In this document: one piece after another, positions 1 through 64,000 of the stretch
Layout of the letters: each line of letters opens with the position of its first letter
Numbering within the stretch: the stretch's first letter is position 1
Source: Jiangella alba
Lineage (GTDB): Bacteria; Actinomycetota; Actinomycetes; Jiangellales; Jiangellaceae
Direction: 5' to 3'
DNA: 64,000 nucleotides
Assembly: GCF_900106035.1 (NCBI RefSeq)
Contig: NZ_FNUC01000004.1
Coordinates: 1,116,001 to 1,180,000 of the forward strand
Notes under the pieces: generated by a model
The model's database searches: none
What the model saw: the letters and a program-made list of their open reading frames with translations, nothing else
What the model was told of the DNA's origin: nothing
Program-made: the position numbers and the translations under genes

Positions 1-58
1 TGGCGCGGCGCTTCAGCTCGGCCGCTGCCGAGCCGTCACCGTTGACCCGACGACCCAC
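1..58 (-). CDS. Partial CDS, N-terminus only (possible LacI-type regulator)
   Basis: A GTG at 56-58 on the minus strand is preceded by a strong GGGAGG ribosome site with a 6-base gap, and the frame stays open to the left edge, giving 19 residues (VGRRVNGDGSAAAELKRRA). No other start in these first 70 bases fits. The product cannot be identified from so little sequence. A sugar-operon regulator such as LacI is a guess from the neighbouring sugar genes and the LacI-type operator at 15067-15080. Confidence 0.45.
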   Translation of the reverse strand, partial: MGRRVNGDGSAAAELKRRA

Positions 59-70
59 CTTGCGCCTCCC

Positions 71-1891
71 TCACGGCTCGACGACGTCGACCAGCGCCTC
101 GACGTGCTGGCCGAGCCGCAGCTCTCCGACGGTCAGATCGGCCGCGACCGGTGTGCGCCGGCGCGGCGTGCGGCCGGCCGTGACGTCGAACGCGGCGGTG
201 CCTTCGTCGCCCGCGGCCAGCGTGAGCACCTGCTCCGCCGGGTCCGCGGACCAGCCTAGCGGGATCACCATCCGCACGGTGACCTCGGCCTTCTCGGGCA
301 GCGGGTTACGGACGACGACGTCCAGCCGTTGTGTGGAGCCCGTCGCCACCCGGCTGCGGTACGGCGTGATGCGCGCGGCCACCCCACCGGCGCCGAAGTC
401 GACGGACTCCAGCGGCAGCAGCTCTTCGTGCAGCTCGACCAGCTCGTCACCCAGCTCCGTCAGCAGGGCGAGGTACGCGTCGTCGACCCAGCGCGGCTCC
501 CAGTGGCCGCTCACCATCAGCCCGGGCGCGACCCGGCGGTACAGGGCGGCGCTGCGCTGGTAGTCGCCGACGCGGAACAGGTTGCGGTACTGGTAGTTCA
601 GCACCTCGCGCCGGCCGCCGGGTACGCCTAGGTGCTCCTGCTGGTCGCCGGTCGCCAGCACCCGCACGCCGTCGACCTCGAACTCGAAGCCGGCGTGGTA
701 CAGCGTGTGACCAGGCAGGTCGTGCACCGTGATCTCGTACTCGTGCCACCGGAACGACTCGCCGACCGGCAGCGACCGGTCCACCGGGATCGGGTCGTAC
801 CAGAGGCAGGGCAGATCGTAGTGCTCCGGATGCTCCAGGATCGGCGCGACCGTCGACGGTGCCCAGATCTTCGTGCCCTCGACGTCGCGCAGCAGCGGCA
901 GCCCGGCGACGTGGTCGTCGTGGTAGTGCGTCGGCAGCGCCACCTCGACCCGCGCGACGCCGTACTGACGGCGCAGCGCCGGCAGCGACGCCAGCCACGG
1001 CCGCCGCGACGCGCGGTCGGTGCCCGACGGCAACCCCGTCGTCATGTCGTAGCCGTAGTCGATGAGCAGCGCGTTCCCGGTCTCCGACAGCAACACGTAC
1101 GAGCACGCGTTGCTGGTGCGGTTGAGCAGCAGGTGCGGGGTGAGCTCCCGGAACGGCGACTCCAGCCGTCCGCGCAGGTCCCACGGGTGCGGACGACGCG
1201 CGTCGACGTAGCGCTGCATCCGCTCGGCCAGCAGCTCCAGCGCCGCCCGCGGATCGGGCATCGGCTCGCCATGCGACGGCAGCAGCAGGTCCAGCGGCTG
1301 GTCGAGCAGCTGGTAGCAGGAGAGGACGGTCATCGCCGGCCCCTCGTTCTCGGTGTACGACCACTGCGTGGCGGCCAGCGACCACACCTTGCCCGGCGCG
1401 TGGATGAGATCGCCGGTGAACGCGATGCCGCCGACGACGTACGTCACAGAGCCGGTCGTGTGCCCCGGCGTCGGCAGCACGCGTACCTCGACGCCGCCGT
1501 AGGTCGCGGTGCGGTACTCCGGCACGACGCCCGCGACCGGGACGGACGACAGCAGCGAGAACTTGTCCTGCCGCAGGTTGTAGTCGTTGACGATCGGGCG
1601 CGACGCCCACAGGTCGTCGACGTGCGCGAACAGGTCCTGCTCGACCGGCGGCGCGTGGACGGCGACGCCGGCGGCCACGGCGCGCGGCAGGCCCTGGCCC
1701 TGATCGCGGTGGTGGTGCGTCATGAGGACGTCGGTGAGCCGCTCGATGCCCATCTCGGCGAGGTGGTCGAGCACGGCGCCGGAGCCGAAGTCGACGGCGA
1801 TCGCGTCGCGTCCGTTCGGCGATCGGACGACGTAGACGTTGCAGGTGTCGCGCACGCGGAACACCCCGGGCGCGATCTCACTCCACGACAT
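71..1891 (-). CDS. Tandem metallo-beta-lactamase-fold hydrolase with C-terminal NEW3-like domain
   Basis: The protein has 606 residues. Two MBL-fold halves are visible: one has THHHRDQ at about residue 55, the other THYHDDH at about residue 319, each followed by later His/Asp metal ligands (TGDLIH, SGHWEP). The last 80 residues (from about 530) look like a beta-sandwich of the NEW3 type often attached to glycosidases. The ATG at 1891 was preferred over the TTG at 1915 because MSWSEIAPGVFRV is the usual MBL beginning. It is divergent from the GH84 gene with only 23 bases between the two starts. The substrate is unknown; single-domain relatives hydrolyse thioesters, lactones or phosphoesters. 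Confidence 0.8.
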   Translation of the reverse strand: MSWSEIAPGVFRVRDTCNVYVVRSPNGRDAIAVDFGSGAVLDHLAEMGIERLTDVLMTHHHRDQGQGLPRAVAAGVAVHAPPVEQDLFAHVDDLWASRPIVNDYNLRQDKFSLLSSVPVAGVVPEYRTATYGGVEVRVLPTPGHTTGSVTYVVGGIAFTGDLIHAPGKVWSLAATQWSYTENEGPAMTVLSCYQLLDQPLDLLLPSHGEPMPDPRAALELLAERMQRYVDARRPHPWDLRGRLESPFRELTPHLLLNRTSNACSYVLLSETGNALLIDYGYDMTTGLPSGTDRASRRPWLASLPALRRQYGVARVEVALPTHYHDDHVAGLPLLRDVEGTKIWAPSTVAPILEHPEHYDLPCLWYDPIPVDRSLPVGESFRWHEYEITVHDLPGHTLYHAGFEFEVDGVRVLATGDQQEHLGVPGGRREVLNYQYRNLFRVGDYQRSAALYRRVAPGLMVSGHWEPRWVDDAYLALLTELGDELVELHEELLPLESVDFGAGGVAARITPYRSRVATGSTQRLDVVVRNPLPEKAEVTVRMVIPLGWSADPAEQVLTLAAGDEGTAAFDVTAGRTPRRRTPVAADLTVGELRLGQHVEALVDVVEP

Positions 1892-1914
1892 GACCCGATG
1901 GTATCGTTCCCACA

Positions 1915-3750
1915 ATGCTGCTCCCGCGTCCTCACCGCCTCGTGACGGCCAGGATCCCCGAGCGTGACGAGGTCGGCGTCGGGTCCGTCGTCATCGAGGC
2001 CGGCGCACACTGCGACACCGCGGCCGCCGTGCTGGCGGACCTGCCGACGGCGCCCGGCGGCGAGCCGATCACCGTCGCCGTCACCGTCGACGAAGCGCGC
2101 GGCGGGCCGCCGGAGGGCTACCGCCTGGTCGTCGACGGAACCCACGTCACGATCACCGGGTCGGACCCGGCCGGCGCGTTCTACGGCGCTCAGACGCTAC
2201 GGGCGCTGACGGCGGACGGCGTGCTGCCGCCGGTGACCGTCGAGGACCGCCCTGACCTGCGCTGGCGCGGCACGATCGAGGGCTTCTACGGCCCGCCGTG
2301 GTCGCACGCCGACCGGCTGGCGCACCTGGAGTTCGCCGGCCGGCACAAGCTCAACACATACGTCTACGCACCGAAGGACGACCCGTACCACCGCAAGCAG
2401 TGGCGCGAGCCGTACCCGGAAGCCGAGCTGGCGCGCATCGGCGAACTGGTCACCGCGGCACGGAGCTCGCACGTGCGCTTCGTCTTCTCCGTCTCGCCCG
2501 GGCTCTCGATGGTCTACAGCGACCGGGCCGAGCTGGACCTGCTGCTCGCGAAGTTCGAGCAGGTCCGCGCGGTCGGCGTCGAGGACTTCGCGCTGCTGTT
2601 CGACGACATCGCGCCGGACCTCGAGCACGAGGCGGATCGGACGGCGTTCGGCACGGCGCCGGGGTCGTCGGCGCGGGCGCACGCCGCCGTCTGCCGCGCC
2701 GTCATCGAGCGGCTGGAGCGGCCGCTGATCATGGTCCCGACCGACTACGCCGGCATCGAGGCGACGCCGCACCGCGACCAGCTCGCCGCCGAGCTCCCGA
2801 CCGATGTGCTGGTGTGGTGGACCGGCCGCGACGTGGTCGTCGGCGACATCACGCGGGCCGAGATCGACGCGGCCGCGCGCTCCTACGGCCACGAACTGCT
2901 GCTCTGGGACAACTTCCCGGTCAACGACTTCGACTTCCCGCGGCTGTTCCTCGGCCCGCTCGTCGGCCGGACGACGGACCTGGACGGCGCGCCGCTGGCC
3001 GGGATCACGGCGAACCCGATGCCGCACGAGGCCGCGTCGCGGATCGCCGTCGCGACCGTCGCCGACTGGGCGTGGAACCTGGCGGCGTACGACCCGGCCG
3101 ACGCGCATGAGCGCGCACTGGACGCCGTTGGGGCCACGGAGGCGGTGCGGACGCTGGCCCGCGCATGTACGTCGTGGCCGCCGTCGGCGCCGCAGGATCC
3201 GGAACTGTCGGCGTTGATCGAGGCCGCACTGGGTGGCTCGCCCGCGGCGGCGGACGCGTTGCGGGACCGGTTCGAGGCGATGGTCGCCGCCGCCCCCGAC
3301 GACGACCGTGCGCCGGATCCCGCGCCGCAGGCCGCTGACCAGCGCGAACGCCGAGTGTCTGAGCCCACCCGTAGGGTGGGGTCCCTCCCTACCGGGGCGG
3401 GGTCCACCTACCAGCTCGCGGCGGCGCCACAAGCCGTCGCGTCGGATCCGGCCGACGATTCGCGCCCGGCCGACGGGTCGCAGCGGTCGGCCGACGAGTC
3501 GCAGCCCACGGCCGACGAGCAGCGGCGGTCGGCCGAGCGGATGGAGCGCGAGGTCACGCCGTGGCTGGTCGCGTTGGCCGACACCGGCCGGGCCGGGCTG
3601 GCCGCCCTGGCGGCGCTCGCCCCGTCGGCCGGCGACGCGGGCCGGACGACGGCCGCCCAGGCGCTCGCCGTCGCCGAGGCGCACGAGGAGCAGAACATCC
3701 TCCGCGGCGTCGTGCCACCCTTCGTACGCGCCGTCCTCGACCGGGGTTGA
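1915..3750 (+). CDS. GH84-type beta-N-acetylglucosaminidase (hyaluronidase/O-GlcNAcase family)
   Basis: This 611-residue protein has an N-terminal GH20b-like alpha/beta domain (about 1-110) and a GH84 TIM barrel opening with RGTIEGFYGPPW. The catalytic Asp-Asp pair (LLFDDI) lies at about residues 230-231. Family members remove beta-linked GlcNAc by substrate assistance. No signal peptide is visible, so it probably acts inside the cell. Residues 480-500 are encoded by a ~58-bp repeat that also occurs in the oxidase gene at 47657-50497, and the next 50 residues are a Ser/Asp/Gln-rich low-complexity stretch. The C-terminal tail is therefore likely a flexible, recently altered linker region. Confidence 0.85.
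   Translation: MLLPRPHRLVTARIPERDEVGVGSVVIEAGAHCDTAAAVLADLPTAPGGEPITVAVTVDEARGGPPEGYRLVVDGTHVTITGSDPAGAFYGAQTLRALTADGVLPPVTVEDRPDLRWRGTIEGFYGPPWSHADRLAHLEFAGRHKLNTYVYAPKDDPYHRKQWREPYPEAELARIGELVTAARSSHVRFVFSVSPGLSMVYSDRAELDLLLAKFEQVRAVGVEDFALLFDDIAPDLEHEADRTAFGTAPGSSARAHAAVCRAVIERLERPLIMVPTDYAGIEATPHRDQLAAELPTDVLVWWTGRDVVVGDITRAEIDAAARSYGHELLLWDNFPVNDFDFPRLFLGPLVGRTTDLDGAPLAGITANPMPHEAASRIAVATVADWAWNLAAYDPADAHERALDAVGATEAVRTLARACTSWPPSAPQDPELSALIEAALGGSPAAADALRDRFEAMVAAAPDDDRAPDPAPQAADQRERRVSEPTRRVGSLPTGAGSTYQLAAAPQAVASDPADDSRPADGSQRSADESQPTADEQRRSAERMEREVTPWLVALADTGRAGLAALAALAPSAGDAGRTTAAQALAVAEAHEEQNILRGVVPPFVRAVLDRG
3356..3413 (+). repeat. Dispersed in-frame repeat, copy 1
   Basis: These 58 bases match the reverse complement of 48393-48450 with only about four differences; a diverged third copy lies at about 18467-18514. 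The repeat contains the short inverted arms GTAGGG/CCCTAC. Here it is read as RRVGSLPTGAGSTY within the GH84 gene without breaking the frame. Confidence 0.85.
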
Positions 3751-3916
3751 CGCTGGGGTCCTCGTGGGCGGGAGCTCCGACCAGACCTGTCCTGCGCGAC
3801 GGCGGAACGTCTAGGCAAATGTCTATACGTTGCGTAGAGTTGCGGGTGCTGAGGGCAGTAGCCCGAGGAAGTGAGCCCCACGGCCAGGCGGAATGACTGG
3901 TAGGTGGGGCTTCGCG

Positions 3917-4432
3917 CTATCCGACCTCGGCCACTGTCACGTGGTCGGCGACCCGTTGTCTCCAACTCCCACCGGTGGCCCAGCACCATGCGATCGCGTC
4001 CGGTGCCCACAGCAGCGGCTCTCGATGTGGCATGTCGTGCTGGTACGGCATCTCGGTTCCGGCCTTCCGGCTAGCGTCGTACAACACACGCCGGTCCAGT
4101 TTCTCGGTTGACGTGTCGCGCTCCAATACGAGGCGATCGACTCCGAGGTCGACCAGGTCAGGAAGCATGGCGTTGAGGCAGTTCTCACGGGCGCTGTGCC
4201 GCGAACGGCAGACGTAGAGCCGGCAACTGCCGATAACCTCCAGCACAGTCGCAAGGATCTGCTCCTTCCGGGCCGGACGCGTTTCCGCCTTGAAGTGAAT
4301 CCGCTGCTGCTTTCCGACCAGGAGTCCGCGCATGAGTTGGCGAGCCGCCGCGACATCGCCACCTGTGATCACAACAGCGGCGACGATGTAGTCGCACTTC
4401 TTGGACTCATCGACATAGGCGTGCAACGCCAT
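3917..4432 (-). CDS. Conserved actinobacterial protein, DUF3800/RNase H-like
   Basis: The 171-residue protein starts HAYVDES, has a conserved middle QRIHFKAE and ends with PLLWAPDAIAWCWATGG. This is the pattern of a widespread actinobacterial family of unknown function whose N-terminal YVDES recalls DUF3800 (RNase H-like fold). The ATG at 4432 places the YVDES motif at the very N-terminus; the open frame runs further upstream but overlaps the next gene antiparallel or out of frame, so a longer start is unlikely. It stands alone between a convergent GH84 gene and the 3' end of the sugar operon, with slightly lower GC. Function not assigned. Confidence 0.7.
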   Translation of the reverse strand: MALHAYVDESKKCDYIVAAVVITGGDVAAARQLMRGLLVGKQQRIHFKAETRPARKEQILATVLEVIGSCRLYVCRSRHSARENCLNAMLPDLVDLGVDRLVLERDTSTEKLDRRVLYDASRKAGTEMPYQHDMPHREPLLWAPDAIAWCWATGGSWRQRVADHVTVAEVG

Positions 4433-4536
4433 GCGCGCACCCGCTTCCCTGATCGTCAGTCTGCTGCCGACCAGTGTGCCTGTCGATGGTGACAGCTGGC
4501 ACTGTGAACACCTGGCCACCTTGCGCCGCGGGGCGC

Positions 4537-6051
4537 TCAGACCGCGAGCACCTGGCCGCCGTCGCGGAGGGCGGACTGCAGGCGGGCGACGTCGACGGAC
4601 TGGACGGGGCGCCCGGTGCGTGCGGCATCGGCCGCGGCCAGGCCGGCGGCGTGGCCGAGCAGCTGGTACTGCACCTCCATCCGCACCGACGCGAACGCGA
4701 CGTGCGACGCGGACAGGCAGACCGGGACCAGCAGGTTCGTGCAGTCGGCGAACCGCGGCACCAGGGCGCGGTACGGGATCGGGTACGGCCGCACCGGCAC
4801 CGACAGGTAGCCCTCGGTGAAGACCATGCCGACCGGCTTCGGGTGTTCGGCCACCCAGCGCCACGTGCGCTGCACCTCGCGGATGTCGACGTGGTAGGAG
4901 CCCATCGCGACGACGTCGTGCTGCGGCCGCGGCTCGGGCAGCAGGTCGTGCTCGGTCAGCACGTACTCGCCGAGCATCCGGCGAGCCTCGCGGACGTACA
5001 GCTGGTGCGGCAGGTGCCCGGTGTCGGCGAACTCGTCGGCGGCGTAGCCCCAGCCCGAGAGCTCAGACCGGACGGACGACGGCACCGCCGGGTCGTGGGA
5101 CAGGAACCACAGGAAGTCCTGCGCGTGGTGCAGGTGGTGCCGCCGGATCCGCTCCCGCTCGGCACGGCCAGCCGTCGGGTAGGCCCACGCCGACCCGTCC
5201 AGCACGCTCAGCGAGAACGGGCCGATGGAGTTCCCGTCGCACTTGCCGTTCGGCAGGTTCTGTTCCAGGCCGAGCAGCCGGCCGGCCCGCACCTCGACGC
5301 CGTCGCGCCGCCACCGGTCGAAGAGGCGCCGGCCGAGCTCCCAGTACGCGTCGTCGTACCCGTCGCGACGCGAGAACGGCACCCGGTCCGACGCGGTCGT
5401 GAGGCAGACCCGGTAGCCGTACGACATGACGCCGCCGTCGCCGCTCCCGACCGGCGCGAGCGGGCGGTCGTGCAGTTGCGGCAGCGGGCGGCCGTCATCG
5501 GTGAACGGTGAGATCCAGGGCGGGACGGTGTGCATGCCGGGCACCAACTCCTGCCGCCCGGCGTACCGCTCGCCGTAGAGCGACCGGTCCTCGCGACCGA
5601 CGGCGTACGGCACGCCCGCGGCGGCGAGCAGGTCGCCCTCGTAGGACGCGTCGACGAACACGGCGGCGGCCGCCTGCGAGCCGTCCGCGAGCTCCACCGA
5701 CCGGATCGCCCCGTCCACGACGGACGCCGCCGCGAGAGCAGCGCCGAACCGGACGTCCACGCCGGCCTCGTCCAGCCAGCGCAGGTAGATCGCCTCGGCG
5801 ACGTGCGGCTCGGGCCCGGCGTAGTGCCCGACGTGGACGCCGTACCAGTCGGCGACGGCCCGACGCAGCTCGCCGGCCATCCCGCCGACCACCCGCACGT
5901 CGCCGACGTCGGTGTAGCCGAGCCCGCCCGACGTCATGCCGCCGACGTGCCGCCCCGGCTCCAGCAGGACGACGGATGCGCCGGCCCGGGCCGCGGCGAC
6001 GGCCGCGCACACCCCGCCGGACGTAGCCCCGTAGACGACGACGTCGGTCAC
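4537..6051 (-). CDS. FAD-dependent oxidoreductase (FAD_oxidored family)
   Basis: 504 residues. The N-terminus is a dinucleotide-binding Rossmann motif (VVVYGATSGGVCAAVAAARAG) followed by GRHVGGMTSGGLG, the signature of the FAD_oxidored family (PF12831) often found in bacterial glycan-use clusters. The GTG start at 6051 overlaps the stop of the upstream hydrolase (GTGA), so it is the last gene of the sugar operon. No signal peptide is seen. The reaction is unknown; oxidation of a released sugar or aglycone is an inference from context. Confidence 0.8.
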   Translation of the reverse strand: MTDVVVYGATSGGVCAAVAAARAGASVVLLEPGRHVGGMTSGGLGYTDVGDVRVVGGMAGELRRAVADWYGVHVGHYAGPEPHVAEAIYLRWLDEAGVDVRFGAALAAASVVDGAIRSVELADGSQAAAAVFVDASYEGDLLAAAGVPYAVGREDRSLYGERYAGRQELVPGMHTVPPWISPFTDDGRPLPQLHDRPLAPVGSGDGGVMSYGYRVCLTTASDRVPFSRRDGYDDAYWELGRRLFDRWRRDGVEVRAGRLLGLEQNLPNGKCDGNSIGPFSLSVLDGSAWAYPTAGRAERERIRRHHLHHAQDFLWFLSHDPAVPSSVRSELSGWGYAADEFADTGHLPHQLYVREARRMLGEYVLTEHDLLPEPRPQHDVVAMGSYHVDIREVQRTWRWVAEHPKPVGMVFTEGYLSVPVRPYPIPYRALVPRFADCTNLLVPVCLSASHVAFASVRMEVQYQLLGHAAGLAAADAARTGRPVQSVDVARLQSALRDGGQVLAV

Positions 6052-7793
6052 GAGCGGCGCTCCGCCCACGTGCGCGCGACCAGCGCGAGGTCGTCGGCCG
6101 TCAGGGCTTCGCCGGAGTTGTCGATCGACTCCACGTAGTACAACGCGGGCACGCCCAGCGACGCCTGCGCCTCGACGTAGGCCCGCCAGGACGCGCGATC
6201 GGGCATCGGCCACTGGTCGGTGTCGATCGGGTGGTCCGGCAGTGCGGCACGGGTGACGGCGTGCCGGAACCGCAGCTGGTCGACGACGGGCACCGGGGCG
6301 CCTGCGACGTCGCGCTCGAGCACGTCGTTGAGCCGCACCATGTCGGTGACGTCGCCGAACGACGGGTGCGGCGTGTGCGTGACGACCAGCGCGTCCGGCT
6401 TGGCCGCCTTCGCCGCCGCGGTCATGGTGGCCAGCAGCGCGTGCAGGGCGGCGATGCCCCACGGGCCGGCGGCGGCACGCAGCGACTCGCCCGACGGCGC
6501 CCGCTGGGTGAAGTCGACCTTGAAGCCGTCGGCGTCCAGGCCGTCCGGGCCGAGTAGCTCAGTGACGACGCGGGCCAGCCGCGCGCGGTAGGCGGGGTTC
6601 GCGACGTCGACGGCGACTGGGCGGCCGGCCGGGTCGGTGACGCACTCGTCCGCCGGCAGTCCGGCCGGGTCCCAGGCCTTCCACCACAGCAGGACCCGGC
6701 GGCCGGCGGCGTGCTGCCGCGAGATCCAGCCGCGCAGGTCCGGCCAGTGAACCGTGTCGACGGAGCCGGTGCCGTACGCCGCCTGCCAGCGGTCGTCGAT
6801 GACGATGGTGCCGGGCCGCACGCCAGCCGCGTCGAGGACGCCGAGCAGCTCGTCGTACACGTCCTGCCGGGCGAGGTCGGCCGCCGAGGTGTCCATGCCG
6901 GCGGCGCGGGCGCACTGGGCGCCCCAGCCACAGAAGAGGGGTTCGGTCCACCAGTCCGGCCGCGGCCTCGGAGGTGACGACGGCGCCAGCCCACGCTCGA
7001 CCAGGTCGTCGCGGTAGTCGGCGAGCGCCTGCCACGGCGTCGCGGCCGGACGCAGCACGACGGACGGCGTGCGGACCTCGGCGCCGGCGACGGTGTGCCC
7101 CTCGTAGTCGAGCCGCAGCAGGAACCCGCCGTCGAGCGGGTCGTACCGGACGGCGGTCATCGTCAGCTCGTCGACCGGCGCCCGGATCGACAGCCCCCAC
7201 CAGGGCCCGTCCGGCACGTCCGTCGCGCTCTCGGCCGGACGCGAGCCCAGCGCCCAGCACAGCGGTGGCGGCGAGAAGATGCCGTGCAGCCGCCCCGGCT
7301 CGGCGTCACCGACGACGCCCAGCGACGACGCGGCGCTCGCCGGGCGGACGACGTGCACCGGCTCGGTCGGCGCCGGGCTGAACAGCGACGCGAACCCGAT
7401 GGCGGACCGGAACGTCCCGGCCGCACCGCTGCGCAGGACCGCGCGGCCGCCGAGCAGCGTCACCTCGCCGAGCAGGCCGCCGCGGCCCGACGCCGTGGCC
7501 CACACCTCGACCGCACCGTCGGTGCAGCGCACGTGCACGGCCTTGCGCCCCCACACCGCGCTCGCCGCCTCGACCACCAGCTCCACCGCGTCCGCCGACC
7601 GGGAGACGACCTGGGCCGGCGTGACGTCGTACGACTCGTCCCGCCCGCCGGCGACGTCCAGGCTCGCCAGCAGCGACAGCTCGGTCCAGACCCGGCCCTC
7701 CGCGTCGCGCAGCACGGCCCGCGGCTGCGCGGGGTGCACCTCCAGCCGATAGCCGGGGGCGATCACGGTGGTTCCGTCGACGATCAGGGTCAC
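6048..7793 (-). CDS. Glycoside hydrolase, GH36/GH31-like TIM barrel
   Basis: 581 residues, with an N-terminal beta-sandwich (about 1-270) and a C-terminal TIM barrel. The barrel carries WWTEPLFCGWGAQ, IVIDDRWQ and the probable nucleophile motif DGFKVDF (Asp at about residue 426), the pattern of alpha-galactosidase/alpha-glucosidase clans. The GTG start (7793) overlaps the GH1 stop by four bases. No secretion signal, so it probably acts on imported oligosaccharides. Sugar and linkage cannot be told apart from sequence; an alpha-galactoside is the first guess. Confidence 0.72.
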   Translation of the reverse strand: MTLIVDGTTVIAPGYRLEVHPAQPRAVLRDAEGRVWTELSLLASLDVAGGRDESYDVTPAQVVSRSADAVELVVEAASAVWGRKAVHVRCTDGAVEVWATASGRGGLLGEVTLLGGRAVLRSGAAGTFRSAIGFASLFSPAPTEPVHVVRPASAASSLGVVGDAEPGRLHGIFSPPPLCWALGSRPAESATDVPDGPWWGLSIRAPVDELTMTAVRYDPLDGGFLLRLDYEGHTVAGAEVRTPSVVLRPAATPWQALADYRDDLVERGLAPSSPPRPRPDWWTEPLFCGWGAQCARAAGMDTSAADLARQDVYDELLGVLDAAGVRPGTIVIDDRWQAAYGTGSVDTVHWPDLRGWISRQHAAGRRVLLWWKAWDPAGLPADECVTDPAGRPVAVDVANPAYRARLARVVTELLGPDGLDADGFKVDFTQRAPSGESLRAAAGPWGIAALHALLATMTAAAKAAKPDALVVTHTPHPSFGDVTDMVRLNDVLERDVAGAPVPVVDQLRFRHAVTRAALPDHPIDTDQWPMPDRASWRAYVEAQASLGVPALYYVESIDNSGEALTADDLALVARTWAERRS

Positions 7794-9151
7794 GCGTCCT
7801 CCTCGATGCCGTCCAGCCCGCCGGCCGCGACGATGCGGGCGTAGAGCCGGCCGGAGTCCTTCACCGTCCTGCGCCCGGTCGGGTAGTCGACGTGCACCAG
7901 CCCGAACCGCGGCCGGTAACCCAGCGACCACTCGAAGTTGTCCAGCAGCGACCAGTGCAGGTAGCCGCGCACGTCGGCGCCACCGGCCATCGCCTCGCCC
8001 ATCGCCCGCACGTGCGCACGCAGGAACGCCTGCCGGCGCACGTCGCGCACCCGCCCGTCGTGCAGCGGCGCGTCGCCGAACACACCACCGTTCTCCGTCA
8101 CGACCAGCGGGAACGGATAGTCGCGGTGCAGCCGGAGCAGCAGGTCGCGCAACGAGTCCGGCGCGACCTCCCAGCCTTCGTCAGTGCGGGCGACGTCGCC
8201 GGCCGGGCCGACGACGCGCCAGGGGAACGGCCCCGGCGGTGCAGCCGCCATGACGCGGCGGGTGTAGTAGTTCACGCCGAGGAAGTCGCTGCGCCCTGCG
8301 ATGGCGTCCTCGTCGCCGTCGCGGATCGCGCTCAGTGGCCGGCCCAGCGCGCGTTCGTAGTGCTCACGCATGTCGGTGGGGTAGCCGCGGCCGGCCAGCG
8401 GGTCGAGGTACCAGCGGTTGACGTAGCCGTCCGAGCCCCAGGCGGCCGCGGCGTCCTCCTCGGACGGCGTCGCGGGGTCGCACGGGAACAGGCTGAGCGC
8501 CGCGCCGACCCTGACGCCCCGGTGGGCGCGCAGCACGTCCGCGCCGGCGCCGTGTGCGAGCAGCACGTGGTGCCCCGCCGCCACCGACGCGCCGAGGTCG
8601 CGGACGCCGGGCGCGTGCAGCCCCAGCTGGTAGCCGAGCAGTGCGATGATCCACGGTTCGTTCTGCGTGATCCACCACTCGACGCGGTCGGCCAGGCGTT
8701 CCGCGACAGCGGTCGTGAACTCGGCGAACGCGTCGACGCAGGACCGCGCTGTCCAGCCGCCGTCCGCCATCAGCGCCTGCGGCATGTCCCAGTGGTTCAG
8801 CGTGAGCACCGGCGTGACGCCACGGGCCAGCAGCGCGTCGACGAACCGCTCGTAGTGGTCCAGTCCGCGCTGCTCGACCCGGCCCCGGCCGTCGGGCAGG
8901 ATCCGCGACCAGCCGACCGAGAACCGGTAGGCGTTCAGCCCCAGCGACGCGATCAGCTCGACGTCGTCGGCCCAGCGGCGGTACGAGTCGCTGGCCAGCG
9001 AGCCGTCACCGCCGCCCTCGATGGCGCCCGGCCGCCGGGCGAAGACGTCCCAGACCGACTCGCCCCGGCCGTCCACGTCGAGGCTGCCCTCGACCTGGTA
9101 CGCCGAGGTGGCCGCACCCCACAGGAAGTCCGGCGGGAAACGGAAGGTCAT
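7790..9151 (-). CDS. GH1 beta-glucosidase/beta-glycosidase
   Basis: 453 residues, the usual length for a single GH1 domain. It begins FPPDFLWGAATSAYQVEG and has the acid/base motif TQNEP (Glu at about 163) and the nucleophile motif VTENGG (Glu at about 352), with HWSLLDNFEWSLGY near the end. It is cytoplasmic by lack of a signal peptide and would release terminal beta-linked hexoses from imported oligosaccharides. Its ATG overlaps the GH2 stop (ATGA), so the two are translationally coupled. Confidence 0.93.
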   Translation of the reverse strand: MTFRFPPDFLWGAATSAYQVEGSLDVDGRGESVWDVFARRPGAIEGGGDGSLASDSYRRWADDVELIASLGLNAYRFSVGWSRILPDGRGRVEQRGLDHYERFVDALLARGVTPVLTLNHWDMPQALMADGGWTARSCVDAFAEFTTAVAERLADRVEWWITQNEPWIIALLGYQLGLHAPGVRDLGASVAAGHHVLLAHGAGADVLRAHRGVRVGAALSLFPCDPATPSEEDAAAAWGSDGYVNRWYLDPLAGRGYPTDMREHYERALGRPLSAIRDGDEDAIAGRSDFLGVNYYTRRVMAAAPPGPFPWRVVGPAGDVARTDEGWEVAPDSLRDLLLRLHRDYPFPLVVTENGGVFGDAPLHDGRVRDVRRQAFLRAHVRAMGEAMAGGADVRGYLHWSLLDNFEWSLGYRPRFGLVHVDYPTGRRTVKDSGRLYARIVAAGGLDGIEEDA

Positions 9152-11658
9152 GCCTCCTCCAGCGCAGCGGGTTCGGTGTTCCACGACTCCAGCAGCAGTC
9201 GCCGCGGCCCGGCGTCGTCGCGCCACTCGACGGCGAACCGGCGCCGCTCGCCGGGCAGCAGCGGCCGCGGATCGTCGTCGACGAGGGCCCAGCCGGTCGA
9301 CTCCGGCGGCCGGTCGTCGCTGAGCTGCAGGCCGATGACGGCGGGTCCGGCGGCGTGCGCGACCTCCACCGATTCGCCCCGATGTTCCACGTGGAACCAC
9401 ACCTTGGCGGGCTCGAGTTCGAGCAGCGGGGTGAGGTCGGACGCGGTCGACAGCGGCAGGCACTCCCGGTCGACGCGCCGGCCGTCGGCGTCCGACCAGG
9501 TCAGCTCCGCGAGCACGAGCGTGTCGTGCGGCGGTGTGTCGACGACGAGCCGGCCGGCCGGACGTGGCGTGCGGACGGGGTCCGTCACCGGCCACCGGTC
9601 CTCGGCCAGAACCTCGCCGGACGCGGAGAGCAGCCGGGCGGTCACTGTCCCGCCGGCTGCGCGGCCGGGCCCGGACCAGAGCCACGCCTCCACCTCGACC
9701 GGCGCGCCGCCGAAGGCCAGCCGGTCCAGCCGGGCCGTCACGCGCTCGGGCGCGAACGCCCGGGCGACCGCGTGGTACGCGGGCTTCGGTTCGCCGGCGT
9801 GGTCGACGACGGCCGTGCACCAGGCGTTCGGGTACGACTCCGCCAGCTGCCACGGCAGCACCATGCTCGACCGCGGCCACCGCCGCCGGTCCGCCTCGAC
9901 GGCGTACGCCAGCCCGCTGGCCTGCAGGAACTGACTGGCCCGGCGGAACGCGTCCGGTGTGCCGAGCCGCCCCCCGAAGCACTCCTGCACCAGCGTCGCG
10001 TTGTTCCACCAGTCGCCGAGGTGCCGGTAGACGGGGTTGTCGCGGCCGACCGGCCAGCGGTCGTCCGGCGGGACCAGTGCGGTCCACAGCCGCCGGTTCG
10101 CCATGCCCTCGACGCCGAACTCGGTGTGCGCCAGCGCGCTGCCCTCGTTGTACAGCGTGTAGTGCGCCGTGAGGCCCTGGTGCTCCCACGGCCCGTGCAC
10201 GTCGTGCCCGCCGTCGCGGAAGTGGAAGGCCGGCCCGGTCGGCGACGTCGGCAGCCATGACCGGCCCGGGTCCAGCCGCGTGACCTCCTCGCTCAGCGCC
10301 GCCAGCGCGGGGGAGCGGTCGTCCGACAGCGGGCCGGCGTCGTCCTCCAGCTCGTTGCCGCCGCCCCACAGCAGCAGCGACGGGTGGTGCGTGCGGCCCG
10401 GCACGACCGTGGCCGCTTCGGCCCGCAGGTGATCGACGAACGCCGGGTCCGCCGCTGGCGCGCTCTGCATCCCGGAGCTGGACTGGGAGAACTCCTGCCA
10501 GACGAACAGCCCGGCGCGGTCGCACGCGGCATAGAACGACGGGGTCTCGATCAGCCCGCCGCCCCAGACCCGCAGCAGCCGCGCCCCGGACCGGCGGGCC
10601 AGCTCGACCAGGTGCTCGACCTTCGCGTCGGTGATCTCGCCGTACAGCGCGTCGGCGGGCGCCCAGTTCCAGCCGGTCAGCTCGACGCGGCGGCCGTTGA
10701 CGACCGCGGTATAGGGCAGCGCGCCGGACGGCGCACCGTCGTTCGGCGTCAGTACGGCATGCCGGAACCCGGTGACCACCCGACGCGACGCGTCGCCGGC
10801 CCGCACGATCACCTCGTACAGCGGCTGCTCACCGAGCCCGCTCGGCCACCACAGCGCCGGGTCCGGCACGTCGATGGCACCGCCGAGAGCGCCGGACGCG
10901 TCGACGGGCAGCGGCCCGGCCGCCACCAGCGCACCGTCGCGCCGGACCTCCACCGCGGCCGACGTCGACCCCGTCACGACGCCGGACACGACCACCGTCG
11001 CCGCCGCCGGGTCCGCGGACACCACGGGCCGCACCGACACCTCCTCCAGGTGCGCGGCACCGATCTCCAGCCGCACGCCGCGCCAGATGCCCTGGTGCAC
11101 CAGCCGCGGGCAGAAGTCCCAGCCGTAACCCATCCGCGGCGCGTGCACCCGGACCCGCTCGGTCCGGCCGACCTGCGGCTGCGTCGTCGGCGCCGGCTCG
11201 ACCACGACGGCCAGCCGGTGCGAGCCGCCGTCCGCCACCAGCGCCGTCACGTCGAACCGGGCGGCTCGGTACAGCCCGTCGACGCGGCCCACCCGGACGC
11301 CGTCCACGTACACCGTCCCGCCCGGGTCGACGCCGTCCAAGCACAGCACCGCCCGCTCGCCGTCCGCCAGGGCCGCAGCGGCGAACGTCCGCCGGTACAC
11401 CCACGACCGCGTGCTCACCCACTCCGCGGCCCGCGAGTTCCGGCCCACGTACGGCGACGGCAGCTCGCCGGCCCGGACCAGGTCGCCGATCACCGCGCCC
11501 GGCACTCGAGCCGGCAGCCAGCCCGGCGCCAGCGCGGCCGCGCCGGCCACGGCGCCCGCGTTGTTGCGCGCCGTGACCGGCTGGTCCACGAACCACTGCC
11601 AGGTGTCGCCGAGCGCCTCCCGCACCGACCACGAACCGCCGAGGTCGACCGTCGTCAC
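9148..11658 (-). CDS. GH2 beta-mannosidase-like glycosidase
   Basis: 836 residues with the GH2 order: jelly-roll sugar-binding domain, Ig-like domain (PALWWPSGLGEQPLYEV), TIM barrel, C-terminal Ig-like domains. The acid/base is in LWGGGNELED (Glu at about 434) and the nucleophile in TEFGVEG (about 513). The motifs RVWGGGLIE and NWAPADALY are typical of the beta-mannosidase branch. The GTG at 11658 forms GTGA with the permease stop. Likely splits beta-mannosides in the cytoplasm; the mannose preference is inferred from family resemblance. Confidence 0.88.
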   Translation of the reverse strand: MTTVDLGGSWSVREALGDTWQWFVDQPVTARNNAGAVAGAAALAPGWLPARVPGAVIGDLVRAGELPSPYVGRNSRAAEWVSTRSWVYRRTFAAAALADGERAVLCLDGVDPGGTVYVDGVRVGRVDGLYRAARFDVTALVADGGSHRLAVVVEPAPTTQPQVGRTERVRVHAPRMGYGWDFCPRLVHQGIWRGVRLEIGAAHLEEVSVRPVVSADPAAATVVVSGVVTGSTSAAVEVRRDGALVAAGPLPVDASGALGGAIDVPDPALWWPSGLGEQPLYEVIVRAGDASRRVVTGFRHAVLTPNDGAPSGALPYTAVVNGRRVELTGWNWAPADALYGEITDAKVEHLVELARRSGARLLRVWGGGLIETPSFYAACDRAGLFVWQEFSQSSSGMQSAPAADPAFVDHLRAEAATVVPGRTHHPSLLLWGGGNELEDDAGPLSDDRSPALAALSEEVTRLDPGRSWLPTSPTGPAFHFRDGGHDVHGPWEHQGLTAHYTLYNEGSALAHTEFGVEGMANRRLWTALVPPDDRWPVGRDNPVYRHLGDWWNNATLVQECFGGRLGTPDAFRRASQFLQASGLAYAVEADRRRWPRSSMVLPWQLAESYPNAWCTAVVDHAGEPKPAYHAVARAFAPERVTARLDRLAFGGAPVEVEAWLWSGPGRAAGGTVTARLLSASGEVLAEDRWPVTDPVRTPRPAGRLVVDTPPHDTLVLAELTWSDADGRRVDRECLPLSTASDLTPLLELEPAKVWFHVEHRGESVEVAHAAGPAVIGLQLSDDRPPESTGWALVDDDPRPLLPGERRRFAVEWRDDAGPRRLLLESWNTEPAALEEA

Positions 11659-12554
11659 CCCTTGCTGCCGGTCGTCGCGATGCCCTGAACGAAGTGCCGC
11701 TGACCGAGGAAGAACAGGATGATCATCGGGATCGTCGTGATGACGCTCGCGGTGACCACGATCTCCCAGTGCCACTCACCGCCGAAGCCGTACTGGTCCA
11801 GCAGCGCCTTCAGACCGCGCGGCACGGTGAAGTTGTCGCTGTCGCGCAGGTAGATCAGTGGCCGCATGAGGTCCGTCCACGCCGCCTGGAACTCGAAGAT
11901 CAGCGTGATGATCAGGGCCGGTTTGCACAGCGGCATCGCGATGCGGGTGAAGATCCGCCAGTTGTTCGCGCCGTCGATCTTCGCCGCGTCGAAGAGCTCC
12001 CGTGGCAACCCGAGGAAGAACTGTCTGAGCAGGAAGATGTAGAACGCGCTGCCGAACAGGTTCTGCGCCCACAGCGGCGTGAGCGTGTCGACCATGCCGA
12101 GGCTGTTCCAGATGAGGAACTGCGGGATCATCGTCACAGCGCCGGGCAGCATCATGGTCGCCAGCACGATGCCGAACAGGAAGTTGCGGCCGCGGAACCG
12201 GAAGTACGAGAACCCCCACGCGACCATCGCGCTGCTGATCGTCACCGTCACCGCGGCCAGCACCGTCACCAGGACGGTGTTCCACAACCACAGCGCCATC
12301 GGCGCCTCGTGCCAGACGTCCAGGTAGTTCTGGAAGGTGAACGTCTCCGGGAAGAGCTTGTTGTCGAAGACCTCGCCGCGTGGCTTGAACGACGCGCTGA
12401 GCAGCCAGATGAACGGGTAGATGAAGACCAGCGTGGCCAGGATCAGCGCCGTCCAGATCAGCGCCTTGACCGGCGTGATCCGGCGGCGGCGCCGGGCCGG
12501 CTTCCGGGCGGTCTCCGGCTCGGCCGGTGCGTCGAGCCGCGTGTCTGCCGTCAT
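11655..12554 (-). CDS. Carbohydrate ABC transporter permease, MalG type
   Basis: 299 residues: an Arg-rich N-terminal tail, then six expected membrane segments beginning ALIWTALILATLVFIYPFIW. The EAA loop that docks the ATPase is at ELFDAAKIDGANNWRIF. It follows the MalF-type permease with an ATGA overlap. No ATPase gene is in this operon, so a shared MsiK-like ATPase encoded elsewhere is expected, as is usual in actinobacteria. Confidence 0.94.
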   Translation of the reverse strand: MTADTRLDAPAEPETARKPARRRRRITPVKALIWTALILATLVFIYPFIWLLSASFKPRGEVFDNKLFPETFTFQNYLDVWHEAPMALWLWNTVLVTVLAAVTVTISSAMVAWGFSYFRFRGRNFLFGIVLATMMLPGAVTMIPQFLIWNSLGMVDTLTPLWAQNLFGSAFYIFLLRQFFLGLPRELFDAAKIDGANNWRIFTRIAMPLCKPALIITLIFEFQAAWTDLMRPLIYLRDSDNFTVPRGLKALLDQYGFGGEWHWEIVVTASVITTIPMIILFFLGQRHFVQGIATTGSKG

Positions 12555-13513
12555 CGCTGCTCACCCTCGTAGTAGACGAACCGCCGGCTGACCTTGATCT
12601 GGATCGCGGTGAAGATCATGATGATCACGAACAGCAGCCAGGCCATCGCCGAGGCGTAGCCCATGTTCAGGAACTCGAACGCCTGGCGGAACAGGTAGAT
12701 CACGTAGAACAGCGCCGCGTCGTTGCTGTAGGTCGTGTTGCCCGACCCGAAGAACGCCGTATACGCCTCGGTGAAGGTCTGGAACCCGGCGATGGTGTTG
12801 ACGATGAAGATGAAGAACAGCGCGCCGCTGATCATCGGGACGGTGATCTTCCGGGTCTGCTGCCACCAGCCGGCGCCGTCGACCTTCGCGGAGTCGTAGA
12901 GCTCCTGCGGCACGTTGCGCAGCGCCGCCAGCAGGATGATCACCGACGACCCGACCGACCACAGGCTCATCAGGATCAGGCCGGGCTTCACCCAGTTCGG
13001 GTCCGTCGTCCACGCCGGCCCGTCGATGCCGAACCAGCCGAGCACCCCGTTGATCATCCCCTCCTGCCCGTTGAACAGCAGCAGGAGCAGGATCCCGACG
13101 GCAACCGGCGGCGTCATCTTCGGCAGGAAGAACGCCGTGCGGAAGAACCCGGACGCCCGCCCGGCCTTGTCCAGCAGCAGTGCGAGCGCCAGCGACACCA
13201 CGCAGTACAGCGGCACCTGGATGACCGTGAAGATGAACGTGTTCCACAGCGCCGTCCTGATCTTCGGGTCGCGGAACAGCTCCTCGTAGTTCTCCAGCCC
13301 GACGAAGTTCGGGCTGTTGATCACGTCGTAGTCGGTCAGCGACAGATAGCCGCTGTAGATGATCGGCCACAGCGTGAAGATCAGGAACCCGACGATCCAC
13401 GGGCTGATGAACAGCAGCGCCGCACGCGTCTCCCGCCGGCGGCTGATGCGGCGTGCCCGGGCCGCTCGGTCGTCACCGAGCGGCCCGGACGCGTTGACCT
13501 GCGTGGACGCCAA
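12551..13513 (-). CDS. Carbohydrate ABC transporter permease, MalF type
   Basis: 320 residues with six predicted membrane helices and an EAA loop (ELYDSAKVDGAGWWQQT). It starts four bases after the binding-protein gene ends and overlaps the next permease by four bases. With 11655-12554 it forms the membrane channel for the sugar bound by the lipoprotein. Confidence 0.94.
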   Translation of the reverse strand: MASTQVNASGPLGDDRAARARRISRRRETRAALLFISPWIVGFLIFTLWPIIYSGYLSLTDYDVINSPNFVGLENYEELFRDPKIRTALWNTFIFTVIQVPLYCVVSLALALLLDKAGRASGFFRTAFFLPKMTPPVAVGILLLLLFNGQEGMINGVLGWFGIDGPAWTTDPNWVKPGLILMSLWSVGSSVIILLAALRNVPQELYDSAKVDGAGWWQQTRKITVPMISGALFFIFIVNTIAGFQTFTEAYTAFFGSGNTTYSNDAALFYVIYLFRQAFEFLNMGYASAMAWLLFVIIMIFTAIQIKVSRRFVYYEGEQR

Positions 13514-13517
13514 GGCG

Positions 13518-14924
13518 TCAGCCCTCTTCCCGCTCGTCCCAGGTCGACCACGCCTCGTCCAGCACCTTCTGTGCTTCGTCCTGGGCCTGGGCCAGGGCGT
13601 CCGCGGGCTCCTGCTGCCCGTTGAGGACGCGGTTGACGGCGTCCTGCCAGGCGGTCTTGAACTCCGCGTCGGCCGGGTTGGCCGGCAGCGTGAACGTGTG
13701 GTCGTTGGCGTCGTAGGTGGCCTGGACCGCCGCGTCCCACTTGGCGTCGCCGCTGGGCGTGACGAACTGGTCCTGGATCTGCTGGTCCGCCTCTGCGTTG
13801 CCGGTGAGCAGGCCGGTGAACGGCTTGCCCTCGGCCTCGCGCAGATCGACGCGGGCCTGTGCGGCGGCGATCCAGCTGTCGGTCTCGGTCATCGTCTTGA
13901 TGAACCGGCAGGCCGCCTCGGGGTTCTCGCTGCCCTTCGGGATCGCCCACGCCGAGCCCGACGCGTACGCCAGCGGCTCGCCCTCGCGGTCACGGACGGT
14001 GTCGAAGGCCATCGGCGCGTCCGGCGAGACGTCGTTGAGCACGTTGACGTACCACTGCTCCATCGGCATCGCACCGAGCACGTTGGTGGCGAACTGGTTG
14101 CCCGCGCCGAAGAAGTCGGCGGAGTCGCGGTACGCCTTCACCGTGCCGAAGCCGCCCTGGGCGTCGTAGATGCCGACGGCCCACTCCAGCGCCTCGACCA
14201 CCTTCGGGTCGTCCAGCTGTGCCGTCCGGCCGTCCTCGGAGAGCAGGTCGGCGCCGTTGGCCCTGGCCCACAGCGGCAGGAACTCGGGCAGCTTGCTGTC
14301 GTAGCCGATGACGGACAGCGAACCGCCGCTGCCGACGTACATCGCCTGGTTGGCGGCGGTGATCGCGTCCCAGTCCGAGCCGTTGACGTCGTCGAGCGTC
14401 AGGCCGGCGGCGGCCAGCAGATCGGCGTTGGCCTGGGTGATCTGCACCTGGTTGAACTCCGGAATGCCGTAGATGCTGCCGTCGAAGGTCACCTGGTTCA
14501 GCGCCGGCTCGCGGTAGATGGAGGTGTCGATGCCCTCGCCGTCGATGCATGCGTCGAGCGGGATGATCGCGCCGCGGGAGGCGAAGGTGCCGATCTGGTC
14601 GCGGTTCGCGTAGACCAGCTCCGGTGGCTCGCCGCTGGCGATGGCCGACAGGAACTGCTGAATGTCGAGGTCGCCCTCGATCAGCTTGACCGTCGCCGGA
14701 GCGATGGCCGCGTTGGCGAGGTCGACGCGGGTCTGGCCGATCTCGTCGCCGGCGCCGAACCCCATGACGTCGAGCTCACCGCTCAGTTCCGCTTCGGGGT
14801 CGAACGTGGTGCCGCTGCCACCGGTCTCGTCGTCGGACGAGTCGCTGGTGCCCTGAGCGCACCCGGCGAACACCAGGCCGGCCGTCAGCGCCAGTGCGCT
14901 CCACCTGACGGCTGCTGTCTTCAT
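13518..14924 (-). CDS. Extracellular sugar-binding lipoprotein (family 1)
   Basis: 468 residues. The N-terminus is a lipoprotein signal (basic MKTAAVR, hydrophobic core, lipobox FAGC), followed by a Ser/Asp-rich linker and a family 1 solute-binding fold. ATG 14924 has a GGAGGAC ribosome site. It is the first gene of the operon and delivers substrate to the two permeases downstream. The ligand is probably an oligosaccharide matched to the GH2/GH1/GH36-like enzymes that follow. Confidence 0.93.
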   Translation of the reverse strand: MKTAAVRWSALALTAGLVFAGCAQGTSDSSDDETGGSGTTFDPEAELSGELDVMGFGAGDEIGQTRVDLANAAIAPATVKLIEGDLDIQQFLSAIASGEPPELVYANRDQIGTFASRGAIIPLDACIDGEGIDTSIYREPALNQVTFDGSIYGIPEFNQVQITQANADLLAAAGLTLDDVNGSDWDAITAANQAMYVGSGGSLSVIGYDSKLPEFLPLWARANGADLLSEDGRTAQLDDPKVVEALEWAVGIYDAQGGFGTVKAYRDSADFFGAGNQFATNVLGAMPMEQWYVNVLNDVSPDAPMAFDTVRDREGEPLAYASGSAWAIPKGSENPEAACRFIKTMTETDSWIAAAQARVDLREAEGKPFTGLLTGNAEADQQIQDQFVTPSGDAKWDAAVQATYDANDHTFTLPANPADAEFKTAWQDAVNRVLNGQQEPADALAQAQDEAQKVLDEAWSTWDEREEG

Positions 14925-15066
14925 GGACCGTCCTCCACTCCAGAGGGAGGCGCCGGCGAGCGGCGCCCGAACGTCTGCAGCGACGTCCAGGAGGGAGCGT
15001 CGCGTTGTCCGCAGGTACGCGCCGTTCCGGCCTGATGCCGGAAGACGGCTGGCTCCGCGCCCGATG

Positions 15067-15080
15067 TGGCATCGTTGCCA
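15067..15080 (-). promoter_or_regulatory. LacI-family operator over the sugar operon
   Basis: On the minus strand the site reads TGGCAACGATGCCA, matching the LacI/GalR family pattern TGGNANCGNTNCCA. It lies just downstream of the promoter's -10 box, about at the expected transcription start, so a bound repressor would block initiation. Confidence 0.75.
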
Positions 15081-15086
15081 TGTGAG

Positions 15087-15115
15087 AACGTACCCACACT
15101 CGTCCATGCCGTCAA
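15087..15115 (-). promoter_or_regulatory. Promoter of the sugar ABC/glycosidase operon
   Basis: On the minus strand a -35 TTGACG (15115-15110) and a -10 TACGTT (15092-15087) are separated by exactly 17 bases. The arrangement is that of a housekeeping sigma promoter. About 155 bases of leader precede the lipoprotein start at 14924. Confidence 0.72.
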
Positions 15116-15159
15116 CGGCTCTGGCTTAACGAAACGGATACGCACGGTTCCTCCGCAGG

Positions 15160-15783
15160 TCAGGCCGGTGTCGTCAGCGCGACGAGGCGGCGCGCCGCCA
15201 GCTCTGGCGACGTGAGCACCGGGGTCGCCGTGACGCCCACCTGTGTCGCCGCGGCGGCCATCGACGCCTGCGCCAGGACGACGACGTCGACGCGTCCGTC
15301 CCACCGCCGGATCGCCGCCTCCGTGGTCCCGGGCCCGTCCACCAGTTCGGCCTCGACGGTGACGGTGCGGCCGGCCTGGTGCGCGCTGCGGTGCAGCAGC
15401 CGCTCGGTCGGGCCGAGCGTCGAGTCGACCGTCGCGAGGACGGCGACCCGGCCGCCGTCGCCGGCCAGCTCGACGGCGCGGTCGGCCATCCCCTGGTCGA
15501 CCCGCAGCACCGGGAGGTCCGGCTCCGGCACCTGCTCGGTCGCCTCGCCCAGCGTCGAGCAGGTCACGAGGACGCCCGCGACGCCGCGGCCACGCAGGTG
15601 GGCGACGTGCGCGGCGAGCCGCTCGACGACCTCGGGACCGACACCGCCGGCCAGCGCAGTCCGGAGCAACCACGGGTCGACGACGTGAATCGGCTCGACG
15701 TCCGCCGGCGCCGCCTCCGTCACGAGGTCGTGGAACGTCGCCGCCAGCGCCGGGACGGTGTGGACCAGCCCGAGCCGGGTCAC
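15160..15783 (-). CDS. Asp/Glu/hydantoin racemase family protein
   Basis: 207 residues. The half-site motif VTCSTLGE carries the first catalytic cysteine; the equivalent second site (VVLAQASMA) has Ala/Ser instead of Cys. A one-cysteine enzyme may be a decarboxylase- or isomerase-like member rather than a racemase. The GTG at 15783 overlaps the aldolase stop (GTGA), so the two are co-translated. The substrate is probably a small acid linked to the neighbouring acid-sugar genes (inference). Confidence 0.7.
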   Translation of the reverse strand: MTRLGLVHTVPALAATFHDLVTEAAPADVEPIHVVDPWLLRTALAGGVGPEVVERLAAHVAHLRGRGVAGVLVTCSTLGEATEQVPEPDLPVLRVDQGMADRAVELAGDGGRVAVLATVDSTLGPTERLLHRSAHQAGRTVTVEAELVDGPGTTEAAIRRWDGRVDVVVLAQASMAAAATQVGVTATPVLTSPELAARRLVALTTPA

Positions 15784-16664
15784 GCCGTCCACCAGGGCGT
15801 CGCGTGCTCGTCGACGATCTCGGTGAGCCGCCGCAGCCGGGGCGCCGAGCGCGCCGCCAGTTCCGTCAGCGGGCCGCCGACCACGTCGCTCCACAGCGCC
15901 CGGCCGGCCAGGAACCCGGAAGCGCCGGCCCGGCAGGCGGCCTCGACCGCGGCAGCGAAGCGGTCCTGCCGCACGCCCTGCGACAGCACCACCCACGGCC
16001 CGGTGACGGCGTCGTCGAGCGCCCGGCAGGCGTCCAGCAGCGTGGCCGGATCACCCTCGCCGGCGCTCGGCACCTGCGCCTTGTACAGGCTCGGGCCCAG
16101 CGGCGACAACTCGCGGGCGGCTTCGGCGATCGCCGCGTTCAGGTCCCACGTGCCGCGGTCGAGCTCGGCCGGGGTGGCCCGCACGACCGGTTCCAGGACG
16201 GACAGCACGCCGCGCTTCCGGGCCCGTTCGACGAACTCCTGCGCCAGCGCCACGCGCCGCTCGCGCAGCTCGTCCCGGCGCCAGATGACCAGCAGCTTCA
16301 CGGCGGCGACGCCGTCCAGGTCGCTGCCCTCGCCGACGAACCCGGGGTCGAGCGCGGTCTCCTCGACCGGCCCGCCGTCCTCCTGCGTCAGGTCGTCGAC
16401 GGCGAGGATCAGCCCGCAGCCGTCCGGCAGCAGCTGGCTGCCGCGCAGCTGGTCGAAACCGTAGCGGCGGTCGATCAGGAAGCCCGACGCCAGCGGACCG
16501 AGCTCGCGCGCGACCGCCAGCTTGAACGCCGTCAGCACGTCGTCATGCGGCCGCCCGGCGCCCGCGTCGTCGAACATCGTGCGCAGGCTCTCGCGCTGAT
16601 CCATCGCGACCATGGCGAGACCGCCGCCGGGCCGGGCCAGCGCGTCGAGAGTGGGTGGGGTCAT
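15780..16664 (-). CDS. Class I aldolase, LacD/YihT-like
   Basis: 294 residues. AMVAMDQRESLRTM near the N-terminus and the Lys in AVKLLVIW (about residue 122, the expected Schiff-base lysine) match the family of tagatose-1,6-bisphosphate and sulfofructose-phosphate aldolases. YKAQVPS and FLAGRALW are further family motifs. It faces the DeoR regulator gene and is followed by the racemase-like gene. The exact sugar phosphate is unknown. Confidence 0.8.
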   Translation of the reverse strand: MTPPTLDALARPGGGLAMVAMDQRESLRTMFDDAGAGRPHDDVLTAFKLAVARELGPLASGFLIDRRYGFDQLRGSQLLPDGCGLILAVDDLTQEDGGPVEETALDPGFVGEGSDLDGVAAVKLLVIWRRDELRERRVALAQEFVERARKRGVLSVLEPVVRATPAELDRGTWDLNAAIAEAARELSPLGPSLYKAQVPSAGEGDPATLLDACRALDDAVTGPWVVLSQGVRQDRFAAAVEAACRAGASGFLAGRALWSDVVGGPLTELAARSAPRLRRLTEIVDEHATPWWTA

Positions 16665-16672
16665 GCACTGAG

Positions 16673-16692
16673 TTTGTTCGAACTCTCACAAA
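16673..16692. promoter_or_regulatory. Candidate operator in the aldolase/DeoR divergent gap
   Basis: An interrupted inverted repeat, TTTGT and ACAAA, sits 10 bases apart around GTTCGAAC, next to the aldolase start and 58 bases before the DeoR start. It is the only clear symmetry in the 86-base gap. Assignment to the DeoR protein is by position only. Confidence 0.4.
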
Positions 16693-16750
16693 TTATGCAA
16701 GGAGTGTTGGATCCTTGACATTCGGTGCGGCGGACGGGTTGGCTGGGGGC

Positions 16751-17497
16751 GTGCGCTACACCGACGCGCCGCGCCGTCGCGACGAGCTGCTGCGACGCCT
16801 GCGGACGACCGGCTACCTGTCCGCGGCCCACGCGGCGGCCGACCTGGACGTCTCGGAGATGACGATCCGGCGCGACCTGCGGCAGCTCGAGGTCGACGGG
16901 GTCGCCGTGCGGGTCACCGGCGGCGCGCGGCTGCCCGACGGCGACGGTGTGCCGTTCGAGCTGCGCGCGGACCGCTCCGCCGCGGGGAAGGCCGCGGTGG
17001 CCCGGGCGGTGGCGAAGCTGCTGCCGGACGGTGCGACGGTGGCGCTGGACTCCGGAACGACGGTCGCCCGGCTGGCCGAGCTACTGCCCGCCGGGCTCAC
17101 CGTCGTCACGCATTCAGTGCCGGTCGTGACGGTGTGCGCGGCGCGGCCGGACCTGCGGCTGATCGGGCTCGGCGGGGTCTTCAACCCGGCGACACGGTCG
17201 TTCGGCGGGCCGGCGGTGCGTGCCGCGTTGTCGGACATCGTGGTGGACGTCGCTGTGCTGTCGGCGACCGCAGTCGGGCCGTCCGGCGTGTTCTGCGCCG
17301 ACCCGTACGACGCCGAGACGAAGCGTGCGCTGGCCGCGGCGGCGCGGTCGGTCGTCGTGGCGGCCGACGGGTCCAAGCTGGCGGCGCGGGCGCCGATCCG
17401 GTTCGCGTCCTTGGAATCCGTGTCGACGCTGGTCACCGACGCGTCCGCGGATGTCGCGGCGGTCCGGGCTGCGGGGGCGCGGGTGATCCAGGCGTGA
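16751..17497 (+). CDS. DeoR-family transcriptional regulator
   Basis: 248 residues with an N-terminal helix-turn-helix (DLDVSEMTIRRDLRQLEVDG, about 28-47) and a C-terminal sugar-phosphate-sensing domain (LDSGTTVARLAELL, VVVAADGSKL). The GTG at 16751 was chosen over upstream in-frame codons because RYTDAPRRRDELL begins the family alignment. It overlaps otnK (GTGA). It likely controls both its own operon and the divergent aldolase operon. Confidence 0.9.
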   Translation: MRYTDAPRRRDELLRRLRTTGYLSAAHAAADLDVSEMTIRRDLRQLEVDGVAVRVTGGARLPDGDGVPFELRADRSAAGKAAVARAVAKLLPDGATVALDSGTTVARLAELLPAGLTVVTHSVPVVTVCAARPDLRLIGLGGVFNPATRSFGGPAVRAALSDIVVDVAVLSATAVGPSGVFCADPYDAETKRALAAAARSVVVAADGSKLAARAPIRFASLESVSTLVTDASADVAAVRAAGARVIQA

Positions 17498-19251
17498 CGG
17501 TGCTGCGGCTCGGCGTCGTGGCCGACGACGTGACCGGCGCCTGCGACCTCGCCGGCGTCGTGACGGCGGCCGGCCTGCCCGCGTCGGTACTGTTCGGCCC
17601 GCCGTCGCCGTCGGACGTGCCCCCGGACGGCGCCGAGTGTGTCGTCGTCGCGCTGCGGACCCGGACGGCGCCGGTCGCCTCCGCCGTCGCAGAGTCGGTG
17701 GCGGCCGGGCGGTGGCTGCTCTCGCATGGAGCTCAGCGGCTGTACCAGAAGTACTGCTCGACGTTCGATTCGACGGCCGCCGGGAACATCGGGCCGATCG
17801 CCGACGCGCTGGCCGGGCTGGTGGGTGGGCGATCCGTCGGCACACCGGCCACGCCCGCCGTCGGCCGGACCGTCTACCAGGGCCACCTCTTCGTCGACGG
17901 GCGACTGCTGTCGGAGTCGCCGCTACGCGACCACCCGCTGACCCCGATGACCAACGCCGACCTCGTGCGGCTGCTCTCGGCCCAGACGCCGCGGCCGGTC
18001 GGGCTCGTGCGCTGGCCCTCCGCGGGGGTCGCGGGGTTCTCGGCTGCTGAGCATGTGCTGCTGGACGCCCTCACCGACGCCGACCTCGACCGTCACGCCG
18101 CTCTCCTCGCCGACGGCCCCGACCTCCTCGGCGGCGCGTCCGGCCTGGCCGGCGCGCTGGCCCGGCACTGGGCCGCGCTGGCGCCGTCACCGCCGTCGCG
18201 GCCCGAGACCCGGCGCAGTGCGCCCTCCGCTGCCGCCTCTGCTGGCAACTCCCGTCCCGACAAGGCCCATCCCGACGTAGCTCGTCCCGACATAGCTCGT
18301 CCCGACAAGGCCCGCACCGACGTAGCTCGTCCCGACGACGCCCGCACCGACATAACTCGTCCCGACAGTGCCCATCCCGACAGTGCCCATCCCGACGACG
18401 CCCGCCCCGACATAGCTCGCCCCGACGACGCCCGTTCCGTCAACGTCGGTTCCGGCGACAGTGACACCCCGCCCGGCCGGGTGGGAGGCCCACCCTACGG
18501 GCGGGCACCGACACACTCCGCCGCGACGACCCGGCCACCTCTGGTTTCGGCGCCGCAGGCCGGGTCGCTGCGGACGCCGGGTGACTGGCCGGTGCTGCCA
18601 CCGGGCGGCCGTGTCGTGCTGGCGGGCAGTTGCTCCGCGCGGACCCGCGAGCAGATCGCCGCGTTCGACGGGCCGGTCATCCGGATTGCCGTCGGCGACC
18701 TCGCAGCCGACTCCGCCGCCGATCCGGCGGCCGGCACAGCCACCGGCACCGCAGCCCATCACGGGCCCGACCCAGCCACCGGCACCGCAGCCCACCACAG
18801 GCCCGACGCGACCACCGACGCGGCCACCGGCACCGCAGCCGACCGCGTGGCCGGCCCAGCCCGCGCCGTCACGATCGCCGTCGGCGAGGCATTGGCGGCA
18901 CTCCCCAAAGGTCCGGTCGTCGTCACAACCTCGCTGCCGCCCGAGGAACTGCGCGCCGTCCAGGAACGACACGGCCGGGACCGGGGCGCGGCGTTGGCCG
19001 AGCGGGCCCTCGCCGCCGTCGCAAGCGCGCTCGCCGACGCGGGCGTGCGCCGGTTCCTCGTCGCCGGCGGCGAGACGTCCGGCGCGGTGACCGAGGCGCT
19101 CGGGATCAGGCAGGTGCGCATCGGCGCGCAGGTCGCGCCGGGCGTTCCGTGGACCGTCAGCACCGGGCCACGGCCGGTGGCGCTGCTGTTGAAGTCGGGC
19201 AACTTCGGGCCGCCCGACCTGTTCACCACCGCCTGGGAGGTGGGACCGTGA
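17494..19251 (+). CDS. otnK: Four-carbon acid-sugar kinase (OtnK/DUF1537) with repeat-expanded linker
   Basis: 585 residues, well above the usual ~420-450. The N-terminal domain (VVADDVTGACDLAG; about 1-235) and the C-terminal ATP-binding domain (LVAGGETSGAV, LLLKSGNFG; about 355-585) are intact. Between them lie 12 tandem five-residue units (18253-18432) and a diverged copy of the dispersed repeat (about 18467-18514); a 12-residue repeat lies inside the C-terminal domain (18721-18850). The family phosphorylates 3-oxo-tetronates or related acids. It is coupled to DeoR and OtnC by GTGA overlaps. The insertions may affect activity; the flanking motifs suggest the enzyme is still made. Confidence 0.85.
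   Translation: MTVLRLGVVADDVTGACDLAGVVTAAGLPASVLFGPPSPSDVPPDGAECVVVALRTRTAPVASAVAESVAAGRWLLSHGAQRLYQKYCSTFDSTAAGNIGPIADALAGLVGGRSVGTPATPAVGRTVYQGHLFVDGRLLSESPLRDHPLTPMTNADLVRLLSAQTPRPVGLVRWPSAGVAGFSAAEHVLLDALTDADLDRHAALLADGPDLLGGASGLAGALARHWAALAPSPPSRPETRRSAPSAAASAGNSRPDKAHPDVARPDIARPDKARTDVARPDDARTDITRPDSAHPDSAHPDDARPDIARPDDARSVNVGSGDSDTPPGRVGGPPYGRAPTHSAATTRPPLVSAPQAGSLRTPGDWPVLPPGGRVVLAGSCSARTREQIAAFDGPVIRIAVGDLAADSAADPAAGTATGTAAHHGPDPATGTAAHHRPDATTDAATGTAADRVAGPARAVTIAVGEALAALPKGPVVVTTSLPPEELRAVQERHGRDRGAALAERALAAVASALADAGVRRFLVAGGETSGAVTEALGIRQVRIGAQVAPGVPWTVSTGPRPVALLLKSGNFGPPDLFTTAWEVGP
18253..18432 (+). repeat. 15-bp minisatellite, 12 units, inside otnK
   Basis: Twelve tandem 15-base units read as five-residue blocks of the type [RH][PT]D-x-[AT] with x = K, V, I, D or S. 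The period is exactly five codons, so unit gain or loss keeps the frame. Units differ by few bases, suggesting recent expansion. Confidence 0.92.
18467..18514 (-). repeat. Dispersed in-frame repeat, copy 3 (diverged)
   Basis: The right part (CCACCCTACGGGCGGGCACC and the following GACAC) is identical to bases 48430-48454, and the left part aligns with substitutions and a short gap. Relative to the coding strand it lies in the opposite orientation to the copies at 3356 and 48393, yet the frame stays open. Confidence 0.7.
18721..18850 (+). repeat. 36-bp repeat inside otnK C-terminal half
   Basis: About 2.5 tandem copies of a 36-base unit encode ATGTAAHHGPDP-like blocks. It interrupts the C-terminal domain between VIRIAVGDLA and VTIAVGEALAALP, so it probably forms a surface loop. 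Confidence 0.8.
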
Positions 19252-19844
19252 TCGAGGTCGAGGCGCTGGTCGCGGCGTGCCGCCGGCTGGCCGCCCTGGG
19301 GTTGTCGCCCGGCGGGTCCGGCAACGTCAGCGTCCGAGTGGGCGAGCAGGTGTTCCTCACGCCGACCGGCGGTGCGCTGAGCCGCGTGACCGACGCCGAC
19401 CTGGCGGTGCTGTCGCTGACCGGCGAGCCGCTGTCCGGTGCGCGGCCGTCGAAGGAGTTCCCACTGCACCTGGCCGCGTACCACGTGCGGCCGGAGGCGC
19501 GGGCGATCGTGCACCTGCACTCCGTCCACGCTGTCGCGGTGGCCTGCCTGGACGAGCCAATGCCGACCGTGACGCCGTATCAGGTGACGCGGCTGGGACC
19601 GCTGCCGCTGGTGCCGTACGCCCCGCCGGGCAGCTCGGCGCTGGCCGAGGGCGTCGCGGTCGCGCTGGCCGGCCACCACGCAGCGCTGCTGGCCAACCAC
19701 GGCAGCGTGGTCGCCGCAGCCGACGTCGACCTGGCGGCCGATCTCGCCGAGGAGCTCGAGTCCGCCGCCCAGCTGGCACTGCTGCTGCGCGGCCTGCCGT
19801 ACCGCCAATTGCCGCCCATCAACGCTGGGCCCGCCACCAGCTGA
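19248..19844 (+). CDS. otnC: Class II aldolase/adducin family, OtnC-like decarboxylase
   Basis: 198 residues. Metal ligands are visible as HLHSVHA (His-x-His) and the later NHGSV, the pattern of class II aldolases including 3-oxo-tetronate 4-phosphate decarboxylase. GTG 19248 overlaps the kinase stop (GTGA). Together with OtnK it would phosphorylate and decarboxylate a four-carbon keto acid to a triose phosphate. Its last 26 bases overlap the convergent epimerase gene. Confidence 0.85.
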   Translation: MIEVEALVAACRRLAALGLSPGGSGNVSVRVGEQVFLTPTGGALSRVTDADLAVLSLTGEPLSGARPSKEFPLHLAAYHVRPEARAIVHLHSVHAVAVACLDEPMPTVTPYQVTRLGPLPLVPYAPPGSSALAEGVAVALAGHHAALLANHGSVVAAADVDLAADLAEELESAAQLALLLRGLPYRQLPPINAGPATS

Positions 19845-20745
19845 CCGTGGCGGCAACGGCGTCGTCGAACGAGGTGGGGCGCTGGCCGAAGGTCGTCTCG
19901 AAGGCCGACGAGTCGATGACGAACGGCCGAGTGAACTGGTAGCGGGTCTCCTTGAGCTCGCGCATCATCGGCACGGCCAGTCCCGCGACGTCCTGCGCCC
20001 AGTACGGCAGCCGGCGGATCCGGGCCGGCGACGTGCCCGCGACGGCGGCCGCCGCGTCGGCCAGTTGGCGCGCGCTGAACGGCGGCGCCGTCGGAACGTG
20101 CCAGGCCCGGCCGTAGGCGCGCTCGTCGCTGCCGGCCGTGGCGAGCGCGGCGGCGACGTCGTGGACGTAGGTCCAGCTGCGGACGACGCCGGGATCGTGC
20201 AGGTAGGTGGCGGGCTTGCCGGCCAGCAGCGGCGGGAAGAACCGGTCGCCGACATGGCCCTGGTCGCGCACGCCCGGGCCGTAGTAGTCCGACGCACGCA
20301 ATTCGGTCATGCGGATGCGGCCGGCCTCGTGCGCCGCCAGTGCGTCCGCCCACATCCGTGCCCTGACCTGCCCTTTCACGCCGCCGCCGGTCAACGGCAG
20401 GTCCTCGGTCATCGGGCCGTCGACCGCGCCGTACGGGTACAGGTTGGCGAGCGTCGTCAGGACGGCGCCCGTGGCCTGCGCGGTGCCGAGCAGCGCGGCG
20501 GCCATCGGCGGCCAGTCCTGCGTCCAGCGGTGGTACTGCGGGTTCGCGCAGTTGTAGAGGACGTCGGCGCCCTGCGTGACCTGCGTCAGCCGGGCCTCGT
20601 CGGCGGCGCTGGCCGCGACCTTCGTGACGCCGTCGGGACCCGAACCGGACCGGCTGACGACGGTGACCTCGTACCCGTCGGCGACGAGGCGCTCGGCCAG
20701 CAGCCGGCCGATCTGCCCTGCGCCCACGATGACGTGCTTGCCCAT
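19819..20745 (-). CDS. NAD-dependent epimerase/dehydratase family protein
   Basis: 308 residues with the NAD-binding start HVIVGAGQIGRLLAERL and the extended short-chain dehydrogenase active site around RASDYYGPG. Its gene is divergent from the TetR regulator and preceded by two operator palindromes, so it is probably the TetR target. The substrate is not known. The 3' end overlaps otnC tail to tail by 26 bases. Confidence 0.85.
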   Translation of the reverse strand: MGKHVIVGAGQIGRLLAERLVADGYEVTVVSRSGSGPDGVTKVAASAADEARLTQVTQGADVLYNCANPQYHRWTQDWPPMAAALLGTAQATGAVLTTLANLYPYGAVDGPMTEDLPLTGGGVKGQVRARMWADALAAHEAGRIRMTELRASDYYGPGVRDQGHVGDRFFPPLLAGKPATYLHDPGVVRSWTYVHDVAAALATAGSDERAYGRAWHVPTAPPFSARQLADAAAAVAGTSPARIRRLPYWAQDVAGLAVPMMRELKETRYQFTRPFVIDSSAFETTFGQRPTSFDDAVAATVSWWRAQR

Positions 20746-20777
20746 GACCTGCTCCTCAGTGTCTGTCGCTCTGTTCC

Positions 20778-20825
20778 GAGAGCAATGCTCTCTGTTCGGA
20801 GCGAGTCTGTCAAGAGCATCGCTCT
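20778..20825. promoter_or_regulatory. Two TetR operator palindromes
   Basis: GAGAGCAATGCTCTC (20778-20792) is a perfect 15-base palindrome; AGAGCATCGCTCT (20813-20825) is a second. Both are followed by CTGTT-type bases and their centres are 34 bases apart. They fill the 114-base gap between the epimerase and TetR starts, so one regulator could control both directions. Confidence 0.8.
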
Positions 20826-20859
20826 CTGTTTGGTGCGGTGCTCTGCTAGGGTGTTTCGC

Positions 20860-21567
20860 ATGAATGCCGGACGGACCGCACGCGAGCGCGCCCGCGCCGA
20901 GCTGACCAGGGAGATCACCGAGATCGCCCGGCGTCAGCTGGGCACCGAGGGCGCGGGCGGGCTCAACCTGCGCGCCATCGCCCGCGAGCTGGGCATGGTC
21001 TCGTCGGCCATCTATCGCTACTTCCCGAGCCGCGACGAGCTGCTGACCGCGCTGATCATCGACGCGTACAACGCGGTCGGCGACGCGGTGGAGCGTGCCG
21101 ACGCCGGTTGCGACCCCCACGATCACGCCGGCCGGTGGCGGGCGGTCTGCCACGCCCTCCGCGACTGGGCGCTCGCGCACCCGAACGAGTACGCGCTGAT
21201 CTACGGCTCGCCGGTGCCGGGCTATCAGGCGCCCGCCGACACCATCGGGCCGGCGGTGCGCGACACGGTCGTGTACGGACGGATCCTCGCCGCCGCGTAC
21301 ACCGATGGGGTCCTGACGCCGCCGGGTGGGTTCCCCGCGCCACCGAGGTCGTTCGCGGGCGACGCCGAGGTGGTCCGCGAGCTGATGCCCGGCCTCCCCG
21401 ACGACCTCGTCGCACGGGCCGTCACCGCGTGGACCGGGCTGTTCGGGTTCCTCAACTTCGAGTTGTTCGGCCAGCTCACCAACGTCGTCGAGGACCGCGC
21501 GACGTTGTTCGACCACCACATCCGCACCCTCGGCCGGCTGATCGGACTTGACCTCAAGACTGCTTGA
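20860..21567 (+). CDS. TetR-family transcriptional regulator
   Basis: 235 residues. The helix-turn-helix is LNLRAIARELGMVSSAIYRY at about residues 37-56, followed by FPSRDELLTALI and a ligand-binding domain with FNFELFGQLTN, seen in the WHG/TetR_C_13-like branch. It faces the epimerase gene across two palindromes that it probably binds. The MFS gene follows at once, so it may be the third member of the regulon. Confidence 0.92.
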   Translation: MNAGRTARERARAELTREITEIARRQLGTEGAGGLNLRAIARELGMVSSAIYRYFPSRDELLTALIIDAYNAVGDAVERADAGCDPHDHAGRWRAVCHALRDWALAHPNEYALIYGSPVPGYQAPADTIGPAVRDTVVYGRILAAAYTDGVLTPPGGFPAPPRSFAGDAEVVRELMPGLPDDLVARAVTAWTGLFGFLNFELFGQLTNVVEDRATLFDHHIRTLGRLIGLDLKTA

Positions 21568-21584
21568 GGTTGCAGCATCGGACG

Positions 21585-23051
21585 ATGCCATCCTCGCTGT
21601 TCAGCCGGGAGTACCTGCCGTTGGCGATCGGCGCGGTCGCGCTGGTGACACTCGGGGCGTTCGAGAACCGGGCGGTCGGCACGGCGCTGCCGACGCTGGT
21701 GCGCGAGTTCGACTCCGTCGGCAGCTTCGGGCTGGCCACCGCCGCGCCGATCGCGGCGTACGTCGTCTCGCTCGCGCTGGCCGGGATGTGGGCCGACCGC
21801 TCCGGCCCGGTGCCGCCGCTACGGGCCGGTGCCGTCACGTTCGCCGTCGCGCAGGTACTGGTCGGGACGGCCGCCGGGATGCCTCAGGTGATCGGCGGCC
21901 GGTTGCTCAGCGGCCTCGCCGAGGGCCTGATCGACGTCGGGATCATGGTGCTGATCGCACGGGCGCTGCCGGAGGCGCTGCGGCCGCGGATGTTCTCGCT
22001 GTTCGCGGCCGCCTGGGTGCTGCCGTCCGTCGTCGGGCCGTTCCTCACCGGGATCGTCACCGAGGGGATCGGCTGGCGGTGGGTGTTCCTCGGCGCGCTG
22101 GCGGTGCTGGGCCCGGTGTGGGTGCTGCTCCGCCCGGCGCTGCGGACGTTGCCGCCGTCTGAGGACGGGCCGCGTACGGCGGACGCGCCGCGGCCGGGCG
22201 CCGCGCTGCCGCGGCCGGGCACAGCGCCGCGGGCAGGCGCCGCGTCGCAGGCGCGCTCAACGCCGCCACCGGCCAACGCCGGGCGGCGGGCGGTGCTGCC
22301 GTGGGCAGTCATCGCGGCGGCCGCGGTGTTCGGGCTGTCGCTGGCCGGGGAGCACCTGGCCGCCGACCCCGCACCGGCCGTCGCGGTCGTGGTCCTGGGC
22401 GCGGCGGGGACCGGACTCGCGGCGGTGCGGCTGCTCCCGCGCGGGACGTTCCGGGTGCGGCGCGGCCTGCCCGCCGTGGTGGCGCAGCGGGCGTTCGCGG
22501 CGGCCGCGTTCGCGGGCGTGGGCGCGTGGCTGCCGCTGCTGCTGACCCTGGTGCACGGCTTCACGGCGACGACGGCCGGCGTGAGCCTGTCGATCACCGG
22601 CGTCGCGTGGGCGTTCGGCTCGTGGTTGCAGGGCCGCGAACACGGCCGCGCGCCGGCGGTCGTCCTGCGGGCTGGGCTGGCCGCGATGACGGCCGGGCTC
22701 GCCGCCACGACACTGCTGACCTGGCCGACGCTGCCGCCGGTGGTCGGGTTGCTGGGCTGGGCGCTGGCCGGCGTCGGGATGGGGCTGACGTCGCCGGTGC
22801 TGTCGCTGCTGATCCTCGCCGCGTCGGACCGGACGAACCAGGGCCGGAACGTCAGCGCCGGGCAGCTGGCCGGATCGCTGAGCACGGCGGCGGCGCTCGC
22901 GGTCAGCGGTGCGGCGGTCGCGCTGACGTCGCCCGGCCCGGCGACCTTCGCCGGCATCCTCGTGGCCGGCGGCGTCGTCGCGCTGGCCGGACTGCTGACC
23001 GCAGGCCGCGTTGTCGGCGACCGCACCACTACCGTCGGCACGCGGACGTAG
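21585..23051 (+). CDS. MFS transporter
   Basis: 488 residues with about 12-14 predicted membrane segments. The motif GMWADRSGPVPPL matches the conserved loop 2-3 of the major facilitator superfamily. A Pro/Ala/Arg-rich loop (RPGAALPRPGTAPRAGAA) links the two halves. An in-frame TTG at 21564 overlaps the TetR stop, but ATG 21585 was chosen as the better start. Export of the compound sensed by the TetR protein is inferred from position. Confidence 0.87.
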   Translation: MPSSLFSREYLPLAIGAVALVTLGAFENRAVGTALPTLVREFDSVGSFGLATAAPIAAYVVSLALAGMWADRSGPVPPLRAGAVTFAVAQVLVGTAAGMPQVIGGRLLSGLAEGLIDVGIMVLIARALPEALRPRMFSLFAAAWVLPSVVGPFLTGIVTEGIGWRWVFLGALAVLGPVWVLLRPALRTLPPSEDGPRTADAPRPGAALPRPGTAPRAGAASQARSTPPPANAGRRAVLPWAVIAAAAVFGLSLAGEHLAADPAPAVAVVVLGAAGTGLAAVRLLPRGTFRVRRGLPAVVAQRAFAAAAFAGVGAWLPLLLTLVHGFTATTAGVSLSITGVAWAFGSWLQGREHGRAPAVVLRAGLAAMTAGLAATTLLTWPTLPPVVGLLGWALAGVGMGLTSPVLSLLILAASDRTNQGRNVSAGQLAGSLSTAAALAVSGAAVALTSPGPATFAGILVAGGVVALAGLLTAGRVVGDRTTTVGTRT

Positions 23052-23370
23052 AGCGAGATCGGCCCGGCCGGTCCCGGCACGAGCCGCCAGCCGACGGGGC
23101 AACCCGACCGGACCCAGGATTTGACGCCGCCGACGGTGAGCCTGCCGGAGCGCCCGGGAACCTGGTCGGGCTCGGCGCCCAGGCGATGGCCGTCGCAGGG
23201 CTGCGGGCACTGCTGGACGGCGACGTTCGGCGCCGCTGCGGACGGCGGCCCGGGCGACTGGTGCGGCCGGCGCGCTCCTCCGGGTTGACGGTCCACTGCG
23301 GGCGCCTGGACGGCGATGCGGTACGACCACGGCTTGCCGCCGGCCGAGTGGTCCGACTAGCTGCCGGATC
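23052..23370. other. Gene-free gap after the MFS transporter
   Basis: No gene is supported here. A minus-strand open frame (around VGGVKSWVRSGCPVGW) has no start or ribosome site and may be a gene remnant. The rest of the gap to 23975 is the tandem repeat region. Confidence 0.5.
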
Positions 23371-23970
23371 CGGTCGTCACCGCGCCGTGACGGGCAACGT
23401 GCGCCGCCGACAAGATCGGCGTAGACCCGCGCGACATCGGCCGCCAGCACTCGCCCGTCGCGACCGACGGCCGTGTGACCCGGCCATCTCCCGAGCTCCG
23501 GTCATTGCGGCTCGGTGACCGACGGCGATGCGGTCCGGCTCCGGCCAGTTGCAGGCTCCGGTCGTCACCGCGCCGTGACGGGGACCACCTGCACCGCCGA
23601 CCACGTCGGCGTAGACCCGCGCGACCTCAGCTGCCGGACATCGCACCTCGCCGCGCACCCCGACCGACGGCCATGTGGCCCGACCATCTCCAGGCTCCGC
23701 TCATCGGCCCCGCTGCGACAGACGGCCATACGGTCCCGGCTCCGGTGATCGCCGCGCCGTGACGGGCAACCTGCGCCGCCGACAAGGTCGGATTAGACCC
23801 GCGCGACGTCAGCTGCCGGAACGCCGCACGTCGCCGCGCGCCGTGACCGACGGCCGTGTGGCGCCGCCATGTCCCGGGCTCCGCTCGTCGCCGCGCCGTA
23901 GCCGACGGCGACGCGGTCCCGGCTCCGGCCGTCGCTGCGCCGTGACCGACGGCCATGCCGTGCCGGCTCC
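23371..23970. repeat. Decayed tandem copies of the adjacent dehydrogenase 3' end
   Basis: The ~80 bases encoding the dehydrogenase C-terminus (VARVYADLV...) recur in degraded form starting near 23371, 23560 and 23745, with spacings of about 185-190 bases and further fragments near 23885 and 23930. Two copies still encode VARVYADLVGG or VARVYADVVGG; the third is out of frame. No functional start or ribosome site is seen. Confidence 0.75.
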
Positions 23971-23975
23971 GGTCG

Positions 23976-24572
23976 TCACCGCGCCGTGACGGGCACCACC
24001 TGACCCGTCCCCGTCCCATCGACGAGGTCGGCGTAGACACGGGCGACCTCGGCCGCCGGGACGCCGGGATCGGGGTCCCAGCCGAACGCCTCGAGCGACT
24101 CGCGCACCCACCCCGGCGCGACGAGATTGAGTCGCAGCCCCCGCGGCAACTCGCCCGCCGCCGCCTCGACGAACGCCGCCAGCCCCGCGTTGACCAGCGC
24201 ACCGAACGACCCGCCCGGCATCGGCTCGACGAACGTGCCGCCGGTGAGCGTGACGGACCCGCCGTCGCGGAGGTGGTGCAGCGCGGCACGGGCGAGCCGC
24301 ACCTGACCGAGCAGCTTGCCCGGCAGTCCGGCCAGGAACTCGTCGTCGGGGGCCTCGACCAGGTCGGCGGTCGGCGCGTTGGCCGCACAACACACCACGG
24401 CATCGACGTCGGGCACCGACCGGAACAGCTCCTCCACCGTCGCCGGCTCGGCCATGTCGACGACCACCGGCCCGCGCCGGGACGCCCGCACCACCTCGTG
24501 CCCGCGCCCGGTCAGCTCCTCGGCCACCGCCGTGCCCACGATGCCGCTCGCCCCGATGACGACGATCTTCAC
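23976..24572 (-). CDS. Short-chain dehydrogenase
   Basis: 198 residues, short for this superfamily. The N-terminus IVVIGASGIVGTAVAEEL is an NAD(P)-binding motif. The usual YxxxK is replaced by a segment FGALVNAGLAAFVEAAA, as in small atypical members; LRLNLVAPGWVRESL follows. The GTG at 24572 has a GGAGG ribosome site. Downstream of its stop its own C-terminal coding sequence is repeated in decayed form. Confidence 0.85.
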   Translation of the reverse strand: MKIVVIGASGIVGTAVAEELTGRGHEVVRASRRGPVVVDMAEPATVEELFRSVPDVDAVVCCAANAPTADLVEAPDDEFLAGLPGKLLGQVRLARAALHHLRDGGSVTLTGGTFVEPMPGGSFGALVNAGLAAFVEAAAGELPRGLRLNLVAPGWVRESLEAFGWDPDPGVPAAEVARVYADLVDGTGTGQVVPVTAR

Positions 24573-24616
24573 CTGCTGCCTCCGGTTGCCCTGACCACGA
24601 AAATTGATCCGAACGC

Positions 24617-24654
24617 GAAGATCCCGGCCAGGTGAGTACCTGACCGGGATCTTC
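24617..24654 (-). terminator. Hairpin terminator after tRNA-Leu
   Basis: A 17-base-pair stem (GAAGATCCCGG-CAGGT and its complement, one mismatch) with a 4-base loop lies directly 3' of the tRNA-Leu gene. It would end the tRNA transcript before the dehydrogenase gene. Confidence 0.8.
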
Positions 24655-24658
24655 GGTG

Positions 24659-24745
24659 TGGTGCGCGAGGGGGGAGTTGAACCCCCACGTCCTTTCGGAC
24701 ACACGGACCTGAACCGTGCGCGTCTGCCTATTCCGCCACCCGCGC
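24659..24745 (-). tRNA. tRNA-Leu (anticodon CAG)
   Basis: An 87-base minus-strand gene including the encoded CCA. The acceptor stem GCGCGGG pairs with CTCGCGC. The anticodon stem CACGG/CCGTG encloses loop TTCAGGT (anticodon CAG), a short variable arm of the leucine type is present, and the T loop is GGTTCAACTCC. The gene is intact and no repeat of its 3' end is seen nearby. Confidence 0.95.
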
Positions 24746-24997
24746 GTGCTGCGGCACAAGGTTAACACGCCCCGATGGGTGGTCGATTCCACGATCCGGG
24801 CCTCTGGATGTCAGCATGGGCGGGAAGACATTGAGCGCCGCCGGAACCAGCCGCCAGCCGTCCTTCGTCACATAAGGTTGCGACGGCCGTTTCCGCACGG
24901 CCCCGATCCAGGGCGCATCCGCAGCACCACGCTACGCGCCGTTACGATCAGGGTCTTGCCCGCGGTCACCAGGTGCGAGACGTGGAGGGAGGTACCC

Positions 24998-25717
24998 GTG
25001 GGGGTGTTGCAGCGCTTCGAGCGCCGGCTCGAGAGCATGGTCCAAGGTGCGTTCACCCGAGCGTTCCGCTCCGAGGTGCAGCCCGTCGAGATCGCCGCGG
25101 CCATCCAGCGCGAGCTGGACAACAACGCGCAGATCGTCAGCCGCGACCGTTCGCTCGTGCCGAACGACTTCGTCGTCGAGCTGGGGCCGAGCGACTACGA
25201 CCGGCTGACGGCGTACATCGGCACGCTGGCCACCGAGCTGGTCGAGCTGGCCCGCGAGCACGCCGAACTGCAGCACTACGCCTTCACGGGACCGGTCGGG
25301 GTCGGGTTCGAGCGGCACGAAGACCTCGGCACCGGCGCCTTCCGCATCCGCAGCGCGGTGCGCGCCGGCGTCGACCGCGGGTCGTCGTTCGCGCCCACGC
25401 CCACCTCGGAGCGGCAGGCCGACGCGTTCCTCGTCATCAACGGCACCCAGCATCCGGTGCTGCCGCCCGGGGTCGTCCTGGGGCGCGGCAGCGAGTGCGA
25501 CCTACGCATCGACGATCCCGGCGTCTCGCGCCGGCATCTGGAGATCCGCGTCTATCAGCAGGGGACGCAGTCCCAGCTGGTGGCCGTCGACCTCGGCTCC
25601 ACCAACGGGACGATCGTCGACGGCGCCCGAGTGGGCCAGGCGCCCCTCACCGACGGCTCCCGCATCGTGATCGGCTCGACCACGATCGACGTCCGCCGGC
25701 GCGGTTCCGGGAGGTGA
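24998..25717 (+). CDS. fhaA: FhaA: DUF3662 and FHA domain protein
   Basis: 239 residues. An N-terminal DUF3662 domain (LQRFERRLESMVQGAFTRAF; about 3-115) is followed by a linker and a C-terminal FHA phosphothreonine-binding domain (VLGRGSECDLRIDD, VSRRHLEI, DLGSTNGT; about 150-235). The linker is much shorter than in mycobacterial FhaA. The GTG at 24998 has a GGAGGG ribosome site. It heads the fhaA-pknB cluster and is expected to bind phosphorylated cell-division and wall proteins. Confidence 0.95.
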   Translation: MGVLQRFERRLESMVQGAFTRAFRSEVQPVEIAAAIQRELDNNAQIVSRDRSLVPNDFVVELGPSDYDRLTAYIGTLATELVELAREHAELQHYAFTGPVGVGFERHEDLGTGAFRIRSAVRAGVDRGSSFAPTPTSERQADAFLVINGTQHPVLPPGVVLGRGSECDLRIDDPGVSRRHLEIRVYQQGTQSQLVAVDLGSTNGTIVDGARVGQAPLTDGSRIVIGSTTIDVRRRGSGR

Positions 25718-25721
25718 ACGA

Positions 25722-26198
25722 GTGTCGGAGCTGACACTCACGGTCATCAAGCTCGGCTTCCTGGCCGTGCTGTGGCTGCTGATCCTCTCCGTCACGTCGG
25801 CCATGCGGGCCGACCTGTTCGGCGTGCGACCACCCAAGCAACCCAAACCACAGAAGGAAGCCCGCGACGCGGCCCGGCAGAACCGTCAGCCGCGCGGCGC
25901 CAAGGGCACGCCCACCAGGGCGTTCATCGTCGAAGGGCCCGACACCGGGAAATCGGTGGCGCTCGACGGCACACCGGTGACGTTCGGCCGCGGCGCCGAC
26001 TGCACCATCCCGCTGGCCGACGAGTACGTGTCCACCCAGCACGCCAGGCTGCGGTTCCACGAGAGCCAGTGGTACGTCGAGGATCTCGGCTCCACCAACG
26101 GCACCTACGTCGGCAACCAACGCCTCACACGCAGCACGCCGGTCACCGCCCGCAGCCGGTTCCGGCTCGGCAAGACCGTCGTCGAGCTGCGGAAGTAG
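25722..26198 (+). CDS. fhaB: FhaB/FipA: membrane-anchored FHA protein
   Basis: 158 residues with one N-terminal membrane helix (LGFLAVLWLLILSVTSAM) and a C-terminal FHA domain (VTFGRGADCTIPLADEYVST, then DLGSTNGTYV). The GTG start is four bases after fhaA. Relatives recruit PknB-phosphorylated partners at the septum. Followed after six bases by pstP. Confidence 0.95.
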   Translation: MSELTLTVIKLGFLAVLWLLILSVTSAMRADLFGVRPPKQPKPQKEARDAARQNRQPRGAKGTPTRAFIVEGPDTGKSVALDGTPVTFGRGADCTIPLADEYVSTQHARLRFHESQWYVEDLGSTNGTYVGNQRLTRSTPVTARSRFRLGKTVVELRK

Positions 26199-26204
26199 GT
26201 CCCG

Positions 26205-27635
26205 ATGCCGTTGACGCTGCGCTACGTCGCGCGCTCAGACGTCGGCCTGGTCCGGGAGGGCAACGAGGACTCCGGCTACGCCGGCCCCTACCTCCTGGCC
26301 GTCGCCGACGGCATGGGCGGGCACGCGGCCGGCGAGGTGGCCAGCCAGGCCGCCATCGACGAGCTGGTGCTGACCGAGCGCGAGCCGCACGACGGCGACC
26401 CCCTGCAGACCCTGACGGCCGCCATCGAGTCGGCCAACAAGCGCATCCGCCAGCTCATCGTCGACGACTCCAGCCGCGAGGGCATGGGCACGACGGTCAC
26501 GGCGCTGCTGTGGACGGGCACGACGCTCGGCCTCGGCCACGTCGGCGACTCCCGCGCCTACCTGCTGCGCGACGGCGCCATCCAGCAGCTCACCCACGAC
26601 CACACGTTCGTCCAGTCGCTGGTCGACGAGGGCCGCATCACGCTCGAGGAGGCCGGCGTCCACCCGGCCCGCTCGCTGATCCTCAAGGCGCTGCAGGGCC
26701 AGGGCGACGTCGACCCCGACCTTCAGGTGCTCGACGTCCGTCCGGGCGACCGCCTGCTGGTCTGCAGCGACGGCCTCACCGGCGTGGTGTCCGACGCCAC
26801 GCTGCAGGACACGCTCGGCTCGGTCGACGGCCTCGACGACGCCGCCGACGAGCTGATCCGGCTGGCGCTGGCCGGTGGCGCACCCGACAACGTCACGCTG
26901 GTACTGGCGGACGTCGTCGAGACCGACACCCCGCGCCAGCCCGACGACACCGCCGAGGCGTTCCTCGTCGGCGCGGCGGCCAGCAACGACGCCCCGCCGC
27001 CCGAGCGGCCACACCGTCGCCGTCCGGGCGCGGCGTTACGGGCGCTGGTCGGCGCCGAGGAGCACCGGCCGACCCCCGAAGACCTCGAGGCCATGCGGTA
27101 CGCGCCGCAGCCGCCACGGCGCCGCCGCTGGCTGCGGACCGTCATCATCGTCGCCGCGGTCGGCGCCATCGGCTGGGTCGGCCTCGACCTCGCCAGCGGC
27201 TGGGTCCGCAACCAGTACTACGTCGGCGACAGCAACGGCCAAGTGGCCATCTACCAGGGCGTCAGTCAGGAGATCGGACCCATCCGACTGTCCGAGCTGC
27301 ACGACATCCCGGGCGGGCTGCCGGTCGACGCGCTGCCCGACATCTACCGCGAGCAGGTCGCCGACACCATCGCGGCCGACGACATCGACGACGCCGACGC
27401 CGTGGTCGACCGGCTGCGGCTGGAGGCCTGCCGGGCGCATCAGCGCGTCGGCGGCGGCGAGACGCCGGCTCCCACGCCCACTCCGACGCCGCAGGCCGGC
27501 GGGGCCGCCACCCCACCGGCCACCCCGCCGGCGGAGCCGCCGGCCACCGAGCAGCCGACCGACCCCGCCGAGGGCGACGGCTGGCTCGGCGACGAGGTCG
27601 GCTACCCCGGCCTGCTCTGTGCGGGTGCGTCATGA
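26205..27635 (+). CDS. pstP: PP2C-type Ser/Thr protein phosphatase PstP
   Basis: 476 residues. The PP2C domain (about 1-240) shows NEDSGYAG, ADGMGGHAAGE, GHVGDSRAYLLRDG, CSDGLTGV and GAPDNVTLV, including the metal-binding aspartates. A single membrane helix (VIIVAAVGAIGWVGLDL; about 310-326) leads to a ~150-residue outside domain with a Pro/Thr-rich stretch. It reverses PknB phosphorylation. It overlaps rodA by ATGA. Confidence 0.96.
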   Translation: MPLTLRYVARSDVGLVREGNEDSGYAGPYLLAVADGMGGHAAGEVASQAAIDELVLTEREPHDGDPLQTLTAAIESANKRIRQLIVDDSSREGMGTTVTALLWTGTTLGLGHVGDSRAYLLRDGAIQQLTHDHTFVQSLVDEGRITLEEAGVHPARSLILKALQGQGDVDPDLQVLDVRPGDRLLVCSDGLTGVVSDATLQDTLGSVDGLDDAADELIRLALAGGAPDNVTLVLADVVETDTPRQPDDTAEAFLVGAAASNDAPPPERPHRRRPGAALRALVGAEEHRPTPEDLEAMRYAPQPPRRRRWLRTVIIVAAVGAIGWVGLDLASGWVRNQYYVGDSNGQVAIYQGVSQEIGPIRLSELHDIPGGLPVDALPDIYREQVADTIAADDIDDADAVVDRLRLEACRAHQRVGGGETPAPTPTPTPQAGGAATPPATPPAEPPATEQPTDPAEGDGWLGDEVGYPGLLCAGAS

Positions 27636-29026
27636 GTCTCGACCGCGCCCGCGCCCGCACCGAACCACCGGCGCCCGAGACCGTCACCCCGCGCCGCGGC
27701 CGGGGCACCGAGCTGGTGCTGCTGATCTTCGCCATCGGCATCGCGACCTTCGCCTACATCAGCGTCGACCTCGGCGCGCTGGGCCGGGTCCCGCCGAACG
27801 CGCTGGCCTACCTCGGCGGGCTGTCGGCCGCCACAGCGGTGGCGCACGTCGTCATCCGCCTGCGGGCGCCGTACGCCGATCCCGTCATCCTGCCCATCGT
27901 CGTGACGCTGTGCGGGCTCGGCCTGGCGATGATCCACCGGCTCGACCTCGCCGACGGCACCACGCGGGCGTCCACCCAGCTCACCTGGATGGCGATCGGC
28001 GTGACGCTGTTCGTCTGCGTGCTGCTGTTCGTGCGCGACCACCGGGTGCTGTCGCGGCTGCCGTACCTCGCCGGGCTGGCCGGGCTGCTGCTGCTGGTGC
28101 TGCCGCTGCTGCCGATCGTCGGCCACTCCATCCGTGGCGCCCGCATCTGGATCAACGTCGGGGGCATGACGTTCCAGCCGGGCGAGGCGGCGAAGATCAT
28201 CCTGATCATCGCGTTCGCCGCGTACCTCGTGCAGACCCGCGACGCGCTCGCGCTGGCCGGGCGCCGGTTCCTCGGCGTCGACCTGCCGCGGGCCCGCGAC
28301 CTCGGGCCGATCCTGCTGGTCTGGCTCGGCGCCCTGGGCATCCTCGTCGTGCAGAACGACCTCGGCCCGTCCGTGCTGCTGTTCGGCATCTTCGTGCTGA
28401 TGATCTACGTCGCCACCGAGCGCATCTCGTGGATCATCCTCGGCCTGCTGCTGATCCTGGCCGGCGGGTTCGCCGCCAACGCCGTCGTCTCGCACGTCGC
28501 CGAGCGCATCGACTTCTGGATGGACCCGTTCATCGACCCGCAGGGCCAGGTCGCGCAGTCGCTGTACGGGCTGGCGTACGGCGGCCTGCTCGGCACCGGC
28601 CTCGGCCAGGGCCGTCCGGAACTGACGCCCATCGCCGAGAGCGACTTCATCGGCTCGGCGCTCGGTGAGGAGCTGGGGCTGACCGGGCTGATCGCGATCA
28701 TCCTGCTGTACGCGCTGCTCGCGTCGCGTGGCCTGCGGGCCGGCCTGCTGCTGCGCGACCCGTTCGGCAAGCTGCTGGCCGCCGGGCTGGCCGCCGGCTT
28801 CTTCCTGCAGGTCTTCATCGTGCTCGGCGGCGTCACCCGGCTCATCCCGCTGACCGGCCTCACCACGCCGTTCCTGTCGCTCGGTGGTTCGTCACTGGTG
28901 ATGAACTGGGTGCTGGTCGCACTGCTCATCCGGTTGTCCGACGCGGCCAGGCGACCGGCCCCGCCGTCCGCGACGTCGTCCTCGACGACGGACACCGCCG
29001 TCACCCAGGTCGTGAGAATCCGATGA
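27632..29026 (+). CDS. rodA: FtsW/RodA/SpoVE family SEDS glycosyltransferase
   Basis: 464 residues with about 12 membrane segments. Family motifs include ARIWINVGGMTFQPGEAAKI, ESDFIGSALGEELGL and PFLSLGGSSLVMNW. SEDS proteins polymerise lipid II into glycan chains and work with a class B PBP, which here is the next gene (ATGA overlap). Whether it is the elongation or sporulation/division type cannot be said from this sequence alone. Confidence 0.95.
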   Translation: MSLDRARARTEPPAPETVTPRRGRGTELVLLIFAIGIATFAYISVDLGALGRVPPNALAYLGGLSAATAVAHVVIRLRAPYADPVILPIVVTLCGLGLAMIHRLDLADGTTRASTQLTWMAIGVTLFVCVLLFVRDHRVLSRLPYLAGLAGLLLLVLPLLPIVGHSIRGARIWINVGGMTFQPGEAAKIILIIAFAAYLVQTRDALALAGRRFLGVDLPRARDLGPILLVWLGALGILVVQNDLGPSVLLFGIFVLMIYVATERISWIILGLLLILAGGFAANAVVSHVAERIDFWMDPFIDPQGQVAQSLYGLAYGGLLGTGLGQGRPELTPIAESDFIGSALGEELGLTGLIAIILLYALLASRGLRAGLLLRDPFGKLLAAGLAAGFFLQVFIVLGGVTRLIPLTGLTTPFLSLGGSSLVMNWVLVALLIRLSDAARRPAPPSATSSSTTDTAVTQVVRIR

Positions 29027-30492
29027 ACTCCCCGATCCGCCGTATCTCCGCCGGCTGCCTGCTGCTCTGCGTCGCGCTGCTGATCAACGCCACGTACGTG
29101 CAGGCGTTCTGGGCCGACGACCTCAACGCGCGCTCCGAGAACCGCCGGGTCCTGCTCGACGAGTTCTCGCGCGAGCGCGGCCCCATCCTGCTCGCCGACG
29201 ACACCCCCATCGCGCAGTCGGTGCCCGTCGACGACGAGTACCAGTTCCAGCGGCAGTACCCCGAGGGGCCCATGTACGCCCCGGTCACCGGCTACTACTC
29301 GTACTTCTTCGGCCGGACGGCCATGGAGCGGGCGCAGAACGACATCCTCTCCGGCGACGACGACCGGCTGTTCGTCCGCCGCCTCATCGACCTCGTCACC
29401 GGCGAGGAGCCGCGCGGTGGCGCCGTCCGGCTGACCATCGACCCCGCCGCCCAGCAGGCAGCGTGGGACGGCCTCACCGAGGGCGGCTACAAGGGCGCGG
29501 TGGTCGCCATCGACATCGAGACCGGCGCGATCCTGGCCATGGTCAGCTCGCCGTCCTACGACCCCAACCCGATGGCCAGCCACACGACCGAGGTCCAGCA
29601 GGAGACCCGCGACGCGTTGGCCGCCGACCCCAACAAGCCCGACCTCAACCGCGCCATCGCCCAGCGACTGCCACCGGGTTCGGTGTTCAAGCTGGTCACG
29701 GCCGCCGCGGCGCTCGAGTCCGGCCAGTTCGACCCGGACACCGAGGTGCCGGGTCCGGCCGAGTACGACCTGCCGCAGTCGACCCGGCCGCTGCCCAACC
29801 AGAACGGCCAGGCCTGCGGCGACGGCACACCGACGCTGACCGAGGCGCTGCGGGTCTCGTGCAACACCGCGTTCGCCTACCTCGGCAACGAGCTGGGCGA
29901 CGACGCGCTGCGCGAGCAGGCCGAGAAGTTCGGCTTCGGCACCCAGCCGCTCACCAACGACGACATGAACGCCGCGACCAGCGTGTTCCCGGCCAACCCG
30001 GACGAGCCGCAGACGGCGCTGTCGGCGATCGGCCAGTTCGACGTGTCGGCCACGCCGCTGCAGATGGCCATGGTCTCCGCGGCCATCGCCAACGACGGCG
30101 TGCTGATGGAGCCGTACCTCGTCCGCGAGGTCAGCGGCCCCGACCTCGTCAGCCCGATCGAGCGGACCGAGCCCGAGGAGCGCACCCGCGCCGTCTCGCC
30201 GGAGACCGCCGAGGAGCTGACCGACATGATGGTCGACGTCGTCGAGAACGGCACCGGCCGGAATGCGCAGATCGACGGCATCGAGGTTGCCGGCAAGACG
30301 GGCACCGCGCAGAGCTCCGCCGACCGCCCGCCGTACGCCTGGTTCACGTCGTTCGCACCGGCCGACGAGCCCAGCGTCGCGGTCGCCGTCGTCATCGAGG
30401 ACGCGCCCGACACCGCCCGCGACGACATCGGCGGCGGCCGCCTCGCGGCGCCCATCGCCAGGGACGTCATGGAAGCGGTGTTGGGATCGTGA
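29023..30492 (+). CDS. pbpA: Penicillin-binding protein PbpA (class B transpeptidase)
   Basis: 489 residues: an N-terminal membrane anchor ([18 protein letters not shown]), a short dimerisation region, and a transpeptidase domain with the active-site motif SVFK (Ser at about 219), SCN at about 279 and KTG at about 424. It cross-links peptidoglycan and pairs with the SEDS protein before it. 85 bases separate it from pknB. Confidence 0.96.
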
Positions 30493-30577
30493 ACATCTTC
30501 ACTGTTCGGTCAGGTACAGCGCCGGGTGGTCCGGAACGGGTAGCCTGCCCGGGGTCGAGTCGAGAAAGGGCCGCACA

Positions 30578-32446
30578 ATGAACGAGTTGCGACTCCTCGG
30601 AGATCGCTACGAGCTGGGCGAGGTGATCGGCCGTGGAGGCATGGCCGAGGTTCGCCGCGGCCGCGACTCCAGGCTGGGCCGCATCGTCGCTCTGAAGATG
30701 CTGCGGGTCGATCACGCCAGCGACGCGACCTTCCAGGCCCGGTTCCGCCGCGAGGCGCAGTCGGCGGCGTCGCTGAACCACCGCAACATCGTCGCCGTGT
30801 ACGACACCGGCGAGGACTACGTCGACGGTCACCGTCTTCCGTACATCGTCATGGAGTACGTCGAGGGCCAGACGCTGCGCGAGATGCTGCAGGAGCAGCA
30901 GCGGTTCACGCCCGAGCGGTCGATCGAGATTCTGGTGTCGACGCTGGACGCGCTGGAGTACAGCCACCGCGCCGGCATCGTCCACCGCGACATCAAGCCC
31001 GGCAACATCATGATCACCAGCGGCGGCGAGGTCAAGGTCACCGACTTCGGCATCGCCCGGTCGCTGGCCGACACCGGCATGGCGCTCACCCAGACCGCCG
31101 CCGTCGTCGGCACCGCGCAGTACATCTCGCCCGAGCAGGCGCGTGGCGAGCAGGCCGACGCCCGCAGCGACCTCTACGCCAGCGGCTGCGTGCTCTACGA
31201 GCTGCTCACCGGCCGGCCGCCGTTCATCGGCGAGTCGCTGGTGTCGGTGGCGGTGTCGCACGTGCGCGAGCAGGCCACGCCGCCGTCGGCGCTGGACCCG
31301 AACATCACGCCCGAGCTCGACGCCATCGTCATGAAGTCGCTGGCCAAGGACCGTCTGCACCGGTACCAGAGCGCGTACGAGATGCGCACCGACCTCGAGC
31401 GGGCCGCCGCCGGGCTGCCGGTGGCCGCGGCCGCCGACACCTCCGCCGCGACGCAGCTGATCGCGAACGCCGGCGCGCCCACCGTCGCGGCCGGCGCCAT
31501 GGCGCTCGACGACGACACGCCGTACCCCGACGAGCTGCTCGACGAGGAAGAAGAGGACCAGCGCAAGGGCTTCAGCTGGTGGGCCGTCGTGCTCGGCGCG
31601 CTGGCCGTGCTGGCCATCGCCGGTCTCATCGGCTACCTCGTCTTCAACGGCAGCGGAACGGCGCAGGCCACCGTGCCGAACCTCGTCGGCATGACGCAGG
31701 AAGAAGCCGAGACCAGGCTCGCCGACGAGAACCTCGAGCCGGCCATCGAGACCGAGCCCACGAGCGACGAAGCGCAGATCGGCGCGGTCATCCAGCAGGA
31801 CCCGCGGCCGTCGACCCAGCTCGACGAGGGCTCCACGGTCACGCTGACGGTCGGTGTCGCGCCCGACATGGTCCCCGTGCCCAATGTCGTCGGGCGACCA
31901 CAAGCCGAGGCAGAGCAGGCCATCCGTGACGCCGGGCTGCAACCCGGGAACGTCACGCAGCAGGACGACGAGGCAGAGGCCGGCACCGTCCTCGCCACCG
32001 ACCCCGAGGGTGGCACCTCGATCGCTCCCAACAGTCCGGTGAACCTGGTCATCTCCAGCGGCGAAGTCGCCATTCTGGTGCCGAACCTCGTCGATATGAG
32101 CGAGGACGCCGCCGTCAACGAGCTGCAGCGACTCGGCCTCGAGCCCGACGTCCGCCGCCAGGAGACCGCCGACCAGCCCGAGGGCAACGTGTTCCGGCAG
32201 GAGCCCGGCGAGGGCGCCGAGCTGGAAGAGGGCGACACCGTCATCATCTACGTCGCCGAGGCACCGCCGGAGGAGCCGACGAACGAGCCGACGGAGACCG
32301 ACACCCCGACCGACGACCCGACCGAGACGCCGGGCAACGACACCGGCGCCGAGGGCGGCACCGAAACCGGTGGCGACGCGGGCACCGATGCCGGGACCGA
32401 CACCGGCAACGACGGCGGCAACGACGGCGGTGTCCTCGGGCCGTAG
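30578..32446 (+). CDS. pknB: PknB-type Ser/Thr protein kinase with three PASTA domains
   Basis: 622 residues. The Hanks-type kinase domain (about 10-275) has GRGGMAEV, the ALK lysine, HRDIKPGN (catalytic Asp at about 137) and TDFGIAR. An acidic stretch DEEEEDQ precedes one membrane helix (about 335-358). Outside are three PASTA repeats (VPNLVGM, VPNVVGR, VPNLVDM) that bind muropeptide or lipid II, then a Thr/Glu/Asp/Gly-rich tail. Four PASTA domains is the common number in mycobacteria. No separate pknA gene is present in the cluster. Confidence 0.96.
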
Positions 32447-32468
32447 CCGACGCCGTCGCACGAACGAG

Positions 32469-32507
32469 AGCCGCGCGGCTCGGGAGCCGATCCCGGGCCG
32501 CGCGGCT
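32469..32507. terminator. Hairpin terminator between pknB and pabA
   Basis: AGCCGCGCGGC and its exact complement flank a smaller CGGG/CCCG stem, followed by GTTT. The two flanking genes converge here, so it can end transcription from both sides. Confidence 0.85.
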
Positions 32508-32522
32508 GTTTCGTGTGACGGG

Positions 32523-33164
32523 TCAGGCGGGGAGGTCGACGGCCGAGCCGTGCGCCACGACCGGGGCCAGGCCAGCGGACCGTGCCACCGCGCCGTCGTC
32601 GCCGCAGACCTCGAGCCAGTTGGCCAGCATGCGATGCCCGCCCTCGGTGAGCACCGACTCGGGGTGGAACTGGACCCCCTCGACGGCCAGGGTGCGGTGC
32701 CGCATGGCCATGACGACGCCGCCGGCGGTGCGGGCCGTGACCTCCAGCTCGGCCGGGACGGTGCCGGGCTCGACCGCCAGCGAGTGGTAGCGGGTGGCCG
32801 TGAACGGGCTGGGCAGGCCGGTCAGCACGCCGTCGCCGTGGTGGAGGACCTGGCTGGTCTTGCCGTGCAGCAGCTCGGGCGCGCGGCCGACGGTGGCGCC
32901 GTACGCGACGCCGATGGCCTGCAGGCCGAGGCAGACGCCGAAGACGGGGGTGCGCCCGGCCAGCGTGTGAACGAGGTCGACGCAGCCGCCGGCCTTCTCG
33001 GGCGTGCCGGGCCCGGGCGAGAGCAGGACGCCGTCGTAGCCGTCGGTCGAGCCGATCTCGTCGTTGCGGCGCACGTCGCACTCGGCGCCCAGCTGGGCGA
33101 GGTACTGGACCAGGTTGAAGACGAAGCTGTCGTAGTTGTCTACCACGAGAATGCGCCGGCTCAC
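32523..33164 (-). CDS. pabA: Anthranilate/para-aminobenzoate synthase glutamine amidotransferase
   Basis: 213 residues, class I glutamine amidotransferase: [16 protein letters not shown] start, oxyanion SPGPGTP, nucleophile Cys in [10 protein letters not shown] (about 77), and the His-Glu pair in FHPES. The enzyme supplies ammonia to PabB or TrpE. Near pknB/crgA this gene is usually called pabA or trpG; no synthase partner is next to it, so the product may serve both. The GTG start overlaps the DUF881 gene. Confidence 0.93.
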
Positions 33165-33904
33165 GACCGCTTGCCTCCTTGGACGCTGCCCTCGAAGGCG
33201 GGCATCGCGATGTTGTCTTCGTCGGTCACGCCGTAGTACAGCCCGATGCGGTCGGCCCAGGCGCGGTACTCGCGCACCTTCGGCTCGTTGTCGAGCGCCC
33301 GGCGCATGGCGTCGGCGTCGCCGATGGCGCTGATGGTGTACGGCGGATAGAAGGTGCGGCCGTTGAGCAGCAGCACCGGGCCCTCGCACTGGACCGTACT
33401 GGTCCAGATGATGCGCTGGTCCATGACGGTGAGCGCTTCGGCGCCGCCCGCCCACAGCGCGTTGATGACGCCCTCGAGGTCCTGCTGGTGCACGAGGTAG
33501 TCCTCGGTGTTGAACGGCGAGTCCTCGCCCAGGTTGTTCGGCAGGTCCGCGTCGTCGAGCGTGACCGTCAGCCCCGGCCCCTGCACCGCGGTGAGACCGG
33601 CGGCCGGCATGATCTCCTCGGTGTGCCGGTCGATCTCGGCGGACTCGCCGTCGCCCTGGCCGGCGGTGAGGTCTTCGATGTCGGACGACAGGTCGTCGAT
33701 GCGCGCCTGAAGTTCCTGAACCCGTTGCTCCTCGGCCCGGACCAGGTCGGAGAACGCGATGACGTCGCTGCCGCGCAGGTCTTCGCCGTCGGCGGCCTTG
33801 GCGCTGGTGATGAGCAGGACACCACAGCCTGCGAGCACCAGCGGCGCCAGGAAGCGCCAGGCTCGGGGGTAGTCGGACGACCGGCTGATGGTGTTCACCT
33901 CCAA
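33161..33904 (-). CDS. DUF881 family protein
   Basis: 247 residues: a membrane-spanning N-terminus (FLAPLVLAGCGVLLITSA), a coiled coil (AEEQRVQELQARIDDLSSDI) and the DUF881 domain with LWAGGAEALTVMDQRI and PYTISAIGD. Relatives lie in actinobacterial and firmicute cell-division regions; function is unknown. The start is uncertain: TTG 33904 or GTG 33898 (neither has an ideally placed ribosome site). Confidence 0.85.
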   Translation of the reverse strand: MEVNTISRSSDYPRAWRFLAPLVLAGCGVLLITSAKAADGEDLRGSDVIAFSDLVRAEEQRVQELQARIDDLSSDIEDLTAGQGDGESAEIDRHTEEIMPAAGLTAVQGPGLTVTLDDADLPNNLGEDSPFNTEDYLVHQQDLEGVINALWAGGAEALTVMDQRIIWTSTVQCEGPVLLLNGRTFYPPYTISAIGDADAMRRALDNEPKVREYRAWADRIGLYYGVTDEDNIAMPAFEGSVQGGKRS

Positions 33905-34006
33905 GTGGGACGATCAGGACTGCACGCCGCGATGTGGCGCTCGGCCCGCTGACGACTACGCTAGCCGAGCATCACCGCAACCAGCCAAGACCGAGAGGAA
34001 CCGACC

Positions 34007-34264
34007 GTGCCCAAGTCTCGCAGCCGTCGCAAGGACGACGACTACACCCCGCCGGAGCGGAGCGAGCTCAAGGACCCGACGGTCTCCGGTCGCTGGGTCG
34101 TCCCCACCATGATCACCCTGCTGCTCGTCGGCTTGGTGTGGATCGTCGTCTACTACCTCGTCGGCGACGACATTCCAGTCATCAAGGACCTCGGCGGCTG
34201 GAACCTGTTGATCGGCATGGGCCTGATCACCGGCGGCTTCATGACCGCGACCCGCTGGAAGTGA
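34007..34264 (+). CDS. crgA: Cell division protein CrgA
   Basis: 85 residues. A basic N-terminus (PKSRSRRKDDDYTPP) is followed by two membrane helices (MITLLLVGLVWIVVYYLV and LLIGMGLITGGFMTAT), the full CrgA architecture. The protein sits at the septum and interacts with FtsZ-ring and PBP proteins. The GTG start has an AGAGGAA ribosome site. Divergent from the DUF881 gene, as in other actinobacteria. Confidence 0.96.
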   Translation: MPKSRSRRKDDDYTPPERSELKDPTVSGRWVVPTMITLLLVGLVWIVVYYLVGDDIPVIKDLGGWNLLIGMGLITGGFMTATRWK

Positions 34265-34296
34265 CGGCAAACCGCCACTGACCTGCGAGGACGGGG

Positions 34297-34370
34297 TTGT
34301 CCACAGGTTATTGCACAGCTGTGATTACACGCGTGTAATTTTCCCCAGTGGGGATAACCCCTGTGGATAA
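34297..34370. promoter_or_regulatory. DnaA-box pair with a central perfect palindrome
   Basis: TTGTCCACA at 34297-34305 (plus) and TTATCCACA at 34362-34370 (minus) match DnaA boxes. Between them ATTACACGCGTGTAAT (34324-34339) is a perfect 16-base palindrome and GGGGATAAC is a third, imperfect box. Local AT content is much higher than the surroundings. Confidence 0.7.
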
Positions 34371-34379
34371 CTCCGTCCG

Positions 34380-34718
34380 CGACGGTGGGTTGTGGACGGC
34401 GCCAGGCCCGGCGCCATGGGGTTCGGTGGCCATGGGGTGCGGTGGGCATGGGGTGCGGGGCCTGGGGTGCTGAGGCGCGCGGTTCCGCACCGGTGCGCGT
34501 CGGCGCCGCGGCCCCCATCGCTGCGCGTGCGGGACCGCGCCGGCGGACGAGCCGGTCGTCCTCGATATCCGGGGCGCCGTTTCGAGGCCGCTTTCGGACC
34601 GTTCGGCGACATTCCGGCTATCGAGGTCGAGGGCTCGACGTGCCAGGGCGGCGGCGAACCGGCCGTCCGCCGCCGAACGCCCGGCCGCTGCGACGAGCGA
34701 CCGGGCGACGACGGGAGG
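34380..34718. other. Gene-free segment with short 16-bp repeats
   Basis: About three and a half imperfect 16-base units of the type CCATGGGGTGCGGTGG run from 34411 to 34473. The rest up to the rhomboid stop shows no feature; the open frames here are not supported by start sites or recognisable protein content. Confidence 0.55.
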
Positions 34719-35648
34719 TCAGGCGACCGCGACCATGACGGCGGTCGTGATGATCATGGCGGCACAGAGTGAACCGATCAGCGCCCACAAGCCGCGCTGC
34801 TCCTTCGGCGCGTAGGCGAACACCGCCGCCAGCGCCGTGCCGATGACGAGGCCACCGAGGTGGGCCCGCCAGTCGATGCCGGGCACGGTGAACCCGAACA
34901 CCAGGTTGATGCCGAGCAGCACCACGATGCCGCCGGTGTCGCGCCCCAGCTTCCGGGCGATGATGAACAGCGCGCCGAACAGCCCGTACACCGCGCCCGA
35001 CGCGCCGTAGGACAGCGAGTACGGGTCGGAGACGGTCAGCAGCGACGCCGCCGAGCCGCCGAGGGCGGACAAGAGATAGAGCGTGAGGAACCGGCTGCGG
35101 CCGAGCACCGGCTCGAGCGACGAGCCGAGCAGGTACAACGCGACCATGTTCAGCCCGATGTGCAGCACGTTCTCGTGCGTGAACGCCGCCGTGACGAGTC
35201 GGTACCACTGGCCGTCGACGATGCCGAAGGAGAACGGGTCGTTGCGCTCGCCGAGGACGAGGCCGAGGCGGGCGCTCAACTCGTTGGTGCCGATGCCGCG
35301 GGCGTAGCGGTCGTAGAACGAGTCGCCGCGGGTGCCGACGACCAGGCCCGCCACCCAGATGACGACGTTGATGCCGATGAGGGTGAGCGTGACGATGGTG
35401 GCGCTGGTGTCGCGACGCTGGCCACCCAGCACCGTGCGGGCCTGACGGACGTTCTTGCGGCCCTCGGCGACGCACTCGGGGCACTGGTAGCCGACCGGGG
35501 CGGAGATCATGCACTCGGGGCAGATCGGCCGCTCACACCGCGAGCACCGGATGTACGTCTCGCGGTCGGGGTGGCGATAGCAGGTCGGCGGGGCGGCCGA
35601 GTCGCCGCTGGTGGGCGGCTCGGCCGGACCGCCGGCACTTCCGGTCAT
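34719..35648 (-). CDS. Rhomboid family intramembrane serine protease
   Basis: 309 residues. A B-box-like zinc-binding N-terminus (CYRHPDRETYIRCSRCERPI, then CPECM and CPEC) precedes a six-helix rhomboid core with the catalytic Ser in YGASGAVYG (about 217) and His in RAHLGG (about 262). This combination is common in actinobacterial rhomboids next to crgA and cyclophilin. Substrates are unknown. Confidence 0.93.
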   Translation of the reverse strand: MTGSAGGPAEPPTSGDSAAPPTCYRHPDRETYIRCSRCERPICPECMISAPVGYQCPECVAEGRKNVRQARTVLGGQRRDTSATIVTLTLIGINVVIWVAGLVVGTRGDSFYDRYARGIGTNELSARLGLVLGERNDPFSFGIVDGQWYRLVTAAFTHENVLHIGLNMVALYLLGSSLEPVLGRSRFLTLYLLSALGGSAASLLTVSDPYSLSYGASGAVYGLFGALFIIARKLGRDTGGIVVLLGINLVFGFTVPGIDWRAHLGGLVIGTALAAVFAYAPKEQRGLWALIGSLCAAMIITTAVMVAVA

Positions 35649-35670
35649 GGGGGAACGCCGGCTCTCGGTC

Positions 35671-36195
35671 TCAGCCGCCGGTGACGGTGACCGACTCGAT
35701 GACGACGGGCTCGAGCGGCCGGTCGGCGCGGTCGGTGGGGGTGCTGGCGATGGCGTCGACGACGTCGCGGCTGGCTTGGTCGGCCACCTCACCGAAGATG
35801 GTGTGACGACGGTTGAGGTGCGGCGTCTGCCCGACGGTGATGAAGAACTGCGAGCCGTTGGTGTTGGGTCCCGCGTTGGCCATGGCCAGCAGGTACGGCT
35901 TGTTGAACGCCAGCTCCGGGTGGAACTCGTCGGCGAAGTCGTAGCCGGGGCCGCCGGTGCCGTTGCCCAGAGGGTCGCCGCCCTGGATCATGAAGCCGCC
36001 GATGACGCGGTGGAAGACGGTGCCGTCGTACAGCTTGTCGCTGGTCTTCTCGCCGGTCTCGGGATTGACCCATTCACGCTCGCCCTTCGCGAGCTCGACG
36101 AAGTTGCGCACCGTCTTCGGCGCGTGGTTCGGCAGCAGAGCCACGGTGATGTCGCCGCGGTTGGTGTGCAGGGTGGCATGAAGCTCGTCGGCCAC
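35671..36195 (-). CDS. ppiA: Cyclophilin-type peptidyl-prolyl cis-trans isomerase
   Basis: 174 residues. Conserved cyclophilin residues occur in FHRVIGGFMIQGGDP, GSQFFITVGQTPHLN and HTIFGEV. No signal peptide, so cytoplasmic. The GTG at 36195 was chosen because ADELHATLHTNRGDI is the usual N-terminus. Located 22 bases upstream of the rhomboid gene, probably co-transcribed. Confidence 0.95.
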   Translation of the reverse strand: MADELHATLHTNRGDITVALLPNHAPKTVRNFVELAKGEREWVNPETGEKTSDKLYDGTVFHRVIGGFMIQGGDPLGNGTGGPGYDFADEFHPELAFNKPYLLAMANAGPNTNGSQFFITVGQTPHLNRRHTIFGEVADQASRDVVDAIASTPTDRADRPLEPVVIESVTVTGG

Positions 36196-36343
36196 GGGTA
36201 AGCCCTTCGCTGTCTGATGTCCTCGATTTGCTCCATCCTCGCACGCCGTGGCGTATGTCGGCATACGGTCGTCGGTAAGGCAAGATCGGGGGAGACACCA
36301 GGTACAGGGGCCCTGGCAGGCGATCCGACAAGGGAGGCCCAAC

Positions 36344-37087
36344 GTGAGCAGGCTATTCAGCATCCGGCGCAACGGCGGCACCGACGACGCCAAGGTGCGC
36401 ACGCAGGAGGCTGCGGAACAGGCCCGCCAGGCCGCGCGCGAGGCCGGCCGGCGTGCTCGTGAGGCCGCGACACCGGTGGTCGACTCCGCACGGGAGAAGC
36501 TGACGCCGGTGGTCGAGTCGGCCGTCGACAAGATGGCTCCGAAGGTCCAGGCGGCACGCGAGAAGGTCGGTCCGGCCGCCAACCAGGCCAAGGACACGCT
36601 GCTGCACGACGTCGTCCCGAAGGTCGCCGACTCGCTGGCCGTCGCGGCCGACAAGTTCTCCGAGCGCGCGCACGATCTGTCCGAGCGCACGGCCGCCCTC
36701 GCGGAGAAGACCGAGAAGCAGCGCAAGAAGAAGCGCCGCCGCAAGGTCGTCGCCGTGCTGGGCGGGTTCGCCGCCGCCGGCGCGGCGCTGGCCGCTGTGG
36801 TCCGCCGCCGTGGGCAGTCCGACCAGTGGACGACGTACGACCCGTCCACGGGCCCGTGGGCCCCGGCACCGGCTCCGGCGCCCGACGCCGAGTCGGCCGC
36901 CGAGGAAGAGCCGGCCCCGGTCGCGAAGAAGGCAGCCGCCGAGAAGCCGGCCGCCAAGAAGGCGCCGGCGAAGAAGAGCGCACCGGCCAAGAAGGCCACC
37001 GCGAAGAAGGCGCCGGCGAAGAAGTCCGCGCCCGCCTCGACCTCCGGCAACAGCACCCAGGGGACGCTCGACGGCAGCCAGAACTAA
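36344..37087 (+). CDS. DUF5324-like protein with Lys/Ala-rich tail
   Basis: 247 residues. A long amphipathic, apolipoprotein-like region (QEAAEQARQAAREAGRRARE; about 20-125) leads to a basic patch (QRKKKRRRK), one membrane helix (VVAVLGGFAAAGAALAAVV) and an acidic then histone-H1-like tail of PAKK repeats. DUF5324 proteins are found at this place near crgA in actinomycetes; function is unknown. The GTG start has an AGGGAGG ribosome site. The tail might bind nucleic acid (inference). Confidence 0.85.
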   Translation: MSRLFSIRRNGGTDDAKVRTQEAAEQARQAAREAGRRAREAATPVVDSAREKLTPVVESAVDKMAPKVQAAREKVGPAANQAKDTLLHDVVPKVADSLAVAADKFSERAHDLSERTAALAEKTEKQRKKKRRRKVVAVLGGFAAAGAALAAVVRRRGQSDQWTTYDPSTGPWAPAPAPAPDAESAAEEEPAPVAKKAAAEKPAAKKAPAKKSAPAKKATAKKAPAKKSAPASTSGNSTQGTLDGSQN

Positions 37088-37131
37088 CCAACGAGCCAGC
37101 GAGCCGGCTGACGAGACCGCCGCCCGGGCGA

Positions 37132-37232
37132 TGTGGAGTGTGCGGCGGGTGCGGAGCCGGCGTCAAGAGCGTGCGCGGCCTGCTTCACCGCCGCGAAGCG
37201 GAGCCGGCGCAGCACCCGCCGCACGCTCCACA
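37132..37232. terminator. Long inverted repeat between convergent genes
   Basis: TGTGGAG-GTGCGGCGGGTGC-type arms of 21 bases (37132-37152 and 37212-37232, one mismatch) enclose about 59 bases with internal GGAGCCGGCG repeats. It separates the DUF5324-like gene from cobT and could end transcription both ways, although the loop is longer than usual for a terminator. Confidence 0.6.
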
Positions 37233-37237
37233 ACCAC

Positions 37238-38290
37238 CTAGGCGTTCTTCGTGACGTCGGCGAGCGTCGCCATCTCGGCGAGCACGCGTGCGGCGGCCTG
37301 CACCAGCGGCACCGCCAGCAACGCGCCGGTGCCCTCACCGAGGCGTAGCGAGAGGTCGAGCAGGGCCGGTTCGCCGAGGCGGTCGGGCAGCGTGTGCCCG
37401 CCCGGCTCGGCCGACGTGTGTCCGGCGACGAGGTAGCCGGCGGCCTCCGGGCAGAGCGCGACGGCCGCCAGTGCGGCGGCTCCGGCCACGACACCGTCGA
37501 CGAGGACGGGGACGCGGGCGGCCGCGCCGGCCAGCATGACGCCGGCCAGGGCGGCGTGCTCCAGCCCGCCCAGCGACGCCAGGGTGCCCAGGGCGCCGTG
37601 GTCGGGTGCGGCGGCGTGCCGGGCCAGCGCCGTGCGCACCACGCCGACCTTGTGCGCCGTCCGGCCGTGGTCGAGGTTGGCGCCCTTCCCCGTGACATCG
37701 GCCGGGTCGGCGCCGGTGTACGCCGCGATCAGGGCGGCCGACGCGGTCGTGTTGCCGATGCCGACCTCGCCGGTCACCAGCAGGTCGGCGCCGCCGTCGA
37801 TCAGTTCGGCCGCGACCTGGGCGCCCGCCAGGATCGCCGTCCGGCACTCGTCCAGCGTCATGGCCGGCTCGACGGCGAGGTCGCGGGTGCCGCTGCGCAC
37901 CCGCTCGTCGCGAACGCCGTCGGGCACCGGGCCGAGCCGCAGCGTCCCGACATCGGCCACCACGACCCGCGCGCCCACCGTCCGCGCGATGGCGTTGACG
38001 GCGGCGCCACCAGCGGCCACGGTCGCGACCATCGCCGCCGTGACCTCCTGCGGCCAGTCCGACACCCCCTCGGCGTGCACGCCGTGGTCGGCCGCGGCCA
38101 CGACCACCACGGGCGCCGACGGCACCGGCGGCGGGCACTGCCCGCTCATCGCCGCCAGCCGGGCGCCGAGGTGCTCCAGCCGGCCCAGGCTGCCCGGCGG
38201 CTTGGCCAGCCCGGCGTGCCGGTCGCGGGCCCGCTGAAGGGCCTCCTGGTCGACCGGGCGGACCGCCGCGATCAGTTCCTCCACCGTCAT
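37238..38290 (-). CDS. cobT: Nicotinate-nucleotide--dimethylbenzimidazole phosphoribosyltransferase
   Basis: 350 residues, the usual CobT length. Motifs include AKPPGSLGRLEHLG, ADHGVHAEGVS, EVGIGNTTASAAL and the C-terminal catalytic Glu region RLGEGTGALLAVPL. It makes alpha-ribazole phosphate for the lower ligand of cobalamin. ATG 38290 overlaps the upstream fusion gene (ATGA). Last gene of the riboswitch-led operon. Confidence 0.96.
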   Translation of the reverse strand: MTVEELIAAVRPVDQEALQRARDRHAGLAKPPGSLGRLEHLGARLAAMSGQCPPPVPSAPVVVVAAADHGVHAEGVSDWPQEVTAAMVATVAAGGAAVNAIARTVGARVVVADVGTLRLGPVPDGVRDERVRSGTRDLAVEPAMTLDECRTAILAGAQVAAELIDGGADLLVTGEVGIGNTTASAALIAAYTGADPADVTGKGANLDHGRTAHKVGVVRTALARHAAAPDHGALGTLASLGGLEHAALAGVMLAGAAARVPVLVDGVVAGAAALAAVALCPEAAGYLVAGHTSAEPGGHTLPDRLGEPALLDLSLRLGEGTGALLAVPLVQAAARVLAEMATLADVTKNA

Positions 38291-39939
38291 GCCGGGCTCC
38301 CGTCCTCGATGGTGCGCAGCGCGGCGACCAGCCGCGCGGTGGTCTCCCGGTCCCGGACGGCGACCCGCACGGCGCGGTCGTCCAGGCCCGGGAAGGTGTC
38401 GGCCCGCCGGGCGGCCAGGCCGTGTTCCAGCAGCCGCTCGCGCAGCCCCGGCCGCTCGGCCTGGACCAGCACGAAGTTCGCGTGCGCGTCCCACACCCGC
38501 GGGCCGCCGAGCGCGCGGATGGCGATGATCAGCTCGGCCCGCAGCTCGGCGACGGCGGCGGCCCGGGCGCGCCGCTCGTCCTCGGCGACGGGCGAGGTCA
38601 GGGCCTCGATCGCGGTCAGGGCGAGGCTGTTGACGCTCCACGGCTGACGGCGGGCGGCGAGCCGCGCGACGATGTCCGGCGGGCCGGTGACGTAGCCGAC
38701 CCGCAGGCCGGCCAGCCCCCACAGCTTCGTCAGGCTCCGCACGGCGACGACGCCTGGGAGGTCGCGGCGCCCGGCCACGCCGCCGGCGTCGTCCAGGAAC
38801 TCGGCGAACGCCTCGTCGACGACGACGGTGCGGCCGGGCCGGGCCAGCGCGGCGACGGTCTCGACCGGATCGAGCACGCCGGTCGGGTTGTCCGGCCGCC
38901 CGAGCACGACGAGGTCGGCGTCGGACGGGACGGCGGACGGGTCCAGCCGCCAGCCCTGCTCGGGGCGGCGCCACACCCGGACGACCGGGACGCCGGCCGC
39001 TCGCAGCGCCGCCTCCGGCTCGGTGAACGACGGGTGCACGCAGGCGGCCAGCCGCGGCCGGAGCGCGTCGGCCAGCAGCCAGAACGCCTCCGCGGCGCCG
39101 TCGACGACCAGGCACTCCTCCGGTGGACGTCCGTGCCGGGCGGCCGCCGCGGCCCGGGCGGCGCGGTCGTCGGGATAGGCCGCGAGGTCACGTACGGCCG
39201 CCGCCAGCCGGTCGGCCAGCCACGGCGGCGGCCCCGGCTGCACGTTGACGGCGAGGTCGGTCGCGCCCGGCGGGACCTGCGTGTCGCCGTGCTCGCGCAG
39301 CCGCGGGTCGGCGGGGGCGGCCGGCGGGGCGTCGGGCTCGAGCCGCACCACCCGGCCGCCCACCACGAGCAGCGCCTCGTCCGCCGCCGCCGACAGCGTC
39401 TGCACGGCGCGTCCGTGCACGTCGACGTAGAGGCGGGCGCCGGGCCCGCCGGCGTGCACGCCGAGGCCCGGCTGGCCGGCGATGACCACCACCTCGACGT
39501 CCAGCGCGGCGACCGCGCCGGTGAACGCCCGCAGCGCCGCCACCACGGCGTCCTCGGCGCGGGCCCTCCGGTCGGAGTCGGGCACGTCGTCGCCGACGAA
39601 CACGCCGGCCGACTCCAGTGTCTCGGCCAGCCACGTGTCCAGCGCGTCGACCAGCACGAACGTCCCGTCGCCCGCCTCGGCCACGGCGGCGGCCAGGTCG
39701 AACGTCTCGAGCGTGCGCCAGTGCGGCGGGCGGTCGGCGCGGTGCCGCTCGACCCGCGCCTTGAACTCCTCGTCCCGGACCACGGCCGGCGCGACGACCA
39801 CGACCGGACGGCCGCTGGCCTCGGCCCGCCGCGCCGCTAGCCCCGACTTGCCCGACTTCTGCCCGCCCAGGACGAGCGTCAGCCGCCCTCGCGGCGACGG
39901 GCCGGGCTGGGGGCGTGGCGGGTGCGGCGGCAGGTTCAC
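38287..39939 (-). CDS. Fused adenosylcobinamide kinase (CobU) and CobC/CobD-type PLP enzyme
   Basis: 550 residues. The N-terminal ~190 are CobU/CobP: P-loop GGQKSGKSG at about 25 and the nucleotide-binding motif LVDALDTWL. The C-terminal ~330 are a fold-type I PLP enzyme of the Rv2231c/CobC group with GRPDNPTG and PLP lysine in SLTKLWGLAGLR (about 403), expected to make aminopropanol phosphate or act on threonine phosphate. Both steps belong to corrinoid side-chain and nucleotide-loop assembly. GTG 39939 overlaps cobS. The usual CobU RGD-type guanylylation residues are only partly recognisable, so the guanylyltransferase activity is less certain. Confidence 0.88.
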   Translation of the reverse strand: MNLPPHPPRPQPGPSPRGRLTLVLGGQKSGKSGLAARRAEASGRPVVVVAPAVVRDEEFKARVERHRADRPPHWRTLETFDLAAAVAEAGDGTFVLVDALDTWLAETLESAGVFVGDDVPDSDRRARAEDAVVAALRAFTGAVAALDVEVVVIAGQPGLGVHAGGPGARLYVDVHGRAVQTLSAAADEALLVVGGRVVRLEPDAPPAAPADPRLREHGDTQVPPGATDLAVNVQPGPPPWLADRLAAAVRDLAAYPDDRAARAAAAARHGRPPEECLVVDGAAEAFWLLADALRPRLAACVHPSFTEPEAALRAAGVPVVRVWRRPEQGWRLDPSAVPSDADLVVLGRPDNPTGVLDPVETVAALARPGRTVVVDEAFAEFLDDAGGVAGRRDLPGVVAVRSLTKLWGLAGLRVGYVTGPPDIVARLAARRQPWSVNSLALTAIEALTSPVAEDERRARAAAVAELRAELIIAIRALGGPRVWDAHANFVLVQAERPGLRERLLEHGLAARRADTFPGLDDRAVRVAVRDRETTARLVAALRTIEDGSPA

Positions 39940-40696
39940 AGCAGGTCCTCCTGGACGAGGGCCGCGACGGCGATCGCGACCGCGAGGGTGGTCAGGGCCA
40001 CGGCGGCGCCGAGCACGTCGCCGGTGACGCCGCCGATGCGCCGCCGAGCCGCGCGACGCAGCCCGAGCACCGGGACGGCGGCCGCGGCGAGCAGCACCGG
40101 CGCCCACCAACCGGCCGTCAGCACGGCCACGACCAGCACGGTTGCCGCCGCCACCAGTGAGTCCACCACACCGAGCCGGCCGAGGCGGCGGCCCTGGCCG
40201 TCGGTGCGGGCCGGCGGCAGCCAGGCGGCCAGCACCAGCGGCGCCGCCCGCCCGATGACGTGACCGGCGACCAGGAGCCGGGCGACGTCGGCGAACGCGT
40301 CCGAGCCGGCGCCGACGGTGGCCAGCAGCGCGACCCGCAGCAGCAGGTCACCGGCCAGCGCCAGTGCGCCGTACGTGCCGAGCCGGCTGTCGCGCATGAT
40401 CTCCAGGCGCCGCTCGCGCGTCGCGCCGCCCCACAGGCCGTCGGCGGTGTCGGCGAGGCCGTCCTCGTGCAACGCGCCGGTCACGATCACCGTCACCAGC
40501 ACCGCGGCCACCGCACCGACCAGCGGACCGGCCAGCCCGTCCGCCACCCACCAGACGCCCAGCCCGGCCCCCCGACCACCACGCCCACCAGCGGGAACCA
40601 CGCGCCCGCCCGGTCCAGCGCGGGCCCCGAGAACGGCGCCGGCCCGACCGGGATACGGGTCAGGAACCCGACCGCCGCCCGCAGCGCCCCGATCAC
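39936..40696 (-). pseudogene. cobS: Cobalamin synthase cobS with an apparent one-base frameshift
   Basis: The N-terminus IGALRAAVGFLTRIPVGPAPF reads in one frame for about 41 codons, and the rest (WWVADGLAGPLVGA, LHEDGLADTADGLWGG) continues in another. The switch falls at a run of six C on the plus strand (40568-40573); one extra base there restores VGGAGLGVWWVADG and a normal ~253-residue CobS. The gene length is one base short of a multiple of three. Start and stop still overlap their neighbours (GTGA), so the gene is otherwise intact. A sequencing error, a fresh mutation or slippage at the run would all explain this. CobS joins GDP-cobinamide to alpha-ribazole in the membrane. Confidence 0.85.
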
Positions 40697-42084
40697 GACA
40701 GCCCCGCCAGCGACCGCAGCACCCCGGTGTCCACGTGCGCCTCCACCACGTCGGCCAGCCGCTCGAACGTCGCGTCCAGCGTGCGCGTCGGCCGGGCACC
40801 GAACAGTGCCTGGAGCACCGCCTCGTCCTCGAACCACCCGTGCGGGTACCACCCGGCGACGTTCCCGTCGACGGCGAGGACGACGTCCGTTCCCGAAGCG
40901 TCGACGGTGCGGCCCTGCCTGATCTCGTACCCCGACACGGGCAGCCCGCTCAGCGCGGCCCACGGCGGATCCAGTGCCGGCAGCGTCAGCGACCCCCGCT
41001 GGACCAGCTTGTCGCGGGCGAACGTCGTGGTCAGCGGCAGCAGGCCGAGCCCGTCACCGGAGCCGTCGACGCCGTACGGGTCCTCCAGCCGCCGCCCGAG
41101 CAGCTGCAGCCCGCCGCAGACGCCCAGCACCCGCACCCCGGCCCGCGCCGCCGCCACGACGGCGGCGTCCAGACCCGACGCCCGCAGCCACGCGAGGTCG
41201 GACGCGACGTGCTTCGACCCGGGCAGGATCACCGTCGACGCGCCGTCGAGGTGCCAAGGCTGCGTCGCCCAGCGCACGTCCGCGACCTGCTCCACCAGGG
41301 CGAACTCGTCGAGGTTGGACGCGGCCGGGTAGCGGACGATCGCGACCGGCGGCAGCCCGCCGCGCACCGGCGCCCGCAGCGCCGCGCCGTCCTCGTCGGG
41401 GAGGTCGTGCCGGATCATCGGGACGACGCCGACGGTGGGCACGCCGGTCAGCCGTTCCAGCTGCTCCGGGCCGGGCGGCAGCAGCGACGCGTCGCCGCGG
41501 AACCGGTTGAGCACGAAGCCGCGGATGCGCCGCTGGTGCTGTGGCGGCAGCAGCGCCCACGTGCCGTAGAGGTGTGCGAACGCGCCGCCGCGGTCGATGT
41601 CGACGGCGAGCAGCACGGGAGCGTCGGCCCGCTCGGCGACGCGCATGTTGACGATGTCGTTGGCGGCGAGGTTGATCTCGGCCGGGCTGCCCGCGCCCTC
41701 GATGACGACGACGTCGTACTCGTCCAGCAGCTCGGCCAGCGCGTTCTCGACCGTGGGCCAGAGCGCCTCGCTGCGGTCGCGCCACGGCCGCCGGGACAGC
41801 TCGGCGTCGACCCGGCCGAGCCGCACGACCTGGCTGGTCCCGGACTCGGGCTTGAGCAGGACGGGGTTCATCCGCACCTCGGGCTCGACGCCCGCGGCGC
41901 GCGCCTGCAGCCACTGCGCGACGCCGATCTCGCCGCCGTCGACCACCCGCGCGTTGTTCGACATGTTCTGCGCCTTGAACGGCGCCACCGTCAGGCCCTG
42001 ACGCGCGTACCAGCGGCACAGCGCGGTGGTGAGCAGGCTCTTCCCCGCCCAGCTGGTGCAGCCCTGGATCATGACGGCGCTCAT
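40693..42084 (-). CDS. cobQ: Cobyric acid synthase
   Basis: 463 residues. The N-terminal dethiobiotin-synthetase-like domain (MIQGCTSWAGKSLLTTALCR; AQNMSNNA) is followed by a class I amidotransferase-like domain with Cys in GVCGGLQLLG and a C-terminal YPHGWFED segment. It amidates corrin side chains using glutamine and ATP. ATG 42084 overlaps cbiB (ATGA). In a salvage operon it can act on imported incomplete corrinoids. Confidence 0.95.
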   Translation of the reverse strand: MSAVMIQGCTSWAGKSLLTTALCRWYARQGLTVAPFKAQNMSNNARVVDGGEIGVAQWLQARAAGVEPEVRMNPVLLKPESGTSQVVRLGRVDAELSRRPWRDRSEALWPTVENALAELLDEYDVVVIEGAGSPAEINLAANDIVNMRVAERADAPVLLAVDIDRGGAFAHLYGTWALLPPQHQRRIRGFVLNRFRGDASLLPPGPEQLERLTGVPTVGVVPMIRHDLPDEDGAALRAPVRGGLPPVAIVRYPAASNLDEFALVEQVADVRWATQPWHLDGASTVILPGSKHVASDLAWLRASGLDAAVVAAARAGVRVLGVCGGLQLLGRRLEDPYGVDGSGDGLGLLPLTTTFARDKLVQRGSLTLPALDPPWAALSGLPVSGYEIRQGRTVDASGTDVVLAVDGNVAGWYPHGWFEDEAVLQALFGARPTRTLDATFERLADVVEAHVDTGVLRSLAGLS

Positions 42085-43052
42085 AGGCCCCGCACCCCCG
42101 CGACGACGGCGGCAGCGGCGGCCAGCGCCCATCCGCGGCGCCGGGCCAGCCGCAGCGCCGCGGCGACGCCGTCAGACGACACCGCCCGGCCACCCGCGCC
42201 CAGGTCGTAGACGCCGGGCTTGGCGAGGTGCACCCCGAGCCGCAGCGCCAGCGCCGCCATCGGCCAGCCCGCATTCGGCGACGGGGTCAGTGCGGCCTCG
42301 GCGCGCAGCCGGCCCCACGGCACCCGGCGACCGGCCAGCAACAGGCCGGTGATCCGTGCGGGCAGCAGATTGAGCAGGTCGTCGGCGCGGGCCGCGACTC
42401 GGCCGGCGTGGTTCCAGCGTGGCGTGCGGTAGCCCCACACGGCGTCGGCGGTGTTGGCGAACCGGTATGCCGCGGCCGCGGGCAGCCCGCCCGCCGCGTA
42501 CCAGAGCAGCGGCGCGACGACGGAGTCGGACAGGTTCTCGCCCAGCGACTCGACCGCCGCCTGCCGGACCTCGTCGGCCGTCAGGGCGGACACGTCGCGG
42601 CTGACGATGCGCGCCACGGCCGCCCGGCCCGCCGTCACGCCACCGGAGACCAGGGCCCGCTCGACCCCGGCGACCTCGTCGAGCAGCATGCGGTGCGCGA
42701 ACAGCGGCCACAGCGCCGCGCCGGCGACGACCGGGCGCATCGGACCGGGCAGCCGTCCCGCCGCCCGCGACACCACGACGCCCGCTCCGTACGCCGTCGC
42801 CGCGCCCACGGCCCACGCCAGCCCGCCGGCCACCACCGCGCGAGCCGGTGGACCCGGCGGCACCCGCCGCCCGGCCCACGTCAGGTAGCGCCCGGCCCAG
42901 CGCACCGGGTGCGCGGCCAGCGGCGGCTCCCGGAACGCGGCGTCCAGCCCCACGGCGACCGCGACGGCTGCCGCGGCGCCAGCCCGTCGCCCTTTGCAAT
43001 GAGCACCGATACGCACCGGTGCGTAGTAGTGCTCATTGCAAAGGGGGCTCAT
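42081..43052 (-). CDS. cobD: Adenosylcobinamide-phosphate synthase, CobD/CbiB
   Basis: 323 residues with several membrane segments. The family start (GLDAAFREPPLAAHPVRWAG) and SLGENLSDSVVAPLLWY, NTADAVWGYR and LTPSPNAGWPMAALA are clear. It attaches aminopropanol (phosphate) to the corrin ring. Residues 3-21 (CNEHYYAPVRIGAHCKG) are not family sequence: they come from a 56-base palindrome lying just inside the start. ATG 43052 overlaps the ATPase stop (ATGA), which supports it; a later start inside the gene would drop the palindrome. Confidence 0.9.
   Translation of the reverse strand: MSPLCNEHYYAPVRIGAHCKGRRAGAAAAVAVAVGLDAAFREPPLAAHPVRWAGRYLTWAGRRVPPGPPARAVVAGGLAWAVGAATAYGAGVVVSRAAGRLPGPMRPVVAGAALWPLFAHRMLLDEVAGVERALVSGGVTAGRAAVARIVSRDVSALTADEVRQAAVESLGENLSDSVVAPLLWYAAGGLPAAAAYRFANTADAVWGYRTPRWNHAGRVAARADDLLNLLPARITGLLLAGRRVPWGRLRAEAALTPSPNAGWPMAALALRLGVHLAKPGVYDLGAGGRAVSSDGVAAALRLARRRGWALAAAAAVVAGVRGL
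42990..43045. repeat. 56-bp palindrome at the start of cobD/cbiB
   Basis: Outer arms of 17 bases (42990-43006 and 43029-43045) are perfectly complementary. After a 3-base bulge an inner 8-base stem (TACGCACC/GGTGCGTA) closes with no loop. The whole lies within codons 3-21 of the gene. Confidence 0.92.
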
Positions 43053-43861
43053 GCGACCCCGCCGACGTCGCGGACGCCACCGGCCGGGCGGGAGCGCAGC
43101 GGCACCACGACGACACCGCCGTGCGGATCGGTCACGACCCGCACGCGCGCCCCGTAGTGCTCGCGGATCAGCTCCTCGGTCAGCACCTCCTGCGCCGACC
43201 CCTGCGCGACCACGCGGCCGTCGACCAGCAGCACCAGGTGGTCGGCGAACTGCCCGGCGGTGGTGAGGTCGTGCAGCGCGCTGACCACCGTCAGTCCACG
43301 CGACGCCCGCAGCTCGTCGACCAGTTCCAGCACCTGCTGGGCGTGCCCGAGGTCCAGCGAGGAGGTCGGCTCGTCCAGCAGCAGCACCGGCGCCTGCTGG
43401 GCCAGCGCCCGGGCGAGGACGGAGCGCTGGAACTCGCCGCCGGACAGCTCGGTGACCATGCGATCGGACAGCGACCGCAGCTCCAGCGTGTCCAGCAGCT
43501 CGCCGGCCACCGCGAGGTCCTCCGCCGACTCCGTCCCCAGGTAGGGGACGTACGGCGTGCGCCCGAGCAGCACGTAGTCGAGGACGGTCATGCCGTCGGG
43601 CCGGGCCGGGTCCTGCGGGACGACGGCGACCAGCCGGGCCCGCTCGCGCGAGCGCAGCCGGGCGACCTCGACGCCGTCGAAGGCGATGACGCCGGCGTGC
43701 TCGACCGCACCGGACACCGCCCGCAGCAGCGTCGACTTGCCGGCGCCGTTCGGTCCGACCAGCGTCATCCACGTCCCGGCCGGGACGCTGAGGCTGACGT
43801 CGTCGACCACCCGGCGCTCCAGCAGGGTGACGCCGACGCCCTCGACGGTCAGGGTGGTCAC
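43049..43861 (-). CDS. btuD: Cobalamin/iron-siderophore ABC transporter ATPase (BtuD/FecE type)
   Basis: 270 residues: Walker A GPNGAGKST, Q-loop VPQDPARP, signature LSGGEFQRSVLARAL, Walker B VLLLDEPTSSLD and the switch His in SALHDL. It energises the FecCD-type permease encoded just upstream (GTGA overlap). Given the riboswitch and cob genes the cargo is most likely a corrinoid. Confidence 0.94.
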   Translation of the reverse strand: MTTLTVEGVGVTLLERRVVDDVSLSVPAGTWMTLVGPNGAGKSTLLRAVSGAVEHAGVIAFDGVEVARLRSRERARLVAVVPQDPARPDGMTVLDYVLLGRTPYVPYLGTESAEDLAVAGELLDTLELRSLSDRMVTELSGGEFQRSVLARALAQQAPVLLLDEPTSSLDLGHAQQVLELVDELRASRGLTVVSALHDLTTAGQFADHLVLLVDGRVVAQGSAQEVLTEELIREHYGARVRVVTDPHGGVVVVPLRSRPAGGVRDVGGVA

Positions 43862-44919
43862 CACGGCCTCCGAGCACTGCGCAGCACCAGCGTGAAGAAC
43901 GGCGCACCGACGAACGCCGTCACGACGCCCACCGGCAGCTCGCCGGGCGAGACGACGGTGCGCGCGACGAGGTCGGCGACCACCAGGAACGTCGCGCCGA
44001 CCACCGCCGCCAGCGGCAGCACGATGCGGTACGACGAGCCGGCCAGCATGCGCACGATGTGCGGGACGACGATGCCGACGAAGCCGATCAGCCCGCTGAC
44101 CGACACCGCGGCCGCCGTGCCCAGCGTCGCCGCCAGCACCACCGCCAGCCGAACCCGCGACGCCGGGACGCCGAGCGTACCGGCCTCGTCGGGCCCGACG
44201 CTGAGCACGTCGAGCAGCCGCCGGTGCGCCAGGATCACCAGCGCCGACACCGCGATGTACGGCAGCACGGCCAGCACCTCGTCCCACCCGGCGGTGAGCA
44301 GCCGGCCGAGGATCCAGCCGTACACCTCGCGCAACGAGTCGGAGTTGCGCTGGTTCACGAAGGTCTGCACCGACGTCAGGAACGCCGCGACCGCGACCCC
44401 GGCCAGGATCAGCGAGTTCGTGCTGCGCCCGCCGACGCTGCGGCCCAGCGCGTAGGTGGCGGCCACGCCGAGCACGCCGCCGGTGAACGCGGCCAGCGGC
44501 ACCAGCAGGCGGTTGCCGCCGGAGACGATCGCGAACGTCGCGCCGAGCCCGGCGCCGGCGGCGACGCCGAGCAGGTACGGGTCGGCCAGCGGGTTGCGGA
44601 ACACGCCCTGGTACCCGGCCCCTGCGAGCGCCAGCATGGCGCCGACCAGCAGGCCGAGCACCACCCGCGGCGCGCGCAGCTGCCAGAGCACCGCCGCCTC
44701 GCGGTCGTCCAGCCCGCCGGCGAGGTCGACACCGGGGACGAGGTTGACGATCTCGGTGACGACGCCACGCAGCGGCAGCCCCGCGGGCCCGACCGTCAGG
44801 CCGAGCAGGACCGCCGCCACCAGCACCGCCAGCGAACCGAACAGCCAGCGCCGGGGCAGCCGGACCGCCCGCAACGTCGCCGTCGCGGTGTGCTGGTCGG
44901 TGCCCACGGCCCTGCTCAC
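43858..44919 (-). CDS. btuC: FecCD-family permease (BtuC type)
   Basis: 353 residues with about ten membrane helices and the FecCD motifs APRVVLGLLVGAMLALAGAG, QGVFRNPLADPYLLGV and FVGIVVPHIVRM. Placed between a periplasmic-type binding lipoprotein and its ATPase. The GTG start follows the lipoprotein stop by five bases. Confidence 0.95.
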   Translation of the reverse strand: MSRAVGTDQHTATATLRAVRLPRRWLFGSLAVLVAAVLLGLTVGPAGLPLRGVVTEIVNLVPGVDLAGGLDDREAAVLWQLRAPRVVLGLLVGAMLALAGAGYQGVFRNPLADPYLLGVAAGAGLGATFAIVSGGNRLLVPLAAFTGGVLGVAATYALGRSVGGRSTNSLILAGVAVAAFLTSVQTFVNQRNSDSLREVYGWILGRLLTAGWDEVLAVLPYIAVSALVILAHRRLLDVLSVGPDEAGTLGVPASRVRLAVVLAATLGTAAAVSVSGLIGFVGIVVPHIVRMLAGSSYRIVLPLAAVVGATFLVVADLVARTVVSPGELPVGVVTAFVGAPFFTLVLRSARRPW

Positions 44920-44924
44920 GGGCG

Positions 44925-45899
44925 TCAGTCGACCGTCGCGAGCGCCGCCCGCTCCTCGACCACGACACGCAGGAAGTCGACGATGCGCGGACCCCAGCGG
45001 CTGGCGATGTCGGGGTCGACCTCGACGATGCGATCCTGCTGCACCGCGGTCAGCTGGTCCCAGCCGGGCCGCGCGGCGATGTCGTCGGCGGTGACCCCGC
45101 CGGCCCCGCCGTCGGCGAAGAAGACGATCTCCGGGTTCGCGGTGACGATGAACTCCGGCGACAGCTGCGGGTAGCCCCCGGCGGCGTCGGGCGCCTCGTC
45201 GGCGACGTTCGCCAGGCCGGCCATGGCGTAGATCTCGCCGATGAACGTGCCGCTGGTGACGGTGTACAGGTTGGCGTCGAGCTCGTGGTAGTACGTCACC
45301 GGCGGCGCGTCGGCCGGCACCTGCGCGACCAGTTCGTCGATGTCGGACTGCATGGTGCCGACGACCTCGGCGGCGTCGCCGACGTGGCCCGTCACGGCGC
45401 CCAGCTGCTCGAGCTGCGTGTAGGTGTCGTCGAGGGTGGCCGCGGCCGGCAGGACGATGGCCGGGATGCCGATGGCGGACAGGCCCGAGACCAGCTCGCC
45501 CGGGTCGTTGGAGGCGACGACGAGGTCGGGGTCGTAGCCGACGATCGCCTCGACGTTCGGCTCGAACGCGGACAGCTCCGTCGTCGGCGCCTCGGCCGGG
45601 TAGTTCGAGTACGAGTCGGCCGCGACGACGGCCTCACCGGCGCCGATGGCGAACAGCATCTCGGTGGCCGTGGCCGACAGCGAGACGATCTTCTCCGGCT
45701 GCTCGGTGAGCTCGACCGGCCCGTTCGCGGTGTCGACGGTGACGGGGAACGCGGCGGCGTCGCCGGCATCGGCGGCCGGGGCCGACGAGGGCGCGTCGCT
45801 CGGCGCTGCCGAGTCGCCGTCGTCGTCACCACAGGCCACGAGGACGAGCGGGAGCGCGGCCAGCAACAGGGCGGCCCGCGCGGGACGGGTGGATCGCAA
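44925..45899 (-). CDS. btuF: Corrinoid-binding ABC lipoprotein (BtuF type)
   Basis: 324 residues. A lipoprotein signal ends at the lipobox LVAC, then an Asp/Ser/Ala-rich linker, then a cluster A-III binding fold (EKIVSLSATATEMLFAIGAG; YDPDLVVAS). TTG 45899 is the start because GGAGG stands 8 bases before it. First gene after the cobalamin riboswitch, which supports vitamin B12 or a corrinoid as ligand. Confidence 0.92.
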   Translation of the reverse strand: MRSTRPARAALLLAALPLVLVACGDDDGDSAAPSDAPSSAPAADAGDAAAFPVTVDTANGPVELTEQPEKIVSLSATATEMLFAIGAGEAVVAADSYSNYPAEAPTTELSAFEPNVEAIVGYDPDLVVASNDPGELVSGLSAIGIPAIVLPAAATLDDTYTQLEQLGAVTGHVGDAAEVVGTMQSDIDELVAQVPADAPPVTYYHELDANLYTVTSGTFIGEIYAMAGLANVADEAPDAAGGYPQLSPEFIVTANPEIVFFADGGAGGVTADDIAARPGWDQLTAVQQDRIVEVDPDIASRWGPRIVDFLRVVVEERAALATVD

Positions 45900-45929
45900 C
45901 GTACGCCTCCTTCACGACGGTGAGGGGGC

Positions 45930-46137
45930 GCCGATGGCCGGTAGCCACCTGCGAACCGCCCTTCTACCGAGGACGAATCCGAGCCACGAGGCTGGCGACC
46001 TGACTCGTCCGTCCGCGGCAGGCGGGCGGCTTCACAGTTGCGGGACAGCGCCGGAATCGAACCGGACTTCGCAGACACTCGTCGCACCCGGGCCGGAGCC
46101 CGGGCATTCGCGATCCTATCGTCTCCGGCGCTGTCCG
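45930..46137 (-). promoter_or_regulatory. Cobalamin (AdoCbl) riboswitch
   Basis: On the minus strand the conserved core CGCTGTCCCGCAACTGTGA (46049-46031) is followed by GAGTCAGGTCGCCAGCC (46006-45990), the conserved core and B12-box-like elements of cobalamin riboswitches. The leader starts with GGACAGCGCCGGAG and ends just before the btuF ribosome site. High B12 would shut the whole uptake and salvage operon. Confidence 0.9.
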
Positions 46138-46150
46138 TTGCTCGCGCCGG

Positions 46151-46657
46151 TCAGAGTGGGCGGTTGCAGTAGCCGTGCCAGGTGCCGCCGTAGCGGTCGT
46201 TGAGCGTTCCGCCGCGCGGGTGCGGGTACGCCGCCCAGGTGCTGGCGCTGCCCGTCGACAGGTACCAGTCGCCGATGTACGCGGTGCCGAACCCACCGGA
46301 CGGCTTCTGCCAGCCGATCCTCCAGACGTACCGGTCACCGTTGATGCCGCACAGCCCCGAGGAGTCGAGGTACCAGTTCGTCACGTAGACACTGTTGCCG
46401 TTGTACAGCGTCACCTCGCGGCCGGTGCCCCGGTCGAGGACGCGGACACCCGACGCCGGCGCGCTGGTGATGGTCGTGCACACCTCGTCGTAGTAGTACG
46501 GGGGGAAGTTGATGGAGAACCGGCAGTTCCACAGGTTCGCCGCGGCGACCGTCTGCTCCGTCGCACCGGCCGCCGCCTGCGCCGGAGCACCCGCCCCGGC
46601 GAACAGCCCGCCGATCAGCACCACCACACCCACGAGTGTCCTCAGCCTTCTCCGCAT
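46151..46657 (-). CDS. Small secreted protein of unknown function
   Basis: 168 residues: a signal peptide (MRRRLRTLVGVVVLIGGLFA, cleavage likely after AQA) and a mature part rich in Trp and Tyr with four cysteines (NCRF, EVCTT, GLCGI, GYCNRP), suggesting two disulfides. ATG 46657 has a GGAGGAG site. It follows the sigma-factor gene by 79 bases and may belong to its regulon. No family recognised. Confidence 0.8.
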   Translation of the reverse strand: MRRRLRTLVGVVVLIGGLFAGAGAPAQAAAGATEQTVAAANLWNCRFSINFPPYYYDEVCTTITSAPASGVRVLDRGTGREVTLYNGNSVYVTNWYLDSSGLCGINGDRYVWRIGWQKPSGGFGTAYIGDWYLSTGSASTWAAYPHPRGGTLNDRYGGTWHGYCNRPL

Positions 46658-46736
46658 GACTCCTCCAGACTCGGTCCGCCCTGGACCATGATCGGAGTGT
46701 CGTCCGGGCCGGCGTCGCGTCGGCGTCGGCGCTGCG

Positions 46737-47639
46737 TCACGGCCGCAGCAGCGTGAGCTCCACCGCGTCGATCGACTCGGGGTCGCCGACCATGTCGATG
46801 GCGACGATGCGGTCGCCGTCGAAGGTGAACCGGAACAGCGCCTTCGGCCGCCCGCCCGGCGCATATGCGGCCGCCGGGACGCCGTCGAGGAGGACGGTCT
46901 CGGCGTGCGCCGCGCGGCCGGAGAAGACGCCCGCGACGGCGTCGGCGCCACGCAGCAGCCTGGCCAGCTCCGGTGCGCCCTGCGCCCGGCCGGCCCGCGC
47001 ATTCTCGATCGCGACCTCGTCGGCCCGGAGCACGACGTCGGGGTCGAGCAGGGCGAGCAGGTCGTGGAACTGGCCGTTGCGCGACGCCGCCAGGAACGCG
47101 TCGACGACGAGCCGCTGCCGGGCCGGATCGGCCGACGACGACCGTGCGCCCTGAACCCGGCGACGGGCCCGGCTGGCCAGCTGGCGGGTGGCGGCCGGCG
47201 TGCGCTCGAGGATCGCGGCGATCTCGTCGAACGGCATCGCGAACAGGTCGTGCAGGACGAACGCCAGCCGCTCGGCGGGCGCGAGCGAGTCGAGCACCAC
47301 GAGCAGCGCCGGGCCGACGGAGTCGGCCAGCACCACCTCGCCCTCGGGGTCGGGCGCGGCGTCGTCGGCCGTGGCGGTGTCGCGCTCGGCGTCGTCGAAC
47401 GGGTCCTCGCGCCGCGACGTCCGCGAGCGCAGCATGTCCAGCGCCACCCGCGACACGACGGTCGTCAGCCAGCCGCCGAGGTTGCGCACGTCGCCGGTGT
47501 CGGTGCGGCTCAGCCGGAACCAGGCCTCCTGGACGGCGTCGTCGGCCTCCGTGGCCGAGCCGAGCATGCGGTAGGCCACGGCGTGCATCCGCGGCCGGTT
47601 CTCCTCGAACCGCTCGGCCAGCCAGTCGTCGTCGTGCAT
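46737..47639 (-). CDS. ECF sigma factor, SigJ/ECF41-like with C-terminal SnoaL-type domain
   Basis: 300 residues. Sigma region 2 (HAVAYRMLGSATEADDAVQEAW) and region 4 (ERLAFVLHDLFAMPFDEIAAI) are followed by a SnoaL/NTF2-like extension (about 180-295) with FRFTFDGDRIVAIDMVGDP, which in this group controls activity instead of a separate anti-sigma. ATG 47639 has GGGAGACC upstream. It lies 17 bases after the oxidase gene. Confidence 0.92.
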   Translation of the reverse strand: MHDDDWLAERFEENRPRMHAVAYRMLGSATEADDAVQEAWFRLSRTDTGDVRNLGGWLTTVVSRVALDMLRSRTSRREDPFDDAERDTATADDAAPDPEGEVVLADSVGPALLVVLDSLAPAERLAFVLHDLFAMPFDEIAAILERTPAATRQLASRARRRVQGARSSSADPARQRLVVDAFLAASRNGQFHDLLALLDPDVVLRADEVAIENARAGRAQGAPELARLLRGADAVAGVFSGRAAHAETVLLDGVPAAAYAPGGRPKALFRFTFDGDRIVAIDMVGDPESIDAVELTLLRP

Positions 47640-47656
47640 CGGGTCTCCCGTCGTCA

Positions 47657-50497
47657 CTACGTTGACGCGCGGCGGGCGCCGGATGTGACCGCACCGCGCA
47701 CCAGCAGCTCGGCGAGGTGCAGGCCGCGCACCCCGGCCAGGTGGCCGGCCTGCGTGCGGCAGGACAGCCCGTCGGCCAGCAGGACGGCGCCGGGCGGGGC
47801 CGCGCGCAGGGCCGGCAGCAACGCGGTCTCGGCCACCGCGACCGAGACGTCGTAGTGGCCGCGCTCCATGCCGAAGTTGCCGGCCAGCCCGCAGCACCCG
47901 GCCAGCACGGTGAGGTTCGCGCCCAGCTCGCGCAGCAGCGCCTCGTCCGGCCCGTACCCCATGACGGCGTGGTGGTGGCAATGCGGCTGCACCACCACGT
48001 CAAGGCCGCCGAGGTCCGGCCGCTCCCACGCGTCGTCGCCGGTCAGCAGCTCGGCCAGCGTCACGGTCCCGGCGGCGACGACGTTCGCGCGCGGGTCGTG
48101 CGGCAGCAGCTCGACCAGGTCCGAGCGCAGCACGGCCGTGCACGACGGCTCCAGCCCGACGATCGGCACGCCCTCGTCGGCATACGGCGACAGCGCGTCG
48201 ACCAGCCCGGTCAGCCGGTGCTTCGCGGCCGTGAGCTGCCCGGTGGTGATCCAGGTCAGCCCGCAGCACACGCCCGGCGGCGGCGTCAGCACCTCGTACC
48301 CGGCCGACTCGAGCAGCTCGACCGCGGCCACCCCGATGGACGGCGACAGCAGGTCGGTGAAGGTGTCGACCCACAGCAGCACGCGCGGCCGGTGGTAGGT
48401 GGACCCCGCCCCGGTAGGGAGGGACCCCACCCTACGGGCGGGCACCGACACCCGGCGCTTGAACCACCGGTGGAACGTCATCGGCGCGAACCGGGGGATC
48501 GACCGGCGCGGGTCCATGCCGCCCAGCCGCAGCGCCAGCCGCTCGATCGGGCGGACGGCGAGCAGCGCGTTCAGCGGGCGGGCGAACCGCGACGCCGGGA
48601 CGGCCCAGCGGGGCAGCCGGCCGAGCGTGTAGTGCGTCCACGGCCGCCGGCGACCCGCGTAGGCGCGGTGCAGCACCTCGGACTTGTACGTGGCCATGTC
48701 GACGCCGGCCGGGCAGTCCGTGCCGCACGCCTTGCAGGACAGGCACAGGTCGAGCGCTTCGTGCACCTCCGGCGCGCGCCAGTCGCGGGCGACCAGCGAA
48801 CCGTTCGCCAGCTCCTGCAGCACCCGGGCGCGGCCGCGCGTCGACGTCGTCTCGTCGCCGACCGCCACGAACGACGGGCACATGAAGCCGCCGCTCGCGG
48901 TGAGGTCGGCCCGGCACTTGCCGACGCCGACGCAGCGGTGCAGCGCGTTGGTCACGTCGCCGCCGTCGTGCGTGAACGCGAACCCGTCGGCGGCGGGCAA
49001 CGGCCGAGCGGCCGGACGGCGCAGGTCGCGGTCGAGCGGCGCGGGCCGGACCACGACCTCCGGGTTGAGCCGGTCGTCGGGGTCGAACAGCGCCTTGAAC
49101 CGCTCGAAGACGCCGATCATCCGGTCGGAGTACAGGTACGGCAGCAGCTCGCCGCGGGCACGTCCGTCGCCGTGCTCGCCGGACAGCGAGCCGCCGTAGC
49201 CGCCGATCAGCCGTGCGGCGTCCGTCATCAGCGACCGCAGGGCGGCCCCGCCGGTCTGCAGCGGCAGGTCGACGCGCACGTGCACGCAGCCGTCGCCGAA
49301 GTGGCCGTACGGCGATCCGGCCAGGCCGTGCTCGGTCAGCAGCGCGTCGAGGTCGCGCAGGTACGCGCCGAGGTGCTCGGGCGGCACGGCGGCGTCCTCG
49401 AGCCCGGGCCACGCCTGGGCGCCGTCGAGGGTGCGGCCGGCCAGCCCGGCGCCGTCCTCGCGGATGCGCCAGATCGCGCGCGCCTCGGGCCCGTCCGGCA
49501 GCACCCGGACGGCGGCGGTGCCGGCGTCGCTCGCCAGCACAGCAGCTTGGTCGGGCGTGCCGACCTCGACCAGCAGCCAGCCGTCGCCGGCGGGCAGGCC
49601 GGGGACGGTGCTCGGGCCGCGGCCGCGGCGGACGGTCTCGACGATGCGGAGGTCCAGACCCTCCATCGCCAGCGGCCGGTGGGTGAGCAGCGCCGGGACC
49701 GCGTCGGCGGCCGAGGCCATGTCCGGGTAGCCGAGCACCACGAGCACCGGGCTCGGCGGCGTCTCGACCAGCCGTACAGTCGCCTTCAGGACGATGCCGC
49801 AGGTGCCCTCGGTGCCGACCAGCGCCTTGGCGAGGTCGTGGCCGTGCTCCGGGAGTAGGTGCTCCAGCGAGTAGCCGGAGATCTGCCGGCCGAACCTGCC
49901 CAGCTCGGTGCGTATGACGTCGAGATTGCCGTTGACCAGCGCGGACAACCCGGGGACGGCGTCGAGGTCGCGGCCCGCGGCGAACCGGCGGCCGGCGCCA
50001 TCGAGGACGTCCACCTCGAGCACGTTGTCGGCGGTGCGGCCGAACGCGAGCGCGCGGGAGCCGCAGGCGTTGTTGCCGATCATGCCGCCGACGGTGCACC
50101 GCGACCACGTCGACGGGTCCGGCCCGAACCGCAGCCCGTGCGGCGCGGCTGCCCGTTGCAATGACCCGAGCACCACGCCGGGCTCGACGACGGCGATCCG
50201 CGCGTCGGGGTCGACCATCTCGATGTGGTTCAGGTGCGCCGACAGGTCCATGACGATGCCCGGCCCGACGGCGTTGCCGGCCACCGAGGTGCCGCCGCCG
50301 CGCGCCGTCACCGCGACACCGTGCTCGCGGGCCACCGCCACGACGCCGGCCACCTCGTCGGCGTCGCGCGGGAACACCACGGCCTGCGGCACCACCCGGT
50401 AGTTCGACGCGTCGGCCGAGTACTCGGCCCGCCGCAGCGCCGACCCGTCGACCTCGGCGATGCCGTGCGCCCGCAGCGCCGCGACGAGCTGGTTCAC
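47657..50497 (-). CDS. Fused FAD-linked oxidase and Fe-S/CCG protein (D-lactate or glycolate dehydrogenase type)
   Basis: 946 residues. An FAD-binding PCMH domain (VTARGGGTSVAGNAVGPG; about 40-220) and FAD oxidase C-terminal domain are followed by Fe-S cysteines (CLSCKACGTDCPAG; about 589) and two CCG domains (GVCCGLTWI; GCCGLAGNFG). Such fusions oxidise 2-hydroxy acids and pass electrons to the membrane. The ~58-base repeat (residues about 682-702) sits exactly between the Fe-S and CCG parts. GTG 50497 overlaps the FAH gene (GTGA). Confidence 0.92.
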   Translation of the reverse strand: MNQLVAALRAHGIAEVDGSALRRAEYSADASNYRVVPQAVVFPRDADEVAGVVAVAREHGVAVTARGGGTSVAGNAVGPGIVMDLSAHLNHIEMVDPDARIAVVEPGVVLGSLQRAAAPHGLRFGPDPSTWSRCTVGGMIGNNACGSRALAFGRTADNVLEVDVLDGAGRRFAAGRDLDAVPGLSALVNGNLDVIRTELGRFGRQISGYSLEHLLPEHGHDLAKALVGTEGTCGIVLKATVRLVETPPSPVLVVLGYPDMASAADAVPALLTHRPLAMEGLDLRIVETVRRGRGPSTVPGLPAGDGWLLVEVGTPDQAAVLASDAGTAAVRVLPDGPEARAIWRIREDGAGLAGRTLDGAQAWPGLEDAAVPPEHLGAYLRDLDALLTEHGLAGSPYGHFGDGCVHVRVDLPLQTGGAALRSLMTDAARLIGGYGGSLSGEHGDGRARGELLPYLYSDRMIGVFERFKALFDPDDRLNPEVVVRPAPLDRDLRRPAARPLPAADGFAFTHDGGDVTNALHRCVGVGKCRADLTASGGFMCPSFVAVGDETTSTRGRARVLQELANGSLVARDWRAPEVHEALDLCLSCKACGTDCPAGVDMATYKSEVLHRAYAGRRRPWTHYTLGRLPRWAVPASRFARPLNALLAVRPIERLALRLGGMDPRRSIPRFAPMTFHRWFKRRVSVPARRVGSLPTGAGSTYHRPRVLLWVDTFTDLLSPSIGVAAVELLESAGYEVLTPPPGVCCGLTWITTGQLTAAKHRLTGLVDALSPYADEGVPIVGLEPSCTAVLRSDLVELLPHDPRANVVAAGTVTLAELLTGDDAWERPDLGGLDVVVQPHCHHHAVMGYGPDEALLRELGANLTVLAGCCGLAGNFGMERGHYDVSVAVAETALLPALRAAPPGAVLLADGLSCRTQAGHLAGVRGLHLAELLVRGAVTSGARRAST
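48393..48450 (-). repeat. Dispersed in-frame repeat, copy 2
   Basis: Nearly identical (about four mismatches in 58) to 3356-3413 on the opposite strand. In both genes the coding strand reads the repeat in the same direction and frame (RRVGSLPTGAGSTY). Confidence 0.85.
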
Positions 50498-51354
50498 ACC
50501 GGGCCGGCCACGGGGTTGACCAGCGGCTCCAGCCCCGACACCTCGCAGCGGGCGACGTCGCCGGCCGTGACGACGACGGCGCCCGGCGTTCCCGTCGAGA
50601 TGATGTCGCCGGGGTAGAGCGGCATGACCTTGCTGTGGAAGCTGACCAGGAACGCGGGCGAGAACCGCATGCGCCCGACGACGTTGCTGCGGCGCTGCTC
50701 GCCGTTCACGACGGTGCTGACCTCGACGCCGGCGAGATCCGGACCGCCCGGCTGGGCGGCGAGCGCCTCGGCCAGCGGGACGATGTGCGGGCCGAACGAG
50801 AAGAAGCCGGGGAAGTTCTTCGAGCGGGTCAGGAAGCGCGGGTTGCGCTGCAGGATGTCCTCGGCGGTCTGGTCGAGGACGGCGCACAGGCCGAACACGT
50901 GGTCGAGCGCGGTGTCCTCGTCGACGTTGCGGCAGTAGCGGCCGATGACCAGGCCGACCTCCGCCTCGGCCGTGACGCGCTCGCTCTGCACGGGCAGCGG
51001 GATCGGCTCGCCCGGCCCGATGATCGTGTGGTTGCCCTTGATGAACGACGCCGGCTCGTCGGGCACCACCTCGGCGAGGTCGGCCGCGTGATCGACGTAG
51101 TTGAGGCCGATGCCCCAGATCTTCGGCGGGTTCCGGTACGGCGCCGCGTACGTCACCTCGTCCGCCGGCCGGAACGCGGCGCCGTCAGCGGTGGCCGCCG
51201 CCTCCTCCACCTCGTCCATGCGCCGGTCGGCGATCAGCGACATGACGTCGCCGGTGAACTCCGGCAGCAGGTCCGCGACCACCGCCACGCCCTTCGTCGG
51301 ATGCACGACGGCGGCCCTCGGCACGTCGTCGACGAGGATGGACGCCAGGCGCAT
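50494..51354 (-). CDS. Fumarylacetoacetate hydrolase family protein
   Basis: 286 residues. The FAH core shows KIWGIGLNYVDHA, the metal ligands E-A-E in TAEAEVGLVIG, and PGDIISTGTPGAVV. Family members split or tautomerise acylpyruvates and related oxo-acids. Coupled to the 2-hydroxy-acid oxidase gene that follows (GTGA), which suggests a shared catabolic pathway for an aromatic or sugar acid. Confidence 0.93.
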   Translation of the reverse strand: MRLASILVDDVPRAAVVHPTKGVAVVADLLPEFTGDVMSLIADRRMDEVEEAAATADGAAFRPADEVTYAAPYRNPPKIWGIGLNYVDHAADLAEVVPDEPASFIKGNHTIIGPGEPIPLPVQSERVTAEAEVGLVIGRYCRNVDEDTALDHVFGLCAVLDQTAEDILQRNPRFLTRSKNFPGFFSFGPHIVPLAEALAAQPGGPDLAGVEVSTVVNGEQRRSNVVGRMRFSPAFLVSFHSKVMPLYPGDIISTGTPGAVVVTAGDVARCEVSGLEPLVNPVAGPV

Positions 51355-51422
51355 GGGTCTCCTTCGAGTCGCGGCTGGATGCCCACCCATCGTAGGCAGC
51401 GCGGGGCGCGCCGAGGGTGCGG

Positions 51423-51806
51423 TCAGCCGTGCTCGCGCAACTGCCGCTCGTGGTCGTCCACGCCCCAGGCGACCAACGGCTGGAGCGCGCGCATCAGGCT
51501 CTGCCCACGCTCGGTCGGCCGGTACTGCACGAGCACGGGCGTCGTCGGCACGACGGTCCGCTCGATCAGCCCCTCGGCCTCCAGCTCCTTGAGCCGCTGG
51601 TTCAGCAGGCGGTCGGAGATGCCGTGCACCGCCGCGCGATACTCCACGAACCGCCGTGCCCCGCGGACGCCGGCCAGCATGATGCCGCCGCTCCACTTCT
51701 TACCGATGATCTCGATATAGCCGGTGAAGAGGCGGCACTTCTCGTCGTCGATGTGCTCGAACCCGGTCTCCGGCCGGTCCGGCACGAGTCTGGTCTCGAT
51801 AGCCAC
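51423..51806 (-). CDS. HxlR-family transcriptional regulator
   Basis: 127 residues. The winged helix motif RLLNQRLKELEAEGLIERTV and YRPTERGQSLMRALQPLVAW are typical; the N-terminal Cys (DEKCRLFTGYIEIIGKKW) is also conserved. The GTG at 51806 is preferred to the longer frame because the upstream bases hold a palindrome that is probably the operator. Divergent from the LLM/BBE gene it likely controls. Confidence 0.87.
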   Translation of the reverse strand: MAIETRLVPDRPETGFEHIDDEKCRLFTGYIEIIGKKWSGGIMLAGVRGARRFVEYRAAVHGISDRLLNQRLKELEAEGLIERTVVPTTPVLVQYRPTERGQSLMRALQPLVAWGVDDHERQLREHG

Positions 51807-51830
51807 GCACTCATGGTAAGTCGCTAACGG

Positions 51831-51846
51831 GCAGTTGGCCAACTGC
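51831..51846. promoter_or_regulatory. Candidate HxlR operator palindrome
   Basis: GCAGTTGGCCAACTGC is a perfect 16-base palindrome in the 65-base gap between the HxlR gene (starts 51806) and the oxidoreductase gene (starts 51872). Confidence 0.75.
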
Positions 51847-51871
51847 GCTCTGGATCCGCAGACTGAGGAGC

Positions 51872-54154
51872 GTGAACTACGGCCACCGTCTCGAGTTCGG
51901 CACCTTCATCACGCCCACCAACCAGTCGCCGCAGACGCCCGTTCAGCTCGCGCAGCTGAGCGAGCAGCTCGGGTTCGACGTCGTGACGTTCCAGGACCAC
52001 CCGTACCAGCCGGCGTTCCTCGACACGTGGACGCTGCTCACCTGGGTCGCCGCACAGACGTCGCGGGTGCGGCTGTCCGCGAACGTGCACAGCATCCCGC
52101 TGCGCACGCCGGCCGTCCTCGCGCGGGCCGCGGCCAGCCTCGACCTGCTCTCCGACGGACGGGCCGAGCTCGGGCTCGGCGCGGGCGGCTTCTGGGACGC
52201 GATCGAGGCGATGGGCGGACGGCGGCTCGCTCCGGGCGAGGCCGTGCAGGCGCTCAGCGAGGCGATCGACGTCATCCGCGCCCTGTGGGACGTCGACGCG
52301 CGCGGCGGCGCCCGGGTCGGCGGCGAGTTCTACCGGCTCGACGGCGCCAAGCGCGGCCCGGCGCCGAAACATCCGATCCCGCTGTGGATCGGCGCGCTGA
52401 AGCCGCGCATGCTCCGGCTCATCGGCGAGAAGGGCGACGGCTGGCTGCCCAGCCTGCCGTACCTGCAGCCCGGCGACCTGCAGCGCGGCAACGCGATCAT
52501 CGACGAGGCGGCCCGATCGGCCGGACGCGATCCGCGCGAGATCCGCCGGCTGGTCAACCTCGGCGGCCGGTTCGCCTCGTCGCGCGCCGGGTTCCTCCAG
52601 GGCACCAGCCAGGACTGGGTCGACGACCTGCTGCCGCTGGTGGTCGAGGACGGCATCGGCACGTTCATCCTCACCGGCGACGACCCGCGGACCATGCAGC
52701 AGTTCGCCGAGGAGGTCATGCCGGCGCTGCGCGAGGCCGTCGACGACGCGCTGCCGGCCGGCTCGGCCGGGGAGCGGATCCGCCCCGCGGCGGCCATCGC
52801 GGCCCGCCGCGACGGCATCGACTACGACGGCGTGCCGGAGGCCCTGCGCGACACCGCCGTCGAGCCCGGCGACCCCGGCTACCGGACGGCACGCGGCGGC
52901 TACCTGCGCGGCGGCGCGCCCGGCCTGGTGCTGCGCCCGTCCACGACGGACGAGGTGGTCGAGGCGCTGGCGTACGCGCGGCGCCACCCCGACCTCCCGC
53001 TCGGCGTTCGCAGCGGCGGCCACGGCATCAGCGGACGGTCGACGAACGACGGCGGACTGGTCATCGACGTCGGCGGACTGAACGGGATCGAGGTGCTGGA
53101 CGCTTCACAGCGGCTGGTGCGGGTCGGCGCCGGCGCACGGTGGGCCGACGTGTCGGCGGCGCTGGCTCCGCACGGGTGGGCGTTGTCGTCCGGCGACTAC
53201 GGCGGGGTCGGGGTGGGCGGGCTGGCGACGGCCGGGGGGATCGGGTACCTGTCGCGGTCGCACGGGCTGACCATCGACCACCTGCGGGCGGCCGAGGTCG
53301 TGCTGGCCGACGGGTCCGTCGTCCGGGCCAGCGAGACGGAGCACCCGGACCTGTTCTGGGCGGTCCGCGGCGCCGGCGGCAACGTCGGCATCGTCACGTC
53401 CTTCGACTTCGTCGCCGACGAGGTGGGCGACGTCGGCTGGGGCTTCCTCACCCAGGTGCCCGAGGACGTCACCGACTACCTCGTCCGCTGGGGGTCCGTC
53501 GTCGAGAACGCGCCCCGCGACCTCACCAGCTTCCTCGTCATGGGCCCGCCGCGGAACGGCCAGCCGGCGGTGGCGCAGAGCCGCAGCGTCGTCGAGTCCG
53601 ACGACCCCGACGTCGTGATCGCGCGGCTGCAGGAGATCGCGTCGATCGCGCCGCTCTACGACCAGGAGGTGACGATCACCCCGTACGCCGGCATCATGCA
53701 GAACGTCGCCGCCACCGCCCACGTCGCGACCGGCGAGCCGGTGGCCCACAGCGGCCTCGTCGAACACGTCACGCCCGAATTCGCGGCGGCGGCCGCCGCG
53801 GCGCTGACCAGCGGTGCGATCTACTTCTTCCAGCTCCGCGCCGTCGGCGGCGCCGTCTCCGACGTCCCGGCCGACGCGACGGCGTACGCGCACCGGTCGG
53901 CGAACTTCTCGGTGACGGCGATGGGCGCCAACGCCCGGCGGCTGGACGAGGCGTGGGCGACGCTGCGGCCGTTCTTCTCCGGCATGTACCTCAGCTTCGA
54001 GACCGACCAGAGCCCCGAGGCGCTGGCCGCGGCCTTCCCGCCGGCCACGATGCAGCGGCTGCGCGAGGTCAAGGACCGCTACGACCCCGCCAACGTGTTC
54101 CGCCACAACTTCAACGTCGCGCCCAGCGCCACCCCGGCGGCCGTGACGAGCTGA
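51872..54154 (+). CDS. Fusion of LLM-class flavin oxidoreductase and berberine-bridge-type FAD oxidase
   Basis: 760 residues. The first ~290 are luciferase-like monooxygenase (FGTFITPTNQSPQ; GLGAGGFWDAIEAMGG). The rest is an FAD oxidase: PCMH domain with the flavin-binding VRSGGHGISGRS (His for covalent attachment; no nearby CxxxC second link), and a C-terminal BBE motif (YDPANVFRHNFNV). The GTG start is directly behind the HxlR-type palindrome. The substrate is unknown; joint oxidation/oxygenation of an aromatic or glycosidic compound is an inference. Confidence 0.88.
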   Translation: MNYGHRLEFGTFITPTNQSPQTPVQLAQLSEQLGFDVVTFQDHPYQPAFLDTWTLLTWVAAQTSRVRLSANVHSIPLRTPAVLARAAASLDLLSDGRAELGLGAGGFWDAIEAMGGRRLAPGEAVQALSEAIDVIRALWDVDARGGARVGGEFYRLDGAKRGPAPKHPIPLWIGALKPRMLRLIGEKGDGWLPSLPYLQPGDLQRGNAIIDEAARSAGRDPREIRRLVNLGGRFASSRAGFLQGTSQDWVDDLLPLVVEDGIGTFILTGDDPRTMQQFAEEVMPALREAVDDALPAGSAGERIRPAAAIAARRDGIDYDGVPEALRDTAVEPGDPGYRTARGGYLRGGAPGLVLRPSTTDEVVEALAYARRHPDLPLGVRSGGHGISGRSTNDGGLVIDVGGLNGIEVLDASQRLVRVGAGARWADVSAALAPHGWALSSGDYGGVGVGGLATAGGIGYLSRSHGLTIDHLRAAEVVLADGSVVRASETEHPDLFWAVRGAGGNVGIVTSFDFVADEVGDVGWGFLTQVPEDVTDYLVRWGSVVENAPRDLTSFLVMGPPRNGQPAVAQSRSVVESDDPDVVIARLQEIASIAPLYDQEVTITPYAGIMQNVAATAHVATGEPVAHSGLVEHVTPEFAAAAAAALTSGAIYFFQLRAVGGAVSDVPADATAYAHRSANFSVTAMGANARRLDEAWATLRPFFSGMYLSFETDQSPEALAAAFPPATMQRLREVKDRYDPANVFRHNFNVAPSATPAAVTS

Positions 54155-54157
54155 CCG

Positions 54158-55030
54158 TCAGGGCCGGTGCGCCCACAGGAAGTCGACGTAGCCGGGTGGG
54201 ACGGCGGCGCCGGTCGCGAGCATCCAGTGCACGCGGCTGGCGCCGACCAGCGCGAGCGTCGCCCGGCAGCCCGCCTCGACGTCGTCGCGCGAGACGAGCC
54301 CGCCGGCGCCGGCCAGGTAGTCGTCCAGCAGGGCGGTCCGCGCGCCCAGCATGAGGTGCGCGAGGTCGGCCCCGACCGGCGCTGCGCCCAGCGTGCCCCA
54401 GTCCAGCGCGACGGTGTCCGGCCCGTCCGCGCGCAGATTGTCCGGATGCACGTCGCCGTGGGAGAGCACGTGCGGCAGCGCGGCCAGCCGCGACAGCAGT
54501 TCGTCGCGGCGCGACCACAGCCGCCGCGCCCGCTCGTCCGCGTCGACGGCGGACCAGTCGAGCTCGGAGACCGCGACGCGCTGCGCCAACTGGTGACCGC
54601 CCAACCACGGCACGTCCGGCAGCACGGCGCCGGCCTGCCACGCGCCCAGCTGCAGCGCCGCCGTCCGCACGTCGGCCGGCGTGGATCCCACGTCCTCCAG
54701 GTACACCGTCTCGTCGACGACGCCGTGGCAGCGCGGCGCCCGCAGCCCCGGCCCGTCCGGCAGCAGGCCCGACGCGTACGCCAGCGGCTCGCGCCGCCAG
54801 TACGCCCAGTGCCGCGGGTCGGTCGCGCCGTGCCGATGCCGCCCCGACGTCAGGGGACGGAACTCCTTGCGGATCGCCGTCGCCGTACCGCCGCCGCGCA
54901 ACCGCACCGTCACCCGCGTCAACCCGGCGGTCGCCGCGCCGGTGCCCTCGCGCAGCGGCGTCTCCTCCGCCTCCGTCACGTCGGCGGGTGGGCGGCCGGT
55001 GAGGCTCAGCAGGACGGAATCGGGCAGCAC
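54158..55030 (-). CDS. Aminoglycoside phosphotransferase-like (APH/choline kinase fold) protein
   Basis: 290 residues with the kinase core HVLSHGDVHPDNLRA (catalytic Asp) and DTVALDWGTLG (metal ligand). The N-lobe is short. Natural substrate unknown; the fold covers small-molecule kinases as well as resistance enzymes, and nothing nearby points to resistance. Convergent with the LLM/BBE gene, 4 bases between stops. Confidence 0.82.
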   Translation of the reverse strand: MLPDSVLLSLTGRPPADVTEAEETPLREGTGAATAGLTRVTVRLRGGGTATAIRKEFRPLTSGRHRHGATDPRHWAYWRREPLAYASGLLPDGPGLRAPRCHGVVDETVYLEDVGSTPADVRTAALQLGAWQAGAVLPDVPWLGGHQLAQRVAVSELDWSAVDADERARRLWSRRDELLSRLAALPHVLSHGDVHPDNLRADGPDTVALDWGTLGAAPVGADLAHLMLGARTALLDDYLAGAGGLVSRDDVEAGCRATLALVGASRVHWMLATGAAVPPGYVDFLWAHRP

Positions 55031-55095
55031 CGGGACACGATAGACCAGTAGTCGTTACTGACGCCCGGTGCATTGTCGCCGGTTATTCTGCGGAC

Positions 55096-55302
55096 ATGTC
55101 CCAGGCTCCTGGCCAGCTGCGCTATCGGGGGCGCTGCGTTGACTGCGCCTGGATCGGCCGCCAGTTCGTCCGCTACACCACGGCCGACGCGGCGGCGCGC
55201 GATCACGCGGGCGCCCACCAGCACACCACGTTCGTCGCCGACCAGTACGAGATGCGCATCGTCGGCTCGACCATCAGGCCGACGCGCACCCGTCTGGCCT
55301 AG
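55096..55302 (+). CDS. Small zinc-finger-like protein
   Basis: 68 residues. CVDCAW near the N-terminus and HAGAHQH near the middle could bind one zinc. The ATG at 55096 follows a short gap from the divergent kinase gene. No family is recognised. Confidence 0.6.
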   Translation: MSQAPGQLRYRGRCVDCAWIGRQFVRYTTADAAARDHAGAHQHTTFVADQYEMRIVGSTIRPTRTRLA

Positions 55303-55492
55303 CCGATGACCTCGCATGGCGCCCCCGTACCGGGGTACTGAAACGGGGGACAGACCCCGGTGCGGGGACTTGGCCACCTCGGTGCGGGGGCTGGGCGTGA
55401 GGTGACCCGAGACCAGCCATACCCTCGAAGCTGATCATCGAACAGGGCCGAAGGTCCGTGGCTCGCCGCACGTGGCCGTCGTCGCCGTTGGC
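55303..55492. other. Gap before the mobile element
   Basis: No gene. Repeated CCGGGGTAC/CGGTGCGGGG-like stretches occur at 55325-55390; otherwise nothing is seen. Confidence 0.5.
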
Positions 55493-55540
55493 TGGTGGAG
55501 ACGAGGGGAATCGAACCCCTAACCCCCGCCTTGCAAAGGT
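55493..55540 (-). mobile_element. Element attachment core: 3' half of tRNA-Ala(TGC)
   Basis: The minus strand has a full T arm (AGGGG TTCGATT CCCCT), a 3' acceptor strand (CGTCTCC A CCA) and an anticodon loop TTTGCAA with 3' stem GGCGG. The matching 5' acceptor, D arm and 5' anticodon stem are missing: the sequence right of the loop (GCACC instead of CCGCC) is unrelated. The 3' half from anticodon to CCA is the classic attB core of actinomycete integrative elements. The intact tRNA should lie at the other end, beyond 64000. Confidence 0.82.
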
Positions 55541-56625
55541 GCGTCGCCAGCCTAGCCCCGACCTGTGGGTATTCCTGGTCCTGGTCGTTGCGCTCGCCCT
55601 GACCGTGATTGACCGACTCCGCGCCTCGGTTCCCGCCGAGTGTGGCACGTTCATGGCACGCCGCTGCCCCTCCCTCACTCCGCCCCGTCCTCCTCATAAC
55701 TGCCGCCTCAAGGCCGGAGCGGAGCGTGTCAAGGGTGGCGCTTGCGCCATCGCGTGCGACGGCCGAAGGCCGCCCTTGACTCGTGGAGTGGAGGCCGGAC
55801 AATCGCGGCATGAGGGGGATGGGACCGGACCGCCCAGCTCGTCCGGTGGCGGCGAAATCGGCCCCCTGGTGCGCCACGATCTGGTGCCTAGGGTCAAGGT
55901 AGGCCCCCACGGGCGTGATGAAGAGGCCACACGCTCCGGGGGACTTGGGAGCGCAGGCCGGGGCTTACGCCTCGTGGAACTCCCGAGCCAGCGGCGGCCT
56001 GGCGCGTCGGCTCCCCACGCGCCGCGCTTCGTGGGGGCGTGACCGCGTCCTCGCGACATGAGGGCGCCGGACGAGGACCGCCCAGCTCGACGGGGCATCG
56101 GTTCGGCTCAGCGGTGCTGTCCGGCTCGATATCGTCTCGTGGTCGACGGCGGCGAGCTGGTGAGTAGCGCCTAATCCTGGACAGTGGCCGGCGGGCTGCT
56201 GTTGGATCACCAGGCCGGTGACAGGTGAGACACGTTCTCACTTCGTCACCGGCCTGTCTGCGTGCTGGCCGCCCGGCCCGGTCGCCCGGAACGGCCGAAG
56301 GCCGCACGCCCGGCGTGCCGGGCGGGCGGCTGCGGTGCGCGAAGCGCGCCGCCTTGACGGAGTAAAGAAAGTTCTCACCACGCATCAGCGTCACCGGGCC
56401 GGGGCGGGGTGAGGTGGTGATAATTGCGCCGCTCGCGGCCTACTGACGGGAGCTGGGGCTGTCGGCTCTGGCTGGCTGGGCGGTTGTCAACGGGTCGAGG
56501 TCGGACGGATGTCAACTGGGCCGAACCGGTGCGCCACGCTCGGATCTGTGCCGCCCCAACCGGCCCCGAGTGGCGTCGACTGGCCTGGCCTGCCCGCCCC
56601 AGGTGCTCCAGGATCGGCATGCCGA
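55541..56625. mobile_element. Non-coding left arm of the integrative element
   Basis: About 1.1 kb without a supported gene. It holds an inverted repeat GTCAAGGGTGGC/GCCGCCCTTGAC (55728-55739, 55769-55780), a second near-perfect one CAGGCCGGTGAC/GTCACCGGCCTG (56211-56222, 56245-56256) with inner GGTGAGA/TCTCAC arms, and a diverged direct repeat with GGACCGCCCAGCTCG at 55827 and 56075. Such regions can hold attP arms, transfer (clt) or replication signals. Confidence 0.6.
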
Positions 56626-57117
56626 CTAGTGGAAGGACCAGCCTTCATTCTTGATGATGTCGATAAATCGCCCGTGCTTAACACTCCGCTGTGTGCAGAC
56701 ATAGGGAATTTTCGGCGTCCCCGGACCGCCATTCTTCTCACCGGAAATGACCATACACCTGTGCACTTCGGCAACCGCGATCACGAATGGGTCGGCGGCG
56801 TTCTTCCTGCCCTGTGTAACCCAACTCGGAAATTGCTGCACAATCGCCCCAGAAATTGCAGCGATAGCCGCATCGGTAGTTTTTACACAACTTGCGCGGG
56901 CAGCACTGGAATCGCTGCACCACTCCTTAACCGGGGCGTCCGTAGAAATCGCCTCGTTCCAGGCCTCTTCTGACATAAGCAAGCGCCCCTCTGCTATAAG
57001 TGCGTCGACTTGCTCCCATAGGCCAGGAAAATTTGCGGGTGGGTAGTATCGTTCAATTCCGTCAACAAGGCCGCTGGTATCAAGGGAGTAGATAACAGGG
57101 TTCGGAGCCGCCGTCAT
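56626..57117 (-). CDS. DUF4411 PIN-like protein (putative toxin)
   Basis: 163 residues. The start YSLDTSGLVDGIERYYPP and the centre DPFVIAVAEV match DUF4411, a PIN-like (RNase) family; Asp residues in SLDTS and ADPF are the likely metal ligands. ATG 57117 overlaps the upstream ImmA/IrrE gene stop (ATGA). GC is visibly lower than in the chromosome around it. This pairing is a common toxin-antitoxin or defence-like cassette in mobile DNA. Confidence 0.82.
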   Translation of the reverse strand: MTAAPNPVIYSLDTSGLVDGIERYYPPANFPGLWEQVDALIAEGRLLMSEEAWNEAISTDAPVKEWCSDSSAARASCVKTTDAAIAAISGAIVQQFPSWVTQGRKNAADPFVIAVAEVHRCMVISGEKNGGPGTPKIPYVCTQRSVKHGRFIDIIKNEGWSFH

Positions 57118-58292
57118 GACAGGTCCTCCCCAACGACGCTCGCCAGCTTGGGAACCTTGTCGTATGTAACTTCTAGGAGTTGAGCTAGGTCCCGCGAGCT
57201 TAGCAAGTCGTCGTTGTAGGCCTCAAGAACCTGATGGACGAAACGCCGACCGAGATCACGCGCCTTAAGCTGATAAAAGATGGGCGAGTCTTTCCCCGCG
57301 CGCTCTACCTTCTCCTGGACCTTATATGCCCGATACGCCGCCTCGAACTCCGGCTTGAGTCTCCTGTAGTCCTCCCAGCTCGCGCGTCCGAGGTCAATCA
57401 TCCTCACGACGGCAGCCTCGCCACTGGCGCCAAAATCGTTACCTAGGGCGCGGGCGATATCGATGGTCAGCGCCGAACCTCGAAGACCGCCTAGGACACT
57501 AAGGAAAGTCGGGCGAGGCATAAGGACTGATGCGGCCACGCGGTCACACGCGCGCTCCACTTCCGCGTCGCCTTCCTGCTGCAGGTCGCAAAGTCCGCTG
57601 GAACGGAAACCGACGTGCGCGAGTTCATGTAGGAGCGTGAATGCCTTACCTCTCGGCGAGTCAGCCCCGTTTAGCGCGACAACTGGGCACGCCCCATCAG
57701 CGAGTGAAAATCCCCGCATCACTTTTGTGTCGACCCGCTGGACCTGGATGATCGTCACATTCAGGCTCTCGGCACGTCTGATCAATTGTCGGAGGAAGTC
57801 CTGTGCGCGCAGCACGACCGCCTTCGGGATGTGATCAATACCGAGGGCAGTCCGGAGTGCGACGGCTGAGGTGTCCGGGTCCGCGCTCGGTGACAGGGTG
57901 AAGTCAGCCACGGTTCGCTCTGGCGGCAGTTCGAGTTCGTCGGCGATCTCGCGCAGGGCGGCCCTCTGGCGGTGCGCTCGCATGATCGCCTTTTGAAGCG
58001 CTGAGGGCGCAACTTCGGTGCGAGTTTCGGAACTTCTAAAGTCTGGCAGGGTCGGCAACTGCTCATCGGCTACCGGCTCACTCATGAACAGCGCGGCAAG
58101 CGGCCGGTGATAGGTCTCCGCCATCGTGCGCAGTTGGTTGATGGTGGGGTCGGCATCACCACGTTCCCAACTGGCGACCCGGTCGGGCCTTACGTTGATC
58201 CTCGCGGCGGCGGTCGCCAGGTCGAGACCGGCCGTCTCACGCGCCCACGCGAGTACACGAGGGTTCACCGCTATCCGCTGCACGGCAGCCAC
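57114..58292 (-). CDS. XRE-helix-turn-helix plus ImmA/IrrE metallopeptidase (putative antitoxin)
   Basis: 392 residues. The N-terminal helix-turn-helix (LATAAARINVRPDRVASWER; about 25-45) is followed by an ImmA/IrrE (DUF955) domain with zinc motif LLHELAHVG (HELAH at about 224) and a downstream acidic ligand region. It likely represses its own promoter and neutralises the DUF4411 product. The GTG 58292 is the first usable start. Lower GC than the flanks suggests recent transfer. Confidence 0.88.
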   Translation of the reverse strand: MAAVQRIAVNPRVLAWARETAGLDLATAAARINVRPDRVASWERGDADPTINQLRTMAETYHRPLAALFMSEPVADEQLPTLPDFRSSETRTEVAPSALQKAIMRAHRQRAALREIADELELPPERTVADFTLSPSADPDTSAVALRTALGIDHIPKAVVLRAQDFLRQLIRRAESLNVTIIQVQRVDTKVMRGFSLADGACPVVALNGADSPRGKAFTLLHELAHVGFRSSGLCDLQQEGDAEVERACDRVAASVLMPRPTFLSVLGGLRGSALTIDIARALGNDFGASGEAAVVRMIDLGRASWEDYRRLKPEFEAAYRAYKVQEKVERAGKDSPIFYQLKARDLGRRFVHQVLEAYNDDLLSSRDLAQLLEVTYDKVPKLASVVGEDLS

Positions 58293-58420
58293 GGCACCTC
58301 CCTCAACGTGGGCTAGACCCGGTAGCCCAGATCCTAATCTTATCCGAGGAGCGTCGCCCTGTTCGACGCGCTCGACGGCTTCACTTGCGTTTATCGAACA
58401 GGAGTTCGATACTGAATTCT

Positions 58421-58798
58421 ATGGCGCGAGTACGCAGATCTGACCCTGACAAGATCCTGGCCGCGCAGCTCGACGCGACAGCTCGACGCGCCGCGTTCGA
58501 CGGGGCCACACCGGATGCCGCCGCATCGGAGTTGCGTGCGCTCGCTGATGGCCGCGTCGACATCCTCATGCGAGCGGCCGGGCATATGGCGGGCGTGTGG
58601 TCGGTGAAAGCTCGCTATGACGGCGGTGTCGCGTTGATCGCTGCGGGCTTCCTGGTCCGCGCAATGGGCACCGAGACGGACGATCTGAACCTCGCTCACT
58701 GGGTCGACGAGGGTCGGTTCGCAGCGCGCCGGACGGTGCGTGACGCTGCCGCGCTGGCCTCCTTCCAGCGCGCGCAACGGCGGAGCTCTGGGCGCTAG
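58421..58798 (+). CDS. Hypothetical protein of the mobile element
   Basis: 125 residues; no domain recognised. The N-terminus is basic (ARVRRSDPDK) and the rest is mostly alpha-helical with Ala and Arg. ATG 58421 has AGGAG about 17 bases upstream, too far to be decisive. It converges with the HAD gene, the last four bases of each overlapping. Confidence 0.6.
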   Translation: MARVRRSDPDKILAAQLDATARRAAFDGATPDAAASELRALADGRVDILMRAAGHMAGVWSVKARYDGGVALIAAGFLVRAMGTETDDLNLAHWVDEGRFAARRTVRDAAALASFQRAQRRSSGR

Positions 58799-59529
58799 TT
58801 GTCCTCCACCGAACCGGGAAGATATGGCGTCCCCCTCGCCTCCCGGACGACCGTCGCCAAGGTCGTCATTGAGTCGATCACGACCGCAGCTCCGGCCGCA
58901 ACAAGCTGTTCGCCCTTGCCTGACTTGTTGGCATAGCCCACCGCGTAAGCGCCAGCGCGCTTCGCCGCCACGGCATCGGTACCGGAGTCGCCTACTAGGG
59001 CACACGTTCGGATGGACACATCAAGCGTCGCAGCGGCCTCGATCAGGTAGTGAGGGCTCGGCTTCATCAGGCTCGGCTCAGGGGTTCGCCGCGCCGCGAT
59101 GTAGTCCACCCGTCCCGTCAGTCCGTGCAGCCTCAAGTACGTAGCGACCGCTGCGGCGGCGTTGTTGCTGACCACCGCCAGGCGTCGCCCTCGTTCGTGT
59201 GCAGCGTCGATCACATCCACTGCGCCTGGGGTTGGCGTTGCGGTCTCGACCGCCCGCAGCTCGGCGGCGACGAGAGCGTCATGGATCGCTGCGACAACCG
59301 CCGGTCCGCCGTTCGTGCTGTAGCGGTAGATCGATAGCGGATCGTCGTCGTCTTCCAGCTCGGCGGTTACGGGCACGCCAAGGCGCCGAAGAGTGTTCCG
59401 CAGTTGCTCGGCGATTCCGGGAGCTGGGAGGCCGGCGAAGACACTGCATACCGGGCCGTCGAAGTCGAGCATGAGAACGCTCGTTCGCGAGATGAGCTCG
59501 GCAAGTGCTCGTTGCGGCTCCGCGATCAC
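58795..59529 (-). CDS. HAD-family hydrolase
   Basis: 244 residues with HAD motifs I LDFDGPVC (nucleophile Asp), II VVSNN, III Lys in LMKPSPHY and IV GDSGTDAVAAKRAG. Phosphatase acting on a small molecule or sugar phosphate is likely. The GTG start overlaps the GntR stop (GTGA). HAD/GntR pairs recur in actinomycete integrative elements, where the HAD protein may modulate the regulator's signal (inference). Confidence 0.85.
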   Translation of the reverse strand: MIAEPQRALAELISRTSVLMLDFDGPVCSVFAGLPAPGIAEQLRNTLRRLGVPVTAELEDDDDPLSIYRYSTNGGPAVVAAIHDALVAAELRAVETATPTPGAVDVIDAAHERGRRLAVVSNNAAAAVATYLRLHGLTGRVDYIAARRTPEPSLMKPSPHYLIEAAATLDVSIRTCALVGDSGTDAVAAKRAGAYAVGYANKSGKGEQLVAAGAAVVIDSMTTLATVVREARGTPYLPGSVEDN

Positions 59530-60368
59530 GACGCGGGCTCGATGCCGACCGTGGTCCAGATGCTCTCGAACCAACGTCGGGCTTGCTCGACGTACTGCGA
59601 TCCGGTGGATTCATCGTCATCGGTGAGTGCGTGGTGGAACAGGACCGTGTCCTTGCCGCCGAGATCGTAGATCGCCGTCGTCTCGTCACCGATAGCGAGC
59701 TGGTGTTCATAGACGGGATAGAACCCGAAGAACACCTGCGCATCGTTGATGATGTAAAGCTTGAATGGCGGCGGCGTGCCGTGCACTCTGACCTCGACAC
59801 TCGCCTTCTTGACCAAGCCCAGCTCGGCCAGCTCGTGCACCGAATGCGCAAGCGAGCGAACGTGCCGGTCGGTAATCTCGGCCATGCGCTCTCGAATCGG
59901 CGCGAAGTCCCCCGGTTCGCCCACGCGGCGCGGCAGCGTCCACGGCAAGGTCGTGTCGGGCACCAAGAGACGGATCGCCACATTCTGCGGAGTCAGCCGA
60001 CCACTGCGGATCTTGTCCAGCGGCTCTTGCATCGCGCCGTGCAGCGTCTCGCCGCTGAACCCCGCGAAGTCGACCCGCACCGCGTCGGCCTCAAATGCCT
60101 GTTCAAGGTGTGGGCGCAGCCCGACGGGCTTCTCCGTGCGCTCACGCACGAAGACGCCACTTCCCTGTCGCGACACGATCAGGCTCTCGTCCCGCAGGAT
60201 GTCGAGCGCGTTCTGGACGGTCTGTCGCGCCACACCGTAGGTCTCAGCGAGCTTGCTCCCAGATGGCAGCTTCTCCCCCGGCCCGTACTTACGAGTCAGG
60301 ATCGCCGCACGCAGGGCGTTTGCCACCTGGATATACGGCGGCCGCGAGTCATCCGGATCGAGTGCCAT
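59526..60368 (-). CDS. GntR-family regulator, KorSA-like
   Basis: 280 residues. The winged helix (KLAETYGVARQTVQNALDIL) is of the GntR type, followed by an UTRA-like sensor domain. In pSAM2-like elements KorSA of this family represses the transfer and excision operons. It is divergent from the conjugation operon across a 120-base gap with a strong promoter, the expected site of action. Confidence 0.85.
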   Translation of the reverse strand: MALDPDDSRPPYIQVANALRAAILTRKYGPGEKLPSGSKLAETYGVARQTVQNALDILRDESLIVSRQGSGVFVRERTEKPVGLRPHLEQAFEADAVRVDFAGFSGETLHGAMQEPLDKIRSGRLTPQNVAIRLLVPDTTLPWTLPRRVGEPGDFAPIRERMAEITDRHVRSLAHSVHELAELGLVKKASVEVRVHGTPPPFKLYIINDAQVFFGFYPVYEHQLAIGDETTAIYDLGGKDTVLFHHALTDDDESTGSQYVEQARRWFESIWTTVGIEPAS

Positions 60369-60410
60369 AGCTCAAGAATACGGCCAAGCCAGCCAACCTA
60401 GACAACTTCC

Positions 60411-60439
60411 TTGACTTGCCTAACCTGCCTAGCTAGCCT
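60411..60439 (+). promoter_or_regulatory. Promoter of the element's transfer operon
   Basis: -35 TTGACT (60411-60416) and -10 TAGCCT (60434-60439), 17 bases apart. Overlapping CCTAACC/GCCTAGCTAGCC repeats are likely GntR/KorSA operator sites. Confidence 0.7.
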
Positions 60440-60488
60440 GGACATGTGACGCCGCGTATGGCGGAGTCCGGCATCCAAGGAGGCAGTG

Positions 60489-60923
60489 ATGGCACTGCAG
60501 GGACGTATCCCGGTCACCCACGACATGGTCTTCCCGCATGGCGCGATGGTGCGTGGTGAGGTCACCCAGGTCGACGACTTCGACCAGTCCACGAAGGACA
60601 ACCGGGTCCAGGAGATCGACAAGGTCACCAAGCTGCGCGTATGGCAGGTCCGGGTCGACGACCTCGACGGCGAGGCCCGCAAGGGTCAGGAGACGATCAC
60701 GGTCAAGATCCTGGCCGATGTGTGCCCCTCGCTGCCCGACCCGATCTCGGACAAGATCCCGTACCGGCCGGTCGAGTTCACCGGCATGACGGTCACGCCG
60801 TACGTGGACGACAGCCGTGGTCGGCCCCGGATCGCGTACAGCTTCCGCGCGACTGGCGTCCAGGCTCCGGGCAGCTCCCAGAGCGGCCGCCGCGAGAAGT
60901 CGTCCGACCAGCAGGCCGCGTGA
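60489..60923 (+). CDS. Conserved integrative-element protein, unknown function
   Basis: 144 residues, beta-rich with the motif DFDQSTKDNRVQEIDKVTKL and a basic Ser/Gln tail. It is the first gene of the transfer operon, with AAGGAGG five bases before ATG 60489 (an in-frame GTG at 60486 is less well placed). Similar small proteins open the transfer operons of actinomycete elements, but no activity is known. Confidence 0.8.
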   Translation: MALQGRIPVTHDMVFPHGAMVRGEVTQVDDFDQSTKDNRVQEIDKVTKLRVWQVRVDDLDGEARKGQETITVKILADVCPSLPDPISDKIPYRPVEFTGMTVTPYVDDSRGRPRIAYSFRATGVQAPGSSQSGRREKSSDQQAA

Positions 60924-61159
60924 TGGCCGGGTCGCTCGCTCCGTCCGGCGGCGTGCTGTACGTCGATGAGTCGGTGACGGTCGACCCGCTCGACTGTGGC
61001 GTGGCCCTCGACGGCCTGAACACCGGGCCGGTTCAGCTCGTCACGCTCGATCCGAGCGTGTTGTACCGGCTGGCCGCTTGCGCGATGGTCGCCGCCGACA
61101 CCCTCACCACGAAGCTCGCCAGCCAGGCGGGCACTCCTGGGGCCGTTGCCCCTCGATGA
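60923..61159 (+). CDS. Hypothetical element protein
   Basis: 78 residues. ATG 60923 overlaps the previous stop by one base (TGATG). No domain recognised; mildly hydrophobic centre. Confidence 0.65.
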   Translation: MAGSLAPSGGVLYVDESVTVDPLDCGVALDGLNTGPVQLVTLDPSVLYRLAACAMVAADTLTTKLASQAGTPGAVAPR

Positions 61160-61243
61160 GCACCGCCGGGGACCGGACTGGCTCCTACACCTTCGGTCCC
61201 CGGCGGCTTCCATCTCCAACCCCCTGATGAGGAGGGGAGAGGC

Positions 61244-61363
61244 ATGTTCAACCGTACCGCTCGGCCAACCTCGTGGGCCGTCCCGCTCGTACTGGCCGCG
61301 CTGCTGTTCCTGAGCGCCGTTGCTGGCACGACCGCCACCGCTCTGGGGCTGTGGTCCCGGTGA
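61244..61363 (+). CDS. 39-residue single-span membrane peptide
   Basis: Reads MFNRTARPTSWA then a hydrophobic helix (VPLVLAALLFLSAVAG) and ends LGLWSR. A GAGGGGAG ribosome site precedes it. Its stop overlaps the next start (GTGA). Small membrane proteins of the Spd type assist plasmid spread in Streptomyces; that role here is a guess. Confidence 0.7.
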   Translation: MFNRTARPTSWAVPLVLAALLFLSAVAGTTATALGLWSR

Positions 61364-61545
61364 ACGGCGACCCGGTCCTGTTCGGTGCCGTCGCCACAGG
61401 CGGCAAGGACGGCGCGTTGTACACCTTCGCGTGCCCGTCGTGCGGCTATCACTACTCCCGCCAGCCCGGCACGGTGTGCGCCTCGTGCTCGAAGCCGCGC
61501 AAGTCTGCGAAGTCGCCTCGACGTTCGAAGGCGGGATCGCGATGA
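61360..61545 (+). CDS. Zinc-ribbon small protein 1
   Basis: 61 residues with CPSCGY and CASCSK as a zinc ribbon and a basic tail (SPRRSKAGSR). The GTG start overlaps the preceding stop (GTGA) and its stop overlaps the next ATG (ATGA). It is one of several tiny CxxC proteins in a row. Confidence 0.75.
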   Translation: MNGDPVLFGAVATGGKDGALYTFACPSCGYHYSRQPGTVCASCSKPRKSAKSPRRSKAGSR

Positions 61546-61721
61546 GCCGGTGGTTCCGGCCCGCTGACCGCCCGCTGCTGCGCTGCCCGGTGTGCCGTTC
61601 GCGGACCATGCACGACCCGGTCGACCTCGGAGACGTCAACGGCGACGTGCCCGGCTTCGAGTGCAGCGAGTGCGGTGCCTTCACCGGCGCTGTGGCTGCG
61701 CGCAGGTCGAGGGCGGTGTGA
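61542..61721 (+). CDS. Zinc-ribbon small protein 2
   Basis: 59 residues with CPVCRS and CSECGA, plus a basic C-terminus. ATG coupled to the gene before it. Confidence 0.75.
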   Translation: MSRWFRPADRPLLRCPVCRSRTMHDPVDLGDVNGDVPGFECSECGAFTGAVAARRSRAV

Positions 61722-61724
61722 GCC

Positions 61725-61901
61725 GTGGGTTACCGGGTCTTGTGCTGTGACTCGTGCCGCGCGACCACGCTCGATTCCGGTGAGTCCGGCGGTTGGTTCG
61801 TGTTCAACGACGCCGGGTCTGTGGCGGGTAATGCCCGCTGCCCGGAGTGTCTGCCCGATCAGGACGCGCCGTGGCGTCTGCCCGACCCGTCCCGGCTCTG
61901 A
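61725..61901 (+). CDS. Zinc-ribbon small protein 3
   Basis: 58 residues from GTG 61725: starts VGYRVLCCDSCRATT and has a second pair CPECLPD. It begins three bases after the previous stop; the close spacing supports it as a real gene. Confidence 0.65.
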   Translation: MGYRVLCCDSCRATTLDSGESGGWFVFNDAGSVAGNARCPECLPDQDAPWRLPDPSRL

Positions 61902-61918
61902 CCGCCCGGAGGGCTCTC

Positions 61919-62071
61919 ATGACGACGACTGCTGATGCTCGCCGTGACGGTGGCTGCTCGTTCTGCCGCCAGGTCACGGACCCGATGTGGATCTCGAAGG
62001 TGACGGCGCTGCTGTACTGCGACGACTGCCGCCGGATGATCCCGCGCCAGACCATCGACCGGGTGGTGTGA
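61919..62071 (+). CDS. Zinc-ribbon small protein 4
   Basis: 50 residues with CSFCRQ and CDDCRR. A GGAGGG ribosome site precedes ATG 61919. Confidence 0.75.
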   Translation: MTTTADARRDGGCSFCRQVTDPMWISKVTALLYCDDCRRMIPRQTIDRVV

Positions 62072-62074
62072 CCG

Positions 62075-62287
62075 ATGCCCACCCCGCTTGGCAGGACGCG
62101 CCGTCCGCGTCTGCACACCCGGCACTGCAACCGCTGCGGCGGCCGTCTCAACGGCGCTGGGATGCCGCTGTACCGGGCCGGGACGCTGTGCCCGGACTGC
62201 TGGTGCACCACCCGCGTGGAGCGCTTCGAGGCCAACATGCGCGCCGCCGTGGCCGCCCAGCTCGACGACGAAGGACTGTCCCGATGA
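62075..62287 (+). CDS. Zinc-ribbon small protein 5
   Basis: 70 residues with CNRCGG and CPDCWC and a helical C-terminal part. Its stop overlaps the traB-like start (ATGA). Confidence 0.78.
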   Translation: MPTPLGRTRRPRLHTRHCNRCGGRLNGAGMPLYRAGTLCPDCWCTTRVERFEANMRAAVAAQLDDEGLSR

Positions 62288-63777
62288 ACCCCAACACCGC
62301 TCTCACCCTCGCCAAGACGCTCCCGCTCGGCTGGATCGGCCGCCACATCCGTGGCACCGCCCACCGTGGCTGGTCCACCGTCCGGTGGCCGTTCCGCCAC
62401 CTGATCCTGACCCTCACCATCGTCACAGTGGCCGTCCTTGTGACCGTCGCTGACGGGCCGCTGCTTCTCGCCGCCGCCGTCGCCCCGGTCGCGCTCGGCG
62501 TCGTCTGGCATCGGCTGCACCCGCGCTCGTTCGCGCCGATCCGGTCCCGGCTGCTCGGCTCGATCCGTGGCCCGCTGCTGTACCGGTGGCGCTGGCGTCG
62601 GCTCTGCCAGGCGTGCGGGCTGACGAAGAAACCCAACCCGAAAGGCGACGAAGAGGCACCGATCCTGGTCCGGGTGCGTGCCGTCCCGGCCGGTGACCAA
62701 CTCCACGTCCGGCTGCGGGCCGGGCAGATCCCCGACGACTTCACCCGCCGCGCCGAAGACCTCGCGCACGCCCTATCCGCCCGCGAGGTCCGCGTCACCT
62801 CGCCCAAACCGGGCTGGGTGCGGCTGCTCGTCTCCCGCCGCGACGTGCTCGCAGACGGTCTCACCCTGACGACCGTTGCGCCGTCGCTCGACCTGACGCG
62901 GGTGCCGTTCGCGGTCGGGGAGGACGGCATGTGGCGGCACCGCTCCTACGCCAACGTCTCCGGCGAGGTCGGCGGGGGCCTACCCGGCTCCGGCAAGACG
63001 GCCGGCGAAACCTCCCTCGTGGCCGGGCTGATGCAAAACCCCGCCGTCCAGTTCGTGGTCATCGACGGCAAGGGCGGTCAGGACTGGGCCTGGATCGCCC
63101 CCCGTGCCTCGATCTACATCGCCGATGACGAGGACTTCACCGTCGTGCGTGACGCGCTCGCCACCGTGGTGCGGGTCGCTCAGCACCGGGTCCGGACCCA
63201 GCGCGAACGTCGCGGCAACTCGAACTACTGGAACCTGCCCATCGTGCCGGAACATCCGTGGCTGGTCGTCATCGTCGATGAGGTCCAGACCTGGACCGAG
63301 GCCCGCGCCATCACCGACAAGGCACAACGCGAGCTGGCCAACGAGATCACCGCGCTCATGGGCCGCCTGGTGAAGAAGTACCGCAGCGCGGGCGTGGTGA
63401 CCCGGTTGTTGACGCAGAAGCCGACCGGCGACACCCTCCCGACCCACATCCGCGACAACACGTCGATCCGGACCGCGTGGCGGGTCAAGTCCCGCGCTGC
63501 CGCCGTCTCCATCCTCGGAGACGACGCCCTCGACGGCACCACCATCACCCCCACCGGGATCAGCGAACTCACACCCGGCGTCGCGGTGGTCGCGGACGAC
63601 AAGGGCAACCTCGAACGCGTCCGCTTCCCCTACGTCCCCGAAGACCTCGCCGAACGCATCGCCACCGACACCGCCCACCACCGCCGCGACCTCCGGACAC
63701 TGCTGCCGCTCGTCACACCCAGCCTCACCCCGGCCGACAGCGACGACCAGGACGACGACAGCGATGTGGCGGCATGA
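62284..63777 (+). CDS. traB: FtsK/SpoIIIE-like DNA transfer ATPase (TraB/TraSA)
   Basis: 497 residues. Two membrane helices (about 40-75) precede a FtsK-type motor with Walker A GGGLPGSGKTA (about 233) and Walker B LVVIVDEVQ (about 327-334), then TQKPTGDTLPTHIRDN. This is the main conjugation protein of actinomycete integrative elements, moving double-stranded DNA between hyphae. It is coupled to the zinc-ribbon gene before and the one after (ATGA both). Confidence 0.93.
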   Translation: MNPNTALTLAKTLPLGWIGRHIRGTAHRGWSTVRWPFRHLILTLTIVTVAVLVTVADGPLLLAAAVAPVALGVVWHRLHPRSFAPIRSRLLGSIRGPLLYRWRWRRLCQACGLTKKPNPKGDEEAPILVRVRAVPAGDQLHVRLRAGQIPDDFTRRAEDLAHALSAREVRVTSPKPGWVRLLVSRRDVLADGLTLTTVAPSLDLTRVPFAVGEDGMWRHRSYANVSGEVGGGLPGSGKTAGETSLVAGLMQNPAVQFVVIDGKGGQDWAWIAPRASIYIADDEDFTVVRDALATVVRVAQHRVRTQRERRGNSNYWNLPIVPEHPWLVVIVDEVQTWTEARAITDKAQRELANEITALMGRLVKKYRSAGVVTRLLTQKPTGDTLPTHIRDNTSIRTAWRVKSRAAAVSILGDDALDGTTITPTGISELTPGVAVVADDKGNLERVRFPYVPEDLAERIATDTAHHRRDLRTLLPLVTPSLTPADSDDQDDDSDVAA

Positions 63778-63926
63778 CCGGGCGCGCCTCGCTCACCTGC
63801 CGCCGCTGCGGTCACCGCCTCGATCCCATCCTGGCTCGCCTCGGTGTGCACGTGATCTGCTGCGACCCCGCCTGCCAGCAGTGGCCGTGCGACGGTACCC
63901 ACCTCGACAGTCAGGTCGCGGCATGA
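63774..63926 (+). CDS. Zinc-ribbon small protein 6
   Basis: 50 residues with CRRCGH and CCDPAC/PCDG. ATG 63774 overlaps the TraB stop; its own stop overlaps the next start. Confidence 0.75.
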   Translation: MTGRASLTCRRCGHRLDPILARLGVHVICCDPACQQWPCDGTHLDSQVAA

Positions 63927-64000
63927 CCTCGACCTCCACGGTGCACGCCCTCGACGTGGACCAGCTCGCCGCCCGCATCTCGGTGTCGCGCGCTGAGCAG
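63923..64000 (+). CDS. Partial CDS at right edge (N-terminus only)
   Basis: An ATG coupled to the previous stop (ATGA) opens a frame for 26 residues (STSTVHALDVDQLAARI...) to the edge. In related elements a replication initiator or DNA-binding protein follows the transfer gene, but this stretch is too short to tell. Confidence 0.6.
   Translation, partial: MTSTSTVHALDVDQLAARISVSRAEQ

What the first reader, a model, noticed from the sequence alone, without database searches (positions are those of the whole stretch)
48393..48450. A ~58-bp repeat inserted in frame in domain linkers of unrelated enzymes
Bases 48393-48450 (Fe-S oxidase) and 3356-3413 (GH84) are almost identical (about 4 differences) although the genes are unrelated and 45 kb apart. 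Both are read in the same direction and frame as RRVGSLPTGAGSTY, sit at domain borders and keep the ORF open. This resembles a protein-coding palindromic element (as in Rickettsia RPEs), not known to me in this kind of organism. The short arms GTAGGG/CCCTAC suggest a structured mobile repeat.
Basis: seen in the sequence. Interest (0 to 1): 0.85.

Follow-up and report, generated by a model that had tools for sequence, protein, structure and literature searches.

The report
Jiangella repeat: stress promoter plus hairpin
The two near-identical stretches belong to a family of well over a hundred short repeats found in the soil bacterium Jiangella; each repeat looks like a small DNA-damage promoter followed by a hairpin, some are the front end of a roughly 560-base element with a conserved folded tail, and about a fifth lie inside genes, where they are read as extra amino acids.

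Summary
In detail: window 3349-3413 (+) and 48393-48457 (-) are 94% identical and read in the same frame; a third copy lies at 18466-18521 (-). The genome (inferred Jiangella) holds 128 copies against 0 for the reversed pattern, and the family is essentially confined to the genus. Orthologues without the insert exist for both enzymes, so the in-frame insertion is real. Coding is incidental: of 100 copies examined 21 lie in called genes, the rest in spacers, with a bias to convergent ones.

The core matches the actinobacterial PafBC (RecA-NDp) damage promoter, tTGTCRgtg-8nt-TAnnnT, which here also precedes recA and uvrB. A GC-rich hairpin follows 3-7 nt after the -10. A second subfamily keeps the motif with other spacer letters; a third has PHO-box-like repeats instead. 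Similarity between copies extends downstream only: 14 of 100 share a longer body, ending (11 aligned) in a ~140-nt hairpin with covariation, unknown to Rfam. No Y1 (RAYT-type) transposase was found in 12 Jiangella genomes. Flanks are rich in tandem repeats.

It resembles REP/RPE repeats in habit but is not shown to be one. Transcription, function and mode of spread are unproven.

The parts
3349..3413 (+). Copy 1 of the promoter-hairpin repeat, in frame in the linker of the GH84-type gene. TGTC 3356-3359, TAGGGT 3372-3377, CCCTCCC 3383-3389, GGGGCGGGG 3394-3402. The R position of the promoter motif is T here, so the motif is broken.
48393..48457 (-). Copy 2, in frame in the linker of the FAD/Fe-S oxidase. 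Intact motif TGTCGGTG-N8-TAGGGT (TGTC 48450-48447, TAGGGT 48434-48429).
18466..18521 (-). Copy 3, antisense, between the SBD_N and NBD_C domains of a sugar kinase; intact motif; shared with the close relative G010.
18206..18474 (.). Tandem repeat of 15-bp units directly beside copy 3, an example of the tandem-repeat-rich flanks
1915..3750 (+). GH84-type beta-N-acetylglucosaminidase gene holding copy 1; 6 relatives lack the linker of residues ~468-536
47657..50887 (-). ORF of the FAD-linked oxidase / 4Fe-4S protein holding copy 2 (the true start is probably inside the ORF)
17134..19251 (+). Sugar kinase gene (SBD_N, NBD_C) holding copy 3

Best explanation
It is a family of dispersed units, essentially confined to Jiangella, each made of a stress-type promoter and a GC-rich hairpin at or near the expected transcription start. 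In the full form (~560 bp) they are followed by a variable middle and a conserved ~140-nt hairpin. Shown: copy number, genus restriction, motif match, one-sided extension to the long form, covariation of the 3' hairpin, in-frame presence/absence among orthologues, tandem-repeat-rich flanks. Inferred: PafBC with the housekeeping RNA polymerase transcribes the unit after DNA damage (a PHO-like variant after phosphate starvation), giving a structured non-coding RNA from long copies and a short 5'-hairpin RNA from solo copies. Copies spread by a route that is not known; the tandem pairs suggest local duplication. Copies that land in genes persist where a frame stays open, as in the domain linkers of the three window genes, and 7 of the 8 sense ones are read in one phase, giving an RVG-containing peptide.
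For: 128 copies vs 0/0 control. 9 of 11 other Jiangella genomes have 7-200 matches; 87 genomes outside the genus at most 8, where the reversed control also reaches 9. All 97 named stretches are Jiangella. TGTCR, which lies upstream of the searched core, is kept at 96-99 of 100 per position, and 93 of 100 copies hold TGTCR-N11-TAnnnT, the consensus printed in PMC5656591. Exact motif: 63 sites, reversed control 0; 52 are in repeats (40 main, 12 second subfamily) and 11 elsewhere, among them sites before recA, uvrB, a DEDD exonuclease and dTMP kinase. Of the 12 exact hairpins of the second subfamily in the genome 11 carry the motif, with 6 different 8-nt spacers. Downstream-only extension in 14 of 100. 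3' hairpin: 52 double-change cells vs 14.9 in shuffles, 0/500. Identity is 0.80 at the 5' end, 0.25-0.52 in the middle, up to 0.92 in the 3' module.
Against: No transcript data; pafB/pafC were not searched. Copies avoid divergent (promoter) spacers: 7 of 78, background 23% of bases, so they do not generally drive genes. Motif conservation in the main set is inflated, because the search pattern holds most of the motif; the hairpin pattern was chosen from motif-bearing loci, and 10 of its 12 exact hits were already known. 7 of 100 copies lack the motif, window copy 1 among them. The centres of the 5' tracts do not covary, and their folds are not clearly unusual against shuffles (z -0.2; 0.0 to -1.9). 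In the 3' hairpin the double changes come mostly from two sequence types, so independent events are fewer than cells. Type II 3' hairpins mostly have no promoter within 700 nt.
Confidence: 0.6

Rival explanations
1. A REP- or RPE-like palindromic mobile repeat (GTAG-tagged REP moved by a RAYT, or a Rickettsia-type coding palindrome); the promoter letters are incidental.
For: GTAG before a palindrome, bias to convergent spacers, copies inside ORFs and clusters iterated with flanking DNA are REP habits.
Against: No Y1 transposase in any of 12 Jiangella genomes, although 10 of 14 control genomes ring. In the second subfamily GTAG becomes GTAC, GATA or CTAA while TA...T stays. [quoted passage not shown]
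Confidence: 0.15
2. Inert selfish or passively duplicated DNA: one ancestral promoter fragment was copied by duplication and recombination of GC-rich spacers, and the motif is conserved only through recent descent.
For: Tandem repeats in flanks and scrambled spacers; 10 head-to-tail pairs; two shared sites hold different subfamilies in two species.
Against: Motif letters are kept while the 8-nt spacer changes; at one site the element stays identical over about 65 bp where its flanks barely align; both ends of the long form are conserved and the middle is not; covariation in the 3' hairpin.
Confidence: 0.25
3. 3'-end hairpins kept as transcription terminators or mRNA stabilisers.
For: 33 of 78 classed spacer copies are between convergent genes, background 26% of bases; chi-square p = 0.0006.
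Against: Does not explain the promoter motif, the PHO-like variant, the long form, or copies antisense inside genes.
Confidence: 0.1
4. A peptide with a protein-level function placed in domain linkers.
For: 7 of 8 sense copies in genes share one reading phase; the peptide is kept in 5 of 7 close Fe-S orthologues.
Against: One of the three sense frames is closed by TAG; 13 of 21 in-gene copies are antisense and encode other peptides; 79 of 100 copies are not in called genes.
Confidence: 0.03

Closest known systems
GTAG/CGTC-tagged REPs (PMC3733652; abstract, passages and two sections read)
   Same: Short palindromic repeats in many copies, mostly intergenic and between unidirectional or convergent ORFs, some inside ORFs, sometimes iterated with flanking DNA
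   Different: Promoter module, ~560-bp long form with a conserved 3' hairpin, head-to-tail pairs, no Y1/RAYT transposase found
Rickettsia palindromic elements (RPE; only the mentions in PMC3733652 were read)
   Same: In-frame insertion in unrelated genes
   Different: Mostly outside genes here; conserved letters are promoter letters, not a coding frame
RecA-NDp / PafBC promoters (PMC5656591, PMC6789036, PMC8223512, PMC11804915; passages read)
   Same: Consensus tTGTCRgtg-8nt-TAnnnT
   Different: Described there as promoters of damage-response genes; here in many dispersed copies with a hairpin at the expected start
Putative mobile promoters (recalled from work of Nijveen, Matus-Garcia and van Passel; not read)
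   Same: A promoter copied around a genome
   Different: Here copies avoid the divergent spacers where promoters usually sit
MITEs and mycobacterial interspersed repeats (recalled)
   Same: Small dispersed repeats without genes
   Different: No target duplication seen at the sites viewed; terminal inverted repeats were not searched for systematically; no parent transposase identified, only Y1 was searched

Membership tests
GTAG REP / REPtron | GTAG tag next to a palindrome | tested here: inconclusive
   GTAGGGTGGG..CCC[A/T]CCC fits formally, but in the second subfamily GTAG is lost while TA...T stays
GTAG REP / REPtron | RAYT (Y1 tyrosine transposase, PF01797) in the genome | tested here: not met
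   0 of 12 Jiangella genomes at E<=1 (own genome also at E<=10); controls ring in 10 of 14, over the cut-off in 6
GTAG REP / REPtron | Pairs rarely head-to-tail | tested here: not met
   10 of 10 close pairs of the 100 copies are head-to-tail
Rickettsia RPE | In-frame insertion with orthologues lacking it | tested here: met
   GH84: 4 of 10 genomes with, 6 without; Fe-S: of 7 close orthologues 5 with, 1 partial, 1 without
Rickettsia RPE | Sequence relationship to RPE families | not tested
   No RPE sequence was compared
PafBC (RecA-NDp) promoter | tTGTCRgtg-8nt-TAnnnT | tested here: met
   93 of 100 copies hold TGTCR-N11-TAnnnT; 52 of 63 exact genome sites lie in repeats; consensus
PafBC (RecA-NDp) promoter | Damage-induced transcription dependent on PafBC | not testable with these tools
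   no expression data; recA and uvrB carry the same motif
PHO box (third subfamily) | Two 11-nt direct repeats with GTTCACC-like core (PMC4415409) | tested here: met
   14 hairpins at 7 places with GTT[C/A]A-type repeats 11 nt apart; one array beside phoX. PhoP binding untested
Known RNA family | Match to an Rfam 15 model | tested here: not met
   0 matches at gathering score in 20 element loci; 3 matches far below gathering score at E<=10 in 11 long loci
MITE | Clean empty site with target duplication | tested here: inconclusive
   At the 7 G010-only copies the surrounding spacer differs; no clean duplication seen
13E12 / DUF222-HNH repeat | Promoter motif or element at DUF222 genes | tested here: not met
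   5 matches at 3 places; no TGTCR-N11-TAnnnT in the 3 loci scanned

The most novel reading that the evidence does not exclude
Jiangella carries a mobile, multicopy, non-coding RNA element of ~560 nt that is switched on by DNA damage (PafBC), with a phosphate-starvation variant. Stress transcription of its hairpins promotes copying, local duplication and scrambling of the surrounding spacer, so spacers and some protein linkers diversify under stress.
Probability: 0.2. Interest if true: 0.9.

Novelty: new variant of a known kind. Interest (0 to 1): 0.72.

Why it matters
Small dispersed repeats of bacteria rarely come with a recognisable regulatory logic. Here the repeat carries the damage-type promoter that also stands before recA: 52 of the 63 exact sites of that motif in the genome lie in such repeats. 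A covarying 3' hairpin without an Rfam match completes the long form. This offers a testable link between stress transcription, repeat spread and hypervariable spacers, and shows a route by which proteins gain linker peptides. It also warns that motif scans for damage promoters in such genomes will mostly find repeats.

Tried and rejected
DUF222/HNH (13E12) as parent: no motif at the 3 DUF222 places. RAYT: no Y1 transposase. A single-strand DNA fold of copy 1 gave nothing unusual (z -0.23). Copies L031 and L056, first thought to run into a gene, are copies split by insertion sequences (IS481-type and DDE_Tnp_1). No match to the 3' module in 72,556 plasmids or 50,697 phages. Covariation for the 5' hairpin: none. 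The spacer comparison (86 of 111 spacers could be mapped) has only 6 element-bearing spacers, and convergent spacers without the element are as scrambled (median 0.46, n = 14), so the element is not shown to cause the variability. The gene caller was my own codon-usage script trained on 14 ORFs of the window; class counts depend on it. Rows dropped: one row with 4 mismatches was left out of the 100; 28 of the 128 copies were not examined individually. Of the 11 non-repeat motif sites 5 downstream proteins were searched against families, 4 with a match. Literature searches bearing on such a family; no listed row described one, but only the first 3-20 rows were listed and the library holds open-licence papers only. 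PMC5292007 (J. gansuensis genome; passages) mentions repeats only for CRISPR.

Full report
CHECK OF THE OBSERVATION. The two stretches exist as described: 65-nt arms at 3349-3413 and 48393-48457, 94% identical, each on the strand of its gene. Their shared 25-mer occurs twice and never in 100 shuffles. Both are read as RRVGSLPTGAGSTY. The genes are a GH84-type NAGidase and an FAD/4Fe-4S oxidase. A third copy (18466-18521, minus strand) lies antisense between two domains of a sugar kinase, beside 15-bp tandem repeats.

COPY NUMBER AND RANGE. In the window's own genome (7.68 Mb, 4 contigs) the core GTGCCCGCCCGTAGGGTGGG has 128 matches at up to 3 mismatches, 60 forward and 68 reverse; the reversed pattern has 0. 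One search covered 99 genomes: the own one, 11 of the same genus, 87 others. Nine of the 11 have 7 to 200 matches (200 in G010); G003 has 0 and G005 1; the two lowest (G006 8, G008 7) are above background through exact or one-mismatch hits. The 87 others have at most 8, while the reversed control reaches 9 there; one of them (G029) has a one-mismatch hit. A scan of named genomes gave 97 stretches, all Jiangella; that the window's genome is Jiangella is inferred from this.

WHERE COPIES LIE. I held 100 distinct copies with up to 3 mismatches. With my own codon-usage gene caller, 33 lie in convergent, 38 in tandem and 7 in divergent spacers, 1 at an edge, 21 inside genes (8 sense, 13 antisense). 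Against spacer bases of a 400-kb stretch (25.7%, 51.7%, 22.6%) convergent spacers are favoured and divergent ones avoided (p = 0.0006). In 97 loci of five named Jiangella species: 103 copies, 23 inside genes, 34 convergent, 28 tandem, 4 divergent, 14 at edges. 7 of the 8 sense in-gene copies share one reading phase.

PRESENCE AND ABSENCE. GH84: the insert is in G000, G010, G004 (two copies) and G011, and absent from G009, G002, G006, G001, G003 and G005; G007 and G008 gave no match. The linker grows with it: 287-647 nt against 89 in the five without that were read at DNA level. In G011 both sides of the element look like iterations of the target peptide. Fe-S oxidase: of 7 close orthologues (the six others 86-93% identical in DNA) 5 carry the peptide, G008 keeps its first part, G006 lacks it; 7 more distant homologues that were aligned (72-75%) lack it. 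Against G010 over 400 kb of about 95% identical DNA, 6 of 7 G000 copies are shared in place and orientation and the seventh lies in a gene that G010 lacks there; 7 of 13 G010 copies have no G000 counterpart. Two shared sites hold different subfamilies. At one site the element is identical over about 65 bp between flanks that barely align. No clean empty site with a target duplication was seen at the 7 G010-only copies.

FLANKS. Tandem-repeat coverage of 150-bp flanks is 0.20 against 0.04 in dinucleotide shuffles and 0.034 in other spacers (p = 3e-16). In the other five species it is 0.18 against 0.038; with GC above 0.72 only, 0.238 against 0.081. Ten close pairs occur among the 100, all head-to-tail. 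Six element-bearing spacers are scrambled between G000 and G010 (median matched 0.52) against 0.94 in 80 without; but convergent spacers without the element are scrambled too (0.46, n = 14).

WHAT IT IS. Upstream of the searched core, TGTCR is kept at 96-99 of 100 per position. Together with N8-TAGGGT this is the RecA-NDp/PafBC promoter, printed as tTGTCRgtg - 8 nt - TannnT in PMC5656591 (passage); 93 of 100 copies hold TGTCR-N11-TAnnnT, window copy 1 being one of the 7 that do not. The exact motif has 63 sites in the genome, reversed control 0: by my count 40 in the main repeat, 12 in a second subfamily, 11 elsewhere. Of the 11, five downstream proteins were searched: RecA, UvrB, a DEDD exonuclease, dTMP kinase, and one without a family; the first start codons lie 8, 7, 37 and 6 nt after the -10 in the four named (recA has a further in-frame ATG downstream, near which the family match begins). 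The second subfamily was met by this motif search. Its hairpin (GCCCACCCGGCCGGGAGGGG, up to 2 mismatches) was then searched without the motif: 47 matches, control 0. Three are complement readings of palindromes. Of the other 44, 28 have the PafBC motif, 14 (7 places) have two 11-nt GTTCAC-like direct repeats resembling a PHO box (PMC4415409, passage), one is a degenerate PafBC site and one has neither. Of the 12 exact hairpins 11 carry the motif, with 6 different 8-nt spacers; 10 of the 12 were already known from the motif search. One PHO-like array stands beside phoX (10 flanking genes of six of the seven places were searched). The hairpin begins 3-7 nt after the -10.

LONG FORM. Similarity between copies extends downstream only: beyond +85 one group of 14 copies matches; the other groups are tandem arrays (7) and one pair. 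Upstream only array members match (7). Random spacer positions match only themselves. Eleven of the 14 were aligned end to end; in others (L032, L048) only part is present or shifted. Two further copies (L031, L056) hold an insertion sequence in the hairpin, and the body resumes after it. Identity is 0.80 at the 5' end, 0.25-0.52 in the middle and up to 0.92 in the 3' module. On 24 module sequences from several species a 44-pair hairpin is 97.2% paired, with 52 double-change cells against 14.9 +- 2.8 in shuffles (0 of 500) and at most 16 when slid; cells count sequences, and much of the change separates two sequence types. In 800 kb chosen without regard to the module, the model finds one place in G000 and one in G010, both downstream of a repeat. 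Rfam, plasmids and phages gave no match. RNA from six long copies folds 4.4-6.8 standard deviations below mononucleotide shuffles; the short 5' hairpins do not stand out.

MECHANISM. Shown: sequence anatomy, distribution, covariation. Inferred: damage-induced transcription by PafBC and the housekeeping polymerase, giving a structured RNA. Unknown: how copies spread. No Y1 transposase was found in 12 Jiangella genomes; other transposases and reverse transcriptases were not searched. The hairpin may stall replication and cause the local duplications, but that is a guess.

COMPARISON. REPs share the size, the preference for convergent and unidirectional spacers and the occasional in-ORF copies (PMC3733652, sections read), but are tied there to RAYTs and rarely pair head-to-tail. 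I file this as a new variant of small dispersed bacterial repeats. Weak points: no expression data; motif conservation in the main set is partly ascertained by the search pattern; the PHO-box reading rests on sequence alone; the gene caller is home-made.

Noticed in passing
L157:1407-1568, L228:541-700 and 1079-1238, L180:697-854, L342:1237-1392: A second type of the 3' hairpin module, often with a second or partial copy in inverted orientation nearby and no promoter repeat within 700 nt (L223 is an exception with one): apparently an independent dispersed palindrome of Jiangella.
   Followed up: partly
L031 and L056, centre of each locus: Two different insertion sequences (IS481-type and a DDE_Tnp_1 type) sit at the same place, after CCCTCCCTAG, inside the repeat's hairpin.
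   Followed up: partly
L363:1490-1800: Three PHO-like promoter-hairpin units in tandem in the divergent spacer between phoX and an aminotransferase gene.
   Followed up: partly
window 45973-46118 (-): Cobalamin riboswitch (Rfam RF00174, 34.9 bits).
   Followed up: no
window 23339-24073: Block of imperfect repeats with a period of roughly 185 bp, in a region without a promoter-hairpin copy.
   Followed up: no
window 42990-43045: Adjacent 28-nt inverted repeat, 89% complementary, no gap between the arms.
   Followed up: no
G000 vs G010, 400 kb: Convergent spacers are often very different between two about 95% identical species even without the repeat (14 spacers, median matched 0.46), while tandem and divergent spacers without it have a median of about 0.95.
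   Followed up: partly
L012, L015, L020 and other long copies, about +200: A ~45-nt inverted repeat (ATCATCCAGG...CCTGGATGAT) in the middle of the long element whose arms vary strongly between copies.
   Followed up: no
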